DNA of 64,000 bases from Bradyrhizobium sp. SZCCHNS1050 (GTDB taxonomy: Bacteria; Pseudomonadota; Alphaproteobacteria; Rhizobiales; Xanthobacteraceae), in contig NZ_JAUETR010000002.1 of assembly GCF_032484785.1 (NCBI RefSeq), forward strand, positions 1,591,290-1,655,289, written 5' to 3'. Numbering within the stretch: the first letter of the stretch is position 1; every line of letters begins with the position of its first letter. Under the pieces are notes generated by a model that did no database searches, was not told the origin of the DNA, and worked only from the letters and a program-made list of their open reading frames with translations. Shown here piece after piece: positions 1-64,000 of this stretch. The position numbers were made by a program, and so were the translations under genes.

Positions 1-231
1 TATTCTTCCGTTTTTCAGAATTTGATGCTACGGTGTCGCGTCCCGCCTCGATTGAGGGGCGTTTCGCGATCGTCACGAGCGTTGGGTGCGGGATGCGGTG
101 GGCGTGTCGGGTTGCAGCGTGAGCGATCATGCCGACGAACGATCCGATGCGCACGGCGAAATCGTGTGGTCCTGGCATCCCGGTGCTGATGCCAAGCCGG
201 CGCTGCAAGTTCGACGAGCGCGCGGGCATTT
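1..231. repeat. Dispersed composite repeat, copy A (cut short)
   Basis: This stretch is nearly identical to 5551-5780 in the same orientation and is a diverged inverted match to about 62650-62832. The shared text includes the stretch around GATCGTCACGAGCGTTGGG and the CGTGTGGTCCTGGCATCCCG block. The copy stops where the first transposase element begins at 232, so its right part is missing compared with copy B. No convincing gene is seen in it. The open frame on the minus strand (15-245) is probably a repeat artefact. Confidence 0.8.
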
Positions 232-1058
232 CGGTGACAGTGCACTTAACTTCTTAGGCGTTTTGATTGCGCGTTTGACGACAAGGCACTCAGGCTCGCA
301 GCCGCGCCGGCGCCTTGGCCGCGACGCTCACCCGTCCTCCGCCTCGGCCGGCTTCGGCCCGCGTTTGGCGGGCTTGAGCACGCGCCCGGTCAATTTCTCG
401 ATGCGGGCGAGGAAGCGGTCGCTGCCGATCGGCCGGCCGATGCTCTCGGCGGCGCGCAGACGCGCGAACAGCGCATCCTCGTCGTCCGGCGCGCGGCTCA
501 GGAGTCCGGCGATGTCCGGGAACATCGTCTTCACCGGCTCACGTGCGGTCAGACCGTCGTCGCGCCCGCGCAGATGCGCGCGCGTGCTCGACCAGGCCCA
601 GTCCTGGGCGCGAGCCACCAGCCGCGCCCGCACCGGATTGAGACTGACGTAGCGCAGCGCCGCCGCCAGATGCGCCTCGTCCATCGCCACCGCGCCGAAC
701 CGCCCCTGCCAGAAATGCCCGCTGCGCTTGCGGCGCGCCTGGATGACGCCGGCATAGCTGCGATGCACCCGCGACAGCGCCCGGCGCAGACCGTCGGCAT
801 CCGACGGCACCAGGATCAGATGCACGTGGTTCGGCATCAGGCACCACGCCCACACCGCGACGTCAGCCGCCCGGCAATGGGTCGCGAGCAGATCGCGGTA
901 CAGCGCGTAGTCGTCGTCGCCGAAGAATGTCCGCGCCCGACCATTGCCGCGCTGGGTGACGTGGTGCGGCAGACCAGGGATAACGACACGGGCAAGGCGG
1001 GCCATGCAGCATCATGCGCACTCGGACGGCGCATGTCAAATTAAGTGCACTGTCACCG
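232..1058 (-). mobile_element. REP-associated Y1 transposase element, copy 1
   Basis: The element is bounded by perfect 18-bp inverted repeats, CGGTGACAGTGCACTTAA at 232-249 and its reverse complement at 1041-1058, and carries one transposase gene. Classical IS200/IS605 elements have subterminal hairpins rather than long perfect terminal inverted repeats, so these ends are notable. The left end abuts a truncated dispersed repeat and the right end supplies the stop codon of the next gene. Confidence 0.75.
328..1005 (-). CDS. REP-associated tyrosine transposase (RAYT, Y1/HUH family)
   Basis: This 225-residue protein belongs to the TnpA_REP/RAYT branch of IS200-like transposases, which nick and rejoin single-stranded DNA. 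The HUH metal site is visible as PNHVHLI (His60 and His62). HHVTQRGNGR near residue 14 is the usual N-terminal block, and RYVSLNPVRA near residue 118 carries the likely catalytic tyrosine. The ATG at 1005 gives the standard MARLARVV opening. The frame is intact, unlike the second copy at 2118-2789, so this is the only potentially active transposase here. Domestication to mobilise REP palindromes is known for this family. Confidence 0.9.
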   Translation of the reverse strand: MARLARVVIPGLPHHVTQRGNGRARTFFGDDDYALYRDLLATHCRAADVAVWAWCLMPNHVHLILVPSDADGLRRALSRVHRSYAGVIQARRKRSGHFWQGRFGAVAMDEAHLAAALRYVSLNPVRARLVARAQDWAWSSTRAHLRGRDDGLTAREPVKTMFPDIAGLLSRAPDDEDALFARLRAAESIGRPIGSDRFLARIEKLTGRVLKPAKRGPKPAEAEDG

Positions 1059-1391
1059 TAAATCCGTCAGCATTTCCATAAGAATCACGGTTATCCTTGC
1101 AGCATCCGCATGCGTTACATCTGGATCGATCGTCTGCGCGCTTCGTTCTATTTGATCGATAAATTGGCTAGCCAGCTCCTTGTTCTCGGATCCGTGCACT
1201 GCCCGAAACTGGCGCACTACGGCTTGATCCTGAACAAGCTGGAGCGCTACAGGCATCAGCTCCTCGCGCGACCGAAGTGCCCTCCGCTGTAGAATTTCCT
1301 GCCAACGATCCGTCGAATGTTCAGTCGAACCAGCCTCCGGACGGCCAGTCGTTATGTGGAGAACGTATTTTGGTTTTTCTTCTTCGGCCAT
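1053..1391 (-). CDS. Hypothetical protein, C-terminus set by a transposon end
   Basis: The product is about 112 residues, charged, with no signal peptide or membrane segment, and is not a family I recognise. The second in-frame ATG (1391) is preferred because a GGGGG run lies just upstream. An alternative ATG is at 1403. The TGA stop lies inside the 18-bp terminal repeat of the adjacent transposase element, so the present C-terminus may differ from the ancestral one. Codon use looks more AT-rich than in core genes, which suggests acquisition. Product function unknown. Confidence 0.55.
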   Translation of the reverse strand: MAEEEKPKYVLHITTGRPEAGSTEHSTDRWQEILQRRALRSREELMPVALQLVQDQAVVRQFRAVHGSENKELASQFIDQIERSAQTIDPDVTHADAARITVILMEMLTDLR

Positions 1392-1490
1392 TACGACCCC
1401 CATGTTATTCTAAGGAGCGAACTGATCGACTGCTCTAGCAGTTAAGCATCGGAAGAGAATGGCCCACTTTGAACTAATGAGCTATCTCTC

Positions 1491-1555
1491 CAAGGCGGGC
1501 CATGCGCCATCTTGCGCACTCGGACGGCACATGTCAAATTAAGTGCACTGTCACC
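1491..1555. mobile_element. Solo end of the transposase element
   Basis: This matches the transposase-start end of both full elements, from CAAGGCGGGCCATGC through the start-codon region to the terminal TTAAGTGCACTGTCACC (1539-1555). Nothing else of the gene is present. It is either a decayed third copy or a minimal end that could be moved in trans by the intact transposase. Confidence 0.75.
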
Positions 1556-1567
1556 TTAAATCCAAAT

Positions 1568-2035
1568 CTATTCATTCGAGCACTTAAACAAGCTCTTTGG
1601 CTGACGACATGTGAGATCCCAATGCCCCGCAAATCGGCAAGACGACAACACGATTCGACGGCCATCGGACTCGCCAGCAATTGAACAGTGCTCGTCATCC
1701 AGCAAAATGCCGCTATCTGTCATTCGCCAAACGCCTTGAATAGATTCTGCCTCACCCGTCGGCTCAAGTACAAATCCCGAAAGCGCGCCGCCTTCGAACA
1801 AGCAAATTCTGACAAGCCACCGCCTATTTGAGGAGGGCTTCGAATCTAGCCCGCGGTCGACGCTCAACGCCCAACAACCTCTTACGTCCTTCTGCAACAG
1901 ATTCTTGGCCGATAGCTCCTGAGAAAGCCCGACCGATGTGAAGCAGAGCAAAGCGGGCAGCAGTATCGAACCGCTCAGCGCGCGGATCGGATACAACGCT
2001 AAAAATATCCTTATTAGCCTCTGCGAGCCATTCAT
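1568..2035 (-). CDS. Hypothetical secreted protein
   Basis: This 155-residue protein has a hydrophobic segment at about residues 17-40 (SGSILLPALLCFTSVGL), a likely signal peptide or anchor. The mature part has several cysteines (GCWALSVD, RICLFEG, EHCSIAG, SCRFAGHW, LTCRQP), suggesting an exported disulfide-bonded domain. I do not recognise the family. It lies between the two transposase elements and shares the AT-richer character of its neighbours. The start at 2035 is the first ATG and could be too long by some residues. Confidence 0.5.
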   Translation of the reverse strand: MNGSQRLIRIFLALYPIRALSGSILLPALLCFTSVGLSQELSAKNLLQKDVRGCWALSVDRGLDSKPSSNRRWLVRICLFEGGALSGFVLEPTGEAESIQGVWRMTDSGILLDDEHCSIAGESDGRRIVLSSCRFAGHWDLTCRQPKSLFKCSNE

Positions 2036-2068
2036 GGTTACGACTATTAGACCCGATTGACGGAGTTA

Positions 2069-2841
2069 CGGTGACAGTGCACAAAACTGCGCAAGCCTGG
2101 TTTCAGCGTCCCCCCGCTCAATCCTCCTCTACGGGCTTCGGCCCGCGTTTGGCCGGCTTGAGCACGCGCCCGGTCAATTTCTCGATGCGGGCGAGGAAGC
2201 GGTCGCTGCCGATCGGCCGGCCGATGCTCTCGGCGGCGCGCAGACGCGCGAACAGAGCCTCCTCGTCCTCCGGCGCGCGGGTCAGGAGTCCGGCAATGTC
2301 CGGGAACATTGCCTTCACCGGCTCACGTGCGGTCAGGCCGTCGTCGCGCCCGCGCAGATGCGCGCGCGTGCTCGACCAGCCCCAGTCCTGGGCGCGCGCC
2401 GCCAGCCGCGCCCGCACCGGATTGAGACTGACATAGCGCAGCGCCGCCGCCAGATGCGCCTCGTCTATCGCCACGGCGCCGAACCGCCCCTGCCAGAAAT
2501 GCCCGCTGCGCTTGCGGCGCGCCTAGATGACGCCGGCATAGCTGCGATGCACCCGCGACAGCGCCCGGCGCAGCCCGTCGGCATCCGACGGCACCAGGAT
2601 CAGATGCACGTGGTTCGGCATCAGGCACCACGCCCACACCGCGACGTCAGCCGCCCGGCAATGGGTCGCGAGCAGATCGCGGTAGAGCGCGTAGTCGTCG
2701 TCGCCGAAGAATGTTCGCGCGCGGCCATTGCCGCGCTGGGTGACGTGGTGCGGCAGACCAGGAACGACGACACGGGCAAGGCGGGCCATGCGCCATCTTG
2801 CGCACTCGGACGGCGCATGTCAATTAAGTGCACTGTCACCG
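2069..2841 (-). mobile_element. REP-associated Y1 transposase element, copy 2 (inactive)
   Basis: The right end TTAAGTGCACTGTCACCG (2824-2841) is identical to copy 1. The left end CGGTGACAGTGCAC (2069-2082) keeps 14 bp. The same GTAAATCCG follows the right ends of both copies. The orientation equals copy 1, so the two elements flank 1053-2035 as direct copies. The transposase inside carries a nonsense codon. Confidence 0.75.
2118..2789 (-). pseudogene. RAYT transposase, interrupted by a nonsense codon
   Basis: This is a second copy of the transposase at 328-1005, very similar along its length. The codon for Gln89 (CAG in copy 1) is TAG at 2523-2525, which splits the gene into an 88-residue N-terminal part (with the HUH motif PNHVHLI) and a C-terminal part at 2118-2474. 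No frameshift is needed to join them. The rest is well preserved, so the mutation looks recent. The protein is almost surely non-functional unless the stop is read through. Confidence 0.85.
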
Positions 2842-2918
2842 TAAATCCGAAGCTCGATGATAAACAATCTCAGCTAATGCGGCGGCGAACTGAACCGGAT
2901 CAAGACTATTGTTGCTCA

Positions 2919-4157
2919 TTATATTCCCCCGAAGATGTTTACAAGCGAGTAGCGCTTGAAGAAATAGACGTATTCAGCGCGTTCGAAGGCATAACCAAAA
3001 TCACCGGTATGCCGCTGCAGCTCCTCGTTGATCGGCTGCCCGTTAATTCGATTTGCATTAGGGTTGCTGTTAGAACTAATCTCAGATGGCAGGCCATCAA
3101 TGTTCCAGACGACATCGCAAAACGCGAAACCCTTGAGCTCGGGCCGTACGCTGACGTCGACATAGCTTTTTCTCGGCTTCGCCTTGATCTCGGCCGGCAA
3201 CTGCCCGGTAGCATCGAGACGGTTCAACGATAGATCCGACGCTGCCGGATACACGTCGCCGACAACGTGCCCGGTGAAGAAGATCAGCGCCCCTGGCTTA
3301 TGACGCGGAAGCCCAGGGAAGAACGTCGATTCCGTAGGAAAAAACTCGTAGAGGGGGCTATCTTCGAACAGCACCTTCCTTCCATGATAGTCGCCAGCAG
3401 AATAGAGCGCGCGTTGCGCGTCGCCGTTTGGATACCAATAATCTGGCCTGCTCGCAGGCCAGAATGGCCGGATCGCTTCGCTCACTGTATCCGGCAGTTT
3501 CACGCGCGAAAGGCCGCTACATATAGACCCCATCGCACGATAGCCGGGCTTCCATCGTACTTTCTTCCAGCGATCCACCTCGTTGATACCTAGCAATCCA
3601 TACGTTACGAAATTCTTTGAAGCCTCCGTACCCCGCCATTCCTGCCATTCTTCGCGCGTCGCCTTGCTGATCGTAGCACCGAAAAACTTCAATTCGGAAA
3701 GCGGGCTCTCGTAAGCATCTTCGGACGCATAAGCTACGCCGAACCAAGGTGCGTCCGCACTCTCGTAAGTCACAATTAGTGGCAGCAGGCTCTTTGGGAC
3801 CTTTCCATTGTCGGTCGTCTCACCACCACAAGCCTCCGGCGGCCGCACTACTACGCCGTGCCCGTCCTTCATCTTGAGCCCGAAGGCCATCGGCGCCACG
3901 CTGACCTCGACGGTTCGGTCATTGTCCTTGTACGTTGTGATGCTTACGCGACAGCCGACCACGATATCGAAATTGAGAGGCTCGCCCTTGTAGGCGAGCT
4001 TGACCTTCAGGCGATAATAGGTCGCGCGATCCTCTCCGGGAGTTCTCACCTCGCGCGACTTGGTAAAGCTCGAATCACCAAAAAGAGCTCGCGAGCTCAT
4101 GCCCAGCAGCACAATACCTGCGCCGATTCCAAGGAGGACAACGATAAATCTCCTCAT
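2919..4157 (-). CDS. Hypothetical membrane-anchored protein
   Basis: The 412-residue protein opens MRRFIVVLLGIGAGIVLLGM, a short basic start and one hydrophobic segment typical of a signal anchor. The rest is hydrophilic, rich in Tyr, Trp and Pro, with cysteines near VVGCRVS, EACGGET, GSICSGL and FAFCDVV. I do not recognise a known domain. The long intact frame and consistent codon use support a real gene. It is AT-richer than core genes and sits in the island of transposase elements and a broken hlyD, so horizontal acquisition is likely. Function unknown. Confidence 0.6.
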   Translation of the reverse strand: MRRFIVVLLGIGAGIVLLGMSSRALFGDSSFTKSREVRTPGEDRATYYRLKVKLAYKGEPLNFDIVVGCRVSITTYKDNDRTVEVSVAPMAFGLKMKDGHGVVVRPPEACGGETTDNGKVPKSLLPLIVTYESADAPWFGVAYASEDAYESPLSELKFFGATISKATREEWQEWRGTEASKNFVTYGLLGINEVDRWKKVRWKPGYRAMGSICSGLSRVKLPDTVSEAIRPFWPASRPDYWYPNGDAQRALYSAGDYHGRKVLFEDSPLYEFFPTESTFFPGLPRHKPGALIFFTGHVVGDVYPAASDLSLNRLDATGQLPAEIKAKPRKSYVDVSVRPELKGFAFCDVVWNIDGLPSEISSNSNPNANRINGQPINEELQRHTGDFGYAFERAEYVYFFKRYSLVNIFGGI

Positions 4158-4287
4158 CCTAGCACTCCAGAAGCCAACGATTCTGCGAACTGTCTTCCAG
4201 CGAGATTTGAGACGAATCTACAATCGTTTACTAAGATGGATATCTGCATTCGCGGTGAATGACGCGAAAGGAGGTCGATCAAGACGG

Positions 4288-5466
4288 TCATCGTTCCCTC
4301 AAGCTCTCGTGCCGATACCTCAAGCGCGGCGACATCACATACTCGATGATCCGCCGTGTCCCCGTCTTGATCTCCACCGTCACCGCCATGCCTGGCGCCA
4401 GCGCCACCATCTTATCCTCGACCTGCATCTGCTTCTCGTCCAGCGACACCCGCGCCGAGTAGATGAACTCCTGCCCCGCCGGCTCGCTGGTCTCGGCGAG
4501 CGCGCCAGCCAACTTGCCGCCGTTCTGCTTGTCGGCCGGCTTCTCGCGGACGATGGAGTCCTGCGAGACGCTCAGTACCTTGCCGTGGACGAGGCCGTAG
4601 CGGGTGAAGTTGAAGGTGTCGATCTTGATCTCGGCCGGCTGGCCGATATTGACGAAGCCGATGTCGCGGTTGGCGATCATGACCTCAGTCTCGAGCTGAC
4701 TGTCGGCAGGCACGATGAGCATCAGTTGTTGCGCCGGTGTGACGACGCCGCCGACGGTGTGCAGCGCGAGCTGCTGCACGGTGCCGTCGATCGGGGCGCG
4801 CAGCACCTGCTCGGCGACCTTGCGCTCGGCCTTGACGAGGTCCTGCGTCAGCTCGTCGGTCTTCTTCTCGGCATCAGTGAGATCGGACAGCACCTGGCGC
4901 TCGAAGCCCGAGCGGGTCTGCGCCAGTTGCTGTTCCAGCGCCAATCGCGCGGCCTCGATCTCGGCCAAGCGCCGCGTCTGAACGACGCGCTCGCTCTGCT
5001 GATCGATCAGCCGCGACTGCGCATCGATGAAGGCGATCTGGTTGCCGTACTGGATCTCCTTGGCGTTGCGGCGGATGTCGGCGGTCTCCTGCAGGAACGG
5101 CAAGGTGGCGTCGATCTTGGCGATCGCGGCCTCGATCGACTGCGCCTCGGCGCGCTTCTGCGCGATCTGCTGCAGGTTGGAGGCGAGCTTCGACAGCTGT
5201 TCGGCGGCTTGCGCCTGCAGCGCGGCGCGGATGCGCGCGACGTCGTTGGGCGTGGCGCCTTGCGGCACCACCAGCGGCCGCAGCTCGGCGAGATCGGCGA
5301 AGCTGTCGCGCAGCACGCCGAGCCGGGCGACATCGAGCCGCGCCTGCATCAGGCCCTGCGCGACGCGGCGGCGCTCGGCCTCGGTCACGGTGCGGTCGAG
5401 TTCGACCAGCGCTTGCCCCATCATCGCAGGCTCCTCCCAGCCTGGGAGGAAACATCCTCCGCCCAT
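4288..5466 (-). pseudogene. HlyD-type type I secretion adaptor, 5'-truncated
   Basis: From about residue 17 (GQALVELDRTVTEAER) the protein matches the HlyD/PrtE membrane-fusion family: a long alpha-helical hairpin (residues 30-200), the second lipoyl half (RAPIDGTVQQLALHT, about 227), and a beta-barrel end with APGMAVTVEIKTG. The cytoplasmic start, membrane segment and first lipoyl half, roughly 90 residues, are missing. The first 16 residues look like random translation of flanking DNA. A palindrome, TCCTCCCAGCCTGGGAGGA, lies at the break (about 5430). No type I ABC ATPase or toxin is nearby. It is probably a relic. Confidence 0.7.
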
Positions 5467-5550
5467 CCGAGCAAGGCGAGATTGCCGGCAGCAAAAATCA
5501 GGTTTGCCAAATCGTTACAAGGGGATCACGGTTTCGGCCGGCGGCCTCGA

Positions 5551-6010
5551 AGATTCTTCTTCTGTTTTTCGGAATTGCATGCTATGATCCGCGCCGTCCC
5601 GCCTCACTTGAGGGGCGTTTCGCGATCGTCACGAGCGTTGGGTGCGGGATGCGGTGGGCGTGTCGGGTTGCAGCGTGAGCGATCATGCCGACGAACGATC
5701 CGATGCGTACGGCGAAGTCGTGTGGTCCTGGCATCCCGGTGCTGATGCCAAGCTGGCGCTGCGAGTTCGACGAGCGCGCTGGCGACGGGGGCAAGAAAGC
5801 CGATCCCCGGGGAGATCACGTATAAGCCGTTCAAACCATTGCGCGGGGAAGGCCGGGATGATCCGGCCCGTACCTGTGGTTCCTGCCGCCTGCATTTTTT
5901 TCGCAGGCGGGCCATGGGTGCGACCGGCACCCGGCCTTTCCCGCGCCCTCATTCTCGAGAGGGCGATCAGACGAGCAAAACTCGGACGCGAAAGCGGGCG
6001 CGAGGATGAG
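5551..6010. repeat. Dispersed composite repeat, copy B (most complete)
   Basis: The left part (5551-5780) repeats 1-231 almost exactly. The right part (about 5800-6005) includes the TACCTGTGGTTCCTGCCGCC block and the TTTTTTTCGCAGGCGGGCC stretch, and is matched in inverted orientation at 62385-62600. Both halves occur together at 62385-62832, so the repeat is one composite unit of about 450 bp. No supported gene. Open frames across it are probably artefacts. Confidence 0.8.
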
Positions 6011-6040
6011 AGCGCATGTTTCACGCTCTTCATGTCTCGG

Positions 6041-6121
6041 CGTCATTGCGAGCGAAGCGAAGCAATCCAGAGTCCCGCGACGACTCTGGATTGCTTCGTC
6101 GCTACGCTCCTCGCAATGACG
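6041..6121. repeat. REP-like palindrome (CGTCATTGCGAG type)
   Basis: An imperfect inverted repeat begins CGTCATTGCGAG and ends CTCGCAATGACG, with inner arms AGCAATCCAGAGTC and GACTCTGGATTGCT. The same type recurs at 19345-19432. Confidence 0.8.
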
Positions 6122-6135
6122 CCTGCGTCTCCACT

Positions 6136-6291
6136 GTCGTCCCGGGCAAGCTGCGGCAACGCGTCAGCGTTGGCGCGGCGCCGCCCCCGGGACCATACTC
6201 CGCAGCGGTCGTGTGACGCACGCTGGAGCGTCCAGCTCGCACGCCCAACCCCGCCGGTGGTTATGGATCCCGGCGTTCGCCGGATGACACT
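6136..6291. repeat. Decayed long palindrome
   Basis: The stretch begins GTCGTCCCGGGCAAGC and ends TATGGATCCCGGCGTTCGCC GGATGAC, the ends of the palindrome class seen more clearly at 36433-36562. The middle no longer pairs well. Between here and murI (6435) nothing else is seen. Confidence 0.45.
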
Positions 6292-6434
6292 GAGATTTTG
6301 ACAGCCACCGTGGCCCCAATGCGCAGCTTTGAACCTTCGCCCCCGCTGCCCGAACACACCCAAGCGCCTCACTCCCGCCAAATCCCGCAGAAAAACCGAC
6401 TGAATCCGCCTCCCCGATCCGGTAGACTCGCCGC

Positions 6435-7232
6435 GTGACCCATCGCCCTACGATTCTCGTCTTCGACTCAGGCCTCGGCGGCCTGTCCGTGCTGCGCGAG
6501 GTGGTGCGGGCGCGGCCCGATGCCCACTACGTCTATGTCGCCGACGACGCGTTCTTTCCGTACGGCCATCACAGCGAGGCGGCGCTGATCGCCCGCGTGG
6601 TGCCGCTGATGGGCGAGCTGATCGCCGCGCACGAGCCGGACCTCGTCGTGATCGCCTGCAACACCGCCTCGGTGCAGACGCTGGCGCCGCTGCGCGCGGC
6701 CTACGCGACGCCGTTCGTCGGCACCGTGCCGGCGATCAAGCCGGCCTGCGCGCAATCCCTGACGAAGCGCGTCTCCGTGCTCGGCACCAAGGCGACGGTG
6801 CAGCGCGAATACACCCACGCCCTCATCCGCGACTTCGCGCGGGGCTGCGCCGTCACGCTGGTCGGCTCGCCGGAACTCGCGTCACTGGCGGAGGCCGCGC
6901 TCAGCGGAACCCAGGTCAGCGACGCGGCCATTGCCGCCGAGATCGCGCCTTGCTTCGTGGGCGACGCCGCCGATCCCGCGGGCCGGACCGACACCGTCGT
7001 GCTCGCCTGCACGCATTATCCGCTGCTGCTCGATCGGCTCGAACGCCTGGCGCCCTGGCCGGTGACCTGGATAGATCCCGCGCCCGCCATCGCGCGCCGT
7101 GTCGTCGACCTGCTGGGCCCCCCGGCTGGCGGCCCCGACGATGGCGGCGCCACCATGATCTTCACCTCGAACAAGCCACATCAGCTCGGCCGCGCGCTCA
7201 CGCCCTATTTCGGCGGCCGCGTCCCGGCCTGA
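6435..7232 (+). CDS. murI: Glutamate racemase
   Basis: This 265-residue enzyme interconverts L- and D-glutamate, supplying D-Glu for peptidoglycan in the cytoplasm. Both catalytic cysteines are in their motifs: ACNTAS (Cys75) and ACTHYPLL (Cys192). The N-terminal FDSGLGG with Asp11-Ser12 is intact. The GTG at 6435 fits the MTHRPTILVFDSG opening, although the ribosome binding site is weak. The aldolase gene follows 12 bp downstream and probably shares the transcript. Length is normal for the family. Confidence 0.95.
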   Translation: MTHRPTILVFDSGLGGLSVLREVVRARPDAHYVYVADDAFFPYGHHSEAALIARVVPLMGELIAAHEPDLVVIACNTASVQTLAPLRAAYATPFVGTVPAIKPACAQSLTKRVSVLGTKATVQREYTHALIRDFARGCAVTLVGSPELASLAEAALSGTQVSDAAIAAEIAPCFVGDAADPAGRTDTVVLACTHYPLLLDRLERLAPWPVTWIDPAPAIARRVVDLLGPPAGGPDDGGATMIFTSNKPHQLGRALTPYFGGRVPA

Positions 7233-7244
7233 CGGAGACCGCCG

Positions 7245-8018
7245 ATGGCCGCAGCGCCCAAACCGCTCAACCGCCTCAAGCAGGCCTGGCGCGACAAGAG
7301 GCCTACGTTCGGCGCCATCGCCACCATCCCGAGCATCCAGACCGTGCGCATCATGGCGCAGTCGCTCGACTGGATCATCGTCGACCTCGAGCATGGGCCG
7401 ATCGATCTCTCCACCGCGCACGCGATGATCATGGCCACCGCAGGCACGCCCTGCGTGCCGCTGGTGCGCATCGCCGCCAACGAGCCGCATCTCGCCAAGG
7501 CGCCGATGGACCTCGGCGCGCTCGGCATCAACTTCCCGATGATTTCCAGCCGCGCGGACGCCGAGAAGGCCGTGCGCAGCGTGCGCTATCCGCCGCGCGG
7601 CGACCGCCTGTGGGGTCCGTTCCACGCCCCCTTCCGCTGGAACGTGTCGATGGCCGACTACATGGCCACCGCCGACGACGACATGGTCTGCATGGTCACG
7701 ATCGAGCATGTCGAGGCGGTCGAGCGGATCGACGAGATCATGGCCACGCCCGGCATCGACATCGCGGTGATCGGCCCGGGCGATCTCGCCACCTCGATCA
7801 ACAAGCGCGGCCAGCTCGATGATCCCGAAGTGAAATCCCTGATCGCCCGCGCCGAGGCCGGCATCCTCAGATCAGGCGTGCCGATCGGCGGCGCCGCGCG
7901 CTCGGCCGATCAGGCCAATGCGATGATCGAACGCGGTTACGTGGCGCTGGCGCTCGGCTTCGACTGGTCCTTGTTCCAGCGCGGCATCGCCGCGAGCTTC
8001 GAGGGGATCAAGCGCTGA
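7245..8018 (+). CDS. HpcH/HpaI family class II aldolase
   Basis: The 257-residue protein is a member of the metal-dependent pyruvate aldolase family that includes HpaI and 2-dehydro-3-deoxyglucarate aldolase. Typical features are DWIIVDLEHGPID near residue 44, VPLVRIAANEP near 71, and the E-x(n)-D metal region around the VTIEHVEAVERID block (about residue 148). Substrate cannot be told from sequence; 2-keto-3-deoxy acids are usual. A GGAGA sits just before the ATG, 12 bp after murI. No pathway partner lies next to it, so the role is open. Confidence 0.85.
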   Translation: MAAAPKPLNRLKQAWRDKRPTFGAIATIPSIQTVRIMAQSLDWIIVDLEHGPIDLSTAHAMIMATAGTPCVPLVRIAANEPHLAKAPMDLGALGINFPMISSRADAEKAVRSVRYPPRGDRLWGPFHAPFRWNVSMADYMATADDDMVCMVTIEHVEAVERIDEIMATPGIDIAVIGPGDLATSINKRGQLDDPEVKSLIARAEAGILRSGVPIGGAARSADQANAMIERGYVALALGFDWSLFQRGIAASFEGIKR

Positions 8019-8080
8019 TTCGCGCCGTTTCGAGCCGCGCTTCATGTTTCAAACGAAAAACAACTTTGCGGGAGAAGACC

Positions 8081-8131
8081 ATGAGGAAGAAGACGATTTT
8101 CGGCCTGTCGCCGGCCGTCCTCGGGGTCTGA
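8081..8131 (+). other. Tiny ORF, possibly the start of a frameshifted gene
   Basis: A GGGAGAAG motif precedes ATG, and 16 codons encode MRKKTIFGLSPAVLGV before TGA. Removing one base from the GGGG run at about 8123-8126 would join it to a longer Ala/Pro-rich, then charged, frame beginning SEAKPLASPAPSNG and running past 8190. It looks like a basic signal-peptide start, but no family is recognised and the longer frame soon overlaps the acyltransferase gene. Confidence 0.25.
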
Positions 8132-8259
8132 GGCCAAGCCGCTCGCCTCGCCGGCGCCCTCGAACGGCGCTTCCGTAACCCGGCCTGCGGTGTTAACAGC
8201 AGCCGCCGCCGGGGAGCCGGACCAGGCCAAGCAGAACGAACGGGAGCGACAGGTTCAGG

Positions 8260-9084
8260 ATGCGCGGAACCACCAGGCCGATTTCGCTGCACCGCCGTCT
8301 GATCATCGATCTGATGCACGCCTCGCGCGGCGTACCGTTCGTGTCGCTAGCCCGGACGATCCAGATCGGGCCGCTGCTGGAGGCCCGCGCCGCGGCCGTC
8401 CGCCCGCCCGGTTTCGCCGCGCTCTTCGTCAAGGCGTTCGCCCTGGTCGCCCGCGACGAGCCGGTCCTGCGCACGCTCTACACCGGGTGGCCGCGGCGCT
8501 GCCTCTACGAGCTGCCGCGCAGCGTCGCCACCGTCACCATTGCCCGGGTCGAGAATGGCGAGGATTGCGTGCTGCCGCAGCGCGTCTCCGGGCCGGAGGA
8601 CATGTCGCTGGCCGAGATCGACGCGGTGATCCGGCAGGGCAAGGAGGCGCCGGTCGGGGACGTCGCTATGTTCCGCAAGATCATGCGGGCGACCCGGCTG
8701 CCGTTGCCACTGCGCCGGTTCGCCTGGTGGGTCGGGCTGAATTTCGGCCGCCAGCGCGCCAACTGGTTCGGCAATTTCTCCGTCACCAGCGTCGCGGCCT
8801 GCGGCGGCGGCCAGCTCCTTGCCCTGAGCCCGGGACCGTTCATCATCAATTACGACGTCGTCGGGCCGGACCAGACGATTCCCATCCTGATCCGCTGGGA
8901 TCACCGGGTTACCGACGGCGCCATGATCGCCAGGACGGCGATCCGGCTCGAGCAGGTGCTGAATGGCGAGATCGCGGCCGAGCTGCGGGCCCGCCCGGTT
9001 CCCGGGCGCGGGCCGGCGGAGGCCGACCTGGGATGCGAGGCGGCGCGACAGAAAATGACCGTCCTGAGCGGGCCACAGGCGTGA
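8260..9084 (+). CDS. Stand-alone E2-type acyltransferase domain protein
   Basis: The 274-residue product resembles the catalytic core of 2-oxo acid dehydrogenase E2 acyltransferases (chloramphenicol acetyltransferase fold). The catalytic HxxxDG motif is present as DHRVTDGA (about residue 212), and FGNFSVTSVAACGGG (about 170) matches the strand before it. There is no lipoyl domain or peripheral subunit-binding domain, so it cannot act as a normal complex core. No E1 or E3 genes are nearby. The acyl donor and acceptor are unknown. The start at 8260 is the first ATG; a GTG or later start is possible. Confidence 0.75.
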   Translation: MRGTTRPISLHRRLIIDLMHASRGVPFVSLARTIQIGPLLEARAAAVRPPGFAALFVKAFALVARDEPVLRTLYTGWPRRCLYELPRSVATVTIARVENGEDCVLPQRVSGPEDMSLAEIDAVIRQGKEAPVGDVAMFRKIMRATRLPLPLRRFAWWVGLNFGRQRANWFGNFSVTSVAACGGGQLLALSPGPFIINYDVVGPDQTIPILIRWDHRVTDGAMIARTAIRLEQVLNGEIAAELRARPVPGRGPAEADLGCEAARQKMTVLSGPQA

Positions 9085-9110
9085 TTTGCCGGCAAAGGGG
9101 CGGTTGCGGT

Positions 9111-9139
9111 TTGACAAGGCAGCGGTTTCTCGCTTAAGA
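9111..9139 (+). promoter_or_regulatory. Sigma-70-type promoter for rpsD
   Basis: TTGACA (9111-9116), a 17-bp spacer, then TTAAGA (9134-9139). It lies in the gap before rpsD and gives a leader of about 150 nt. Confidence 0.65.
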
Positions 9140-9150
9140 ACCGCCCTGCT

Positions 9151-9297
9151 CGCGGGCCGCTTTCGGCCCGCGTTGCGTTTCGCGACCCGTGGCCTTCTCC
9201 CTTCATGCTTTGGGGAGGGGCCTGTCGGTGGACCGGATTTCCCGGACACACAGGAGGGCGCGTTTCCTCAAACCCTAACTTGATCGAAGAGGACGCG
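9151..9297 (+). promoter_or_regulatory. Structured 5' leader of rpsD
   Basis: Two hairpins can be drawn: CGCGGGCCG-CTTTC-GGCCCGCG at 9151-9172, and a second around 9192-9222 pairing GGCC..CTCCC with GGGAG..GGCC. S4 is a known translational autoregulator in other bacteria, so this leader could be an S4 target. That is inference only. Confidence 0.4.
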
Positions 9298-9915
9298 ATG
9301 ACTAAGCGCAGTGAGGCGAAGTACAAGATCGATCGCCGCATGGGCCAGAACATCTGGGGCCGCCCGAAGAGCCCCGTCAACCGCCGCGAATACGGCCCCG
9401 GCCAGCACGGCCAGCGCCGCAAGGGCAAGCTCTCGGACTTCGGCGTGCAGCTGCGCGCCAAGCAGAAGCTGAAGGGCTATTACGCCAACATCTCTGAGCG
9501 CCAGTTCCACGGCATCTATGTCGAGGCCGGCCGTCTCAAGGGCGACACCGGCGAGAACCTGATCGGCATTCTCGAGCGCCGTCTCGACACGGTGGTTTTC
9601 CGCGCCAAGTTCGTCTCGACCATGTTCGCGGCGCGCCAGTTCATCAACCACGGCCACATCAAGGTGAACGGCCGCAAGGTCAACATCGCGAGCTACCAGG
9701 TCAAGCCGGGCGACGTGATCGAGGTCAAGGAAGCCTCGAAGCAGCTCGCCGTGGTGCTGGAAGCGACCCAGCTCGCCGAGCGTGACGTGCCCGACTACAT
9801 CGAGGCCGATCACTCCAAGATGACCGCGAAGTTCATCCGCATCCCCGCGCTGTCGGACGTGCCGTTCGCGGTGCAGATGGAGCCGCATCTGATCGTCGAG
9901 TTCTACTCGCGCTGA
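9298..9915 (+). CDS. rpsD: 30S ribosomal protein S4
   Basis: The 205-residue protein is S4, a primary 16S rRNA-binding protein that starts assembly of the small-subunit body. It begins [17 protein letters not shown] and has the S4 RNA-binding domain at about residues 95-155 ([15 protein letters not shown], then [14 protein letters not shown]). The ATG at 9298 is chosen because GAAGAGG lies just upstream and the length is standard for alphaproteobacteria. An earlier in-frame ATG at 9205 falls in the leader and is rejected. It stands alone with its own promoter and terminator, not in the alpha operon. Confidence 0.97.
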
Positions 9916-9954
9916 GCTTGACCGGACCGCGGTCCGGTCCCATCTGATAATCCG

Positions 9955-9988
9955 AAGGCCCTGGCACGCGCCGGGGCCTTTTCTTTTT
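9955..9988 (+). terminator. Rho-independent terminator of rpsD
   Basis: The stem AAGGCCC / GGGGCCTT is followed by TTCTTTTT. A separate perfect palindrome, ACCGGACCGCGGTCCGGT (9921-9938), lies just before it. Confidence 0.8.
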
Positions 9989-10119
9989 GGGCTTGTTTTC
10001 GGATGGGGCGAACCGATTCCCGAATGCCACACCTGCCACGAATTCGCCCCAACCTGGGCTGACAGCTACTCCGTCCCGTGATTCACTGTCTGCAGTTGTA
10101 AAGTAGCGGGGCGTTCGCC

Positions 10120-10674
10120 ATGGAGTTCAACAGGCGCAATATCATCTTCGGTGCGTTGCCGACCGATGCGGTCGGTGCCCCGCCTCTGCCGCCGTTGCGG
10201 GCGCCGCCGCTCAGCGCTCCGCCGTTACGCGCACGGACCTCCGGCGTCCGCTACCGCTTCAACGACGGCCTCTATCCCTCGACGGTCTTCGACCTCCTCG
10301 AACGCTCCTGCTGGCACGTCCAGTCCGATGCGACAGCCCATGTGATCCGCCATGTCGGGACCGGGCTCACCTTCGCCGATGCGCAGCTTCGCCACGATCC
10401 CTACGCGCTCGAGCTCCTCCACTGTTTCGACGACTCGCGCGAGCTCGCCGACGAATGGCACACCATGCTGGTCGGCTGGGCCGCGGTGAACATGGGCTGG
10501 AACATCAAGCGGCAACGCCCGGGCGCCGCGCTGCTTCTTTCACCGTCGCGGCAGAGCCCGCTCGAACCCTGGGTGTTCGATTGCACCGAGGCGCCGCCGC
10601 TGGTCGCCGAGCCGATCGAGAGCAAGCCGTTGCGGCGGCCGGACATCTGGCTCAACCCGCCGCGCGCGGCGTAA
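10120..10674 (+). CDS. Hypothetical protein with proline-rich N-terminus
   Basis: The 184-residue protein has a Pro/Ala/Leu repeat near residues 19-40 (units like APPLPPLR, APPLSAPPLR) and then a compact domain rich in Trp and Cys (SCWHVQSD, WHTMLVGWAAVNMGW). No signal peptide or membrane segment is evident, and I do not recognise the family. Codon use is like the core genes. It lies between the rpsD terminator and the threonine aldolase gene, 74 bp from the latter. Confidence 0.6.
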   Translation: MEFNRRNIIFGALPTDAVGAPPLPPLRAPPLSAPPLRARTSGVRYRFNDGLYPSTVFDLLERSCWHVQSDATAHVIRHVGTGLTFADAQLRHDPYALELLHCFDDSRELADEWHTMLVGWAAVNMGWNIKRQRPGAALLLSPSRQSPLEPWVFDCTEAPPLVAEPIESKPLRRPDIWLNPPRAA

Positions 10675-10748
10675 TCGAGGAGGCGTTTTGCGGGGGCGAT
10701 GCGAGTTGGGTAAGGTCCGGGTCGTGATAAGCCGAACGAGGACCGCCG

Positions 10749-11816
10749 ATGTATTACACCCCGCCCGCGCGTGATCCCAAGGCGCCGCCCGTGCGCGTCA
10801 ATCTGTTGTCGGACACGCAGACCCGCCCGACAGCCGCGATGCGCGAGGCCATCGCGCGGGCCGAGGTCGGCGACGAGCAGATCGGCGACGATCCGACCGT
10901 GCATGAATTGTGCGGCCGCGTCGCCGCGCTGCTCGGCAAGGAGGCCGCGGTGCTGATGCCGTCGGGCACGATGTGCAATGTCGCGGCAACGCTGGTGCAT
11001 TGCCGCCCAGGCGACGAGATCCTGGCACACGAGACCGCGCACATCATCTCGCGCGAGGGCGGCGCGCATGCGGCGCTCGGCGGTTTCCAGGTGACGCAGC
11101 TGAAGGGGCCCGACGGGCAGTTCACGCCGGAGACGTTCCGCGCCGCGCTGCATCCGCGCTCGCGCTACCAGCCGCCGCAGACCGTCGTCAGTGTCGAGCA
11201 GACCGCCAATATCGGCGGCGGCACGATCTGGAAGAAGGCTGCGCTCGACGAGATCGCCGAGATCGCCAAGGCGAACGGCATGGCGACGCATATGGACGGC
11301 GCAAGGCTGCTCAACGCGACGGTTGCCACCGGCATTCCCGCTGCCGAGATGACCGCGGGCTGGGATTCGGCCTGGATCGATTTCTCCAAGGGGCTGGGCG
11401 CGCCGATCGGCGGCGTGCTCGCCGGCAGTGCCGCCTTCATCGACGAGGTGTGGCGCTGGAAGCAGCGGCTCGGCGGCGCGATGCGCCAGGCCGGCGTGGT
11501 CGCCGCGGCCTGCATCCATGCGCTCGATCATCACGTCGACCGGCTCGCCGAGGATCACGCCAATGCGCGGGCGCTGGCACGCGGGCTGTCGCAGATCCAG
11601 GGTGTCGAGATCCAGGAGCCGGAGACCAATCTGGTGTTCTTCAAGCCGGACGGCGCCGGCGTGTCCGGCGAGACGATGGTGAGTGAATTGCGCAAGCGCG
11701 GCGTGCTGCTGGCGATGATGGACGGCCGCATCCGCGCCTGCACCCATCTCGACGTGACAGCCGCCATGATCGAAGAGACGATCGGCCACGTCAGGGAGAT
11801 CGTACGCAGGGCATGA
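10749..11816 (+). CDS. ltaE: Low-specificity L-threonine aldolase
   Basis: This 355-residue PLP enzyme cleaves L-threonine or L-allo-threonine to glycine and acetaldehyde. The opening NLLSDTQTRPT is the family N-terminal motif, EVGDEQIGDDPTV is the substrate loop, and FSKGLGAPIGG (about residue 217) carries the PLP lysine. HMDGARLLNA (about 181) contains the cofactor aspartate and arginine. The ATG at 10749 follows GAGGACCGCCG. It belongs to the beta-eliminating lyase superfamily, so a related beta-hydroxy amino acid could be the real substrate. Confidence 0.88.
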   Translation: MYYTPPARDPKAPPVRVNLLSDTQTRPTAAMREAIARAEVGDEQIGDDPTVHELCGRVAALLGKEAAVLMPSGTMCNVAATLVHCRPGDEILAHETAHIISREGGAHAALGGFQVTQLKGPDGQFTPETFRAALHPRSRYQPPQTVVSVEQTANIGGGTIWKKAALDEIAEIAKANGMATHMDGARLLNATVATGIPAAEMTAGWDSAWIDFSKGLGAPIGGVLAGSAAFIDEVWRWKQRLGGAMRQAGVVAAACIHALDHHVDRLAEDHANARALARGLSQIQGVEIQEPETNLVFFKPDGAGVSGETMVSELRKRGVLLAMMDGRIRACTHLDVTAAMIEETIGHVREIVRRA

Positions 11817-11869
11817 GGATCATCGCACGCGCGCCCGGCAGACCTAATGCCGCACAGGGCACGCCGCTG

Positions 11870-12418
11870 TCAGCGCGGCGATCCCTTGCGAGCGCGGCTC
11901 TCGACGGCCCGGCTCAACGCCTCATCGTGCAACTCGGCACTCGCATCGGAAAAGCAGCAGAACACGATCTGCGACAGCGACGTCTCCGCGCTGATGGTCT
12001 CGATCGAAGTGGCGACCGCTATCGATGCCGCACGATCCGCAGGGAAGCGGAAGATGCCCGTCGAGATCGCGGGGAACGCGACCGAGTCCAAACGATGCTT
12101 GTGACACAGCTCGATCGAGCGCCGGTAGCACGAGGCCAGCAGCTCCGGCTCGCCGCGGTCGCCGCCCTGCCAGACCGGGCCAACGGTGTGGATCACGTGG
12201 CGGGCCGGCAGCCGGTAGCCTTTGGTGATCTTGGCCTCGCCGGTCCTGCAGCCATGGAGCATGCGGCACTCCATGACGAGGTCCGGTCCCGCCGCACGGT
12301 GGATCGCACCGTCGACGCCTCCACCACCGAGCAGAGACGAGTTCGCGGCGTTGACGATGGCGTCAACGCCGAGCTTGGTGATGTCGGCGACGATGACCTC
12401 GAATCGGGTCGCGCCGAC
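11870..12418 (-). CDS. Macrodomain (ADP-ribose) hydrolase lacking a start codon
   Basis: The protein is an O-acetyl-ADP-ribose deacetylase-type macrodomain. Starting at about 12410 the frame reads [20 protein letters not shown], then [20 protein letters not shown], the ligand-binding loops, followed by [17 protein letters not shown] and [13 protein letters not shown]. The frame is open up to the grxD stop (12449-12451) but has no ATG, GTG or TTG until 12274, which would remove the ADP-ribose site. The end given here is a guess at where the protein should begin. A 13-bp tandem duplication at 12427-12452 sits at the junction. It is either a recent pseudogene or uses an unusual start. Confidence 0.6.
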
Positions 12419-12426
12419 CTTTCGGA

Positions 12427-12452
12427 CCGGATAGCTCAGCCGGATAGCTCAG
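12427..12452. repeat. 13-bp tandem duplication at the grxD-macrodomain junction
   Basis: CCGGATAGCTCAG occurs twice in a row. The grxD stop codon lies in one unit. Being 13 bp long, the extra unit shifts the frame of anything read across it. Confidence 0.85.
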
Positions 12453-12787
12453 ACAGAGGCCGCCGTCCCGACCGGGATGCCCTTGTCGGTGAACAGCTGC
12501 TGCAGCTCGCCGCTCTGGAACATCTCGCGCACGATATCGCAGCCGCCGACGAACTCGCCCTTCACATAGAGCTGCGGAATCGTCGGCCAGTTCGAGAACG
12601 TCTTGATGCCGTTGCGCAGCTCGGCGGATTCGAGAACGTTGAGGCCCTTATAGCCGACGCCGACATGGTCCAGGATCTGCACGACCTGGCCGGAAAATCC
12701 GCACTGCGGAAACTGCGGCGTCCCCTTCATGAACAGGACGACGTCGTTCGACTTCACTTCATTGTCAATGAATTGCTCAATGCTCAT
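12449..12787 (-). CDS. grxD: Monothiol glutaredoxin (Grx4 family)
   Basis: This 112-residue glutaredoxin has the CGFS active site at Cys29 and the GSH-binding stretches [16 protein letters not shown] and CDIVREM. CGFS glutaredoxins carry [2Fe-2S] clusters and pair with BolA proteins in iron-sulfur trafficking. A bolA gene lies on the same strand at 16580-16819, about 3.8 kb upstream, with ergothioneine and ltrA genes between them. The ATG at 12787 gives the usual [11 protein letters not shown] opening. Confidence 0.95.
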
Positions 12788-13041
12788 CTTCGCTTCCTCT
12801 AGGGCGCCTCAAGGAACGCCTGGGGCTCGGTGCGCGCTGATCGCCACCGGACGGATTTCGTCCGCAGCCGACCGTCACTTCTCTATATGTAGCGCAAACC
12901 GTTGTTCAACCAAAGTAAAATGCCGAGGATCGGCCGGCGACCCAGGCCCCGGCCGGACCATAGGCTGACGGCAGCAATATTATAGCCGGCACGAGGGTTT
13001 CATCCCGTAACCAAGCCCCTATTTAGGACGAACTGTCGAAA

Positions 13042-13066
13042 GGAACTTGTTCCGTCGAACATCGTT
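13042..13066 (+). promoter_or_regulatory. EcfG-type general stress promoter for egtB
   Basis: GGAAC (13042-13046), 16 bp, CGTT (13063-13066) is a perfect match to the alphaproteobacterial sigma-EcfG consensus. The egtB start is 25 nt downstream. The rest of 12788-13090 shows no gene. Confidence 0.7.
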
Positions 13067-13090
13067 TTCTGCTGGCAAACGGAGACCCTC

Positions 13091-14341
13091 GTGACCAGTT
13101 CTGCCTCCGCTACGGCCCCGATCCCCGTTACTGATGCGCTTCAGAGCAGGTCCGGCTCCCTCGCCGGGCGCCTGACCGAGGCGTACCTCGCCGTCCGGGG
13201 CGAGACCGAGCGGCGCGCGGCGCCGCTGAGCCCGGAGGATCAGGTCATCCAGTCGATGCCGGACGCCAGTCCTGCCAAGTGGCATCGCGCCCATACGACC
13301 TGGTTTTTCGAGCAGTTCGTGCTGGGCGAGCACTGCCGAGGATATACCCCTTTTCACGCCGACTACGCGTTCCTGTTCAATTCCTATTACGTCAGTGCCG
13401 GCCCGCGCCACACGCGGGGCGAGCGCGGCTTGATCACTCGCCCGGGCGTGGCCGAGGTCACGGCATATCGGCGGCATGTCGATGCGGCGATGGTGGACTT
13501 CCTGGGCAGCGCCGATACCGCCACATTGACCGCGGTGGCGCCGCTCGTGGAGGTGGGCCTCAACCATGAGCAGCAGCATCAGGAGCTGATGCTGACCGAT
13601 ATCCTGCATGCGTTCGCGCAGAACCCGACGGCCCCGGCCTACGATCCTTCCTGGACCTTCCCTGCCCCCACGGAAACGGGCGAGGATTGGGTTCACCTCC
13701 CCGAGGGCATCCATACCGTTGGGCACGCCGGCGATGGTTACCATTTCGACAATGAGGAGCCGGCCCATCGCGCGCTGGTCGGGCCGGTGGGCATCGCGCG
13801 CAATCTCGTCACCAATGCCGAGTGGCTCGCCTTCATGGATGACGGCGGCTACCGGACCGCCACACTCTGGCTCATGGACGGCTTCGCCACCGCCAGCCGC
13901 GAGGGCTGGCAGGCTCCCGGGCATTGGTACAAGGTCGAGGGCGAATGGCGCATCATGACGCTGGGCGGACTGCGGCCGGTCGATCCCGCTGCTCCGGCGT
14001 GCCACGTCAGCTACTACGAAGCTGACGCCTTTGCCCGCTGGCGCGGCAAGCATCTGCCGACCGAGATGGAATGGGAGGTCGCCGCGCGCGGCAACCAGCT
14101 CAACGATGCCTTCGGCATTGTCTGGCAGTGGACCCGCAGCGCCTACAGTCCCTATCCCGGCTATCGTGCCATGGAGGGTGCGCTCGGCGAGTACAACGGC
14201 AAGTTCATGGTCAATCAACTGGTGCTGCGCGGCTCATCGCTCGCGACGCCGGTGGGCCACAGCCGTGTCACCTATCGCAACTTCTTCTATCCGCATCATC
14301 GCTGGCAATTCACCGGGCTCCGGCTCGCCGACTACACCTGA
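13091..14341 (+). CDS. egtB: Ergothioneine biosynthesis sulfoxide synthase
   Basis: This 416-residue non-heme iron enzyme couples a thiol donor to hercynine with oxygen. The N-terminal DinB-like domain holds the iron ligands: WHRAHTTWFFEQF (about residue 58) and NHEQQHQEL (HxxxHxE, about 159). The C-terminal FGE-sulfatase domain includes NEEPAHRALVGP, LPTEMEWEVAARG and the end FYPHHRWQFTGLRLA. GTG at 13091 follows GGAGA. egtD follows 56 bp downstream. No egtA or egtC is seen, so cysteine rather than gamma-glutamylcysteine may be the donor (inference). Confidence 0.93.
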   Translation: MTSSASATAPIPVTDALQSRSGSLAGRLTEAYLAVRGETERRAAPLSPEDQVIQSMPDASPAKWHRAHTTWFFEQFVLGEHCRGYTPFHADYAFLFNSYYVSAGPRHTRGERGLITRPGVAEVTAYRRHVDAAMVDFLGSADTATLTAVAPLVEVGLNHEQQHQELMLTDILHAFAQNPTAPAYDPSWTFPAPTETGEDWVHLPEGIHTVGHAGDGYHFDNEEPAHRALVGPVGIARNLVTNAEWLAFMDDGGYRTATLWLMDGFATASREGWQAPGHWYKVEGEWRIMTLGGLRPVDPAAPACHVSYYEADAFARWRGKHLPTEMEWEVAARGNQLNDAFGIVWQWTRSAYSPYPGYRAMEGALGEYNGKFMVNQLVLRGSSLATPVGHSRVTYRNFFYPHHRWQFTGLRLADYT

Positions 14342-14397
14342 GCTATCAGCATTCGTTGCCCGACAGTCGCGCGTGTGTGCGCGTCCAGGAGAGTATC

Positions 14398-15369
14398 ATG
14401 AACGTGCACGTCAACGCGCTGCTCGACGCCCATCTCCCCGACGACAAGACGTCGGCCTTTGCGACGGACGCCGTCGCAGGCCTCGCCCAGCAGCCCAAGC
14501 AGCTATCGCCGAAATATTTCTACGATGCCGCCGGATCCGATCTGTTCGAGCAGATCACGCGCCTGCCGGAGTACTATCCGACGCGGACCGAGCTCGGCAT
14601 CTTGAGGGATCGCGGCGCCGAGATCGCGGCAGTCATTCCCGACGATGCCGCCCTGGTCGAGTTCGGCGCCGGCGCCACCACCAAGGTGCGGCTGCTGCTG
14701 GAAAGCTGCCGCTTCGCGGCCTACGTGCCGGTCGATATTTCCGGCGAGTTCCTGACCGCACAGGCCGACAGCCTGCGCCGCGACTTCCCGCAGCTCGCCG
14801 TGCACCCGGTCGTCGCCGACTTCACGACGGCGTTCAAACTACCTGACGCCATCGAAGGCAAGCCGAAGGTCGGCTTCTTTCCGGGATCGACGATCGGCAA
14901 TTTCGAGCCGCATGAGGCGTGCCGCTTCCTGCGCTCGGCACGCGAGATCTTGGGGACCGGCGCGCGGATGATCGTCGGCGTCGACCTGGAGAAGGACGAA
15001 CGTGTGCTGCACGCCGCCTACAACGACGCGGCCGGCGTGACCGCGCGCTTCAATCTCAACCTGCTGCTGCGGATCAACCGCGAACTCGGCGGCAATTTCG
15101 ACCTGTCCGCCTTCGTCCACCGCGCGATCTACAATCGCGAGCAGCACCGCATCGAGATGCATCTGGTGGCGCGGAAGGCGCAAACGGTGCGGCTACTCGG
15201 CACCACCATCTCGTTCCGGGCCGGCGAGAGCATCCACACCGAGAACAGCTACAAATACAGCATCGCGCGCTTCGGCGCGCTGGCCCGCGGATCCGGCTGG
15301 AAAGTCCAGACCGTGTGGACGGATGCCGAGAAGATGTTCTCGGTTCAGGCGCTCGTCGCCGAGGCGTGA
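14398..15369 (+). CDS. egtD: L-histidine N-alpha-methyltransferase
   Basis: The 323-residue SAM enzyme trimethylates histidine to hercynine, the first step of ergothioneine synthesis. Motifs include YYPTRTELGIL (about residue 59), the SAM loop EFGAGATTKVRLLL (about 90), and FPGSTIGNFEPHEA (about 161). The ATG at 14398 is chosen because AGGAGAG precedes it; it follows egtB by 56 bp and both must share the stress promoter. Its 3' end overlaps the convergent ltrA-like gene by 25 bp. Confidence 0.94.
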   Translation: MNVHVNALLDAHLPDDKTSAFATDAVAGLAQQPKQLSPKYFYDAAGSDLFEQITRLPEYYPTRTELGILRDRGAEIAAVIPDDAALVEFGAGATTKVRLLLESCRFAAYVPVDISGEFLTAQADSLRRDFPQLAVHPVVADFTTAFKLPDAIEGKPKVGFFPGSTIGNFEPHEACRFLRSAREILGTGARMIVGVDLEKDERVLHAAYNDAAGVTARFNLNLLLRINRELGGNFDLSAFVHRAIYNREQHRIEMHLVARKAQTVRLLGTTISFRAGESIHTENSYKYSIARFGALARGSGWKVQTVWTDAEKMFSVQALVAEA

Positions 15370-16547
15370 GGCTCCGGCTTCGACCGCAACGACAGCGTCT
15401 CCCACAGCGCGACGATCGCCAGTAGCGCGCTCGTCAGCGCCGAAAGCACGAGAGGCGACAGTTCGGTCGCGAACCAGCCGAGCCCGATCAGCGCGAGCAG
15501 TCCGGCGCCGTGCGACAACTGCAGGAAGCCGCGGATGTTGAACTTGAAGAGGATGGTCCCGAGCAGAAACACGAACGGACCGCCGATCGTCGTCGCCGCC
15601 GTATTCAGGTCGGTATGCCCGAGCGGGTGCTTCAGGACGATCTCGTCCGACACCGCCGACACGATGATGCCGGCGACGATCGGCATGTGCAAGTAAGTGT
15701 AGGCCGAGCGCGCCATCAGCCCGGATTGGGCCGACTGCGAAATCACTTCCGATCCCGCCTCAGCGCCGCGGTTGAAATACACCGCCCACATCGCCACCGT
15801 GCCGATGAAGGCGCTGGCGAAAGCGGCAATGTTGGCTCCGGTCCAGTCGAGCTCGGCAAAGGTCGCGCCGGTGACGACGATGGATTCGCCGAGCGCGATG
15901 ATGATGAACAGCGCACAGCGCTCCGCCATGTGGCCGCCTTCGACCATCCAGTCCTCGACGGTGGAGGCACCCAGCCCGGGGACCCAGAAGCGGACGGCCG
16001 GCGACGCATATTCCAGGGTGAGCGCCGCCCCCCACAGCCCCATCCGTGCCGGGCCCTCGGCAAGGCCGCCGAGCAGCCAGAGCACGGCGGAGGCACTGAG
16101 CCAGGAGAGAATGCGGGCGGCGTTGCGGCGGACGGCAGATCGCTGCGGCGGCGTCGCGGTCAGCCAGAACGCGGTCCGGCCGACCTGCATGGCGGCGTAG
16201 GCCATGGCGAACCACAGGCCGCGGTCCTCGAACGCCCGCGGGATCGACATCGACAGAACGAGGCCCGCCAGCATCAGCGCGAACAAGAGACCTCGGACCA
16301 GCGCCTTCTCTGGATCGAGCCAGTTGGTAACCCAGGCGGTGTAGACCCATACCCACCAGACCGCGAGAAACAGAACGGCCGTCTGGGCGGCGCCGAGCGG
16401 CGAAAAATGGCCGATCAGATAATGCGAGATCTGCGTGACCGCGTAGACGAAGACGAGATCGAAGAACAGCTCGACGAACGTGACCCGGCTGTGCCGGTTC
16501 GGCTCGATGACGCGAAACAGCGCACCACGCGGATTGTCCACCGCCAT
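15345..16547 (-). CDS. Low temperature requirement (LtrA) family membrane protein
   Basis: The 400-residue protein has about ten hydrophobic segments and the family motifs FVELFFDLVFVYA near residue 24 and ERCALFIIIALGESIVV near 205. LtrA was named for a cold-growth defect in Listeria; the biochemical role is not known. It overlaps the end of egtD tail to tail and lies downstream of bolA on the same strand, separated from it by 32 bp. It is one of the genes that now separate bolA from grxD. Confidence 0.85.
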   Translation of the reverse strand: MAVDNPRGALFRVIEPNRHSRVTFVELFFDLVFVYAVTQISHYLIGHFSPLGAAQTAVLFLAVWWVWVYTAWVTNWLDPEKALVRGLLFALMLAGLVLSMSIPRAFEDRGLWFAMAYAAMQVGRTAFWLTATPPQRSAVRRNAARILSWLSASAVLWLLGGLAEGPARMGLWGAALTLEYASPAVRFWVPGLGASTVEDWMVEGGHMAERCALFIIIALGESIVVTGATFAELDWTGANIAAFASAFIGTVAMWAVYFNRGAEAGSEVISQSAQSGLMARSAYTYLHMPIVAGIIVSAVSDEIVLKHPLGHTDLNTAATTIGGPFVFLLGTILFKFNIRGFLQLSHGAGLLALIGLGWFATELSPLVLSALTSALLAIVALWETLSLRSKPEPHASATSA

Positions 16548-16579
16548 CTCCCCCGGATGAGCGATCTCCCCCTAAGCAG

Positions 16580-16819
16580 TCAGCGCTGGTCCGGCACCCC
16601 GGTCTGCAGGGCCAGAGCATGCAGCACGTCACCCATCTGGCCGCGCAGCGATTGATAGACGAGCTGATGCTGCTGAACGCGGGATTTGCCGCGGAACGAT
16701 TCCGAGATCACCGTCGCGGCGTAATGGTCGCCGTCGCCAGCGAGATCGCGAATCGTCACCTGTGCATCAGGGATGGCAGACTTGATCATCTGCTCGATAT
16801 CGTGGGCATCCATGGGCAT
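16580..16819 (-). CDS. bolA: BolA family protein
   Basis: The 79-residue protein has the BolA fold: DIEQMIKSAIPDAQVTIRDL, then DHYAATVISESFRGKSRVQQ and HQLVYQSLRG. BolA proteins bind CGFS glutaredoxins to move iron-sulfur clusters, and the window also encodes grxD on this strand. The start at 16819 is preferred because AAGGAGA lies 9 nt upstream. A longer frame from 16933 has no ribosome binding site and no BolA similarity in its first 38 residues. Confidence 0.92.
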   Translation of the reverse strand: MPMDAHDIEQMIKSAIPDAQVTIRDLAGDGDHYAATVISESFRGKSRVQQHQLVYQSLRGQMGDVLHALALQTGVPDQR

Positions 16820-17074
16820 CCCGGTGCATCTCCTTGTGTCGGGCAGGCGCCGCATCCCGTGGACGATGTAGCCCGCAGGGCCCGCGGCTTGGCTGCAGCT
16901 CCCATCAGTGGCCCGCGGAGCGCGGCGAATCAAGGCGTTCTCGCGGGACCGTGATAGTGAAATCTAGCGCGAACCGCTTTCGAGGTCACGCGCGGAACCA
17001 CTATATACCGGGACCAGACGAGATGCGTCGGACTGGGTGACGCACCCAAATGGCCGAATCGCGAGGACGACGAC

Positions 17075-17440
17075 ATGAAGCTTCCAGGACCGGATCATCC
17101 GATCACCGTCACCCCCAATCCGAAACGCGTACGGGTGATCGCCGACGGCGTCGTGATTGCCGACACCACCCGCGCGTTGACGCTCAAGGAAGCGAGCTAC
17201 CCCGCGGTTCAATACGTGCCGCGGGCCGACGCCAACATGGCGGCCTTGCACAAGACTGATCGTGTCACCCATTGTCCGTACAAGGGGGATGCGAGCTATT
17301 TCAGCGTCATCGCCAACGGCAAGACATTGGACAATGCGATCTGGAGCTACGAGGCGCCCTTCCCGGCGATGACCGAGATCTCGGGCCACCTGGCGTTCTA
17401 TCCGGACAAGGTACGGATCGAGGAGGTCGCAGCTGATTGA
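17075..17440 (+). CDS. DUF427 domain protein
   Basis: The 121-residue protein matches the DUF427 family: YPAVQYVPRADANMA, RVTHCPYKGDASYF and the ending HLAFYPDKVRIEE. These are small single-domain cytoplasmic proteins of unknown function. Length is normal. It lies between bolA (divergent) and the DUF1328 gene (convergent). Confidence 0.9.
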   Translation: MKLPGPDHPITVTPNPKRVRVIADGVVIADTTRALTLKEASYPAVQYVPRADANMAALHKTDRVTHCPYKGDASYFSVIANGKTLDNAIWSYEAPFPAMTEISGHLAFYPDKVRIEEVAAD

Positions 17441-17522
17441 ACTGCGGTGACAGCCCGCCGCGCGGCCGGCACGAGGCCCATACCGGCGCGGCGGTCGTTT
17501 CGGTCACTGACCTGATGGCGTG

Positions 17523-17696
17523 CTACACTCTGAAAATCGTAAGCCCGAGAATCAGCAGCACGAGGAAGATCACCAGGAAGATATAGAACAGGATCCGCGC
17601 AATGTCGGCGGAAGCTGCCGAGATGCCGGTGAAGCCGAGAATACCGGCCACCACCGAGATCACGAAGAACAGCAGCGCCCATTTGAGAATAGTCAC
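17523..17696 (-). CDS. DUF1328 small membrane protein (YtjA-like)
   Basis: The 57-residue product begins at a GTG (17696) preceded by GGAGG and consists of two hydrophobic segments, [17 protein letters not shown] and [20 protein letters not shown]. This is the whole DUF1328 family, usually 55-60 residues. A longer open frame reaching 18089 is rejected, since only this part resembles a protein. A perfect EcfG promoter lies 46 bp upstream, so expression in stress and stationary phase is expected. Confidence 0.88.
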
Positions 17697-17741
17697 GGTA
17701 TGGTCCTCCGGTTCTGCGCCGCGCCGGCGCGGCGCCTCACT

Positions 17742-17766
17742 AACGATGACGCGGGGAACCGGTTCC
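17742..17766 (-). promoter_or_regulatory. EcfG-type stress promoter for the DUF1328 gene
   Basis: On the minus strand GGAAC (17766-17762), 16 bp, CGTT (17745-17742). The spacing and both hexamer cores are identical to those upstream of egtB. Confidence 0.75.
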
Positions 17767-18130
17767 TTCGGCCATCGGTCCCGGTGCCGAAGAAATGCGC
17801 AACCCACGACAGTCCCGGCCGTAACTTCGTAGGTCGTCGGTTCGTAAGGATATCCGGAGCGGAAATCGGCAGAGTGTGTGAGAAACCGGCTTGCGGACCG
17901 CGGCACTTGCTGATTTGCAGCACCAACGACGACATCTGGTAGTCCGGCGCCGTCATTCGCTCGCTTTTGGGCGACTCCAGCGAATGGCGGTGCCAGAGGG
18001 TCACACGAGCTCATCCACTCATTCCAGCTCGCGCAGCCTTGGACGACGTTTGCATGACGCCCCGCGGCGAAGGGGGATGCGAACGTCACATCCGCTGCAC
18101 GGGCCGGGCAGCAGCGACGCCGGGGGGCGT
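17767..18130. other. Intergenic stretch, no gene recognised
   Basis: Apart from a short inverted repeat built on CATTCGCT/AGCGAATG (about 17955-17990), nothing is seen. Open frames here lack family similarity. Confidence 0.5.
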
Positions 18131-19327
18131 ATGGTCATATCGGTTACACAATCGGCGGCGGCCGCAAAGGTCGAGCTTCAGGCCCGCCCGCGCGCTCGGG
18201 CACGCAACGCCGCGCTCGATCACGCCCGGACATTCCTGACGCTGGTGGTGCTGCTCCACCACGCCGTGATTCCCTATACCTATTTCGGGCACACCGATCC
18301 GACGTCCTTCCTCGGTTTCGACGCCATCGTGCTGGCCACCGACAGCTTCTTCATGGCCATGTTCTTCTTTCTGTCGGGCCTGTTCGTGTGGTCGGGCCTT
18401 GCCCACAAGTCGACGCTGCAGTTCCTGCGTGACCGGCTATTGCGCCTTGGCCTGCCCTTCGCCATCGCGGCCCTGACCGTCATTCCGCTTGCCTATTACG
18501 CGATCGAGCTGCGCGCCAATCCCGACGCCCGCTTCGCTTCCTTCTGGTGGAAGACGGTCACGGTCGGCCCATGGCCGAGCGGGCCGATCTGGTTCATCTG
18601 GGTGCTGCTGGCGTTCGACACCTCGGCAGCCCTTTTGTACCGCGTCTCGCCCCGCCTGCTGGATCCGATCAATCGGCTGTCGCAGCGCGCCTTCGAGCAT
18701 CCGCGCGACTTCTTCTTCGTCTTCCTGCTGATCACGGGCGGGCTCTACATCCCGTCCCGGCTCTATTTCGGCCCGACGTTGTGGTTCGAGGCAGGGCCGC
18801 TCTCGGTGCAGGCCAGCCGCGTCTTGCTCTACGCCGCCTATTTCTACGTCGGGGCTGGCATCGGCTCGGCCAATTTCGAACGCGGCCTGCTGGCCGCAGA
18901 AGGGCAGATGTCGCAGCGCGGACTCGGGGCCTGGATCGTGGTCACGCTCGTGCCCTATGCGCTGCTCTGGGTGCTCATCACGATCAAGCGCCAAGTGCTG
19001 GGCAATCCGCCCGTGTTGCCGCAATGGTACGAGGCGGCCTATGGCTTCTTGTTCGTCATCTTCAGCGCCGCGATCCTGTTTGCGATCCTGTCCTACTTCC
19101 TGAACAACCGCCGCTCGGAATTCTCCGTGCTCGATCGCATGCAGGCCGATGCCTATGGCATGTTCCTGGTGCACTATCCGATCGTGCTGTGGATCCAGTA
19201 CTGGCTGTTCGACTTCGGCCTGCCAGCCATCGCCAAGGCGACGATCGCCTTTGTCGGCAGCATGCTGCTGAGCTGGGGCGCGACCTGGGTGCTCAGGCAG
19301 ATTCCGGGGGCGAAGAACGTGTTGTAG
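18131..19327 (+). CDS. Acyltransferase 3 family membrane protein (OpgC/OafA-like)
   Basis: The 398-residue integral membrane protein has about ten hydrophobic segments and the family opening [20 protein letters not shown] (about residue 25), which contains the conserved catalytic-type histidine. The pattern FFLSGLFVW and the end [14 protein letters not shown] are typical. Members acylate glycans or lipids at the inner membrane, for example succinylating periplasmic glucans (OpgC). ATG 18131 follows a GGGGGG run; an earlier start at 17891 lacks similarity. No sugar genes are adjacent, so the acceptor is unknown. Confidence 0.82.
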
Positions 19328-19344
19328 GACGGTCCTGCCTCCTC

Positions 19345-19432
19345 CGTCATTGCGAGGAGCGCAGCGACGACGCAATCCAGACCGCATCCGCGGATGGCGG
19401 TCCTGGATTGCTACGCTGCGCCCGCAATGACG
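19345..19432. repeat. REP-like palindrome (CGTCATTGCGAG type)
   Basis: The ends CGTCATTGCGAGGAGCG and CGCCCGCAATGACG pair, as do inner GCAATCCAG arms. It lies between convergent genes and may end transcription both ways. Confidence 0.75.
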
Positions 19433-19517
19433 CTGGGCGAGGCCAACGCTTTCACGACGAACTCCGTCGTCGTTTGCCAGCGTGCCTGACCGTGACCGCC
19501 GCGGCGTGCGTCCGGGG

Positions 19518-21728
19518 TCAGGCGGCTGACCCGCCCATGTATTTGGGCAGCCAGCTTTCGAATCCCGTCTTGAGCGCGGCGACCTCGACGGCACCATCGC
19601 CGGCGATCGCCAGCGCAGTGCCGCCTGTCGTGCCGATGCGCGTGCACGGCACGCCGGCGCCGCGCATCTTGGCCAGCACGCGGCCAGCCTCGGTCTCCGG
19701 CACCGTCACGAGATAGCGCGCCTGGTCCTCGCCGAACCAATAGGCATGCGGCACGATCGAGGCAGGCGCGGCCAGCAGCCGCGCGCCGATGCCGGAGGCC
19801 ATTGCCATCTCGGCGAGCGCGACGAGCAGACCACCGTCGGCCAGATCATGCGCAGCTGTCGCCGTGCCCGCATGGATCATGCCGCGGACGACATCGCCGA
19901 TGCGCTTCTCGGCGGCGAGGTCGACAGGCGGCGGAGCGCCCTCCTCCCGGCCGCAGACGTCGCGCAAGTAGACCGACTGGCCGAGCCAGCCATGGGTCTC
20001 GCCGATCAACAGGATCGCCTCGCCCTCGGCCTTGAAGGCGATGCTCGCCGACTTGGTGAAATCATCGAGCAGGCCGACGCCGCCGATCGAGGGCGTCGGC
20101 AGGATCGCGCGGCCGTTGGTCTCGTTGTAGAGCGAGACGTTCCCGGAGACGACGGGGAAGTCGAGCGCGCGGCAGGCCTCCGAAATGCCTTTCAGGCAGC
20201 CGACGAACTGGCCCATGATCTCGGGCCGCTCCGGGTTGCCGAAATTGAGATTGTCGGTGATCGCAAGCGGCCGGCCACCGACCGCGGTGATGTTGCGCCA
20301 GGCTTCGGCGACGGCCTGCTTGCCACCCTCGAAAGGATCGGCCTCGCAATAGCGGGGCGTGACGTCGACGGTGAGCGCAAGCCCCTTCGGGCCATCCTGC
20401 ACGCGCACCACGGCGGCATCGCCGCCCGGCCGCTGCACGGTGTTGCCGAGGATCACATGGTCGTACTGCTCCCAGATCCAGCGCTTGGAGCACAGATCGG
20501 GCGTTGCGATGAGCTTCTCCAGGGCCGGGATGATGTCCAGGGGCGGCTTGACCTCGCGGGCATGGATCACCGGCAGCGCCGACGAGGCCACGTGCGGGCG
20601 GTCGTACAGCGGCGCCTCGTCGCCGAGCTCCTTGATCGGCAGGTCGGCCATGACGTCGCCGCCATGCTTCACCACGAACCGCTTGCTCGGCGTGGTGTAG
20701 CCGACCACCGCGAAATCGAGCCCCCATTTGCGGAAGATCGCTTCCGCCTCCTTCTCCTTCTCCGGCTTCAGCACCATGAGCATGCGCTCCTGGCTCTCGG
20801 AGAGCATCATCTCGTAGGCGCTCATGCCGATCTCGCGGGTCGGCACGGCATCGAGATCGAGATCGACGCCGAGGTCGCCCTTGGCGCCCATCTCGACCGC
20901 CGAGCAGGTCAGGCCGGCCGCACCCATGTCCTGGATCGCGATCACGCAATCGGCAGCCATGATCTCCAGGCACGCCTCCAGCAGCAGCTTCTCGGCGAAG
21001 GGGTCGCCGACCTGCACCGTCGGGCGCTTCTCCTCCGAGGAATCGTCGAACTCGGCCGAGGCCATCGAGGCGCCGTGGATGCCGTCGCGGCCGGTCTTGG
21101 AGCCGAGATAGACGATCGGCATGTTCACGCCGGAAGCCGCCGCATAGAAGATCTTGTCGGCGTCGGCGAGGCCGACCGCCATGGCGTTGACCAGGATATT
21201 GCCGTCATAGCGGGTGTGGAAGCGGGTCTGACCGCCGACCGTCGGAACGCCAAACGAGTTGCCATAGCCGCCGATGCCGGCCACCACCCCGGACACCAGA
21301 TGCCGGGTCTTGGGATGCTCCGGCGCGCCGAACGACAGCGCGTTCAGGCACGCGATCGGGCGTGCGCCCATGGTGAACACGTCGCGCAGGATGCCGCCGA
21401 CGCCGGTGGTCGCACCCTGATACGGCTCGATGTAGCTCGGGTGGTTGTGGCTCTCCATCTTGAACACGACGGCCTGGCCGTCGCCGATGTCGATCACGCC
21501 GGCGTTTTCGCCGGGGCCCTGGATCACCCAGGGCGCCTTGGTCGGCAGTCCCTTGAGATGGATGCGGGACGACTTGTACGAGCAGTGCTCGTTCCACATC
21601 GCCGAGAAGATGCCGAGCTCGGTGAAGGTCGGCACCCGCCCGATCAGCTTCAGGATGCGCTCATATTCATCGGGCTTCAGCCCGTGGGCGGCGACGAGCT
21701 CGGGGGTGATCTGCGGTTCATTGCGCAT
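19518..21728 (-). CDS. purL: Phosphoribosylformylglycinamidine synthase, large subunit
   Basis: The 736-residue enzyme converts FGAR to FGAM in purine synthesis, working with PurQ (glutaminase) and PurS (both at 31356-32487). The short PurL type is confirmed by length and by [20 protein letters not shown] near residue 43, [20 protein letters not shown], and the GGxxG loops such as [10 protein letters not shown]. The start at 21728 ([12 protein letters not shown]) follows AAAGG; the frame extends to 21905 but without family similarity. Ten kilobases of unrelated genes separate it from purQ. Confidence 0.96.
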
Positions 21729-21924
21729 GGAGAAATGCCTTTGCCCGTGGGCCGCTGGTCCCTTGAAGCCTGCTTCATAGAAAGATCGCCAGGGCGGGAA
21801 AAGGCCTTTTACGGCCCTATTCCGCCCTGTCCAGAGCTTTGGCCCGGACCGCCAGAAGGGATATTTGCAGATTGGCGACCAATCGGATTTAAGACGGTAA
21901 ATCAACAGTTAAAGGCCCTGACAC

Positions 21925-22407
21925 GTGCACGACCTGTCCCGTTCCGCCTTCGAGAACCGCCCTGGCATCCACATCGCGACCGACGGCGAGTTCGCCGGCT
22001 GGCGGACCTGGATGCGCGACAGCTACGAATCCCACACCGGGCCATTCTGGCACCGGATGGAGGACGATGGCTCGATCCGCTGCGCCTTCCGGGTCGAGAA
22101 GAAGCACCTCAACGGCGGCGGTAACGTCCACGGCGGCTGCCTGATGACCTTCGCCGACTACTGCCTGTTCGCCTTCGCCGCGCCGATCATGCAGGGCCCG
22201 GGTGTCACGGTGTCGTTCTCGTCCGAGTTCCTCGATGCCGCGCGTGAGGGCGAACTGATCGAGGCTACCGGCGAGGTCACCCGCGCCGGCGCCTCGCTGA
22301 TCTTCCTGCGCGGCATGCTGCATTCCGGCCCAAAGCCGCTGTTCTCGTTTTCCGGCACCATCAAGCGCATCAGGCGGCGGACACCGGAGGCGGCGAACTC
22401 GCCGTAG
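21925..22407 (+). CDS. PaaI-like hotdog thioesterase
   Basis: The 160-residue protein has the hotdog-fold block NVHGGCLMTFADYCLFAFAA (about residue 67), where the active-site aspartate normally lies, and the strands VTVSFSSEFLDAAREGELIE and FLRGMLHSG. Such enzymes hydrolyse acyl-CoA thioesters; the substrate cannot be read from sequence. It is divergent from purL, with about 196 bp between start codons. Confidence 0.8.
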   Translation: MHDLSRSAFENRPGIHIATDGEFAGWRTWMRDSYESHTGPFWHRMEDDGSIRCAFRVEKKHLNGGGNVHGGCLMTFADYCLFAFAAPIMQGPGVTVSFSSEFLDAAREGELIEATGEVTRAGASLIFLRGMLHSGPKPLFSFSGTIKRIRRRTPEAANSP

Positions 22408-22441
22408 GGACGGAGCAAGGGGGATCGCGCTCAACTCTCTC

Positions 22442-22620
22442 CGTCATTCCGGGGCATTCGCGCGCAAAATGGCGTAGCCATTTTGAAGCAGCGCGAATGA
22501 GCCCGGAATCCATAATCACAGCCGCAAAATGGTCGAAGAACAGCGCCACGCGCATCCCGCCTCCCAAGACATGCGTGGTTATGGATTCCGGGCTCGCGCT
22601 TCGCGCGCCCCCGGAATGAC
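22442..22620. repeat. Long palindrome (GTCATTCCGGGG type)
   Basis: The ends CGTCATTCCGGGGC and CCCCCGGAATGAC pair, and the inner arms GGAATCCATAATCAC and GTGGTTATGGATTCC pair. Same class as 63907-64000. Confidence 0.8.
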
Positions 22621-22652
22621 GCGCGGAGAAGATGTACCCTGCCGTTGCGGAG

Positions 22653-23408
22653 CTACCCCGCGAGCTGCTTCTCCGCGATCGATATCCACTCGGCCTGCGC
22701 CTTGCGCACATGTCGTGGCGCGCGCTTCATCTGGATCAGCAGCTCGGTGAACACGACCTTGGCCTCATCGATCCGGCCGACTAGCTTGAGCAGCGTGCCG
22801 TAGCGGACCTTCGCCTCGCTGCCCGGCGCATAGTCCAGCAGCGCCTGGTACTCCTCGATGGCCTCATCGGTGCGGCCGGCTTCCTGCAAAGCCCGCGCAT
22901 AGAGCAGATGCGCCTCGGCCGAATTGTAGTCCGGCCAGCTCTTCTGCAGCTCGTCGAGCGTCGCCAGCGCATCCCCTGGGCGGCGGCGCGCGAACTGCGC
23001 CTTGGCCTTGCCGAGCGCGAACAGCGGCTCGTGGCCCATCGGCAGGCTCAGGATGTGATCGTAATGCTGCTCGGCCTCCTCATAACGCCCGACCGCGACG
23101 CATTCCTCGGCCAGCGCCGCGCGGTTGGCGATCGTGTCCGTGATCGCGACACGATCGGACAACTCGCGGTAGTCTTTCTCGGGGTCCAGCTTGTTGGCGA
23201 CGCGCTTGCGCGCCTTCTGGACGTCGTGGCTGCCCAGCCATTCCGGCACCAGTTCGACGACGATGTAGGCGAGCGCGCCGATCATCGGCACCATCAGGAT
23301 GATGAAGGCCCAGGGCTGCAGACGGCCAGTCCGCGACGCATGGTAGATCAGCGAAATGTCGAGCAGCAGTACGACGAGCGCGATAGGCACGGCAGATCCC
23401 CAACTCAC
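22653..23408 (-). CDS. PLDc_N-like membrane anchor with TPR repeats
   Basis: The 251-residue protein starts with two hydrophobic segments (SAVPIALVVLLLDISLIYHA and FIILMVPMIGALAYIVVEL) that resemble the PLDc_N anchor. Residues 95-240 then form about four TPR units, for example AECVAVGRYEEAEQHYDHIL and ALQEAGRTDEAIEEYQALL. It probably acts as a membrane-bound scaffold for protein contacts. Partner genes are not evident. Confidence 0.75.
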   Translation of the reverse strand: MSWGSAVPIALVVLLLDISLIYHASRTGRLQPWAFIILMVPMIGALAYIVVELVPEWLGSHDVQKARKRVANKLDPEKDYRELSDRVAITDTIANRAALAEECVAVGRYEEAEQHYDHILSLPMGHEPLFALGKAKAQFARRRPGDALATLDELQKSWPDYNSAEAHLLYARALQEAGRTDEAIEEYQALLDYAPGSEAKVRYGTLLKLVGRIDEAKVVFTELLIQMKRAPRHVRKAQAEWISIAEKQLAG

Positions 23409-23566
23409 GGCGAGATTTTACACGCCGACGTTGATAGCGTGGCCGGCCAGCCCGGACAATCCCGCGCTCACGCAGGCCGTTGCGGACGATCCCGTTTTGA
23501 CGCATCACGGCCACAGCAGGTTCAATGGACGCACGCCTGTGGCGGCGGCCTCCGCGACGCTCGTAG

Positions 23567-24451
23567 CTAAGCTCCCACGGGGCCCCGGCGAGATTCATCG
23601 AAGCGAAAGAACGCCGAGGGATTGTCGACCAGAAGCCGCTGTCGCGCCGTCTCCGACGGCGCGATCTCGGCCACGAGGTCGGCCAGCACCGCATCGTCCG
23701 GCATTTGTCCCTTGATGTTGACGTGCGGCCAGTCGCTGCCCCACAGCACGCGCTCAGGGGCGTGCGCGGCAAGGCTTCGGGCGAACGGCACAACGTCATG
23801 ATAGGGCGCGCCCTCGCGCGAGATGCGATCGGCACCGCTGAGCTTGATCCAGACCCGCCCGCTGTCGAGCAGGCGACACAGGATCGCCTGACAGGCGCCG
23901 AGATTCCGGCCGAGGTCCGGCCGGGCCATGTGGTCGATCACCATGCGCACCTCGATGGCCGCGATCAGCTCGGCATAGCGGATGAGATCGGCGGCCGTGA
24001 CATGAATGGCGACATGCCAGTCGAACGGCCTCACCAGCGCGAGCACGGCCCGCATGCGCTCCGCCGACGGCGCGCCGCCGAGATGCGCCAGAAAGTTGAA
24101 GCGGGCACCGCAGACGCCGGCTGTATCGAGGCGCGCGACCTCTGCAGCCGTGACCTCCGCGCCGAGCACGGCGACGCCGCGGTAGCGGCCTTCTCCCACG
24201 GCCAGCGCATCGAGCAGCGGGCGATGGTCGCGGCCATGACCCTGGCTGTGGACGATGACCGCGCGATCGATGCCCAGCCGATCGTGCAAACGGCGCAGCG
24301 CCGTTTCCGGCGCGTCCGGCGGCGTGAAGCTGCGATCGTCGGGCAGCGGAAAGCGGTCGAACGGACCGAAGATGTGACAATGCGCATCGCAGGCCCCTGC
24401 CGGCCATGCGCGGGAAACGGCAGCCATGCCCGTGCTCATGGGTTCAGTCAC
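23567..24451 (-). CDS. Amidohydrolase family protein (2-pyrone-4,6-dicarboxylate hydrolase-like)
   Basis: The 294-residue TIM-barrel hydrolase has ACDAHCHIFGP near residue 20 (metal-site HxH), VIHSQGHGRD, VIDHMARPD near 170 and WGSDWPHVNI near 244, the pattern of the LigI/PDC hydrolase branch. These open lactones in aromatic catabolism. Its start overlaps the end of the SDR gene by 8 bp, so the two are translationally coupled. It is the last gene of a four-gene minus-strand operon. The exact lactone is unknown. Confidence 0.82.
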   Translation of the reverse strand: MTEPMSTGMAAVSRAWPAGACDAHCHIFGPFDRFPLPDDRSFTPPDAPETALRRLHDRLGIDRAVIVHSQGHGRDHRPLLDALAVGEGRYRGVAVLGAEVTAAEVARLDTAGVCGARFNFLAHLGGAPSAERMRAVLALVRPFDWHVAIHVTAADLIRYAELIAAIEVRMVIDHMARPDLGRNLGACQAILCRLLDSGRVWIKLSGADRISREGAPYHDVVPFARSLAAHAPERVLWGSDWPHVNIKGQMPDDAVLADLVAEIAPSETARQRLLVDNPSAFFRFDESRRGPVGA

Positions 24452-25250
24452 AGCGGGCGCTCATGCCGCCATCGACAACGATCTCGGTGCCGGTAACGAA
24501 GCGCGCCTCGTCGGAGGCGAGGAACAGCGCGGCGTGGGCGGTGTCGCGGCCGTCGCCCATGAAGCCGAGCGGGATGCGAGCCTGCCGCGTCCGCAGCAGC
24601 GCCGCGACATCGCCGCCGGCGCGCTGCCCGGCGAGGCGCGCCTCGACCATCGGCGTGTGCATCTGGCCAGGCACCACCGTGTTCACGCGCACGCGCTGCG
24701 GGGCATACTGCACGGCAACGACGCGCGAGAACTGGATCACCGCGGCCTTGGCCGAGGCGTAGCCGACCTGCGCCGATCCGGTCCAACGGATGCCCGAGGT
24801 GGAGGCCGTGTTGACGATGGCCCCGCCGCCCTGCGCCGCCATGTGCGGCAGCACCGCCTTGCAGGTGAGGAAGACGCTCTTCACGTTGAGATCGAGCTGC
24901 GCGTCCCAGCCCTGCTCGCTCAGCTCGACCGGGCCTCCCGGCGCCGAGCCGCCGACATTGTTGACCAGAATATCGACGCGGCCGAACGCTGCGATACAGG
25001 CGTCGACCATCGCGGCGACATCCGCCGCATCGGTGACGTCGCAGCGGCGGGCCTGGATGACGCCGCCGTGGTCCCGGGCGCGCGCCAGCGTCTCGTCCAC
25101 GCGGCCGCCATCGCTGTCGACGGCGAGGACCCTGGCGCCCTCGCGCGCGAAGATGACCGCAGCGGCGCGGCCGTTGCCCCAGCCCGGACCGACGCAGCCG
25201 GCACCGGTGATGATCGCGACCTTGCCCTCCAGGCGCTTCGTCATGGTCAT
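24444..25250 (-). CDS. Short-chain dehydrogenase/reductase
   Basis: The 268-residue SDR has the cofactor motif ITGAGCVGPGWGNGRAAA (residue 15 on), the NNVGG block (about 92), the catalytic Ser in NTASTSG (about 146), Tyr-x-x-x-Lys in YASAKAA (about 159), and the C-terminal FVTGTEIVVDGGMSA. The glycine loop is longer than the classic TGxxxGxG and looks like that of SDRs described as glucose 1-dehydrogenase-like. It overlaps the next gene upstream by 4 bp (ATGA). Confidence 0.87.
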   Translation of the reverse strand: MTMTKRLEGKVAIITGAGCVGPGWGNGRAAAVIFAREGARVLAVDSDGGRVDETLARARDHGGVIQARRCDVTDAADVAAMVDACIAAFGRVDILVNNVGGSAPGGPVELSEQGWDAQLDLNVKSVFLTCKAVLPHMAAQGGGAIVNTASTSGIRWTGSAQVGYASAKAAVIQFSRVVAVQYAPQRVRVNTVVPGQMHTPMVEARLAGQRAGGDVAALLRTRQARIPLGFMGDGRDTAHAALFLASDEARFVTGTEIVVDGGMSARCD

Positions 25251-25795
25251 GGCTCCAGCTCCGGCGTCTCGCCATCGGGCAGGCCGATGTCGAACGCGTT
25301 GAGGGTCAGCGCCACCAGCCCGTAGTAGCCGATGATGCCGACGAGATCGACGACGCCGCGCGTGCCGAGGGTTGCGGCCGCCAGCGCGTGCAGATCGTCC
25401 GGCACGCGGCCGCTGGCGAGCAGCAGCCGGGTGTAGTCGTGAACGAGCTTCGCGGCGGGATCGGTGAACTCTGGATCACGCCGTTGCGCGATCGCGTCGA
25501 TGACCGACGGGGCGATGCCCGCCGCGAGCCCATCCCGCTTGTGGGCATACCATTCGACATGCGAGGTCCAGTGCCGTGCCGTCACGAGGATCGCGAGCTC
25601 GGACAGCGCAGGCGGCAATGACGTCTCGTAGCGGGCGAACTCGCCGAGCTTCTGGGCCCGGCGTCCGAGCTCCGGACTGTGCAGCCAGGCCCGCAGCGGC
25701 GCCGGGATCCGGCCGCGCCGGCCGGCGATGGCCTCTTTGGCCACCGCGCGCTGCGTCTCGTCCATCTCGGCCAGGGCAAGGTCCTCGATGCGCAT
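25247..25795 (-). CDS. Carboxymuconolactone decarboxylase family protein
   Basis: The 182-residue protein matches the CMD/AhpD-like fold: PPALSELAILVTARHWTSHVE (shown in part), then EWYAHKRDGLAAGIAPSVID. The Cys-x-x-Cys of peroxidase-type AhpD is absent, so a lactone or decarboxylation role is likelier than redox. The start at 25795 (MRIEDLALAEMDE) is preferred over 25849, whose first 18 residues show no similarity. It overlaps the SDR gene by 4 bp. Confidence 0.82.
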   Translation of the reverse strand: MRIEDLALAEMDETQRAVAKEAIAGRRGRIPAPLRAWLHSPELGRRAQKLGEFARYETSLPPALSELAILVTARHWTSHVEWYAHKRDGLAAGIAPSVIDAIAQRRDPEFTDPAAKLVHDYTRLLLASGRVPDDLHALAAATLGTRGVVDLVGIIGYYGLVALTLNAFDIGLPDGETPELEP

Positions 25796-25808
25796 GCGAT
25801 GCTCCTGG

Positions 25809-26624
25809 TCACGAGGCGCGAGGAATCGGCCGTGTCGCGGGCGTGGCAAGAAAAGCCGTCAGCCGCCCCGCCAGCTCGGCGGGGGCCTGCACCTGCATCA
25901 GATGACCGGCCGTGTCGACGGTCGCGAACGCCGCGCCGGGAATGAGACGGGCGAGCGCCTCGACCTGCGCCTGCGGCCGCAACAGATCATGCGCGCCGGC
26001 AAGCAGCAGACAGCGCTGCCGAACCTCCGCGAGCCGTTCGCGCAGATCGACCTCGGCGAACGCCAGGTTGTTATGGGCATATCCGACCGGATCGTTGCCG
26101 AGGAAGCGGCCGAGATAAGCGAGGTAGGCATTGCGGTCGGTTCGCAGCACCGGCGGATAGGAACGATCGAGCGTATCCGCCGCCACGGCGCGCATGCCGG
26201 CGCGCACGCAGAGCGCGGAGCGCGCCGCCAGATACTGCACGCGACCAGCATCGACGCTGAGGGCCGGCGCGCACAGCGCCAGCGCGCCCACGCGCTGCGG
26301 ATGCGCCAGCGCGAAGCTGACGGCGAGCGCCGCACCGGCGGCGACGCCGGCGATATCGACCGGTCCGTCGGCGCCGAGCGCCCGCAGCAGCCGGTCGAGG
26401 TCGCCGACGTGATCGGCGAAGCCGAACGGCGCGCGCGGCTTTTCCGACAGGCCGGCGCCGCGCAGATCATAGCGCAGCACCCGCAGGTCGTCGGGCAGCT
26501 CTGGCATCAAGGCATCGAAGCTTTCGAGGCTGCCGCCGAGCTCATGCAGCAACACCAGCGTCCTCGCGCCACCGCCGCGCAGCTCATAGCGCAGCGTCAA
26601 GCCGTCGAGATGGATGAAGTTCAT
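25809..26624 (-). CDS. Alpha/beta hydrolase, enol-lactonase-like, without the usual nucleophile
   Basis: The 271-residue protein follows the 3-oxoadipate enol-lactonase pattern: LVLLHELGGSLESFD (oxyanion region), YDLRGAGLS, an acid residue in AGAHDLLRP, and the histidine in DTAGHLMQ. The nucleophile elbow, normally G-x-S-x-G, reads GVAAG (residues 93-97), so Ala95 stands where Ser is expected. Start 26624 (MNFIHLDGLTLRYEL) fits the family; a longer frame does not. First gene of the operon, divergent from the LysR gene. It may be non-hydrolytic or use another mechanism. Confidence 0.8.
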   Translation of the reverse strand: MNFIHLDGLTLRYELRGGGARTLVLLHELGGSLESFDALMPELPDDLRVLRYDLRGAGLSEKPRAPFGFADHVGDLDRLLRALGADGPVDIAGVAAGAALAVSFALAHPQRVGALALCAPALSVDAGRVQYLAARSALCVRAGMRAVAADTLDRSYPPVLRTDRNAYLAYLGRFLGNDPVGYAHNNLAFAEVDLRERLAEVRQRCLLLAGAHDLLRPQAQVEALARLIPGAAFATVDTAGHLMQVQAPAELAGRLTAFLATPATRPIPRAS

Positions 26625-26661
26625 CGGCAAGGCGCCCGTCTCATCGTTGTCGGCGCGCGGT

Positions 26662-26690
26662 TTGACTCGCCCTGGGCCGCTTGCAATAAA
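26662..26690 (+). promoter_or_regulatory. Sigma-70-type promoter for the LysR gene
   Basis: TTGACT (26662-26667), 17 bp, AATAAA (26685-26690). Transcription from here would start near 26697 and would include a GGAGG at 26710-26714, which supports translation starting at 26723. Confidence 0.5.
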
Positions 26691-26722
26691 CTGCGGCGGG
26701 CAGCGGCGCGGAGGACACGGCC

Positions 26723-27667
26723 ATCGACATCCGCGAGCTTCGTTACTTCGTGCAGGTGGCGCGCGCCGGTAGCCTGAGCCGGGCATCGGCATTGCTTAAT
26801 GTCGCGCAATCCGCGCTCAGCCGGCAGCTGATGAAGCTGGAGGACGAGCTTGGCGTCGCGCTGCTGGTGCGGCACGGCCGCGGCGTCCGCCTGACCCGCG
26901 CCGGCACGACGTTCCTCGAGCACGCCCATGCCGTCCTGCTGCAGATCGACCAGATGCCCGGCGCGGTGCGCTCGCCGGATTCGAGCTTCGCCGGTCACAT
27001 CGCGCTCGGGGTGCCGCCGGTCGCGGGCCTGCGCATCGCGCCGTCCGTGGTGGTCGAACTGCGCCGGCGCTGGCCGCAGGCCTCCGTGCAGGTCCGCGAG
27101 GGCATCAGTTCGTCGCTGGAGGAATGGCTGCTGGACCGCCGGCTCGACATCGCCGTGCTCTACAATCCCCCGCCGCTCGACGGCATCGCGCTGACCCCCA
27201 TCCTGCACGAGCGGATGGTCGTCGCCCTGCCGCCGGCCAAGCGCGGCGACACCGTGGCCGAGACGATCGGCTGGCGCGAGCTGGCCGGCCTGTCGCTGAT
27301 CCTGCCGAGTCTTCCGCACAGCAACCGGCGGCTGATCGAGCAGGCGGCGATCCAGAACGGCACGCGGCTCAACGTCGCCTTCGAGGTCGACAGCGTGAGC
27401 ATGACGAAGGCCATGGTTCGGCGCGGTCTCGGCGCAACGATCCTCGCCCATGCCGCGGTCGTCGCCGAGGCGAAGCGCGGCGAGCTCACCGTGCGGTCGA
27501 TCGAGCGGCCGCCGCTGATCTCGACCGTCTCGATCGGCATGCCGCGGGAACGCCAGCCGACCTGGCTGGCCGACGAGCTGCTGGCGCTGATGCGCGAGGT
27601 GATCGCGCAGAGCGTGGCGGACGGCGCCTGGCCCGGCGCCAAGATCATCGGCGACTACGTGCGCTGA
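26723..27667 (+). CDS. LysR-type regulator with an apparent ATC start
   Basis: The LTTR winged-helix domain reads (I)DIRELRYFVQVARAGSLS, then RASALLNVAQSALSRQLMKL, and the effector domain starts near residue 90. The natural family start, MDIRELRYF, falls on ATC at 26723, 8 nt after a perfect GGAGG. No ATG, GTG or TTG lies between the upstream stop (26687) and a GTG at 26750. Starting at 26750 would delete most of helix 1. It is divergent from the lactone-type operon and probably controls it. Either ATC is used or the gene carries a start-codon mutation. Confidence 0.8.
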   Translation: MDIRELRYFVQVARAGSLSRASALLNVAQSALSRQLMKLEDELGVALLVRHGRGVRLTRAGTTFLEHAHAVLLQIDQMPGAVRSPDSSFAGHIALGVPPVAGLRIAPSVVVELRRRWPQASVQVREGISSSLEEWLLDRRLDIAVLYNPPPLDGIALTPILHERMVVALPPAKRGDTVAETIGWRELAGLSLILPSLPHSNRRLIEQAAIQNGTRLNVAFEVDSVSMTKAMVRRGLGATILAHAAVVAEAKRGELTVRSIERPPLISTVSIGMPRERQPTWLADELLALMREVIAQSVADGAWPGAKIIGDYVR

Positions 27668-27669
27668 GC

Positions 27670-28980
27670 TCATTCGCCCGCACCGGCGATTGCAGCGTGG
27701 CCCTCGTCGACGGCCGCCTCCGCGACCGTCGCCGCGGTGCCGCCCGCGAGATAGGCATCGAGCCTGGCGGCATCCAGCGCATTTTCCCAGCGCGCGATGA
27801 CGAACACGGCAACGGTGTTGCCGACGACGTTGGTGAGCGCGGTGCAGGTCGCCATCAGGCGGTCGATGCCGAACAGCAGGCCGAGGCCGTTGAGCGGCAG
27901 CACGCGGACGGATTGCAGGGTCGCCGCGAGCTTGATGAAGGCGCCGCCCGCGACGGTGGTGCCGCCCTTCGAGGTCAGCAGCATGACCGCGAGCACCGCC
28001 AGCTGCTGGCCGTAGCTGAATGGCGTGTCGGTGGCCTGGGCGATGAAGCCGACGGCAATCGCCATGTAGATGCCCGTGCCGTCGAGATTGAAGCTGTAGC
28101 CGGCCGGCAGCACGAAACCGACGATGGCGCCGTCGCAGCCGGCCTGCTCGAGCTTCTGCATCAGCCGCGGCAGCGCAACCTCGCCGGACGCGGTCCCGAG
28201 CACCAGCAGCAGCTCCTCGCGGATCAGCCGCAGCAGCTTGAGCAGCGACAGCCGCATGATGGCGCACACGCCGCCGAGCACGACTGCGACGAAGACGACC
28301 GCCGTGATCCAGTACAGCAGCACGACCTTGCCGAGATAGAGCAGCGTGGCGCCGCCATGCGTGCCGATCGCCGCCGCCATGGCGCCGAACGCCCCGAGTG
28401 GCGCCAGCTTCATGATGAAACCCAGCATGCGGAACAGCACGTCCTGCCCCTCCTCGATGCCGCGCAGGATCGCCGACTCCGTCTTCAGGCCGACGCTCAG
28501 CGCCGCGCCCACCATCACCGAGATGAACAGGATCTGGAGAATCTCGCCCTTGGCGAAGGCGTCGACGATCGTGGTCGGGATGATGCTGAGGAAGAAGCCG
28601 ATAGCCGTGAAATTGCTCGCGGCGTTGGAGATGCGCGTCACGCTGTCATTGAGCGCGAGGTTGCCGGCATGGAGCCCGTCGCCGGGCTGGAACACGTTGA
28701 CCGCGATGAAGCCGACGACCATGCCGAGCGTGGTCAGGATCTCGAAATACAGCAGCGACTTGAACGCGAGCCGGCCGAGCTGCCTCATATCGCGGACATG
28801 CGTCAGCCCGAGCACCACCGAGCAGAAGATGATCGGCCCGAGCATCATGCGCAGAAGTGCGATGAACGCATCGCCGAGCGGCTTCATCTGAACGGCCGCC
28901 TCTGGCGCCAGCAGGCCGACGGCGATCGCGAGCAGGATCGCGATCAGGACTTGGACATACAGCTGGCGGATGATCGCCAT
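27670..28980 (-). CDS. dctA: Dicarboxylate/cation symporter (DctA family)
   Basis: The 436-residue secondary transporter of the DAACS family imports C4-dicarboxylates with protons or sodium. Motifs are SFNLDGTGIYMAIA (about residue 300), LLTSKGGTTVAGGAFI (about 335) and the two re-entrant regions. Eight or more hydrophobic segments are visible. The start at 28980 (MAIIRQLYVQVL) follows GGGGAG; the upstream frame to 29091 has no similarity. It ends 2 bp from the convergent LysR stop. No dctBD regulators are near. Confidence 0.85.
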   Translation of the reverse strand: MAIIRQLYVQVLIAILLAIAVGLLAPEAAVQMKPLGDAFIALLRMMLGPIIFCSVVLGLTHVRDMRQLGRLAFKSLLYFEILTTLGMVVGFIAVNVFQPGDGLHAGNLALNDSVTRISNAASNFTAIGFFLSIIPTTIVDAFAKGEILQILFISVMVGAALSVGLKTESAILRGIEEGQDVLFRMLGFIMKLAPLGAFGAMAAAIGTHGGATLLYLGKVVLLYWITAVVFVAVVLGGVCAIMRLSLLKLLRLIREELLLVLGTASGEVALPRLMQKLEQAGCDGAIVGFVLPAGYSFNLDGTGIYMAIAVGFIAQATDTPFSYGQQLAVLAVMLLTSKGGTTVAGGAFIKLAATLQSVRVLPLNGLGLLFGIDRLMATCTALTNVVGNTVAVFVIARWENALDAARLDAYLAGGTAATVAEAAVDEGHAAIAGAGE

Positions 28981-29076
28981 GGCTCGTTTCGCTCCCCTTG
29001 TGGACGAGATGGAATCTCGTTCCCCGTTGTGAGCGAACTGAAGCAGAGCCGGACGTGCTATGTCCAAATCAATCTT

Positions 29077-29117
29077 TCGATGGCCTCCCATGCCGCAGCG
29101 GCAAGGGAGGCCATCGA
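29077..29117 (-). terminator. Hairpin terminator of the DUF1236 gene
   Basis: A 13-bp perfect stem (TCGATGGCCTCCC with GGGAGGCCATCGA) encloses a second 5-bp stem TGCCG/CGGCA. It lies 29 bp past the stop of the gene at 29146. The downstream T-tract is weak. Confidence 0.65.
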
Positions 29118-29145
29118 TGAGACAAGGCGCAGCCGCGCCTCGGCC

Positions 29146-30492
29146 CTACTGCTGCTGGTCGATGACCTGCACCACCTTCTGATCGCGCGGGTCGACCAGC
29201 ACGACCTGCTCGCCGATCGCTAGATACTGGTAGTTGGCGAGCTCCGGATTGCTGCGCGCGAGCTCATCGGGCACGCGGCGCAGGCTCAGGCAGCTCGATC
29301 CGGACGAGGACGACGACGATGTCGTCGAGCCCACAGTGCCCGTCTCGGTGGCGGCGCGGCGCAGAATCTGGCGCTGATCGTCCGACAGCACGATGCGGGT
29401 CGAGCCGACGCCATAGCCGCCGCGATCATAGCCGCGGTCCGCGCGCATGCCGTTCTGCGGGATTACGTCGACGATCTCGCGGCTGCGCGGGTCGACGATC
29501 GCGATCTCGTCATGGATCACGGTGTACTCGTAGCCGCGATATTCCGGCACGATCGTCACGATGTCCGACGGCAGCGGACGCGGCCGCACGCGCTCGGGCA
29601 GGCGCTCGCCGACGTTGATGTTGATGTTGAGATTGGTACGCGCCTGGTCGAAGTCGTGATCGCGCTTGAGCTGATCGACCACGCGGGTCTTCTGCTGCTC
29701 GTTGACCGACAACTGCGTGCTGGAGCGGCTGCCATTGGGCTGGGTCTGATTGTTGGCCTGCCCGGTCTGATCACGCTGACCGGCGCCGGTCGGCTGGTTC
29801 TGCTGCGCGGTCGTGTTCTTGCTGTCGGCCGCGTTCGGCTGGTTGGCCTGCTTGTTGCGGTCGCCGGTCTGCTTGTCCGCGGCCTCGTCGGACGTGCCGG
29901 TCTTGCGCTCGTCCTGGCTCTGCCGGGTCTTGTCCTTATCGTGATCATTGCGATCGGCCTCACGGTCGGACTTCCGATCCGTCGCCCCCGACTTACTCTC
30001 GGCGGCGCGATCCTCGCCCTTGCGCGGCTCGTCGGCGCGCCCCTGCTGTTGCTTCGACTCAGCCTTGCTCTTGCTGTCAGACTGCTTGTCGGCCTGCTTA
30101 CTGTCAGTCGACGACTTCGACTCGGCGTTCTCCTTGGCCTCGCGGCCACGCTCGGCGGCCGCACCGCCCTTGCTCTCGGCGCTCTGCTTGGCATCATGTG
30201 CCGACCGCTCGGAGGACCTTTCCTGAGCCTGCTCGCGTCCTGCTGCGGATGAAAGCTCGCCACGGCGCTGCTCCTGCGCGCTCTGCTTTGCCTCGGCGCC
30301 GGCACGTTCCGCCGCGGCGGCGCCGCCCTTTGCCTCTCCCTTCGCCTCGGCAGCCGGACGCGTGGCCTCGTGCGCCGTCGCAGCGGCCGGGCCTCCCTCG
30401 CGCTTCATGTCGCCTTGCGCCGATGCAGCACCTGATGCCGTTCCGATCGCCAGGATGATCGCGGCCGTTCCCAGCCAATGTTTCGTCGTCAT
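29146..30492 (-). CDS. DUF1236 exported protein with long Lys/Asp/Ala-rich region
   Basis: The 448-residue protein has a signal peptide (WLGTAAIILAIGTASGAASA) and then about 240 residues of low complexity rich in Ala, Glu, Lys, Ser, Gln and Asp. The C-terminal third has DUF1236-type units, including RPLPSDIVTIVPEYRGYEYT and the ending YQYLAIGEQVVLVDPRDQ. The family is common in Bradyrhizobium and is of unknown function. Start 30492 follows AAGGAGG at ideal spacing. The disordered part resembles desiccation-protective proteins, which is only a suggestion. Confidence 0.85.
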   Translation of the reverse strand: MTTKHWLGTAAIILAIGTASGAASAQGDMKREGGPAAATAHEATRPAAEAKGEAKGGAAAAERAGAEAKQSAQEQRRGELSSAAGREQAQERSSERSAHDAKQSAESKGGAAAERGREAKENAESKSSTDSKQADKQSDSKSKAESKQQQGRADEPRKGEDRAAESKSGATDRKSDREADRNDHDKDKTRQSQDERKTGTSDEAADKQTGDRNKQANQPNAADSKNTTAQQNQPTGAGQRDQTGQANNQTQPNGSRSSTQLSVNEQQKTRVVDQLKRDHDFDQARTNLNININVGERLPERVRPRPLPSDIVTIVPEYRGYEYTVIHDEIAIVDPRSREIVDVIPQNGMRADRGYDRGGYGVGSTRIVLSDDQRQILRRAATETGTVGSTTSSSSSSGSSCLSLRRVPDELARSNPELANYQYLAIGEQVVLVDPRDQKVVQVIDQQQ

Positions 30493-30622
30493 ATGAGAAC
30501 CTCCTTGGATCCCTGCCCCATTCGCTGGCGGACAACGCAAACAGCCGCCCGGCGTTGCCGGACGGCGCGAGAAAAAACTCCGGAACGATTTTGATGAACG
30601 GCTTCGGCGCGCCGTCACGCGA

Positions 30623-31198
30623 TCATTTTGACCGTGGCGCGAGCAGAAGCATGACCGGGACCGCGAATTGCTTGAAGTTGGCCGTGCTGTTCGCCTCGCC
30701 AGTCGCGGAGCTGATCAGGCTGGCACTGCCTCTCGCGCCGAACAGCATGCCGCTCACTTGATATTCCTTCTCTCCGCCTGGCGACACTTTCAGGCGCCGT
30801 GCATAGAACATGCGCGGCAGCCCGCTGCCCTTGCCGCCCTCGACGCCCAGAATCGTCGTGGTCTGACCCGGCACGCGCTGGTCGAGCAGCTTGACGGTCT
30901 GGTCCTGGGAGGCGCGGAATTGCTCGATCGTCATCGTCGTGTTGGGTCCGTAGAGCCGGTAGCTCACCTTCGAGCCAGGGCCGCATTTCGCATCGTCGCA
31001 CAGGAAGAAGGTCACATCGGTGCCGTTCGGCCGCTGCGGTTTCCAGCCGCCCACGGTGAACGGCAGAGGCGGTGTGGCGACCGACGGCGTCGTCGACGGG
31101 GTCTCGGCCCGAGCGGCGCCAACGCCCGTGACGAGCGAGAGCGACACGGACAGGAGAAGCCAGCGCAGGGCGCGCTGAGTGAGAGGCAGCGTCGACAT
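30623..31198 (-). CDS. Hypothetical exported protein
   Basis: The 191-residue protein has a signal peptide (ALRWLLLSVSLSLVTGVGAA, then RAE) and one mature domain with two close cysteines (LCDDAKCGPG), probably a disulfide. The stretch QFRASQDQTVKLLDQRVPGQ is well formed but I do not recognise the family. The start at 31198 is chosen because a signal peptide follows directly; the frame reaches 31402 without similarity. It lies after purQ on the same strand, 157 bp away. Confidence 0.65.
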   Translation of the reverse strand: MSTLPLTQRALRWLLLSVSLSLVTGVGAARAETPSTTPSVATPPLPFTVGGWKPQRPNGTDVTFFLCDDAKCGPGSKVSYRLYGPNTTMTIEQFRASQDQTVKLLDQRVPGQTTTILGVEGGKGSGLPRMFYARRLKVSPGGEKEYQVSGMLFGARGSASLISSATGEANSTANFKQFAVPVMLLLAPRSK

Positions 31199-31355
31199 CA
31201 AGGCACCGTCGGGATCGAGGAAGTGGCAGGCAGGACGGACGTCAGGGACGATCCGGGAGATGGAGGACGTCCCGCAACCTCGATCACCAATCGGTCGTTT
31301 GTGGGTCGGGCCGGGCGAGCGGCCCGACGGAAACGTCACGGGCGCAGCCCGCCGA

Positions 31356-32057
31356 TCAGGCTGCGCGGTCGAGATGGGCGACGAGGCCGGCGAACAGGCC
31401 ACGGCCGTCGGTGCAGCCCATGATGTCCTCGACGTGATTCTCGGGATGCGGCATCATGCCGAGCACATTCCCGTTCTCGTTGACGATGCCGGCGATGGAA
31501 TGCGCAGCGCCATTGATGTTGCTGATGTCGCCGACCTCGCCATCGGCTGAGCAGTAACGATAGAGCACGCGCCCATCGCCATTGAGCCGCTTCAAGGTCT
31601 CCTCGTCGGCCGCATAATTGCCCTCGCCGTGAGCGACCGGCACGCGGATGACCTGACCCGCATTGTAGCCGCGGGTGAACGGCGAATCGGAGCGCTCGAC
31701 CCGCAGATGCACGTCCTTGCAGATGAACTTCAGCTTATCGTTGCGCATCAGCACGCCCGGCAGCAGGCCGGACTCGCACAGGATCTGGAAGCCGTTGCAG
31801 ACGCCGAGCACCAAGCCGCCCTTGGCGGCGAAATCGCGTACTGCGTCCATCACCGGGGCCCGTGCCGCGATCGCGCCACAGCGCAGATAGTCGCCATAGG
31901 AGAAGCCGCCGGGCACCACGACGAGGTCGGTGCCCTTCGGCAGCGACGTCTCGGCGTGCCAGACCATCGCAGGCTCATGGCCGGAGATCATGCGCAGCGC
32001 GCGGGCCATGTCGCGTTCGCGGTTGATGCCGGGGAAGACGAGGACGGCGGATTTCAT
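31356..32057 (-). CDS. purQ: Phosphoribosylformylglycinamidine synthase, glutaminase subunit
   Basis: The 233-residue class I glutamine amidotransferase supplies ammonia to PurL. The nucleophile is in [10 protein letters not shown] (about residue 87), the His-Glu pair in MPHPENH (about 205), and the opening is [12 protein letters not shown]. The ATG at 32057 is 4 bp after the stop of a 59-residue ORF that separates it from purS. Length is normal. Confidence 0.96.
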
Positions 32058-32061
32058 GATG

Positions 32062-32241
32062 CTACGTGTTTGCCCGATAATGATCCCCTCGCAGCTTCGC
32101 GAGAGTGTGTGAGTCCGACGAGAGCTCTCTGTTCAACGCTCGCGCACCAGCAAGCAGCTCATCGACAGAATGTTCGACACGGACCTGATCACGCGGGATT
32201 TCCAGCAGAAGCTCGTAGATCTCGCGGTCGATCACGGCCAT
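32062..32241 (-). CDS. Small ORF of 59 residues between purS and purQ
   Basis: This short gene starts [20 protein letters not shown] and ends [10 protein letters not shown]. The ATG (32241) is 3 bp after the purS stop (TAG-GCA-ATG) and its stop (32062-32064) is 4 bp before purQ, so it is packed tightly and likely translationally coupled. The sequence is charged and helical, with no membrane segment. I do not recognise it. In gene order it replaces the direct purS-purQ contact; a link to the PurLQS complex is conceivable but unproven. Confidence 0.65.
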
Positions 32242-32244
32242 TGC

Positions 32245-32487
32245 CTACCCCAGCAACTCCACCCGGTAATTCTCGATCACCGTATTCGCCAGCAGCTTGT
32301 CGGCGGCCGCCTTCAGGGCGGCCTCCGCCTTGGCCTTGTCGGCACCGGCGAGCTCGATGTCGAACACCTTGCCCTGCCGCACGCTGGCGACGCCGTCGAC
32401 GCCGAGCGATTTCAGGGCGCCCTCGATCGCCTTGCCCTGCGGATCGAGGATGCCGGATTTCAGCGTCACCGTGACACGCGCTTTCAC
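32245..32487 (-). CDS. purS: Phosphoribosylformylglycinamidine synthase subunit PurS
   Basis: The 80-residue protein bridges PurQ and PurL in the FGAM synthase complex. It matches the family throughout: ARVTVTLKSGILDPQGKAIE, SLGVDGVASVRQGKVFDIEL and the end LLANTVIENYRVELLG. The GTG at 32487 is preceded by AGGGAACAAGAC and gives the right length; the ATG at 32610 lies inside purC. Confidence 0.95.
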   Translation of the reverse strand: MKARVTVTLKSGILDPQGKAIEGALKSLGVDGVASVRQGKVFDIELAGADKAKAEAALKAAADKLLANTVIENYRVELLG

Positions 32488-32500
32488 GTCTTGTTCCCTT

Positions 32501-33268
32501 TTAGCTCTTGACCAGGACCGGGCCGGAGCCCGCCGGGCGCTCGTTCTCGATGAGGATGCCGAGCCGCTTGGCGACCTCGGTATAGGCCTCCAGAAGGCCG
32601 CCAAGATCACGACGGAAGCGGTCCTTGTCGAGCTTCTCGTTCGACTTGATGTCCCACAGCCGGCAGGAATCGGGGGAAATCTCGTCGGCGACGATGATGC
32701 GCATCATCTCGTTCTCGAACAGCCGGCCGCATTCCATCTTGAAGTCGACCAGGCGGATGCCGATGCCGAGGAAAAGCCCGGTCAGGAAGTCGTTGACGCG
32801 AATGGCGAGCGCCATGATGTCGTCGATTTCCTGGGGCGTCGCCCAGCCGAACGCAGTGATGTGCTCCTCCGACACCATGGGGTCGTTGAGCTGGTCGTTC
32901 TTGTAATAGAATTCGATGATCGAACGCGGCAGCTGGGTGCCTTCCTCGATGCCGAGGCGCTGCGACAGCGAGCCCGCCGCCACATTGCGGACGACGACCT
33001 CGAGCGGCACGATCTCGACCTCGCGAATCAACTGCTCGCGCATGTTGAGCCGGCGGATGAAGTGAGTCGGAACCCCGATGTCGTTGAGGTGCTGAAACAG
33101 GTACTCCGAGATCCGGTTGTTGAGGACGCCCTTGCCTTCAATCACCTGGTGCTTCTTGGCATTGAAGGCGGTGGCGTCGTCCTTGAAGTGCTGGATCAGG
33201 GTGCCCGGCTCGGGGCCTTCATACAGGACCTTGGCCTTGCCTTCATAAATGCGACGCCGACGGCTCAT
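32501..33268 (-). CDS. purC: SAICAR synthase
   Basis: The 255-residue enzyme condenses CAIR with aspartate using ATP in purine synthesis. Motifs: [13 protein letters not shown] (residue 5), [26 protein letters not shown] (about 96), and VDFKMECGR (about 177). Start 33268 ([13 protein letters not shown]) is the usual family start; an in-frame ATG 30 bp earlier (33298) is possible. It is the first gene of purC-purS-orf59-purQ, with 13 bp before purS. Confidence 0.96.
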
Positions 33269-33578
33269 TGGGATGTACCGTGTTTTGTTGAAATCCATGA
33301 AATGGTGGGCTCCGGATGACTTTGGACAGGACCACGACGGAGCTGCCGCGAGGGCCCGGACGGACGGAAACAGAACAAGAACCGGGCCTGTGGGAAACCT
33401 ATCTCATTGGTGTCCCGAGCACAATCGATCCGGGCCTCGGGAGCGGAGTTTTACCGCCCTTCCCTGCGGCCTCGTACCCGTTGTATTGGCAAGATGTTCC
33501 AATTATTTAGGCGTGCGGCCACCGCCCCGCAACCGCCTGCGCGGTTAACCCTCTTCGGCAACACTGGAAGTTCCGACC

Positions 33579-33902
33579 ATGACCACGTTCGACAAGCGCG
33601 AGGACGCCTTCGAGAAGCAATTCGCCCATGACGAGGAATTGAAGTTCAAGGCAGAAGCCCGCCGCAACAAGCTGCTCGGCCTGTGGGCAGCCGAAAAGCT
33701 CGGCAAGTCCGGCGCTGACGCCGACGCCTACGCCAAGGAGGTCGTCGCGGCCGATTTCGAGGAAGCGGGCGATGCCGACGTGCTGCGCAAGGTGCTGGGA
33801 GACCTCACCGCCAAGGGCGCGGCCGTCACCGAGGCCGACGTGCGCGCGAAGATGAGCGAGCTGCTGGTGACCGCCGTGGCGCAGGTCAAGGCGGGGCAGT
33901 GA
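33579..33902 (+). CDS. DUF1476 protein (ATP synthase inhibitor zeta-like)
   Basis: The 107-residue all-helical protein matches DUF1476: MTTFDKREDAFEKQFAHDEE, then FKAEARRNKLLGLWAAEKLG. In Paracoccus the family member is the F1-ATPase zeta inhibitor, which binds the catalytic head through its N-terminus and stops wasteful ATP hydrolysis. It is divergent from purC, with about 310 bp between the start codons. That gap holds no gene. Confidence 0.9.
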   Translation: MTTFDKREDAFEKQFAHDEELKFKAEARRNKLLGLWAAEKLGKSGADADAYAKEVVAADFEEAGDADVLRKVLGDLTAKGAAVTEADVRAKMSELLVTAVAQVKAGQ

Positions 33903-33904
33903 GA

Positions 33905-33976
33905 GGCGAATAGCGAATAGGGAGTGGCGAATAGGGATCTCCTGCCCCTATTCGCTACTCGCAATTCGCTACTCGC
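33905..33976. repeat. Palindrome of GCGAATAGGG units between convergent genes
   Basis: GGCGAATAGCGAATAGGGAG on the left pairs with CCCTATTCGCTACTCGC on the right. It runs into the cynS stop codon and may act as a terminator on both strands. Confidence 0.75.
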
Positions 33977-34465
33977 TTACTCTTCCTTGAAGCCGTATTC
34001 CGGCACGTTGCCGCTGGCGCCGTAATATTTGTAAGGCAGGAACTTGCCCGACATCGTGATCTTGACGCGGTCTCCCTTGGCATTGGGCAGGCGCTCCATC
34101 ACCATGTCGAAATCGATCGCCGACATGATGCCGTCGCCGAATTCCTCCTGGATCAGCTCCTTCCACGCCGGGCCGTTGATCATCACGAGTTCGTAGAAGC
34201 GGTAGATCAAGGGATCGGTCGGGGGCATCTGCACGCCCTCGCCGCGCATCGGCGTCTCGTTCAGCATCGCGATCTCGGATTTGGACAGGCCGAACAGCTC
34301 GCCGGCGTTCGCCGCCTGCGGCTTGGTCAGCTTCATCTGGCCGAGAACGGCGCCGACGATCAGCACCTCGGAATAGCCGCCGATCTGTTCGCAGATGTAC
34401 TTCCAGCTCCATCCTTTCTCGCGCTTGATATCGAGCAGCTTCTCGGTGAGGTCGGATCGCTTCAT
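33977..34465 (-). CDS. cynS: Cyanate hydratase (cyanase)
   Basis: The 162-residue decamer-forming enzyme converts cyanate and bicarbonate to ammonia and carbon dioxide. The three catalytic residues are present: Arg89 and Glu92 in IYRFYELV and Ser115 in FGDGIMSAIDF. The N-terminal helix-turn-helix-like domain is KYICEQIGGYSEVLIVGAVL. Start 34465 (MKRSDLTEKLLDIK); the frame continuing to 35149 is antisense noise over the ATPase gene. It is the last of seven minus-strand genes. Confidence 0.95.
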   Translation of the reverse strand: MKRSDLTEKLLDIKREKGWSWKYICEQIGGYSEVLIVGAVLGQMKLTKPQAANAGELFGLSKSEIAMLNETPMRGEGVQMPPTDPLIYRFYELVMINGPAWKELIQEEFGDGIMSAIDFDMVMERLPNAKGDRVKITMSGKFLPYKYYGASGNVPEYGFKEE

Positions 34466-34515
34466 GCTTGGTCTCCCTTGAAAGTCTTCGTTGATGGGTT
34501 TCTTCCGGCTGGGCG

Positions 34516-35418
34516 TCAGCGGGCGATCGCCTGCGGCGCGTCGTTCTCGACCGGGTTGGACGCGACGATCGTCGGCTCGCTGCGCCCGATCTTCACCACC
34601 GGCACCTTGCGCGGGTCGTAATCGGGCGTCTCGGCGGTGAAGGTCTTGCTGCGGCTGACCAGGAAATCGATGATGTGGTTGCGCAGCGCGTAGTACAGCG
34701 GATGGCGATGCAGGTCGCCGCGCAGCCGGTCCTTCGGCAGCGGGTTCTCGACGATCTCCGCGAGCACCGCGCCGGGTCCGTTGGTCATCAGCACGATCTT
34801 GTCGGCGAGATAGATCGCTTCGTCCACGTCGTGGGTGATCATGAACACGGTCTGCCCGGTCTCGACGCAGATGCGGCGGACCTCGTCCTGCAGGGTGCCG
34901 CGCGTCAGCGCATCGAGCGCGGAGAACGGCTCGTCCATCAGCATGATCTTCGGCGTGATCGAGAGCGCGCGGGCAATCCCGACGCGCTGCTTCATGCCGC
35001 CGGACAGCTCCGACGGCCGCCTGTGCTCGGAGCCGGACAGGCCGACGAGCTCGATGTATTTCAGCGCATGCGCCTTGACCTTGGCGCGATCCCATTTGCG
35101 CCATTTCGACGAGACGGCATAGGCGACGTTGCCGAGCACCGTCCGCCACGGCAGCAGCGCATGGCTCTGGAAGATGACCGCGCGGTCGAGACTCGGACCT
35201 TCGATGGCCTGGCCGTCGACGATGACGGCGCCTTCGCTCGGCACGTCGAGGCCGGCAAGAACATTCAGCACCGTGGTCTTGCCGCAGCCGGAATGCCCGA
35301 TCACGCAGACGAACTCGCCGCGCGCCATCGCGAGCCAGAGATTCTCGAAGATCGTCGTGCTGCGCGCCCCATCATAGCGCTTGGCGATCCCTTCGATGGA
35401 GATGAACTTGTCGGTCAT
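34516..35418 (-). CDS. ABC transporter ATP-binding protein (nitrate/cyanate/sulfonate type)
   Basis: The 300-residue ATPase has Walker A GHSGCGKTTVLN (about residue 40), the signature LSGGMKQRVGIARAL (about 138), and Walker B IMLMDEPFSALD (about 160). It belongs to the NrtD/SsuB/TauB group and pairs with the permease at 35577 and the solute-binding protein at 36628. A C-terminal tail of about 45 residues follows the domain. A palindrome separates it from the permease gene. Confidence 0.92.
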   Translation of the reverse strand: MTDKFISIEGIAKRYDGARSTTIFENLWLAMARGEFVCVIGHSGCGKTTVLNVLAGLDVPSEGAVIVDGQAIEGPSLDRAVIFQSHALLPWRTVLGNVAYAVSSKWRKWDRAKVKAHALKYIELVGLSGSEHRRPSELSGGMKQRVGIARALSITPKIMLMDEPFSALDALTRGTLQDEVRRICVETGQTVFMITHDVDEAIYLADKIVLMTNGPGAVLAEIVENPLPKDRLRGDLHRHPLYYALRNHIIDFLVSRSKTFTAETPDYDPRKVPVVKIGRSEPTIVASNPVENDAPQAIAR

Positions 35419-35430
35419 AGGAAGGTCTTT

Positions 35431-35540
35431 CCGTTCCCTCCCCCCTTGTGGGGGAGGGTCAGGGAGGGGGGTCCCCCACGAAGACTCGCGCGTGGGGCAC
35501 CCCCACCCCTAACCCCTCCCCGCAAGGGGGAGGGGAACGG
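35431..35540. repeat. Palindrome inside the cyanate operon (ATPase-permease junction)
   Basis: CCGTTCCCTCCCCCTTG at the left pairs with CAAGGGGGAGGGGAACGG at the right; inner arms TCCCCCACG/CGTGGGG also pair. The transcript could form a long stem here. Confidence 0.8.
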
Positions 35541-35576
35541 AGTTGCGCACCTTGCAGCCGTTCGCCTGATCATGCC

Positions 35577-36416
35577 CTACTCCGGAAACGTCACGAGCCG
35601 CGACACGCGGGCCAGGATCTGATCCAGCACCATGCCGACCAGGCCGATCAGCAGGATCGCGATGATCACGTTGGTGATCGAGAGGTTGTTCCACTCGTTC
35701 CAGACGAAGTAGCCGATGCCGGTGCCCCCGACGAGCATCTCGGCGGCGACGATGACGAGCCAGGCGATGCCGATCGAGATCCGCATGCCGGTGAGGATCG
35801 TCGGCGCCGCAGCCGGCAGGATGACCGTGAAGGCCCGGCGGAAATTCCCGACCTCGAGCGTGCGGGCGACGTTGATCCATTCCTTGCGCACGCTGGCGAC
35901 GCCGAAGGCGGTGTTGATGAGCATCGGCCACACCGAGCAGATGAAGATCACGAAGATCGCCGACAGGCTGGAATCCTTGATGGTGTAGAGCGCGAGCGGC
36001 ATCCAGGCGAGCGGCGAGATCGGTTTGAGAATCTGGATGAACGGATCGAGCGCCTTGCTCATCAAGGGCGACATGCCGATCAGGAAGCCGAGCGGGATCG
36101 CGACCGCGACTGCGATCAAATAGCCGAGCATGACCCGCCCGAGCGAGAAGGCGAGCTGGATGCCGAGCCCCTTGTCGTTCGGACCATTGTCGTAGAACGG
36201 CCGCCGCAGATGCTCCCACAGCTTGGCACCGACATCGAGCGGCCCGGGCATCGCCGACTTGCCCTGCGTGGCCGTCATGCCCATCAGCTTGGCGTATTCC
36301 GGGCTCATGTTGGCCGCGGCGCCCGTGCTGCGCGTCGCGATATGCCAGGCGCCGAGGAACACGGCGACCAGCACGATGGAAACCACGGCGGCGCGGAGGC
36401 GAAGAGAGGCGGTCAT
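35577..36416 (-). CDS. ABC transporter permease (nitrate/cyanate/sulfonate type)
   Basis: The 279-residue inner-membrane permease has a signal-like first segment (AAVVSIVLVAVFLGAWHIA) and about five more hydrophobic segments. The EAA loop region is TLEVGNFRRAFTVILPAAAP (about residue 195), contacting the ATPase. It lies between palindromes on both sides within the operon. Confidence 0.9.
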   Translation of the reverse strand: MTASLRLRAAVVSIVLVAVFLGAWHIATRSTGAAANMSPEYAKLMGMTATQGKSAMPGPLDVGAKLWEHLRRPFYDNGPNDKGLGIQLAFSLGRVMLGYLIAVAVAIPLGFLIGMSPLMSKALDPFIQILKPISPLAWMPLALYTIKDSSLSAIFVIFICSVWPMLINTAFGVASVRKEWINVARTLEVGNFRRAFTVILPAAAPTILTGMRISIGIAWLVIVAAEMLVGGTGIGYFVWNEWNNLSITNVIIAILLIGLVGMVLDQILARVSRLVTFPE

Positions 36417-36432
36417 GCCGGCGCTCCACTCA

Positions 36433-36562
36433 CGGTGTCGTCCCTGCGAACGCAGGGACCCATAACCACCGTCGGCAGTTGGTGGAAACGATTGTCGCTA
36501 CCGCCCCCGCCCCAAGACAGGTCACGGCGTATGGGTCCCCGCGTTCGCGGGGACGACACCGG
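36433..36562. repeat. Palindrome inside the cyanate operon (permease-binding protein junction)
   Basis: CGGTGTCGTCCCTGCGAACG pairs with CGTTCGCGGGGACGACACCG; inner arms GACCCATA and TATGGGTC also pair. Confidence 0.85.
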
Positions 36563-36627
36563 TGGTGTGGTTGGCGGCGTGTTCATCACCATGGGTGGGA
36601 TCAGCAGCGTCGCGCCCATTCCCCCCA

Positions 36628-38013
36628 TCACGACGCCTTCTTGATCTTGAAGCTGGCGACGTAGTCGTCCGGCTTGGTCGGATCGAACGGCTTGCCCATC
36701 ACCGAGAACGATTTGTAGGAGTCCTTCGGCGGCGTCAGGCCCATGTCGGTCATGACCTTGCGGGTGTCGGTGGCGAGATAGATCTGCTCCGCGACCGCCT
36801 TGTAGTCGACGTCGCCCTTGATCTGGCCCCAGCGCTTCATCTGCGTCAGCATCCACACCGCGAAGGACTGCCACGGGAACGGATCGAAATCGACGCGCTT
36901 CGGATCGGTCTTCACGCTGCCGAGGCCATCGGCGTAGGTGCCGGTCAAGACCTGCTCCATGACGGTCACCGGCGCATTGATGTAATTCGCCGGAGCGATC
37001 GCCTCCGCGATCTGCTTGCGGTTCTCAGCCTTCGACGCGTACGCGGTGGCATCGACGATGGCGCGGGTGAGAGCGGCAAAGCTGTTCGGCGCCGTCGTGA
37101 TGAACTCGCGGCTCGCCGCGAAGCTGCAGCAGGGGTGACCGTCCCAGATCTCCTTCGACAGGATGTGCAGGAAACCGACGCCGTCAAAGATCGCGCGCTG
37201 GCAGATGTTGTCGGGCGCGAGGAAGCCGTCGATGTTGTCGGCGCGCAGGTTCGCGACCATCTCCGGCGGCGGCACCGAGCGCAGTTGCACGTCGGTGTCG
37301 GGATCGATGCCGTGCTCGGCGAGATAATAGCGCAGGAGATAGTTGTGCATCGAATAGTCGAACGGAATGGCGAGCTTCATGCCCTTCCAGTCCTTCGGAT
37401 TGCGCTTGTCCTTGTGCTTCATCGCAAGCGTAATGCCCTGCCCGTTGATGTTCTCGATCGCGGGCACGGTGAACGGGATCGGCTGTGCACCGAGGCCGAG
37501 CGAGATCGCGATCGGCATCGGCGCCAGCATGTGCGAGGCGTCGTATTCCTTGTTGATGGTCTTGTCGCGGATGACGGCCCAGCCGGCGGTCTTGACGACC
37601 TCGACGTTCAGCCCGGCCTTGGCATAGAAGCCGAGCGGCGCCGCCATGATGATCGGGGTCGCGCAGGTGATCGGGATGAAGCCGACCTTGAGATCCTTCT
37701 TCTCGGGCGCGCCCGCTTCGGCGAACGCCTCGGTCGCGGTCTTCAGCGGGAAGAACTGGGACACTGCGGCGAGCGCGGTGGCGGCGCCGACCGACTTCAG
37801 AAACGCGCGGCGGGTGGCAGCTTGCGGAAACACCGCGCGCAGCACGGCTGACGCGACCACGTTCTCGTAGCGCTTCTCGGTGGAGTCCGCCACGGGCTCG
37901 CAGCGCAGCGCCAGCGCGGCGTGCTCATGTTCGGCCGGGCTGCGATGCTGGCCGCAGATACAACCGGCATTCACGCGTGAATCGGCATCGAACGGATCAT
38001 CGAAAATCGACAT
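36628..38013 (-). CDS. CmpA/NrtA-family ABC substrate-binding protein with N-terminal Cys extension
   Basis: The 461-residue protein binds the imported solute in the periplasm. A Tat signal (TRRAFLKSVGAATALAAV, from about residue 71) precedes the mature family sequence KVGFIPITCATPIIMAAPLG. Ahead of the Tat motif is an unusual 65-residue cytoplasmic extension with GCICGQH (Cys18, Cys20) and RCEP. I recall similar CxCGxH extensions in other members, so it is probably not a start error. The family binds nitrate, bicarbonate or cyanate; context favours cyanate or a related anion. Confidence 0.88.
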   Translation of the reverse strand: MSIFDDPFDADSRVNAGCICGQHRSPAEHEHAALALRCEPVADSTEKRYENVVASAVLRAVFPQAATRRAFLKSVGAATALAAVSQFFPLKTATEAFAEAGAPEKKDLKVGFIPITCATPIIMAAPLGFYAKAGLNVEVVKTAGWAVIRDKTINKEYDASHMLAPMPIAISLGLGAQPIPFTVPAIENINGQGITLAMKHKDKRNPKDWKGMKLAIPFDYSMHNYLLRYYLAEHGIDPDTDVQLRSVPPPEMVANLRADNIDGFLAPDNICQRAIFDGVGFLHILSKEIWDGHPCCSFAASREFITTAPNSFAALTRAIVDATAYASKAENRKQIAEAIAPANYINAPVTVMEQVLTGTYADGLGSVKTDPKRVDFDPFPWQSFAVWMLTQMKRWGQIKGDVDYKAVAEQIYLATDTRKVMTDMGLTPPKDSYKSFSVMGKPFDPTKPDDYVASFKIKKAS

Positions 38014-38109
38014 GTGCTGCGCCCCTTTGTCACACCTGCGCTGTCAGCGCCTTCGAACTGCTCGTCCGGCCGCATTTTTCAGCGGCCGGACGTGCTTAAC
38101 ATGCAGCTT

Positions 38110-38985
38110 CTATGCCGCCTTGCTGGTCATCGCCGGCATCGGAAGTCCTTCCTCGATCGGCAGCGACGGGTCGCGCGACCACTCGTTCCACGAGCCGAAG
38201 TACATCCGCACATCCTTCACGCCGGCGTTCTTCAGCGCCAGGAAGGTGTTCGAGGCCCGTGCGCCCTTGAAGCAGTAAAGATAAACCGGCGTGTCGACCG
38301 TGATGCCGACGGTGGCGCATTCGGCGAGGATCTCGTCCTGCGACTTGAAGCGCGGGCCTTCGGCGGTCGGCTTCATCATGCGGTACCATTCGAGCCAGAC
38401 GGCGCCGGGGATGCGGCCTTTGCGCGGACAGAAATCCTTGCCGTAGGGCGAGGAGGAATCGCCGATCCACTCATCGACATCGCGGACGTCGAGGATCGCG
38501 ATAGCGGGATTGCCAACCGCCGCCAGCATCGCCTTGGCGTCGATCAGGATGCTGCCCGCCTCCGGCACGATGGCGAACGAGGCCTTGGCCGGCGACGGCA
38601 CGTCGGTCGTCACCGGCATGCCGGCGGCCACCCAGGCATCGTAGCCGCCATGCAGCACCTTGACCTTGGGATAGCCGAGCATCGTGAGCAGGAAATAGCC
38701 GCGGCACGACTGGCCGAAGCCGGAGTTCATCGACTGTTCGTAGACGACGGCGGTCTCGGCGCCCGAAAGGCCGGCGGCGCCGAACGCGTCCGCAAACTTC
38801 GTCTTCAATTCCTCCATGCCTTCCGGTGTGGACGTCGCGAGATAGGTGAATATCTCGTGGACGTTGACGGCGCCGGGAAGATGTCCCGCGGCGTAGGCAT
38901 CGGGATTGCGGGTGTCGATCACGACACACGGCTCGGTCTTGATGAACTCAGCGAGTTCGCCGGCTGTAATCAGAACGTCCGTCAT
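38110..38985 (-). CDS. Sulfurtransferase with two rhodanese domains
   Basis: The 291-residue protein has an N-terminal rhodanese domain without an active cysteine loop (VVIDTRNPDAYAAGHLPGAV, about 21-40) and a C-terminal domain with the catalytic loop YCFKGARAS (Cys238). The loop differs from CGTGVTA or CGSGVTA of thiosulfate and mercaptopyruvate enzymes, so the donor may differ. It moves sulfane sulfur to a thiophilic acceptor such as cyanide. Its place between an ABC importer and a flavoprotein in a cyanase operon suggests desulfuration of an N-C-S compound. Confidence 0.88.
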   Translation of the reverse strand: MTDVLITAGELAEFIKTEPCVVIDTRNPDAYAAGHLPGAVNVHEIFTYLATSTPEGMEELKTKFADAFGAAGLSGAETAVVYEQSMNSGFGQSCRGYFLLTMLGYPKVKVLHGGYDAWVAAGMPVTTDVPSPAKASFAIVPEAGSILIDAKAMLAAVGNPAIAILDVRDVDEWIGDSSSPYGKDFCPRKGRIPGAVWLEWYRMMKPTAEGPRFKSQDEILAECATVGITVDTPVYLYCFKGARASNTFLALKNAGVKDVRMYFGSWNEWSRDPSLPIEEGLPMPAMTSKAA

Positions 38986-39034
38986 GGCAGGCCTCTCCTG
39001 GTTGGGATTTGTTGGTTTGCCGTTCTCGCCGGCG

Positions 39035-40171
39035 TCAGCCGTCGGCGAGCATCTTGCGGAGCTGCTTGGTCGCGGGAGTCACGATCGCGACGAAATAGGC
39101 CTCGCGCAGGCGACGTTCGGCGCGATTGCCCTTGAGGTAGCCGCGGGCTCCGCAATGGAGCATCGCGGCATGAGCGGCAGCGACGCTGGCCTCGCCGGCA
39201 CGCAGGCGCAGCGCCACGACCTTGCGCCAATAGGTCTCGTCGGGGTTGAACGGATCGCTGGCGAGTTCAGCCGTCTCCTTCGCGAGTTCATCGGCGAGCG
39301 CGCTGAAATCGACCGGCTGCTGCGGCAGATAGCGGTTGACGTGGCCGAGCGGCGCCTCGACCTCCTGCATGATCTTGATGCAGTCCTTGATCAGGCCGAG
39401 CGCCATGCCGGCCTGCAACATGATGAATCCGGCACGGATCTTCTTGACGAAGGGACCGGCGGGATCGGCCAGGATCAGTTCGTCCGGCACGAACAGGTCG
39501 CGAAACTGGATGCCGTAGGTGCCGGTGCCGTCCATCGCCAGGAACGGCTGGCATGGCTGCAGGGTCACCGCCGGATCGGCACAGTCGGCGATGAACATCA
39601 CGATCTCGCCGGGCGCGTCCTCACGCTCGAAGATCGTACCGAACATGTGGTCCGGCCCGAGGTTCGAGACCCAGGGCAGCACGCCGCGCACGACGTAGCC
39701 GCCCTCGACCTTGCGACCCCTGAGCTTGAGCTTCTCGATGCCGAAGAAGCTCTTCATCGGATTGGACAAGCCGGTGCCACCGAGCAACCGGCCGCTGGCG
39801 GCGTCGTCGAGAAGACGGCCGACGAGCGCCTTGTTGGGCGAGTTGGCGATGTACCAGACCAGCGTGTTCTGGCACCACGCCATGAAGGCAGAGGCGCCGC
39901 AGACCTCACCGATCGCGCCGATGGTGTCGATCGCGCAGTTGAGATCCGCCGCGCCATTTTCCGGCACGTGGCTGCTCCACGCGCCGACCTCGCCGAAGCG
40001 GCGGAGCACGTCGGCCGGGTACACCGTCCCGGCGTCGATGCCAGCGGCCAGCGGCGCGAGTTCCTTGCGCGCGATCGCCGTGACCTGCTCCACGGTCGAC
40101 GGTATGGGCATGACGCCCGCGCCATCGACCGCCAGATGCTGTCCGAGTGAACCCGAGACTACTGAGTTCAT
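39035..40171 (-). CDS. Acyl-CoA dehydrogenase-like flavoprotein
   Basis: The 378-residue protein has the ACAD fold: an N-terminal helical domain (about 25-130), a beta domain (GGTGLSNPMKSFFGIE, FEREDAPGEIVMFIAD) and a C-terminal helical bundle. Similarity is with the distant members that include DszC/SfnB-type monooxygenases. The usual catalytic Glu is not obvious, so fatty acyl-CoA is unlikely to be the substrate. It sits between the OsmC and rhodanese genes in the cyanate operon and may oxidise the imported compound. Confidence 0.75.
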   Translation of the reverse strand: MNSVVSGSLGQHLAVDGAGVMPIPSTVEQVTAIARKELAPLAAGIDAGTVYPADVLRRFGEVGAWSSHVPENGAADLNCAIDTIGAIGEVCGASAFMAWCQNTLVWYIANSPNKALVGRLLDDAASGRLLGGTGLSNPMKSFFGIEKLKLRGRKVEGGYVVRGVLPWVSNLGPDHMFGTIFEREDAPGEIVMFIADCADPAVTLQPCQPFLAMDGTGTYGIQFRDLFVPDELILADPAGPFVKKIRAGFIMLQAGMALGLIKDCIKIMQEVEAPLGHVNRYLPQQPVDFSALADELAKETAELASDPFNPDETYWRKVVALRLRAGEASVAAAHAAMLHCGARGYLKGNRAERRLREAYFVAIVTPATKQLRKMLADG

Positions 40172-40205
40172 GACGTCCTCCGCTACGCCGACCTCGAGGG
40201 CCGCC

Positions 40206-40748
40206 TCAGATCCCGACCTCGAGATTGACCGGACGCGTGAAGGTGTTGGCGACCGGCGACCACTTCTTGACGTGGTCGATCAGCGCCTTGACCTCCTCCT
40301 GCGGAATGCCCTCGCACTCCATGTCGACCTTGACGCGGACGTCGGTGAAGCCGACCGGCTTCTCGCTGACGTCGCCGGTGCCCCAGACTGCGGTGATGTT
40401 GAGATCGCCCTCGAGCTCCAGCTCGAGCTTGTTGACGATCCAGCCGCGATGCACCGCATTGGCATGCAGGCCGACGGCCAGGCAGGAGCCGAGCGCGGCG
40501 AGCGAGGCTTCCGACGGATTTGGCGCGGTGTCGTCACCGAGCAGCCCCGGCGGCTCGTCGACGATGTAGGGCGCGAGGTTGCGGATGTAGTTGGCGTGAC
40601 GAAACTTGCCCTCGGCGACGGTCTTGCACTTCAGGGTCTTGATGACCTTGGGGTTGGCCTTGCCGTTGACGATGAGCTGTTCAAGCCCGTTCTTGTCGAT
40701 GGGTGCGAGGCAGCCCGTCAGCGCCGTCTTCTGAACCACAGCGGTCAT
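40206..40748 (-). CDS. OsmC family protein
   Basis: The 180-residue protein has the two reactive cysteines of the OsmC/Ohr fold, in GSCLAVGLHANAVHRG (about residue 88) and VDMECEGIPQEEV (about 142). Such proteins reduce organic hydroperoxides or bind thiol-reactive groups. It is the first gene of the seven-gene cyanate operon; a TetR-type operator lies 23 bp upstream. A role in handling a reactive sulfur or peroxide by-product is inference. Confidence 0.85.
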   Translation of the reverse strand: MTAVVQKTALTGCLAPIDKNGLEQLIVNGKANPKVIKTLKCKTVAEGKFRHANYIRNLAPYIVDEPPGLLGDDTAPNPSEASLAALGSCLAVGLHANAVHRGWIVNKLELELEGDLNITAVWGTGDVSEKPVGFTDVRVKVDMECEGIPQEEVKALIDHVKKWSPVANTFTRPVNLEVGI

Positions 40749-40770
40749 CTCATTTCTCTCCCTGGGATGA

Positions 40771-40792
40771 GGATACCGAACGGTCTGTATCC
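40771..40792. promoter_or_regulatory. Candidate TetR operator
   Basis: GGATACCGAACGGTCTGTATCC contains the perfect core ACCGAACGGT inverted arms (ACCG/CGGT) within GGATAC/GTATCC outer arms. It lies in the leader of the cyanate operon and between it and the divergent TetR gene. Confidence 0.55.
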
Positions 40793-41005
40793 TGCACGAA
40801 GCGTGCCAGAGAGGCCGAAAATCAAAAGCCGGAGTGATCCTCGCGGCTTACGCGGTCATCGCGGCAAGTGGCGAGCCGCTGCGTCCCCTCCGCTGCCCAA
40901 GCGCAGTGCAGAATGCCGCCTTCGGAGATCAAATTGAGCGCAACGCTGCCTCGAGCACATCAGCAGTCTTGCTGACTCACGCGCACAGCGATTAAGCTTG
41001 CACGC

Positions 41006-41689
41006 ATGGCAAAGTCAGTTGCGGGCAAACAAACCGGCAAGAAGCAGGCGATCGCGAGGACGATCTCGGCTGGCGATGACGAATCCGCGCGCGGCCGTCT
41101 GCTCGGCGCCGCCACGCGGCTGTTCTGCAAGAACGGCATCAATGCCACCGGGATCGATGCGATCATCAGCGAGGCCGGCACCGCGAAGACCACGCTCTAC
41201 AAGCTGTTCGGATCGAAGACCGCGCTGGTCACCGCCGTGCTGGAAAGCGAAGGCAAGCAGTGGCGCGAATGGTTCATCGCGGAAATGGAGAGCGGCGGCG
41301 GTGACGCCGAGACCAAGCTGGCACGCATCTTTCCGGCGCTGAAGAGCTGGTTCGGCGAGGAGCGCTTCTACGGCTGCCCCTTCATCAATGCGGTCGGCGA
41401 GCACGACAAGGACCAGAAGCAGTTTCGCACCATCGCAATGCGCCACAAGAAAGTGGTGCTGGCGCATATCGAGAAGCTCGCCCGTGAGATGGGCGCTGCC
41501 GAGCCGGAGAGCTTCTCGCATCAGCTTGCACTGCTGATCGACGGCGCGATCGTGGCGGCGATGGTGTCGCGCAATCCCGAGGTCGCGGACACCGCCGGGC
41601 TGGCGGCGAAGGCGCTGATCGAGCCGGCGAAGCTGAAGGCGGGCCAGCGCAACAGCAAGGCGGCGGGCCCGCAGCTCGCTGCGGTCTGA
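41006..41689 (+). CDS. TetR family transcriptional regulator
   Basis: The 227-residue regulator has an N-terminal TetR helix-turn-helix: LLGAATRLFCKNGINATGID, IISEAGTAKTTLYKLFGSKT (about residues 33-72). The C-terminal ligand domain contains RFYGCPFINAVGEHD (about 125), with a cysteine that might sense an electrophile. It is divergent from the OsmC-to-cynS operon, 257 bp away, and is the natural candidate to control it. Confidence 0.88.
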   Translation: MAKSVAGKQTGKKQAIARTISAGDDESARGRLLGAATRLFCKNGINATGIDAIISEAGTAKTTLYKLFGSKTALVTAVLESEGKQWREWFIAEMESGGGDAETKLARIFPALKSWFGEERFYGCPFINAVGEHDKDQKQFRTIAMRHKKVVLAHIEKLAREMGAAEPESFSHQLALLIDGAIVAAMVSRNPEVADTAGLAAKALIEPAKLKAGQRNSKAAGPQLAAV

Positions 41690-41720
41690 GCCGCCCTGCC
41701 CCGCGAACCGAGCGACAGAA

Positions 41721-41945
41721 CTAGCGGAAATACTCCGTCACCAGCTTCAGGTCCGCCTGGTCTGCGCCCGCGCCGTTGAGGCTCGCATCGATGACGCGGC
41801 GGCAGGCGGCCACCGCAGCCTCATCGCCGAGCTCGTTGGCCGCTTCGAGCACGTGCCAGGCCGCATCGACCGCCGCGCGGTCCGCAGGCGCCTCGCGATG
41901 GCCGAGCCGTTGCTCTCTGCGAAGAGGAAGTCCCATACCCTTCAT
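41721..41945 (-). CDS. Hypothetical small protein
   Basis: The 74-residue frame contains AAVDAAWHVLEAANELGDEA, then AAVAACRRVIDASLNGAGAD, an amphipathic helical pattern. The ATG at 41945 and an internal start are both possible. The protein is unrecognised but the pattern of charged and hydrophobic residues and the tight spacing to the DUF2336 gene (30 bp) suggest a real gene. Confidence 0.5.
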   Translation of the reverse strand: MKGMGLPLRREQRLGHREAPADRAAVDAAWHVLEAANELGDEAAVAACRRVIDASLNGAGADQADLKLVTEYFR

Positions 41946-41975
41946 CCGCGATCACCTCCATCCGTCGCTGCAGGT

Positions 41976-43094
41976 TCAATAGGCCACGGCGCGCGGCGCG
42001 GATGCCTTGCCGCCTTTGCCTGGATTCTTGCGGGACTGATAGAATTCGAGCACGCTGCGCGATGTCAGCGACTGGAGCTTGGCATAGTCACGCTCCAGCT
42101 CCTGCAACTCGCCGGCCGTGATGCGGTGGTCGCGGGCGCCGAGGAACGCGAGCGCCATCATCGTATCCCAGGTAAAGCCAAGCGCCTTGGCGAGCATCAG
42201 CAGCATCTCGCGGTTGCGGTCGAACAAGGCACGCTCGACGACGTCGACCGGCAATCCCGACAGCAGCGCGAGGCCGATCGTCACCTCCTCGACCTTGTGC
42301 GCGGTCGCATAGCCGGCGATGGTGCTCTCGTGCAGATTGCCGAGGCGGTGCTGGATCGTCACGGTCCGCTTGGCGACGAAGTAGTTGCGCGAGCCGGGTC
42401 CGAACTTCGACTGCAGGTCGCCGGCGATGTTGGCGACCGAGCTGTTGATCTCGCCGAGCAGTTCGGGGCGCTCGCTGGCCAGCCGCTTGCCGACATCGTC
42501 CGAGGCCTTGGCGATGAGTTGCTGGAACAGATGGCGGGGGATGTCGAGCCGGCGGCCGAGATGCTCGGCGAGAATCGAGTCGTTCTCGGCCCGCTTGACC
42601 ATGTGCAGGAATCCGGCGCCGGAGAACTGGGCGCCCTGATTGCGCGCCACCGCCGTGGCGACGGCACGGTCGCCGCGCGTCGCCAGCACGTCGGTCACGG
42701 CGGGGCTCAACGTCTTTCGTTCGGCGATCGCGAGCAGATGGTCCTGGCTCTTGGTGCTGGCGTTCTCGACCAGCGTGGCGTCATCGAGCCGCTCGGATTC
42801 GCGCAACACCGGGCCGGCGACCCAGATCTCGTCGTCGAAGGCGAGCTTGCGGATGACGCTGGCCGGCGAATATTCGATCCTGGCGAGGCGATCCGCGAGC
42901 TTGGCGCGCGCTTCGATCTCGATCTCGTCGGCGAGCCGGCCGATCACCTCGCCGAAGGTGGCGATCTCCTCCTCGCAGTAGCGCCCCGCGATCAGCAGGT
43001 CGGTCGCATGCCACAGCGCGCGCTCGCGGCTGTCCGCGGTCCCCCGCGCAATCGCATCCTCGAGGTCCCGCAACACGGATCTGGTTTCGTTCAT
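41976..43094 (-). CDS. DUF2336 protein
   Basis: The 372-residue protein is helical and HEAT-like, matching DUF2336: RALWHATDLLIAGRYCEEEI, EIEARAKLADRLARIEYSP, and repeated NRxLP-type turns such as AERKTLSPAVTDVLATRGD. In Caulobacter and rhizobia related proteins accompany chemotaxis or flagellar control, but no such genes lie here. The start at 43094 is MNETRSVLRDLE; an ATG 15 bp earlier is possible. Confidence 0.85.
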   Translation of the reverse strand: MNETRSVLRDLEDAIARGTADSRERALWHATDLLIAGRYCEEEIATFGEVIGRLADEIEIEARAKLADRLARIEYSPASVIRKLAFDDEIWVAGPVLRESERLDDATLVENASTKSQDHLLAIAERKTLSPAVTDVLATRGDRAVATAVARNQGAQFSGAGFLHMVKRAENDSILAEHLGRRLDIPRHLFQQLIAKASDDVGKRLASERPELLGEINSSVANIAGDLQSKFGPGSRNYFVAKRTVTIQHRLGNLHESTIAGYATAHKVEEVTIGLALLSGLPVDVVERALFDRNREMLLMLAKALGFTWDTMMALAFLGARDHRITAGELQELERDYAKLQSLTSRSVLEFYQSRKNPGKGGKASAPRAVAY

Positions 43095-43281
43095 GATGAA
43101 AGGCCGCACAGTTGCAACGATGAAAGGGCAATGCGCAGACCATACCGTTCGAACCCGAGCGTTCCGTAACCCGCCGCGTGCGGATTTGACCGGGCATTTT
43201 CACTCAAATGCGCACGCGCGCGTTAAGCATGCGGCCGGAGAACAGCTCGCTGCGGGATTGCCGTGCCTCTCCGCATGACTT

Positions 43282-44127
43282 TTACGGCATGATGCGGAGC
43301 GCGCGCGCCTCCGCCTCGGCGACCGAGCGTTCGCGCGATGTCAACGGACACTCGGCGAGAGCCCGGTCGATCAGTTGCATGGCGTCGCGCTCACGACTCT
43401 GGTCGAGCATCAGCTCGGCGGCGAAGAAGCTCGCCTCGCAACGCCGTGCCCGGCGCGTGACGGGAGCACCGCGGTCGGCCGCCGCAAGCACAGCCTCTGG
43501 CGTTTCCTGCCCGAGGAAGAGACGGACGATCGGGGCCGGCCATTTACCCATGTCGAGCCGCTTCGCGTGGTCGGCGAGCTCGCTCCCCAGCCCGGCACGG
43601 CGGCGCGCCAGATCCAGCCACAAGGCCGCCTCGGCATTGTGGGGATCGATCTCGCTGAGCCATCTGAAATCGTCCTGCGCCTCCTCCAGGAGACCGGCCT
43701 GGAAGCTTGCGATCCCCAGCGCGCGATAGGCCTGCGCGCGGTAGCCGTTGCGACCGAACGCCCGCCCGAAACCCGACCCCGGCTGCGGCTCGCTCTCGCG
43801 CAGATCAGGAGCGGCGCGATCGAATGCGGCAAGGAGACCAGCCGAGGACTGCTCGATGACGATCTTGTAGTCGTCGATCGCATGCTCGACATCTCCCTTG
43901 TGGAAGTAGGCGCCGGCGCGTGCGAAACGGGCTTCGATCACCTGCGGCGTCGCCGGCTTGCCGCGCTCGATCACGACAGTGCAGCCGGCGATGCGCTCGT
44001 CGGCACCGAGATCGGCCGCCGTCGTGCACCGCTTCGGTGCCGCCGGTTCGGCGCTTGCCGACAAGCCGAAGATCGAGCCGATGATCAACGCACAACACAG
44101 AATCGAGCGCCATCGTCGCGTAGCCAT
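43282..44127 (-). CDS. Exported TPR-type protein
   Basis: The 281-residue protein has a signal peptide (SILCCALIIGSIFGLSASA) and about four TPR-like helical pairs: ARAGAYFHKGDVEHAIDDYK, YRALGIASFQAGLLEEAQDD and the last near residue 240. The cysteine in CTTAADLGADERIAGC may form a disulfide. It probably acts as a periplasmic adaptor of unknown partner. A gap of 255 bp separates it from the methyltransferase gene. Confidence 0.7.
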   Translation of the reverse strand: MATRRWRSILCCALIIGSIFGLSASAEPAAPKRCTTAADLGADERIAGCTVVIERGKPATPQVIEARFARAGAYFHKGDVEHAIDDYKIVIEQSSAGLLAAFDRAAPDLRESEPQPGSGFGRAFGRNGYRAQAYRALGIASFQAGLLEEAQDDFRWLSEIDPHNAEAALWLDLARRRAGLGSELADHAKRLDMGKWPAPIVRLFLGQETPEAVLAAADRGAPVTRRARRCEASFFAAELMLDQSRERDAMQLIDRALAECPLTSRERSVAEAEARALRIMP

Positions 44128-44382
44128 GAATGCCCCCTTAGGTCTTGCTCTTGGTGCTGCGATCTAACCAGAACCGATTGGGAGAACCACAATCTGGAAT
44201 TGCGTTCACAAATCATCGTTCAGCCGGTGTAAACGAGATCGCAGACTCGGGGCCTGCCGGGCGCGGATGAGTTGCGAGGGCCGCGCATGCCACGCGGCAA
44301 CTCAATCGACGCTTGCGCGTGATGAACGGACGCGCGAAGCCATTGATAGCCGCCACGCGGCTCGCGATGCGACCGTCGGCGA

Positions 44383-45588
44383 CTACTTGGCTGCGGCGAT
44401 CACCGCCTGCAGCCGCACCAGCTCGGCCTCCAGATTCGCCTCGACATCCGCCGCCTTCACCTCGGTGACGCGATAGTCGCGGCTTTCCAGCCACGCCCGC
44501 CTTGCGCTGCGATCAGCGACGACGCCTTCGCTCTCGTCGGGGCCGACCAGCTCGATGGCGAGGCGGTGGATGAAGGAGACGAAGTCGGGGATGTGGCGGC
44601 CGACCGGGGTCTGGCGCTTGAACTGGCCGGCGAAGCGGCGGTCGCGCGACAGCGCGTGCCACAGCGCGCGCTCGGCGTCGGTCGGGTTGCGGCGGAGCAG
44701 CCGCGCCAGCCCGCGCAGCGAGCCGCGCGAATCCGGCAGGTTGGCCACCGTGCCCTGCTCGGCGATCAGCGCCCGCAGGCGCGTCGCCTGCTCGCTGTCG
44801 AGCACGCCGCCCTTGGCCGGCCCCTTGCGCCCCTCGGCGATCGCCATGACCACGCCGTGCAGGGTGTGGATGTCCTGCCGCGACGGCTCCATGCGGAAGA
44901 AGATGTTGCGCAGGTTGACCAGCATGGTCTCGCGCTTCTCGGCGGGCCGCAGGAATTCGACCCGGTCGAGCTCGCGCACCAGGTTCTCGAAGAACGCCTC
45001 CATCTGTCCCTGGCCGGCGCGCTCCGAGCGTTCGGGCATGGCGAAGGGCAGCGCGCCCGATGTCACCAGCTTGAACCATTCATAGCCCATCAGCAGCACC
45101 GCCTGGGCGAGGTTCAGCGAGGCAAAGCCGGGGTTGACCGGGTAGGTGATGATGCGGTTTGCGCGGGCGACCTCCTCGTTGGTGAGCCCCGCCCGCTCGC
45201 GGCCGAACAGGATGCCGGCCCGGCCGCCGGCGGCAATCTGGCCCTGCATCTCGCGGGCGGCCGCCTCTGGTCCCATCACCGGCTTGGCCTGGTCGTGGGC
45301 GCGGGCGGTGGTCGCGAACACCAGGTCGAGGTCGGCGATCGCCTCCGGCAGGGTGTCGAACAGTCGGACATGATCGATGATGTGGTCGGCCCCGGCCGCC
45401 GCCCGCTGGGCGGCGATGTTCGGCCAGCCGTCGCGCGGGTTGACCAGTCGCAGCTCCGACAACGCAAAATTGCCCATGGCGCGCGCGGCCATGCCGATGT
45501 TCTCGCCGAGCTGCGGCTCGACCAGGATCACCACTGGCCCTGCGATCTCCACGCCCGCCTTCGTCTTGTCGGTGCCCGACACGCTCAA
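44383..45588 (-). CDS. trmJ: TrmJ-type RNA 2'-O-methyltransferase fused to DUF559
   Basis: The 401-residue protein combines two domains. Residues 15-270 are a SPOUT methyltransferase with [19 protein letters not shown], the [12 protein letters not shown] loop and the knot motif [18 protein letters not shown], as in TrmJ, which methylates position 32 of tRNAs. Residues about 300-395 are a DUF559/Vsr-like nuclease fold: [40 protein letters not shown]. The usual EVDG-x-x-H block after it is changed to ELVGPDE, so nuclease activity is doubtful. TrmJ alone is normally about 250-275 residues. Confidence 0.9.
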
Positions 45589-45707
45589 TCCTCGACTTCC
45601 AGATCCGGTTGAAGCGCCGATCGCGCCCTGCCCGCTCGTTGGCCCGGCCGATGAGAATTCTCAAGCAAAATAATCGGCTTACGCCTGAATTTTGCAGTTT
45701 GCGCGAA

Positions 45708-45734
45708 ACGGCAGGCCGGCCCGCGGCCTGCCGT
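45708..45734. terminator. Inverted repeat upstream of icd
   Basis: ACGGCAGGCC and GGCCTGCCGT form a perfect 10-bp stem around a 7-nt loop. No T-tract follows. It could be a terminator or a leader element of icd; the region 45589-45881 has nothing else recognised. Confidence 0.4.
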
Positions 45735-45881
45735 TGCCCACCGCATGAGCGGGCTGCGAAAATCAGCACCGGACGCATACCGGGTGCGCTTCCGCCCGCG
45801 GTGCAGCAGTGCTATGACGCGCTTGATTTCACAAGCGCTTTCCATTCCTGGCGCGCTGTTCCCAAGAAGGCCCCATCGATC

Positions 45882-47096
45882 ATGGCAAAAATCAAGGTGA
45901 CCAACCCGGTCGTCGAGCTCGACGGCGACGAGATGACCCGGATCATCTGGCAGTACATCAAGGACAAGCTGATCAACCCCTTCCTTGATATCGACCTGAT
46001 GTATTTCGACCTGGGGATGGAAAGCCGCGACAAGACCAACGACCAGATCACGATCGATGCGGCCAACGCCATCAAGAAGGTCGGCGTCGGCGTGAAGTGC
46101 GCCACCATCACCCCGGACGAGGCCCGGGTGAAGGAGTTCGGCCTCAAGGAGATGTGGAAGTCGCCGAACGGCACCATCCGCAACATCCTCGGCGGCGTCG
46201 TGTTCCGCGAGCCGATCATCTGCAAGAACGTGCCGCGCCTCGTTCCCGGCTGGACCAAGCCGATCATCATCGGCCGCCACGCCTATGGCGACCAGTACCG
46301 CGCCACCGACTTCAAGTTCCCCGGCAAGGGCGTGCTGACGATGAAGTTCGTCGGCGACGACGGCACCGTGATCGAGAAGGAGGTCTTCAAGGCGCCCGGC
46401 GCCGGCGTCGCGATGGAGATGTACAACCTCGACGAGTCGATCTACGACTTCGCCCGCGCCTCGCTCAACATGGGCCTCGCCAAGAACTACTCGGTCTACC
46501 TGTCGACCAAGAACACCATCCTGAAGGTCTATGACGGCCGCTTCAAGGACATCTTCCAGGAGGTGTACGAGAAGGAGTTCAAGGACAAGTTCGAGGCCAA
46601 GAAGATCACCTATGAGCACCGCCTGATCGACGACATGGTCGCCGCGGCGCTGAAGTGGTCGGGCGGCTATGTCTGGGCCTGCAAGAACTATGACGGCGAC
46701 GTGCAGTCCGACACCGTGGCGCAGGGCTACGGCTCGCTCGGCCTGATGACCTCGGTGCTGATGACCCCGGACGGCCAGACCGTCGAGGCCGAGGCGGCCC
46801 ACGGCACGGTGACCCGCCACTTCCGCGAGCACCAGAAGGGCAAGGAGACCTCGACCAACTCGATCGCCTCGATCTTCGCCTGGACCCGCGGCCTGTCGCA
46901 CCGCGCCAAGCTCGACAACAATGCCGAACTGGCGAAGTTCGCCGCCACCCTGGAGAAGGTCTGCGTCGACACCGTCGAGTCCGGCTACATGACCAAGGAC
47001 CTCGCGCTCCTGGTCGGCGCCGATCAGCGCTGGCTCTCGACCACCGGCTTCCTCGACAAGATCGCCGAGAACCTGACCAAGGCGATGGCGGCGTAA
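45882..47096 (+). CDS. icd: NADP-dependent isocitrate dehydrogenase
   Basis: The 404-residue TCA-cycle enzyme oxidises isocitrate to 2-oxoglutarate. It is the eukaryote-like NADP class: [20 protein letters not shown] at the start, [20 protein letters not shown], the substrate loop [32 protein letters not shown] and [16 protein letters not shown]. The ATG at 45882 gives the standard start; a longer frame from 45609 has no similarity. A strong terminator follows at 47134. Confidence 0.97.
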
Positions 47097-47133
47097 GTTT
47101 CCCCACTTTCGCCTTCTGGTTTCGTCACCTATC

Positions 47134-47168
47134 AACGGGCCGCGCCACGAGCGTGGCCCGTTTCTGTT
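47134..47168 (+). terminator. Rho-independent terminator of icd
   Basis: AACGGGCC and GGCCCGTT pair around GCGCCACGAGCGT, followed by TTCTGTTTC. Confidence 0.75.
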
Positions 47169-47195
47169 TCACTTCTGCTGTCGAGGAACCTGATC

Positions 47196-47702
47196 ATGCG
47201 CTTGACCTCATCGCTCGCCCTGCTGTTGCTCGGGGCCCAGATCGGCTCCTCCTACGCTGCAGAGACCACGATTCCCGACGCGCTGATCGCCGCCGGCGAA
47301 AAGGCCGTACTGACGCTGCATGCCGAAGGCGCGCAGGTCTACGACTGCAAGACCGACAAGGACGGCAAGCTCGCCTGGACCTTTCGCGAACCGATCGCCA
47401 GTCTATTCGAGGACGGCAAGACCGTCGGTCGGCACTACGCCGGCCCGAGCTGGGAGCACCAGGACGGCTCGATCGTCGGCGGCCGCGTCCAGGGCACCGC
47501 CATCGGCGCCACCGACAACGACATCCCCTGGCTGAAGCTCGCCGTCGTCTCCCACCGCGGCAGCAAGGGCGTGCTGTCGGACGTCACCACCGTGCAGCGG
47601 ATCAACACGTCGGGCGGCAAGCTGGAGGGCGCCTGCGAGACCGCCGGGCAACTCCGCAGCGTGGCCTATTCCGCGGACTACGTGTTCCTGCAGAAGCAGT
47701 AA
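47196..47702 (+). CDS. DUF3455 exported protein
   Basis: The 168-residue protein has a signal peptide (SLALLLLGAQIGSSYA) and a DUF3455 domain: LTLHAEGAQVYDCKTDKDGK, FEDGKTVGRHYAGPSWEHQD, GSIVGGRVQGTA, and a conserved Cys near GACETAG. Two cysteines likely form a disulfide. Function of the family is unknown. The gene ends 6 bp from the convergent copD stop. Confidence 0.85.
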   Translation: MRLTSSLALLLLGAQIGSSYAAETTIPDALIAAGEKAVLTLHAEGAQVYDCKTDKDGKLAWTFREPIASLFEDGKTVGRHYAGPSWEHQDGSIVGGRVQGTAIGATDNDIPWLKLAVVSHRGSKGVLSDVTTVQRINTSGGKLEGACETAGQLRSVAYSADYVFLQKQ

Positions 47703-47708
47703 GGCTGC

Positions 47709-49367
47709 TCACGCCTCGCGATAATCCAGCAGGATCAGCCCGACCAGCACGAAGGCCACCGGCCAGACCCAGGCGGCGGCGCGGCTGATGCGGCCGTCCA
47801 GGCGCAGCTCGAGCCAGCGCGCCCAGCCGGCGATGATGCCGCACAGCGCCAGCGGCGTGTGGCTCATCTCGATCAGGAGCTGATCCTTGATGTTGGCGAT
47901 GGCGTGCGAATGGGTCAGCAGCAGCGCGCCGCCGGCGGCGACCGTCAGCGGAAACACCAGCGCCGCCCGCCCCGCCTGTTGCCCGCGCAGCCGCACCCGC
48001 CATTCGAACAGGCCGAACAGGACGATCAGCACCACGAACAGCCGGTGCTGCGCCACTTCGGGATCGCGCAGCGACGCGAAGAAGCCGATCGGGCCGAGCG
48101 GCCAGGCCATCTCGTCGGCGCGGAGAAACAGGAACGCCGCCATCACCAGGAACAGCAACGGCCAGTGCCGTGCCCAGCGTCCCCAGGCGAAGCGTTCGAT
48201 CAGCGCGAGCAGCCCGATCAGCACGACGAAGATGCCGGCCCAATGGTGGTTGTATTCCGACCAGGCGATTTCGGCGGCGCTGCGCGGCAGGATCACGCCC
48301 TCGCCCGGCACGTAGGCTTGCGGCGCCGTCACGCGCTGCGCGTCGGCGGCGTCGATCCTCGCCTGCAACTGCGAGATCGTGAGCTGGTCGACCGAGGGGC
48401 TGGTCAGCCGCGGCCGTTGCGGCGCGGCGCGCTCGACGATCTCGGCCCAGTTCAGGCGGTCCTGGCTGAGGTCGATGCCCGGCGGCAGCGAGGTCAGCGA
48501 GCCCGCCGTCAGGAGCACCGTCAACCCGATGCCGAGTTCGACCTCGACGAAGCGCTTCATCCGCAGCAGCGGCGCTGCGGGATCACGGCGACGCAGGCGC
48601 TCCACGGCCAGGAAATTGCCCGCCCCGAGCGCGAGCAGCATCAGCAGCATCGCGACCTTGGCCGAGGTCATCACACCATAGGCCGTACCGTAGATCGCCG
48701 CGAACGAGCCGAGATAGGCGATCGCCATCACGATGCCGCCGAGCACGATCGCCGCCACCGAGACCATCGACATCAACGAGTAGCGCCGTCCGATTCTGCG
48801 CTGATCGTCATCCGCCTTGCAGCCGTTCAGCGCCATCATGAAATACGGCAGGCCGCCGATCCAGACGCCGGCGCCGAGCATGTGAAGGAAGTCGGCGGCG
48901 AGCAGCGGCCAGCGCACCTCGAGCCGGCTCGCCGCGTGCGTCAGGTTGAGCTGCAGCAGCAGCGCTGAGACGGCCAGCACGGTCAGCGTCAGGACGCGCC
49001 AGGCGGCCCAGCTGCCGGTCCGGGCGAGCACGGCGATGCCGAGCGCGCACGCGGCAACAGCCAGGCCGGAGCGTGCGAAATCCGCGCTCGCCGCCGCGCC
49101 GAGCGACAAATCGAGCGTCCCGATCAGCGCGCCCATGTTGACTGCGAGCGAAGCCAGCACGACCGCGAACCAGCCGAATGCGCTTCGGCGCAGGAAGCGC
49201 TGGCCGCGCTTCCCGACCACGATCGCGTCAGCGGACAGCCTTTGCTGTAGCGGGCGCAGCAGCAACAGCAGAAATGCCAAGCCGCCGATGGTGAAGGACT
49301 GTGCCAGCAGGGTCAGGCCTCGCAGCACCACCGAGAGATAGCCGAAGATGTCGAGCAACAGCGACAC
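47709..49367 (-). CDS. copD: CopD-type copper resistance membrane protein, extended
   Basis: The 552-residue protein has more than a dozen hydrophobic segments. Residues about 1-290 match CopD/PcoD, a putative copper importer: HMLGAGVWIGGLPYF (about residue 157). The C-terminal half (about 340-550) continues with more segments and metal-type His residues (SEYNHHWAGIFVVL), longer than plain CopD. The GTG at 49367 is 2 bp after the copC stop, so translation is coupled. Confidence 0.85.
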   Translation of the reverse strand: MSLLLDIFGYLSVVLRGLTLLAQSFTIGGLAFLLLLLRPLQQRLSADAIVVGKRGQRFLRRSAFGWFAVVLASLAVNMGALIGTLDLSLGAAASADFARSGLAVAACALGIAVLARTGSWAAWRVLTLTVLAVSALLLQLNLTHAASRLEVRWPLLAADFLHMLGAGVWIGGLPYFMMALNGCKADDDQRRIGRRYSLMSMVSVAAIVLGGIVMAIAYLGSFAAIYGTAYGVMTSAKVAMLLMLLALGAGNFLAVERLRRRDPAAPLLRMKRFVEVELGIGLTVLLTAGSLTSLPPGIDLSQDRLNWAEIVERAAPQRPRLTSPSVDQLTISQLQARIDAADAQRVTAPQAYVPGEGVILPRSAAEIAWSEYNHHWAGIFVVLIGLLALIERFAWGRWARHWPLLFLVMAAFLFLRADEMAWPLGPIGFFASLRDPEVAQHRLFVVLIVLFGLFEWRVRLRGQQAGRAALVFPLTVAAGGALLLTHSHAIANIKDQLLIEMSHTPLALCGIIAGWARWLELRLDGRISRAAAWVWPVAFVLVGLILLDYREA

Positions 49368-49369
49368 GG

Positions 49370-49735
49370 CTAGCGCACGTTGAAAGGAATGTCGCCGCGG
49401 GTGATGTGGCCATCGACGCTGAGCACCTGCCATTGCAGGTGCCAGGCGCCGGGGCTGAGCGCCTTGGCCTCGGCGTCGATCTCGTCGGCCGGCGCATCGA
49501 CTGCCGGAGTAAGCGCCTGCTCGGCACCGTCGGGCGCGCGCAGCTTCAGCCGCGAGCGGGCGTGATCGATGCGGCTGTTGAAGCGCAGCCGGATCATTGT
49601 CGGCTGCGTCTCGATGGTCCCGCCCGCCGCGGGCTGCGACGAGACGATGACGGCATGAGCCGAGGCGGCGCCGGGAACGCCCAGAAGCAGCGCGGCAAGG
49701 GTCGGCAGATGGCGGAAGCGGATGACGGACGGCAT
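49370..49735 (-). CDS. copC: CopC domain copper-binding protein
   Basis: The 121-residue periplasmic protein has a signal peptide cleaved before HAVIVSSQPAAGG, giving the N-terminal His that ligates Cu(II) in CopC. Other family features are LRFNSRIDHARSRLKL and WQVLSVDGHITRGDIPF. Start 49735 (MPSVIRFRHLP) is chosen for the signal peptide; the longer frame to 49912 is not supported. Followed by copD 2 bp downstream. Confidence 0.92.
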   Translation of the reverse strand: MPSVIRFRHLPTLAALLLGVPGAASAHAVIVSSQPAAGGTIETQPTMIRLRFNSRIDHARSRLKLRAPDGAEQALTPAVDAPADEIDAEAKALSPGAWHLQWQVLSVDGHITRGDIPFNVR

Positions 49736-50054
49736 GGGACGCGCGGGCGGCGGAGGCTGCGGCAGGAACGTTCGGGCTGGATCGGGACGAACAAAACTCG
49801 ACCGTTCTAATCTAAGCGACCTTCCTGTTCCCCACGTAGCCACAAACGCGTGACCGGGGCCGGCCGGCACCTCCGGCAGCGGCACGAGGCCCCGGCCCTG
49901 CCCGCAGGGCATCCCGGAACAGCGAAATTTAGGGTCGAATCATCAAGCACTTCGCTGTATGCCTCGCCGCATCATTGCCGTCCGTCGGTTGTCGGGACCC
50001 TTCCGCCCGCGGACCAACATTGCCTGATCCCGAGGAACGCCTAAGGAAACCGTC
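49736..50054. other. Divergent intergenic region copC / ilvD
   Basis: It holds a GC-rich inverted repeat near 49880-49910 (GAGGCCCCGGCCC and GCCCGCAGGGC) and the ilvD ribosome site AAGGAAAC just before 50055. No gene or T-box type leader is seen. Confidence 0.4.
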
Positions 50055-51896
50055 ATGCCCGCCTATCGCTCCCGAACCTCCACCCATGGCCGCAACATGG
50101 CCGGCGCCCGCGGCCTGTGGCGCGCCACCGGCATGACCAACGAGGATTTCGGCAAGCCGATCATCGCCGTCGTCAACTCCTTCACCCAGTTCGTGCCCGG
50201 CCATGTCCACCTCAAGGACCTCGGCCAGCTGGTCGCCCGCGAGATCGAGAAGGCCGGCGGCGTCGCCAAGGAGTTCAACACGATCGCTGTCGACGACGGC
50301 ATCGCGATGGGCCATGACGGCATGCTCTACAGCCTGCCGTCGCGCGAGCTGATCGCCGACAGCGTCGAATACATGGTCAACGCGCACTGCGCCGACGCCA
50401 TGGTCTGCATCTCCAACTGCGACAAGATCACGCCCGGCATGCTGATGGCCGCGATGCGCCTCAACATCCCCGCGGTGTTCGTCTCCGGCGGCCCGATGGA
50501 GGCCGGCAAGGTCAACATCGAAGGCAAGCTGCGCAAGGTCGACCTGATCGACGCGATGATCGTGGCCGCCGACGACAAGGTGTCGGATGCCGATGTCGAG
50601 GTGATGGAGCGCTCGGCCTGCCCGACCTGCGGCTCCTGCTCGGGCATGTTCACGGCGAATTCGATGAACTGCCTGACCGAGGCGCTCGGCCTGTCGCTGC
50701 CCGGCAACGGCTCGGTGCTGGCGACCCATGCCGACCGCCGCGGCCTGTTCGTCGAGGCCGGTCATCTCGTCGTCGACCTCGCCCGCCGCTATTACGAGCA
50801 GGACGATGCGTCCGTGCTCCCCCGCAACATCGCCAACTTCAAGGCGTTCGAGAACGCGATGAGCATGGACATCGCGATGGGCGGCTCGACCAACACCGTG
50901 CTGCATCTGCTCGCCGCCGCCCATGAGGGCGAGATCCCGTTCACCATGACCGACATCGATCGCCTCTCGCGCAAGGTCCCCTGCCTGTGCAAGGTCGCGC
51001 CGGCCGTGGCCGACGTGCACATGGAGGACGTGCATCGCGCCGGCGGCGTGATGGGCATCCTCGGCGAGCTCGCCCGCGCCGGCCTGCTGCACACCGAATT
51101 GCCGAGCGTGCATTCGGCCTCGCTGGCAGCAGCGCTGGAGCGCTGGGACATCCGCCAGACGTCGAGCGAGAGCGTGAAGAACTTCTACATGGCCGCCCCC
51201 GGCGGCGTGCCGACGCAGGTCGCGTTCAGCCAGGACCGCCGCTATCAGGAGCTCGATCTCGATCGCGAGAAGGGCTGCATCCGCGACCTCGCGCATGCCT
51301 ATTCCAAGGATGGCGGCCTCGCGGTGCTGACCGGCAACATCGCGCGCGACGGCTGCATCGTGAAGACCGCGGGCGTCGATGCCTCGATCCTGAAGTTCTC
51401 GGGTCCTGCGCGCGTGATGGAGAGCCAGGACGCCGCGGTCGAAGCGATCCTGACCAACAAGATCAAGGCCGGCGACGTCGTCGTCATCATCTATGAGGGC
51501 CCGCGCGGCGGCCCGGGCATGCAGGAGATGCTGTATCCGACCAGCTATCTGAAGTCGAAGGGCCTCGGCAAGGCCTGTGCACTGATCACCGACGGCCGCT
51601 TCTCCGGCGGCACCTCGGGGCTGTCGATCGGCCACGTCTCGCCGGAAGCCGCCGAGGGCGGCCTGATCGGCCTGGTGCAGGACGGCGACCGCATCGAGAT
51701 CGACATTCCCAGCCGCGCCATTCATCTCGCAGTGTCGGACGAGGAGCTCGCCAACCGCCGCGCCGCGATGGAGGCGAAGGGCGATCAAGCCTGGAAGCCA
51801 AAGACGCGCGCCCGCAAGGTCTCGACCGCGCTGAAGGCCTACGCCGCGTTCGCGTCGAGCGCCGCCAAGGGCGCGGTGCGGATCGTCAAGGAGTAA
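50055..51896 (+). CDS. ilvD: Dihydroxy-acid dehydratase
   Basis: The 613-residue iron-sulfur enzyme makes the 2-oxo acid precursors of valine, isoleucine and leucine. Cluster cysteines are in [11 protein letters not shown] (about residue 120) and [20 protein letters not shown] (about 190). Also typical are the opening [20 protein letters not shown] and [14 protein letters not shown] at about 517. Length is normal. A 34-bp piece of its 3' end recurs 1.3 kb downstream at 53142. Confidence 0.97.
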
Positions 51897-52112
51897 GACC
51901 GATCTGTTCGGTCGGCAGCACCGGTCCTTTCCGACCGGTTGCTGCGGCCGGCGGCCGCGGCCTCACCATAGACTTCCTCGTCTCGCTCTCGTCCTGCGAA
52001 CAGCCATGCCGCACTTCGTTGTTGCCCACTGACGACAGCGGGTTCAGGCTCCCTTCATCGACAATGAGCGCGTCAGCCACAATGCACGCGCCAGGCCCTG
52101 GGAAGGATCGCC

Positions 52113-53078
52113 ATGCTGAACCGCCGCAGCCTGCTGCTCGCCTCGCTTGCCGCCGGAGTGACGATGACCACGACAGCCGCCCGCGCCAAGCCGGCGCAAC
52201 CTTCGACCCCGGTCGATTTCGACGTGCCGGCGCAAGCCTGCGACTGCCACACCCATATCCACGGTGATCCGAAACAATTCCCGTTTGCAGCGAACCGCGT
52301 CTACACGCCGGAGCCGGCCCTGCCCGAGGAGATGGCGGCGCTGCACAAGGCCCTGCACATCCAGCGCGTGGTGATCGTGACGCCAAGCGTCTACGGCACC
52401 GACAACTCCGCGACGCTGTACGGGATGAAGGCGCGCGGCAATGACGCGCGCGGCGTCGCCGTCATCGACGACAAGACCACCGAGGCGCAATTGGATGCCA
52501 TGCATGCCGAGGGCTTCCGCGGCATCCGCCTCAATCTCGCGACCGGTGGCATCAATGACCCCAATGTCGGCCGCGCCCGCTTCCAGGCCGCGGTCGAGCG
52601 GATGAAGGCGCGGGGCTGGCACGTCCAGCTCTACACCAACACGGCGATGATCGCGGCCATCAAGGACCTCGTGATGCAATCGCCCGTGCCGGCCGTGTTC
52701 GACCATTTCGGCGGCGCGCAGGCCGATCTCGGCCTCGGGCAGCCGGGCTTTGCCGATCTGGTCGAGCTCGTCCGCAGCGGCAAGGCCTATGTGAAGATCT
52801 CCGGCGCCTACCGCGCCTCGACCCGCGGTCCCGACTACACCGATGTGATCCCGTTCGCGAAGGCCCTGATCGAAGCCAACCCGGACCGCATCGTCTGGGG
52901 CACCGACTGGCCCCACCCGGATTCGTCGCCGCATCCCGAATTGAAGGTCACGGATATCAGGCCCTTCTATCCCATCGACGACGGCCGCCTGATGAACCAG
53001 CTCCCGGTCTGGGCGCCGGACGCCGCGGTCCGCGAGAAGATCCTGGTCGATAATCCGGCGAAGCTGTACGGGTTTTGA
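52113..53078 (+). CDS. Tat-exported amidohydrolase family protein
   Basis: The 321-residue protein opens with a twin-arginine signal (NRRSLLLASLAAGV) and a LigI-like hydrolase fold: CDCHTHIHGDPKQF (about residue 46), VFDHFGGAQADLG and VWGTDWPHPDSSPHPE (about 265). A periplasmic location is unusual for this family. The substrate is not known. It is a distant relative of the cytosolic hydrolase at 23567-24451. Confidence 0.8.
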   Translation: MLNRRSLLLASLAAGVTMTTTAARAKPAQPSTPVDFDVPAQACDCHTHIHGDPKQFPFAANRVYTPEPALPEEMAALHKALHIQRVVIVTPSVYGTDNSATLYGMKARGNDARGVAVIDDKTTEAQLDAMHAEGFRGIRLNLATGGINDPNVGRARFQAAVERMKARGWHVQLYTNTAMIAAIKDLVMQSPVPAVFDHFGGAQADLGLGQPGFADLVELVRSGKAYVKISGAYRASTRGPDYTDVIPFAKALIEANPDRIVWGTDWPHPDSSPHPELKVTDIRPFYPIDDGRLMNQLPVWAPDAAVREKILVDNPAKLYGF

Positions 53079-53097
53079 TGGCGTTGTTAGTCCGTAG

Positions 53098-53123
53098 GGC
53101 GGGTTAGCGCAGCGTAACCCGCC
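53098..53123 (+). repeat. Short REP-type hairpin GGCGGGTTA...TAACCCGCC
   Basis: GGCGGGTTA and TAACCCGCC pair around GCGCAGCG, 20 bp after the amidohydrolase stop. It may end its transcript. Confidence 0.65.
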
Positions 53124-53141
53124 GCACGATGCTACGCCGCC

Positions 53142-53195
53142 CTGAAGGCCTACGCCGCGTTCGCCTCAAGCGCCGGTGAGGGATTGAGCCTTTAG
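53142..53195 (+). pseudogene. Fragment matching the 3' end of ilvD
   Basis: The first 34 bp match ilvD 51831-51864 with 2 mismatches and keep the frame [11 protein letters not shown], then run GEGLSL to a TAG. The rest of ilvD is absent here. It lies inside a gene-poor gap (53079-53472) together with the hairpin above and a FixK-type box. Confidence 0.55.
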
Positions 53196-53368
53196 CCCGC
53201 AGGACGGACAAGGCATCTGCCTTCGCTCGACAGAGCGAAGGAAGATGCGTGCCTGCCGTCCTACTATGAGGTCGATTACTACGACCGACGGGCGGTGGGC
53301 ACGGCGCGTCCGCTGACACTCCGCACCAGCCTTTTACTCAATCTGAAATTGCACTCCACTCGTGATGG

Positions 53369-53382
53369 TTGATTCAGATCAA
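53369..53382 (+). promoter_or_regulatory. FixK/FNR-type box
   Basis: TTGATTCAGATCAA is a perfect TTGAT-N4-ATCAA palindrome, the site of FixK2/FnrN regulators in Bradyrhizobium. It lies 90 bp before the gene at 53473, a suitable distance for microaerobic activation. Confidence 0.65.
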
Positions 53383-53472
53383 CGCCCGATCTAGCGCCGT
53401 GCCGATACTGCGTCAGAATAGGGCCGCACGTGTGCCGGCGGTCACGCCGGCCCGCATGGATGGGAGACGATC

Positions 53473-53976
53473 ATGTCACAAGAGCCGCTCCTCGACGAGC
53501 CGCGCCTCGCCTACCAGATCATCGTCACTGCGCCGGGCACGAGATCGCAGAACTGGCACGGCGTGCTGTACGATCAGAAAGGCGAGCCCATGACGATCGC
53601 CGCCGGCGCGACGGTCAAGACCGGCGTCGGCGTATTCGTCGGCGTCCCCGAGGACCGTCCTTTCCATCCCTTTGGTGCGATCCACGCCGACACCATCGCC
53701 TGGATGAAGACGGCGCAGGGCAACGTCATCATGGACACCGAGCCCTGGGCCTACCGGCTTCATGTCGGCGCGGAAGGCTCCAAGAACGAAGGCTGGCAGG
53801 GCGAGTTGCTGCATGGTCGGGGTGTGGTCGGGCCCCAGCCCGGCAAGTTTGAAACGCCGATGGGACCGTTCATCTGGTTGGAACGGACTCACCCCTGGGG
53901 CCTCGGCGGCTGGTTCCACGCATCCTGGTCGGCGGCCCAACGACAGGCACCGGCCAAACAAAGCGGCGCGGCCTGA
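53473..53976 (+). CDS. Hypothetical protein with a FixK-type promoter
   Basis: The 167-residue protein is hydrophilic, rich in Trp, Gly and His (QNWHGVLYDQ, FHPFGAIHAD, WLERTHPWGLGGWF), with no signal or membrane segment, and I do not recognise it. A GGGAGACGATC motif precedes the ATG. The box TTGATTCAGATCAA upstream suggests induction at low oxygen. The role is unknown. Confidence 0.65.
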   Translation: MSQEPLLDEPRLAYQIIVTAPGTRSQNWHGVLYDQKGEPMTIAAGATVKTGVGVFVGVPEDRPFHPFGAIHADTIAWMKTAQGNVIMDTEPWAYRLHVGAEGSKNEGWQGELLHGRGVVGPQPGKFETPMGPFIWLERTHPWGLGGWFHASWSAAQRQAPAKQSGAA

Positions 53977-54081
53977 GACGCGCGCGGTCGTCGCGCCTGG
54001 GTTTCCATCTGACGGCCCAATCCGCCGGCTCAGAACTTGTATGTGGGCAGGTCGTTCGCGCGCCTCTGCCTCATCTACGTA

Positions 54082-55248
54082 CTATGGTTGTGGCCCAGCG
54101 AGCTTCGGTGTCGTTGTCCGAAGCTCCAATGCTCCCGCTCCGGCTTCGCGGAACGACACCAGCCGGCGCTGCGACTCGTCCCACAGCACCAGCCGGACGC
54201 AGCGCAGGCTCTCGGGCAGCGTGATGCGGCCGATCTCGCGCAGCTCGGGATGATCGCGCAGCACCACCGGCAGCCTGTAATAGGGAATCCGGCTCGAGAG
54301 ATGGTGGACGTGGTGGATGCCGATATTGGCGGTGAGCCAGTGCAGCCATGCCGGCAGGTCGTAATGTGAGCTGCCGTAGAGCGCGGCCTGCTGCTGCGTC
54401 CAGCGCTCGCTCCGCTCCCAGACGGTGTGCTCGAACTGATGCTGGACATAGAACAGCCACACCCCGGCCATGGCGGCGAGCAGCATGATCGGGAGATGCA
54501 CGACCAGGAACGCCTGGATGCCGATCAGCCACACCAGCCCGGCGACGATCAGGGCGATGCCGAAATTGGTCGCCATCGTGCTGACCCAGGGCGACCAGCC
54601 GGCGCGCATGAGGCCGAACGGCAGGCGGTGCTGCAGGAAGAACAGGTAGGCGGGTCCTGCGACGAACATGACCAGCGGGTGGCGGTACAGCCGGTAGCGC
54701 AGACGGCCCCAGGTCGATCGCGCCTGATATTCCCGCACCGTCAACGTATCGATGTCGCCGATGCCGCGCCTGTCGAGGTTGCCGCTGCTGGCGTGGTGGA
54801 TCGCGTGGGTGCGCCGCCACCAGTCGTAAGGTGTCAGGGTCAGCACGCCGAGGACGCGGCCGACCCAGTCGTTCGCCTGACGCCCGGCGAAGAAGGTGCC
54901 GTGGCCGCAATCGTGCTGGATCATGAACAGGCGCACCAGGAAGGCGCCAGCAGGAATCGCGATGAGCAACGACGCCCAGGCATGGCCGAGCGAGAATGTG
55001 AACCAGGCTGCCGCCCACAGCGCCACCAGCGGCACCGCCGTGATCACCAGCTCGGTGACGCTGCGGACGCGGTTTGGTGTGCGATAGCTGCTGAGAATCT
55101 GCATCCAGTAGCGGGCGTCGGCCGCCGCGCGGCCCTCGTCGTCGCCGGCGCGCGGCGTGGCGCGGTCCTTGGGCGGCACAGTCGCCGTCGCGACTGGCTG
55201 ATCGAACTGCAATGTCGTCTCCACCTTGTGTTCTTGGCGATCGCGCAT
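54082..55248 (-). CDS. Membrane fatty acid desaturase
   Basis: The 388-residue di-iron desaturase carries the three histidine boxes: HDCGH (about residue 115), HAIHH (about 151) and HVHHLSS (about 312), with four membrane segments between and around them. The pattern is that of omega-6/delta-12 acyl-lipid desaturases (DesA/FAD2-like). It would add double bonds to membrane lipids. The start at 55248 (MRDRQEHKVETTL) is the first ATG; a GTG 24 bp later is possible. No gene lies in 55249-55547. Confidence 0.88.
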   Translation of the reverse strand: MRDRQEHKVETTLQFDQPVATATVPPKDRATPRAGDDEGRAAADARYWMQILSSYRTPNRVRSVTELVITAVPLVALWAAAWFTFSLGHAWASLLIAIPAGAFLVRLFMIQHDCGHGTFFAGRQANDWVGRVLGVLTLTPYDWWRRTHAIHHASSGNLDRRGIGDIDTLTVREYQARSTWGRLRYRLYRHPLVMFVAGPAYLFFLQHRLPFGLMRAGWSPWVSTMATNFGIALIVAGLVWLIGIQAFLVVHLPIMLLAAMAGVWLFYVQHQFEHTVWERSERWTQQQAALYGSSHYDLPAWLHWLTANIGIHHVHHLSSRIPYYRLPVVLRDHPELREIGRITLPESLRCVRLVLWDESQRRLVSFREAGAGALELRTTTPKLAGPQP

Positions 55249-55547
55249 GGCGCGACCGCGGCCAAATGGACCCCTGCGCAGCGCCGAACGGGCTGCAGGA
55301 GTTCGAAATCACGAGCTTTCGTCGGTTTAACCGCCGTCGAAGCCAAATGGTTCATCGTGCGCCCCGCGATGAACCGCTCTGGACGAGAAAGTCTGGGATG
55401 CGGACGCCCGTCAGGAGACGGGTAAAGAGCGCGTGCGGCGGATCAATGGAACTTAACCCGTCGAACGCCTCATTGCTAGGAGAGGACGGGTTACGATCCG
55501 TTAATCCGCCCGATGAAATGCCGCTTCGATTGTGCACCGCGTTCCCT

Positions 55548-56627
55548 TCACCCCGTCCCGCGCGAGGCATCCTGCGCCACGGCCCCCTCGCGACGCGAGG
55601 TGGAGAAAATGTCCCAGATTGCGATGAACATTGCCGCGATCACGGGCCCGATGACGAACCCGTTGAGGCCGAATGCCTCGATCCCGCCCAATGTCGAAAT
55701 CAGCACCACATAGTCGGGCATCTTGGTGTCCTGTCCGACCAGGATCGGACGCAGGACATTGTCGACGAGGCCGATGACGAGGGCGCCATAGGCGATCAGG
55801 ACCACGCCCTGCCAGATCGATCCGGTGGCCAGGAGATAGAGCGCGACCGGAAACCAGACGAGGCCCGCTCCCACTGCCGGAAGCAGGGACAGGAAGGCCA
55901 TCACGACCGCCCACAGCAGGGGCGCGTTGATGCCGAGAAACCAGAACATCAGGCCGCCCAGCGCGCCTTGCGCCAGAGCGACGAGCAGACTGCCCTTCAC
56001 CGTCGCGCGGATGACCACCGTGAATTTGCGCAGCAGCGCATCGCGTTGCTCCGGGCGCAGGGGAATGGCGCTCTTGATGCGCTCCGATAGCGTCTCTTCG
56101 TCACGCAGCAGGAAGAACAGCAGATAGACCATGATGAACAGATTGACGAAGACCTCGAACGTCCCCTGTCCGATCACGAGCGCCTGGCTCGCAATGACCT
56201 CGCTGCCCTTCAGCAGGCCGGCCGACAGCTTGTCCTTCATTCCGGCGAGGCTGCCGAGCCCGAATCGGTTGAGCATATCGACCACCCATGTCGGAAGCGC
56301 GGCCAGCATCTTCCGAAAGTACTGTCCGATGTCGAGCTGACCGGACTGCATCTGTTTGTAGACTCCGGAGGCCTCCTGCGCCAGCGACGCCCCGATCAGT
56401 GACAGCGGAAGGATGACGATCACGACGAAGATCAACACCACGACGGCCGCCGCCAGGCCGTGTCGGCCGTGCATCGATCGCGACAGCCAGCGGTGCAGCG
56501 GAACGAAGACGATGACGCCGATGATGCCCCACAGAACCGCGCCGTAGAACGGCAGCAGGATCCACCCGAACATCAGCGATATCGCGACGAGCAAGAGAAG
56601 CAGGGCTCGGTCTTCGAGGCTACGCAT
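55548..56627 (-). CDS. AI-2E family transporter
   Basis: The 359-residue membrane protein belongs to the AI-2E/YdiK family, with about eight hydrophobic segments. Residues 205-330 show the typical motif run: VALAQGALGGLMFWFLGINA, LLPAVGAGLVWFPVALYLL, and DNVLRPILVGQDTKMPDYVV. Transport substrate is unknown; some members export quorum signals or move sodium/lithium. The N-terminal part is the RSLEDRALLLLLVAISLMFG segment. Confidence 0.88.
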   Translation of the reverse strand: MRSLEDRALLLLLVAISLMFGWILLPFYGAVLWGIIGVIVFVPLHRWLSRSMHGRHGLAAAVVVLIFVVIVILPLSLIGASLAQEASGVYKQMQSGQLDIGQYFRKMLAALPTWVVDMLNRFGLGSLAGMKDKLSAGLLKGSEVIASQALVIGQGTFEVFVNLFIMVYLLFFLLRDEETLSERIKSAIPLRPEQRDALLRKFTVVIRATVKGSLLVALAQGALGGLMFWFLGINAPLLWAVVMAFLSLLPAVGAGLVWFPVALYLLATGSIWQGVVLIAYGALVIGLVDNVLRPILVGQDTKMPDYVVLISTLGGIEAFGLNGFVIGPVIAAMFIAIWDIFSTSRREGAVAQDASRGTG

Positions 56628-56913
56628 CTGGCTTTCCTATCGGACCGGGACCGTGAGTTGGACCGTTCCTTCCTCCACGGCGGACGGTTTGCCGCCTGGT
56701 CGCGAGATGGTCAACGTTCGAATTCGACTTTGGCCCCCGCCACGACGCGATGTTGCCGGCGAAAACATGCTCCAGAATGCCGAATTTGTCTGCCGCTCCA
56801 GCAACAACGCCGATTTCAAGAGCCTGCGCGACAAATAAATCGCTTCTGAAAATCAGCAAACGAGCAGAGTTCTGGACGTCGACGAGCGCGCAAGCGGCTA
56901 CGGCTCGTCGGAG

Positions 56914-57557
56914 GTGATCAGCAACGTCGGTTTTGCGCTCGGCAAAGCCGAAACCCTCGCCATCGTCGGCAAGAACGGCATGGGCAAGACCTCGCTGCTC
57001 AAGGCCATCGTCGGCTTCCCGCCGGCCTGGTGCGGCCGAGTGAAACTTGCAGGCAAGGACGTGACGCGAATAGCGCCGCATCTGAAGCGGAAGATGGGGC
57101 TGGTCTATGTTCCCCAGGAACATGCGCTGTTCCAGGACCTGTCGGTCCGCGACAATCTCAGACTTGGCGTGCTCACGGACGGTGACATGAGCGCGCGTTT
57201 CGAGCAGGTCGGAGGCTGGTTTCCGGTGCTGACCAGGCGGCTGAGCCAGCGGGCCGGCACGCTGTCCGGCGGCGAGCAGAAGATGCTGATCGTGGCGCGC
57301 GCGCTGATGGCGAAGCCCGACGTGCTGCTGCTCGACGAGGTCACGGAAGGTCTGCAGCCGTCCGTCGTCGACCGGCTGTCCGAGGTGCTGGTGCGCGTCC
57401 GGCGCGAGATCGGCACCTCCATGATCGTGGTCGAGCAGCATCTGCCATTCGCGCTCTCGATCAGCGACAGATACCTCGTGTTCAAGCGCGGCGAGATCGT
57501 CGATGCCGCCGCGGTCGATCGTGACTCCGCCGCGCGCATCGACGAGCACATGCGCAT

Positions 57558-57561
<4 letters not shown>
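56914..57561 (+). CDS. Orphan LivF-type ABC ATPase, 5' end incomplete
   Basis: The protein matches the branched-chain amino-acid ATPase LivF: GKNGMGKTSLLKAIVGFPPA (Walker A), YVPQEHALFQDLSVRDNLRL, signature LSGGEQKMLIVARAL and LLLDEVTEGLQP (Walker B). The expected first strand, LDVDERASGYGSSEV, is present in frame (56872-56916) but has no ATG, GTG or TTG before it; the first canonical start is GTG at 56914, which removes it. No livG, livH, livM or livK is near. The stop overlaps the convergent RND gene by 4 bp. Probably a decaying fragment. Confidence 0.65.
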
Positions 57562-60680
<3,119 letters not shown>

Positions 60681-60722
60681 TCAGATCGGCACTTTCAGGA
60701 AGGCATGCAGGAGAAGCGCATC

Positions 60723-61973
60723 TCAGCTGCCCGAGGCTGCGCGATCGATGAACAGGCTGCCCTTGGTGACGATCTGCTCGCCCGCGCTCAGATTGCTTTC
60801 GACCGCGACCTGGTCGCCGTTGATCAAACCGGTCTTGATCTTGCGCAGCTCGATCGACTTGTCGGGACGGGCGACCCAGACGCGGACCTGATTGCCTTCG
60901 TAGATCAGTGCCTGGCGGGGCACCGCGACCGCGGGCTGTTCGCCCGGCGAATAGATCGTCACATTGGCGAACATCTCGGGCTTCAGCAGGCCATCCTTGT
61001 TGTCGATGGTCGCGCGGACGAGCAGCCTGCGGCTCGCCGGATCGATCGAAGCGGCGACGTAGTTGATGCTGGCCTTGAGCGGTCGGCCGGGCAGCGCCAG
61101 CACGTTGACGAGAATCTCCTCGCCGATGTTCACCAGCGCCGCGTCGCTCTCGCGGACGAACGCCGTGAGCCAGACGGTGGAGAGATCGCCGATCACGAAG
61201 ACCGGGTCGCTCGCGCCGGAGTTGACATATTGTCCGGGGCCGACCTTGCGCTGCACGACCGTACCGGTGATCGGCGAGTAGATCGTGATCTCGCGGTCGA
61301 TCACGCCCTTGCTCTGAAAATCGGTGATCGCAGCATCCGTGAAGCCGAGGATGCGCAGCTTGTTGCGCGCCGCCTCCAGGGCCGTTTGTGACGACCGCAT
61401 GTCGTTCTGGGCCTGAACGGAGGTCGCCTCCGCCTGCTGAAAATCCTTCAGCGGGATCGCCCGGCCTTCGAACAGGTCCTTGGCGCGCTTGTACTGGATG
61501 TCGGCGAGGTCGAGCGCGGACTTCGCCTTGTTCATCGCGGTGATGGCGGCGATGAAATCGTTCTGGGCCTGCACGGTGTCGGCGGCCTCGATCACGAACA
61601 GCGGCTGGCCCTGGCGCACCGTCTCACCCGGGCGCGCCAGCAGCTTGGTCACGCGGCCGGCATAGGGCGAGAAAACCGGTGTCGAGCGATCCTCGTCGAC
61701 GGCAACCTTGCCCTCGGTAATATGCTCGGCACGAAATATCTTCTCACACACCGGCTCGATCGTCAGCGTCGACCATTCCGCTGCCGACGGCGTAAAGGTG
61801 GTGCCGTTGCGTTTGGACTGGCTGGAGAGCTCGATATTGTCTTTCGCAGCCGTCTCCGACCGGACTTGCATGTAGCCATAGCCGCCCGCGCCGGCCATCG
61901 CCAGGGCAGCAAGGCCGATCAGCAGCCGCTTGGTGCTGAGCATCTGGGGGGATGGGTTCATGTCAGACGCCAT
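60723..61973 (-). CDS. RND efflux periplasmic adaptor (CzcB/CusB-like)
   Basis: The 416-residue membrane fusion protein has a signal anchor (LLIGLAALAMAGAGGYGYM), lipoyl halves around SPYAGRVTKLLARPGETVRQ and TIYSPITGTVVQRKVGPGQY, an alpha hairpin between them, and barrel plus proximal domains. Its lipoyl region FSPYAGRV resembles metal-efflux adaptors. It lacks a N-terminal His-rich metal site. Starts at 61973 and 61961 are both possible; neither has a clear ribosome site. Confidence 0.88.
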   Translation of the reverse strand: MASDMNPSPQMLSTKRLLIGLAALAMAGAGGYGYMQVRSETAAKDNIELSSQSKRNGTTFTPSAAEWSTLTIEPVCEKIFRAEHITEGKVAVDEDRSTPVFSPYAGRVTKLLARPGETVRQGQPLFVIEAADTVQAQNDFIAAITAMNKAKSALDLADIQYKRAKDLFEGRAIPLKDFQQAEATSVQAQNDMRSSQTALEAARNKLRILGFTDAAITDFQSKGVIDREITIYSPITGTVVQRKVGPGQYVNSGASDPVFVIGDLSTVWLTAFVRESDAALVNIGEEILVNVLALPGRPLKASINYVAASIDPASRRLLVRATIDNKDGLLKPEMFANVTIYSPGEQPAVAVPRQALIYEGNQVRVWVARPDKSIELRKIKTGLINGDQVAVESNLSAGEQIVTKGSLFIDRAASGS

Positions 61974-62384
61974 GGCTGGTCAGATCGGCTCGCGTGATCG
62001 GTCGACGATTCCGGCTCTGGCGGTCTCATCGTCGCGCTAATAGTGCGGAACTGGAGCTTTAAACAACCTAAAAATCGCCCAACCCGCCTCTGTTTTGCTT
62101 TAAAAATTTGAAAGTTGAACGACAGCCGTTCAGCTTGCATTCAGTTGGTTTTGGACAATGGCGCTTTTCTTCGCGACGCACCATGACGTCGTCTGAGCGT
62201 AGGGGATCGCCGGGACGATGTCCCGACTTCACAAGCCAACCTCTGCGGGTACGCGCCTACCCCCGGCGTCGGAGCCATGTTTCACACGTGCGCGGCGGGT
62301 CTGACCGGTCCTGGTGCGAGAGAGATGGTGACACGGTTCGTCGCGGGTCTCCGAGATTCATCAATTGCGCAATGAACATTGGAA
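61974..62384. other. Intergenic stretch, no gene recognised
   Basis: Short AT-rich parts near 62040-62110 could hold the promoter of the adaptor gene on the minus strand. No supported coding region is seen. Confidence 0.4.
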
Positions 62385-62832
62385 CGCCGTCTCGCGGCGC
62401 GGATGCGTCCGAGTTGTGCTGACCGTTTCACCCTCTCGTGAGGAGGGCGCAGGGAAGGCCAGGCGCCGACTGACGCCTGCGGCCCGCCTGCGAAAAGAAT
62501 GCAGGCGGCAGGTACCACAGGTGCAGCCGAGATCACCCGGCCTTCCCTGCGCGACGGTTTTTCACGCTTATACGCAGTCTCCCTGGTGCGCCGGGCTTTT
62601 TGGCCACCATCATCCGCGCGGCGCGCCAGCGCCGTCGCGAACTTGACACCAGCATCGGGGTGCCAGGACGCTGCGACTTCACGTCCGCGCCATGCCGTTC
62701 GTCGGCGTGCACGACGCACGCTGCGGCACAAACACGGCCATCGCTCCCCGCCCCGCGTGTCGTGACGATCGCGCGCAACGCCCCTTCATGGAGCGGGATG
62801 CGCGGAATAAAGCATGATTTCTGAAAAAAAGA
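62385..62832. repeat. Dispersed composite repeat, copy C (inverted)
   Basis: Read on the minus strand it matches copy B (5551-6010) over its whole length with divergence: CAGAAATCATGCTTTATTCC, the GGGGCGTTGCGCGCGATCGTC block, then CTGCCGCCTGCATTCTTTTC. It is in opposite orientation to copies A and B. Confidence 0.75.
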
Positions 62833-62988
62833 AAGTGAAATTTTTAGGCGGGTGTTGAAATGTCGTGGGATGTTTGGATCGCGTCGCTACGCTTGCGATG
62901 ATAGTGAGCGTCGTACTCGCGGCCAGTAGGCACGTCGCGACGAGCGATGCGCGGCGCGTCTTTGCCCACTCTACGAATTCACACTCCC

Positions 62989-63951
62989 TCAATGGAAATC
63001 CCGCGAGCGCGGCAGGATGCGGACGTTGCGGGGGTGGCTGACGCGCTGGGAGGGAGTGTCGGGATGATCGCGGCGGTCGTCGTTGAGCGGCTCGGCGGGC
63101 ATCGGGCCGTGTGGCACGGCGCCGAGGCGGTCGTCCGACAGCAGCGCGAGATCGGCGCTGCGGTCGACCAGGCGCTCGGCGACGAGATGGACCACCTTCT
63201 CCGGGCTGCTCTGGATGCGGCCTTCGACCAGCACCAGGCGCGCGCCCATCACCTCCTTGCGGAAGGTCTCCATCACCTTCGGCCACACCACGATGTTGGC
63301 GATGCCGGTCTCGTCCTCCAGGGTCATGAACACGACGCCCTTGGCGCTGCCCGGCCGCTGCCGCACCAGCACCACGCCGGCGCACCGGACGCGACGGCGG
63401 TCGTTGGCATCATTGACGTCGCGGCAGGCCATCACGCCTTCGGCAGCGAAACGCTCGCGCAGGAACTCCATCGGGTGCCCCTTCAACGACAGGCGGATGG
63501 TCTGATAGTCCGCGACGACGTGCTCCGGTAGAGGCATCTCGGGCAGCGGCCTGGCGCCCTCGTCCGGCTGCTCGCGGGCGATGGCAGCCTCGAACAGCGG
63601 CAGCGGCACGTCGTCGGGCAGCCGGCGCACGGCCCAGAGCGCGGCGCGACGGTCGAGCCCGAGCGAGCGGAACGCATCCGCATCGGCCAGCAGCAGCAGC
63701 GCGCGCTTGGGCAGAGCGGTGTCGCGAGCGAAGTCTTCCAGCGAGGTGAAGGGGCCGCGGCCGCGCGCCCGGATGATGCGGTCGGCCCAGTCGTCCTCGC
63801 GGTCGAAGATGTCGGCTTGTGTCTCGTTATCGTTGCGGGGCGATGCGTTTGCATGCTCTCCAAATGCACCAAGCGTTTGCGAGTTAGAAACAACTCCACC
63901 CACGCCGTCATTCCGGGGCGCCCGGAGGGCGAGCCCGGAATCCATAACCAC
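62989..63951 (-). pseudogene. dnaE2: Error-prone DNA polymerase DnaE2 (ImuC), 3' portion only
   Basis: From about residue 52 (EDDWADRIIRARGRGPFTSL) the frame matches the C-terminal part of DnaE2: helix-hairpin-helix region (about 58-90), the OB domain CAGVVLVRQRPGSAKGVVFM with TLEDETGIANIVVWP, and the hallmark tail HPRNVRILPRSRDFH. The first 50 residues have no polymerase similarity and come partly from a palindromic repeat. The polymerase, PHP and beta-binding domains (roughly 750 residues) are missing here; they are either beyond 64000 or lost. A normal dnaE2 is about 1050-1150 residues. Confidence 0.75.
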
Positions 63952-64000
63952 GATCGGGAGAATGGATTCCGGGCTCGCGCTGCGCGCGCCCCGGAATGAC
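63907..64000. repeat. Long palindrome (GTCATTCCGGGG type) at the dnaE2 break
   Basis: GTCATTCCGGGGCGCCCGG pairs with CGCGCGCCCCGGAATGAC, and GGAATCCATAACCAC has its partner GGATTCCGGG inside. Same class as 22442-22620. Its left end is about 110 bp from the point where DnaE2 similarity stops. Confidence 0.8.

What the first reader, a model, noticed from the sequence alone, without database searches (positions are those of the whole stretch)
33977..41689. Cyanate operon combined with rhodanese, ACAD-like flavoprotein and OsmC
Seven same-strand genes (OsmC, acyl-CoA dehydrogenase-like, sulfurtransferase, CmpA/NrtA binding protein, permease, ATPase, CynS) face a TetR gene. Plain cyanate use needs only transport and CynS. 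Adding a sulfurtransferase with an unusual loop (CFKGARAS), a flavoprotein of the DszC/SfnB-like branch and an OsmC protein suggests import of an N-C-S compound (thiocyanate or an isothiocyanate-type molecule), oxidation or sulfur removal, and release of cyanate to CynS. The family roles are known; the pathway is inference.
Basis: partly seen in the sequence, partly recalled or inferred. Interest (0 to 1): 0.72.

Follow-up and report, generated by a model that had tools for sequence, protein, structure and literature searches.

The report
Probable thiocyanate-to-cyanate gene cluster
A soil bacterium related to root-nodule bacteria carries a gene set, shared by several distant bacterial groups, that probably imports a small sulfur- and nitrogen-containing ion such as thiocyanate, strips off the sulfur and feeds the cyanate left over to a known enzyme; its substrate and chemistry are still untested.

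Summary
In detail: seven same-strand genes (OsmC, ACAD-like flavoprotein, two-domain rhodanese, CmpA/NrtA-type binding protein, permease, ATPase, CynS) face a TetR gene at 33977-41689. OsmC-ACAD is an almost constant pair. CynS accompanies it in most Bradyrhizobium loci, in 7 of 13 genomes found outside the window's family (6 also with rhodanese), and on plasmids of Acetobacter, Caballeronia and Marinobacter, with two kinds of ABC transporter and divergent cyanases. Other partners handle sulfur or electrons. New here: CynA-like binding proteins fall into two types. In a 149-genome family sample the derived type (Asn for Pro at 269) occurs in 26 of 31 module genomes lacking the second, dedicated transporter, 0 of 8 having it, and 2 of 41 without the module (some genomes re-sorted after looking). 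This suggests that the module has its own cyanate-like substrate, best guess thiocyanate. Not supported: an 'unusual' rhodanese loop (it is ordinary) and a DszC/SfnB branch. Ten literature searches found no paper on the module among the listings seen. Substrate and reaction are inferred, untested.

The parts
33977..34465 (-). CynS, cyanase (162 aa from ATG; longer ORFs read further upstream); the only cynS match in this genome
   Evidence: NF002773 and TIGR00673 above cut-off; one match in G000
34516..35418 (-). ABC transporter ATPase, nitrate/cyanate type
   Evidence: TIGR01184 288.4 bits, just under the cut-off 291.8
35577..36416 (-). ABC transporter permease, nitrate/cyanate type
   Evidence: TIGR01183 ntrB above cut-off
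36628..38013 (-). Substrate-binding protein, CmpA/NrtA/CynA type; belongs to the module-associated clade with Asn at residue 269 (motif APDNICQ)
   Evidence: NMT1_2; NrtA/CmpA relatives in the PDB; tree; residue survey
38110..38985 (-). Two-domain rhodanese, active-site loop CFKGAR in the second domain
   Evidence: Pfam Rhodanese, two stretches; loop invariant in 10 of 10 aligned relatives
39035..40171 (-). ACAD-fold flavoprotein; the place of the usual catalytic Glu reads Thr, by ungapped extension
   Evidence: Acyl-CoA_dh_N; alignment of 18 relatives; PDB profile search
40206..40748 (-). OsmC-like protein with one invariant Cys (C89); the second OsmC Cys position is an invariant Ser
   Evidence: alignment of 12; alignment to 9wo1
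40770..40793 (.). Putative TetR operator AGGATACCGAACGGTCTGTATCCT (core ACCGNNCGGT)
   Evidence: place checked; exact core in 74 of 106 TetR-divergent gaps, shuffled expectation 0.009 per locus
41006..41689 (+). TetR-family regulator, divergent
   Evidence: a TetR relative in 78 of 80 genome-contig loci

Best explanation
The cluster is a TetR-controlled assimilation module for a small anionic N-C-S compound, most likely thiocyanate. The ABC transporter, with its altered CynA-like binding protein, imports it. The ACAD-fold flavoprotein, acting as an oxidoreductase that needs outside electrons rather than as an acyl-CoA dehydrogenase, and the one-cysteine OsmC protein oxidise the sulfur and take it up as a persulfide. 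A plausible chemistry is flavin oxygenation to a hypothiocyanite-like species, attack by the OsmC thiol, and hydrolysis to cyanate plus OsmC persulfide. Rhodanese passes the sulfane sulfur on, and CynS turns cyanate into ammonia and CO2. Shown: gene content, conservation, recurrent CynS and sulfur partners, conserved operator-like site, binding-protein association. Inferred: substrate, every catalytic step, electron donor.
For: OsmC-ACAD-Rhod with CynS in several gene orders and lineages: Bradyrhizobium, four further families of the order, another order of the class (L144), and CynS with OsmC-ACAD but without rhodanese on Marinobacter, Acetobacter and Caballeronia plasmids. Eight Bradyrhizobium loci have Rhod followed directly by CynS without the transporter (L071, L072, L073, L078, L084, L102, L103, L108). 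Linked cyanases are not one clade. In the family sample 35 of 38 module genomes have CynS against 70 of 111 others (Fisher p 0.0004), and 12 of those 35 have it within 10 kb. Sulfur partners: rhodanese, Blh-type persulfide dioxygenase, family 2A encapsulin plus cysteine desulfurase (L145 only). Electron partners: ferredoxin-reductase-like flavoprotein in 8 and rubredoxin or rubredoxin-reductase matches in 10 of 40 fetched loci. N-type binding protein: 26 of 31, 0 of 8 and 2 of 41; the second transporter is absent genome-wide from those 31 and present in those 8. The genome's only NHase-alpha match is nitrile hydratase, not thiocyanate hydrolase.
Against: No substrate or activity was tested. 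Among 33 fetched loci outside the genome contigs set with enough flank, 21 lack CynS nearby. In L143 and L148 the CynS lies in a neighbouring separate cyn operon, not in the module's run. Five of the 31 genomes lack the Asn type (G059, G068, G105, G122 have Pro only; G132 has Ser and Pro), and two genomes without the module have it (G013, G082); five of 70 Bradyrhizobium binding-protein hits in the scan loci are Pro. The in-module binding proteins of L194, L195 and L197 keep Pro. This window has no reductase gene in the cluster; relatives (38-46% identical) lie elsewhere in the genome. The second transporter's binding protein is nearest SsuA, which fits a sulfonate as well. The ACAD model is weak (pLDDT 65).
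Confidence: 0.42

Rival explanations
1. Same module logic, different substrate: a sulfonate-like or other organosulfur compound whose breakdown gives cyanate or an N-C-S fragment, with CynS clearing the cyanate.
For: The second transporter's binding protein is nearest SsuA, below cut-off. A sister ACAD family sits in AhpD/CMD-ACAD-ABC operons, and a distant relative sits on the S. elongatus plasmid that carries srpI, cysK and epsC. Many loci lack CynS.
Against: The repeated company of CynS and the tie to a modified cyanate-type binding protein point to a small cyanate-like anion.
Confidence: 0.25
2. Cyanide handling: the flavoprotein oxidises cyanide to cyanate and rhodanese traps cyanide as thiocyanate.
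For: Rhodanese and CynS are classic cyanide-related enzymes (recalled). A cyanide monooxygenase that gives cyanate was proposed but not demonstrated (PMC11049912, passage seen).
Against: HCN should need no ABC importer (general knowledge), yet the module tracks with transporters and binding-protein type. Persulfide dioxygenase and encapsulated cysteine desulfurase are better explained by released sulfur.
Confidence: 0.1
3. Two adjacent, functionally separate operons: cyanate use, and a TetR-controlled thiol or oxidative-stress unit, merged in this lineage.
For: In 42 of 80 genome-contig loci a reverse-strand sigma-54 regulator match is present, in the loci examined between the two halves, and the same regulator faces 11 of 17 cyn operons of module-free genomes. 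In the window the two halves abut.
Against: CynS joins OsmC-ACAD in lineages with other gene orders and other regulators, and 8 Bradyrhizobium loci have Rhod-CynS without the transporter.
Confidence: 0.15

Closest known systems
Cyanate operon (cynABD-cynS)
   Same: CmpA/NrtA-type ABC transporter followed by cyanase
   Different: OsmC, ACAD and rhodanese added under a TetR gene; binding protein of a distinct clade
Cyanate pathway of thiocyanate oxidation with thiocyanate dehydrogenase TcDH (Thioalkalivibrio, Thiohalobacter; PMC5328954 passages seen, PMC6504805 start of abstract seen)
   Same: Proposed products cyanate and sulfur at the sulfane or elemental level
   Different: TcDH is a copper enzyme (recalled) of sulfur-oxidising bacteria; here an ACAD-fold flavoprotein with OsmC and rhodanese
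Carbonyl sulfide pathway (thiocyanate hydrolase; PMC5328954 passages seen)
   Same: Would use the same substrate
   Different: Releases COS and ammonia; the hydrolase gamma subunit was not found in this genome
SfnB/DszC sulfur-acquisition flavoproteins with AhpD/CMD partners (role recalled)
   Same: ACAD fold, thiol-peroxidase-like partner, ABC transporter, sulfur context
   Different: P0006 does not hit SfnB or DszC models at 1e-3; only distant family members hit them, weakly
OsmC/Ohr peroxidases
   Same: Fold, first Cys, Arg and Glu conserved (roles recalled)
   Different: Second Cys replaced by Ser, so not the usual two-Cys peroxidase

Membership tests
Cyanate operon cynABDS | Cyanase above curated cut-off with an adjacent CmpA/NrtA-type ABC transporter | tested here: met
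Cyanate operon cynABDS | Binding protein of the type usual in genomes without the ACAD module (Pro at 269; a feature defined here, not a published one) | tested here: not met
   window has Asn, in the other clade
Acyl-CoA dehydrogenase | ACAD fold by sequence | tested here: met
   PF02771 above cut-off; profile hits to SCAD and butyryl-CoA dehydrogenases
Acyl-CoA dehydrogenase | C-terminal catalytic Glu of the SCAD/MCAD type (recalled) | tested here: not met
   The place reads Thr-Pro in 18 of 18 relatives, by ungapped extension past the end of the profile match; a base at another place, as in some ACADs, is not excluded
SfnB / DszC | Match to TIGR04022 (SfnB) or NF043015 (DszC) above cut-off | tested here: not met
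   No hit for P0006 at 1e-3; relative L150 scores 46.6 and 37 bits, cut-offs 430.9 and 850
OsmC/Ohr two-Cys peroxidase | Two redox cysteines | tested here: not met
   One invariant Cys; second position Ser in 12 of 12
Rhodanese | Rhodanese domains with a six-residue Cys loop, mostly ending in Arg, Thr or Ser | tested here: met
   loop definition from PMC8533005 passages
Thiocyanate to cyanate pathway | Thiocyanate-dependent formation of cyanate | not testable with these tools
   needs enzymes or growth tests
Thiocyanate to cyanate pathway | Thiocyanate dehydrogenase gene in this genome | not tested
   no TcDH sequence or model was used as a query
COS pathway | Thiocyanate hydrolase gamma subunit (TIGR03887 above 291.45) | tested here: not met
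   The only NHase-alpha match in G000 scores 176.8 there and 317.4 as nitrile hydratase alpha

The most novel reading that the evidence does not exclude
A flavin- and persulfide-based route from thiocyanate to cyanate, separate from copper TcDH and from thiocyanate hydrolase, spread by operon shuffling and plasmids through Alpha-, Beta- and Gammaproteobacteria. In the Hyphomicrobiales a cyanate transporter was retuned for thiocyanate by a binding-protein change marked by Pro to Asn at 269, so that one permease can serve two pseudohalides.
Probability: 0.35. Interest if true: 0.82.

Novelty: new variant of a known kind. Interest (0 to 1): 0.64.

Why it matters
Several heterotrophic genera can grow with thiocyanate as nitrogen source (PMC5328954, passage seen), among them Methylobacterium thiocyanatum, on thiocyanate or cyanate (title of Wood et al. 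1998, seen in reference lists). [quoted passage not shown] If the reading is right, this module is a third, flavin-based one. It gives a concrete candidate gene set, a cheap binding-protein test (Asn against Pro type) and named carriers, with possible use in treating mining and coking waste and for soil nitrogen and sulfur cycling.

Tried and rejected
The AlphaFold model of P0006 (alignment of 23 close relatives) is weak (mean pLDDT 65.3). Foldseek gives ordinary ACADs at TM about 0.69 and, lower, PigA, which does not settle dehydrogenase against monooxygenase. An accession look-up failed (not in the collections). The class-level search gave, besides this genome, only one already known.

Literature: ten searches found no paper on this module among the papers listed. 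Terms: cyanase/rhodanese/OsmC/acyl-CoA dehydrogenase/thiocyanate (0 papers), thiocyanate/cyanate/cynS/Bradyrhizobium (32: 3), thiocyanate degradation/cyanase/rhodanese/flavoprotein (33: 4), a wider thiocyanate set (50: 3), thiocyanate/OsmC/cyanate (59: 0), thiocyanate/acyl-CoA dehydrogenase/cyanase (60: 0), OsmC/cyanase (71: 2), cynS/acyl-CoA dehydrogenase/sulfur/ABC transporter/cyanate (72: 27, 20 listed), thiocyanate/sole nitrogen source/monooxygenase set (85: 11), encapsulin/rhodanese/thiocyanate (86: 169, 12 listed). The library holds open-licence papers only. Passages were seen of PMC12316311, PMC5596200, PMC5328954, PMC8561711, PMC11049912, PMC13021748 and PMC8533005; all other papers only as listings with the start of the abstract. 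No whole paper was read.

Rejected: the 'unusual loop' (ordinary); a DszC/SfnB branch; a strict rule that every module genome without the second transporter has the Asn type (five of 31 do not). My written prediction held in direction, but groups were re-sorted afterwards: G067 was moved because its module lacks the second transporter (later confirmed genome-wide), and G001 and G004 were moved to module-positive after their split or contig-end modules were seen. Before that last move the counts were Asn in 25 of 37 module genomes (with or without the second transporter) and 3 of 43 others. Residue 269 was found post hoc on 58 rows; the wider family reading includes many of those rows. Of the 81 genomes matched, G111 (45% identical only) was left out, as were second hits of 45-50% identity in six genomes. 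Relatedness of genomes was not corrected for in any Fisher test.
Full report
WHAT IS THERE. The window encodes, on the minus strand, OsmC (40206-40748), an ACAD-like protein (39035-40171), a two-domain rhodanese (38110-38985), a CmpA/NrtA-type binding protein (36628-38013), a permease (35577-36416), an ATPase (34516-35418) and cyanase (33977-34465), with a TetR gene divergent at 41006-41689. Gaps are 34, 49, 96, 211, 158 and 50 bases. It is the only cynS match in this genome. The next relative of the ACAD in the genome is 27% identical.

CONSERVATION IN THE GENUS. The single genome-contig scan kept the best 80 of 167 confirmed stretches. In these 80, OsmC is beside ACAD in 79, rhodanese follows in 80, a TetR relative is held in 78; of 68 loci with enough flank, 63 have CynS within 10 kb (layouts). 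Eight loci (L071, L072, L073, L078, L084, L102, L103, L108) have rhodanese followed directly by CynS with no transporter between. In 42 of 80 a reverse-strand sigma-54 regulator with PAS domains is matched; in the loci examined it lies between rhodanese and the binding protein (L047, L054, L092, L099, L112). The same regulator faces 11 of 17 cyn operons in module-free genomes. So the window's single run looks like two neighbouring units that have closed up.

CONSERVATION BEYOND. Matches with E at or below 1e-20 were found in 51 of 149 family genomes; 38 of these reach 1e-80 and are taken as orthologs. In the phylum sample 16 of 398 matched at 1e-40, in the order sample 16 of 347 at 1e-50, in the class sample 2 of 337; these samples overlap and each includes this genome. 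I fetched wide flanks for 40 loci before the tally: 26 of the 38 family orthologs, all 9 non-family hits and one further same-genus hit, and the 4 new hits. OsmC is beside ACAD in 37 of 40, rhodanese in 26, CynS within 10 kb in 12; of 33 with enough flank CynS is present in 12 and absent in 21. Outside the family 7 of 13 have CynS, 6 of them also rhodanese. In five it is in the module's own run: OsmC-ACAD-FdR-Rhod-SBP-Perm-ATP-CynS (L170), ATP2-SBP2-Perm2-OsmC-ACAD-Rhod-DSBA-FdR-CynS (L171), ABC2-OsmC-ACAD-Rhod-FdR-CynS (L172), SBP2-Perm2-OsmC-ACAD-Rhod-CynS (L173) and ABC2-OsmC-ACAD-Rhod-CynS-FdR (L144). In L143 and L148 it is in a neighbouring cyn operon. Inside the family L126 reads OsmC-ACAD-Rhod-ABC2-CynS. 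Among plasmid records 35 match; I opened eight. CynS sits with OsmC-ACAD, without rhodanese, on Marinobacter shengliensis pMAD49a, Acetobacter ascendens pAP1447-1 and Caballeronia sp. SBC2 pSBC2-1. It was not found in the Pseudosulfitobacter, Rhodobacteraceae SC52, Methylocystis and Moraxella stretches. The linked cyanases are not one clade: 6 changes of label on the tree, at least 2 forced by well-supported branches (many weak forks).

IS THE CYNS LINK MORE THAN CHANCE. In the family sample 35 of 38 ortholog genomes have CynS against 70 of 111 others (p 0.0004; the three without are 72, 79 and 90% complete assemblies). Read by eye from the coordinates, 12 of those 35 have CynS within 10 kb, where about 0.14 is expected. 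Relatedness of genomes is not corrected for.

PARTNERS. Other partners handle sulfur or electrons. A Blh-type persulfide dioxygenase follows in 4 of the 40 loci. A ferredoxin-reductase-like flavoprotein is near in 8 and a rubredoxin or rubredoxin-NADH:rubredoxin reductase fusion in 10 of 40. A DsbA-fold, HCCA-isomerase-like protein is near in 4 of 40 and in Pseudosulfitobacter. In L145 alone the ABC2-OsmC-ACAD operon abuts a family 2A encapsulin and its cysteine desulfurase cargo, both above cut-off. A sister ACAD family (about 30% identity) is preceded by an AhpD/CMD-type protein in 10 of 11 loci and accompanied by the same kind of ABC transporter, and a more distant one lies on the S. elongatus plasmid near srpI, cysK and epsC. 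So an ACAD with a thiol protein and an anion or sulfonate importer is a recurrent design, and OsmC and AhpD-type proteins seem to replace one another.

THE PROTEINS. P0006 matches true acyl-CoA dehydrogenases best, at 59.6 bits and 105 bits as a profile of 18 relatives. Where SCAD-type enzymes carry the catalytic Glu (recalled), 18 of 18 relatives read Thr-Pro after an invariant RR-x-RE; the profile match ends just before, so this is an ungapped extension. SfnB and DszC models hit only distant relatives, weakly. OsmC keeps C89, R50 and E65 in 12 of 12 and has Ser where the second OsmC Cys would be. Rhodanese has a CFKGAR loop, like RDL2 CAKGVR. The gap between TetR and the divergent OsmC or ATPase carries ACCGNNCGGT exactly in 74 of 106 loci; shuffles give 0.009 per locus. 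Of the rest, 25 have one mismatch and 7 two, for which no control was run.

THE BINDING PROTEIN. A tree of 27 rows suggested two clades. I wrote a prediction, using cyn operons already fetched from genomes with and without the module, and built a tree of 58 rows. One clade of 25 holds none of the 17 rows from genomes scored as module-free; the other, of 33, holds all 17. One site separates them best: residue 269 is Pro in 33 of 33 and Asn in 24 of 25, Ser in one. Pro is also present in all 17 binding proteins compared of the second and sister transporters, and in the in-module proteins of L194, L195 and L197. A whole-genome search in the family sample and reading of the residue in 80 genomes gave Asn in 26 of 31 genomes with the module but without the second transporter, 0 of 8 with it, and 2 of 41 without the module. 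A genome-wide check found the second transporter's binding protein (60-67% identical) in those 8 and in none of the 31; ten of the 41 genomes checked hold only the sister type at 48-52%. G016, G037, G071 and the order-level genome G160 carry both Asn and Pro types. Within genera: the one g28 genome without the second transporter is Asn while three with it are Pro; three g7 genomes with the module are Asn while a module-free one is Pro. Against: genus g14 is Asn with and without the module, and two Bradyrhizobium with the module are Pro (G105, G122). My reading is that the Asn type serves the module's own substrate through the cyanate permease. The group assignments were partly re-sorted after looking (see Tried and rejected).

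MECHANISM. A cyanate-like anion that needs sulfur removal and yields cyanate is, most simply, thiocyanate. Electron-donor genes in many relatives' clusters argue for a reductively activated flavin and O2; the OsmC thiol could trap the oxidised sulfur as a persulfide, which rhodanese or a persulfide dioxygenase would handle. All of this is inference. The two described pathways for primary thiocyanate degradation are the COS and the TcDH cyanate pathway (PMC5328954, passages). The genome's only NHase-alpha match is nitrile hydratase; TcDH was not searched for.

VERDICT. It is a conserved metabolic module of unproven function rather than a curiosity of one genome.

Noticed in passing
window 35430-35541 and 36433-36561: Two long imperfect palindromes (arms of 51 and 32 nt, 82% and 94% complementary) lie in the ATPase-permease and permease-SBP gaps; they look like dispersed intergenic repeats inside an operon.
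   Followed up: no
window 31356-33298: PurQ-, PurS- and PurC-like ORFs (named from recall) flank the cyanase end; some other Bradyrhizobium loci keep the same neighbours.
   Followed up: no
L145 3465-9640: An ABC2-OsmC-ACAD operon runs into a family 2A encapsulin, its cysteine desulfurase cargo and a hexapeptide-repeat protein, probably serine acetyltransferase.
   Followed up: partly
L196 (S. elongatus PCC 7942 plasmid 1): A DUF4242-ACAD-ABC gene run (ACAD 28% identical) in the plasmid region with srpI, cysK and epsC.
   Followed up: no
L159-L169: Sister ACAD family with an AhpD/CMD-type protein upstream in 10 of 11 loci and an ABC transporter; function unknown.
   Followed up: partly
L112, L143: Both carry two binding proteins of different clades around one permease/ATPase set.
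   Followed up: yes
L306: In G001 the ACAD of an OsmC-ACAD-rubredoxin reductase-PDO cluster is matched in two separate pieces.
   Followed up: no
plasmid collection: Records labelled Neisseria gonorrhoeae of about 2.17 Mb stand among plasmids and encode a 38% identical ACAD; not fetched.
   Followed up: no
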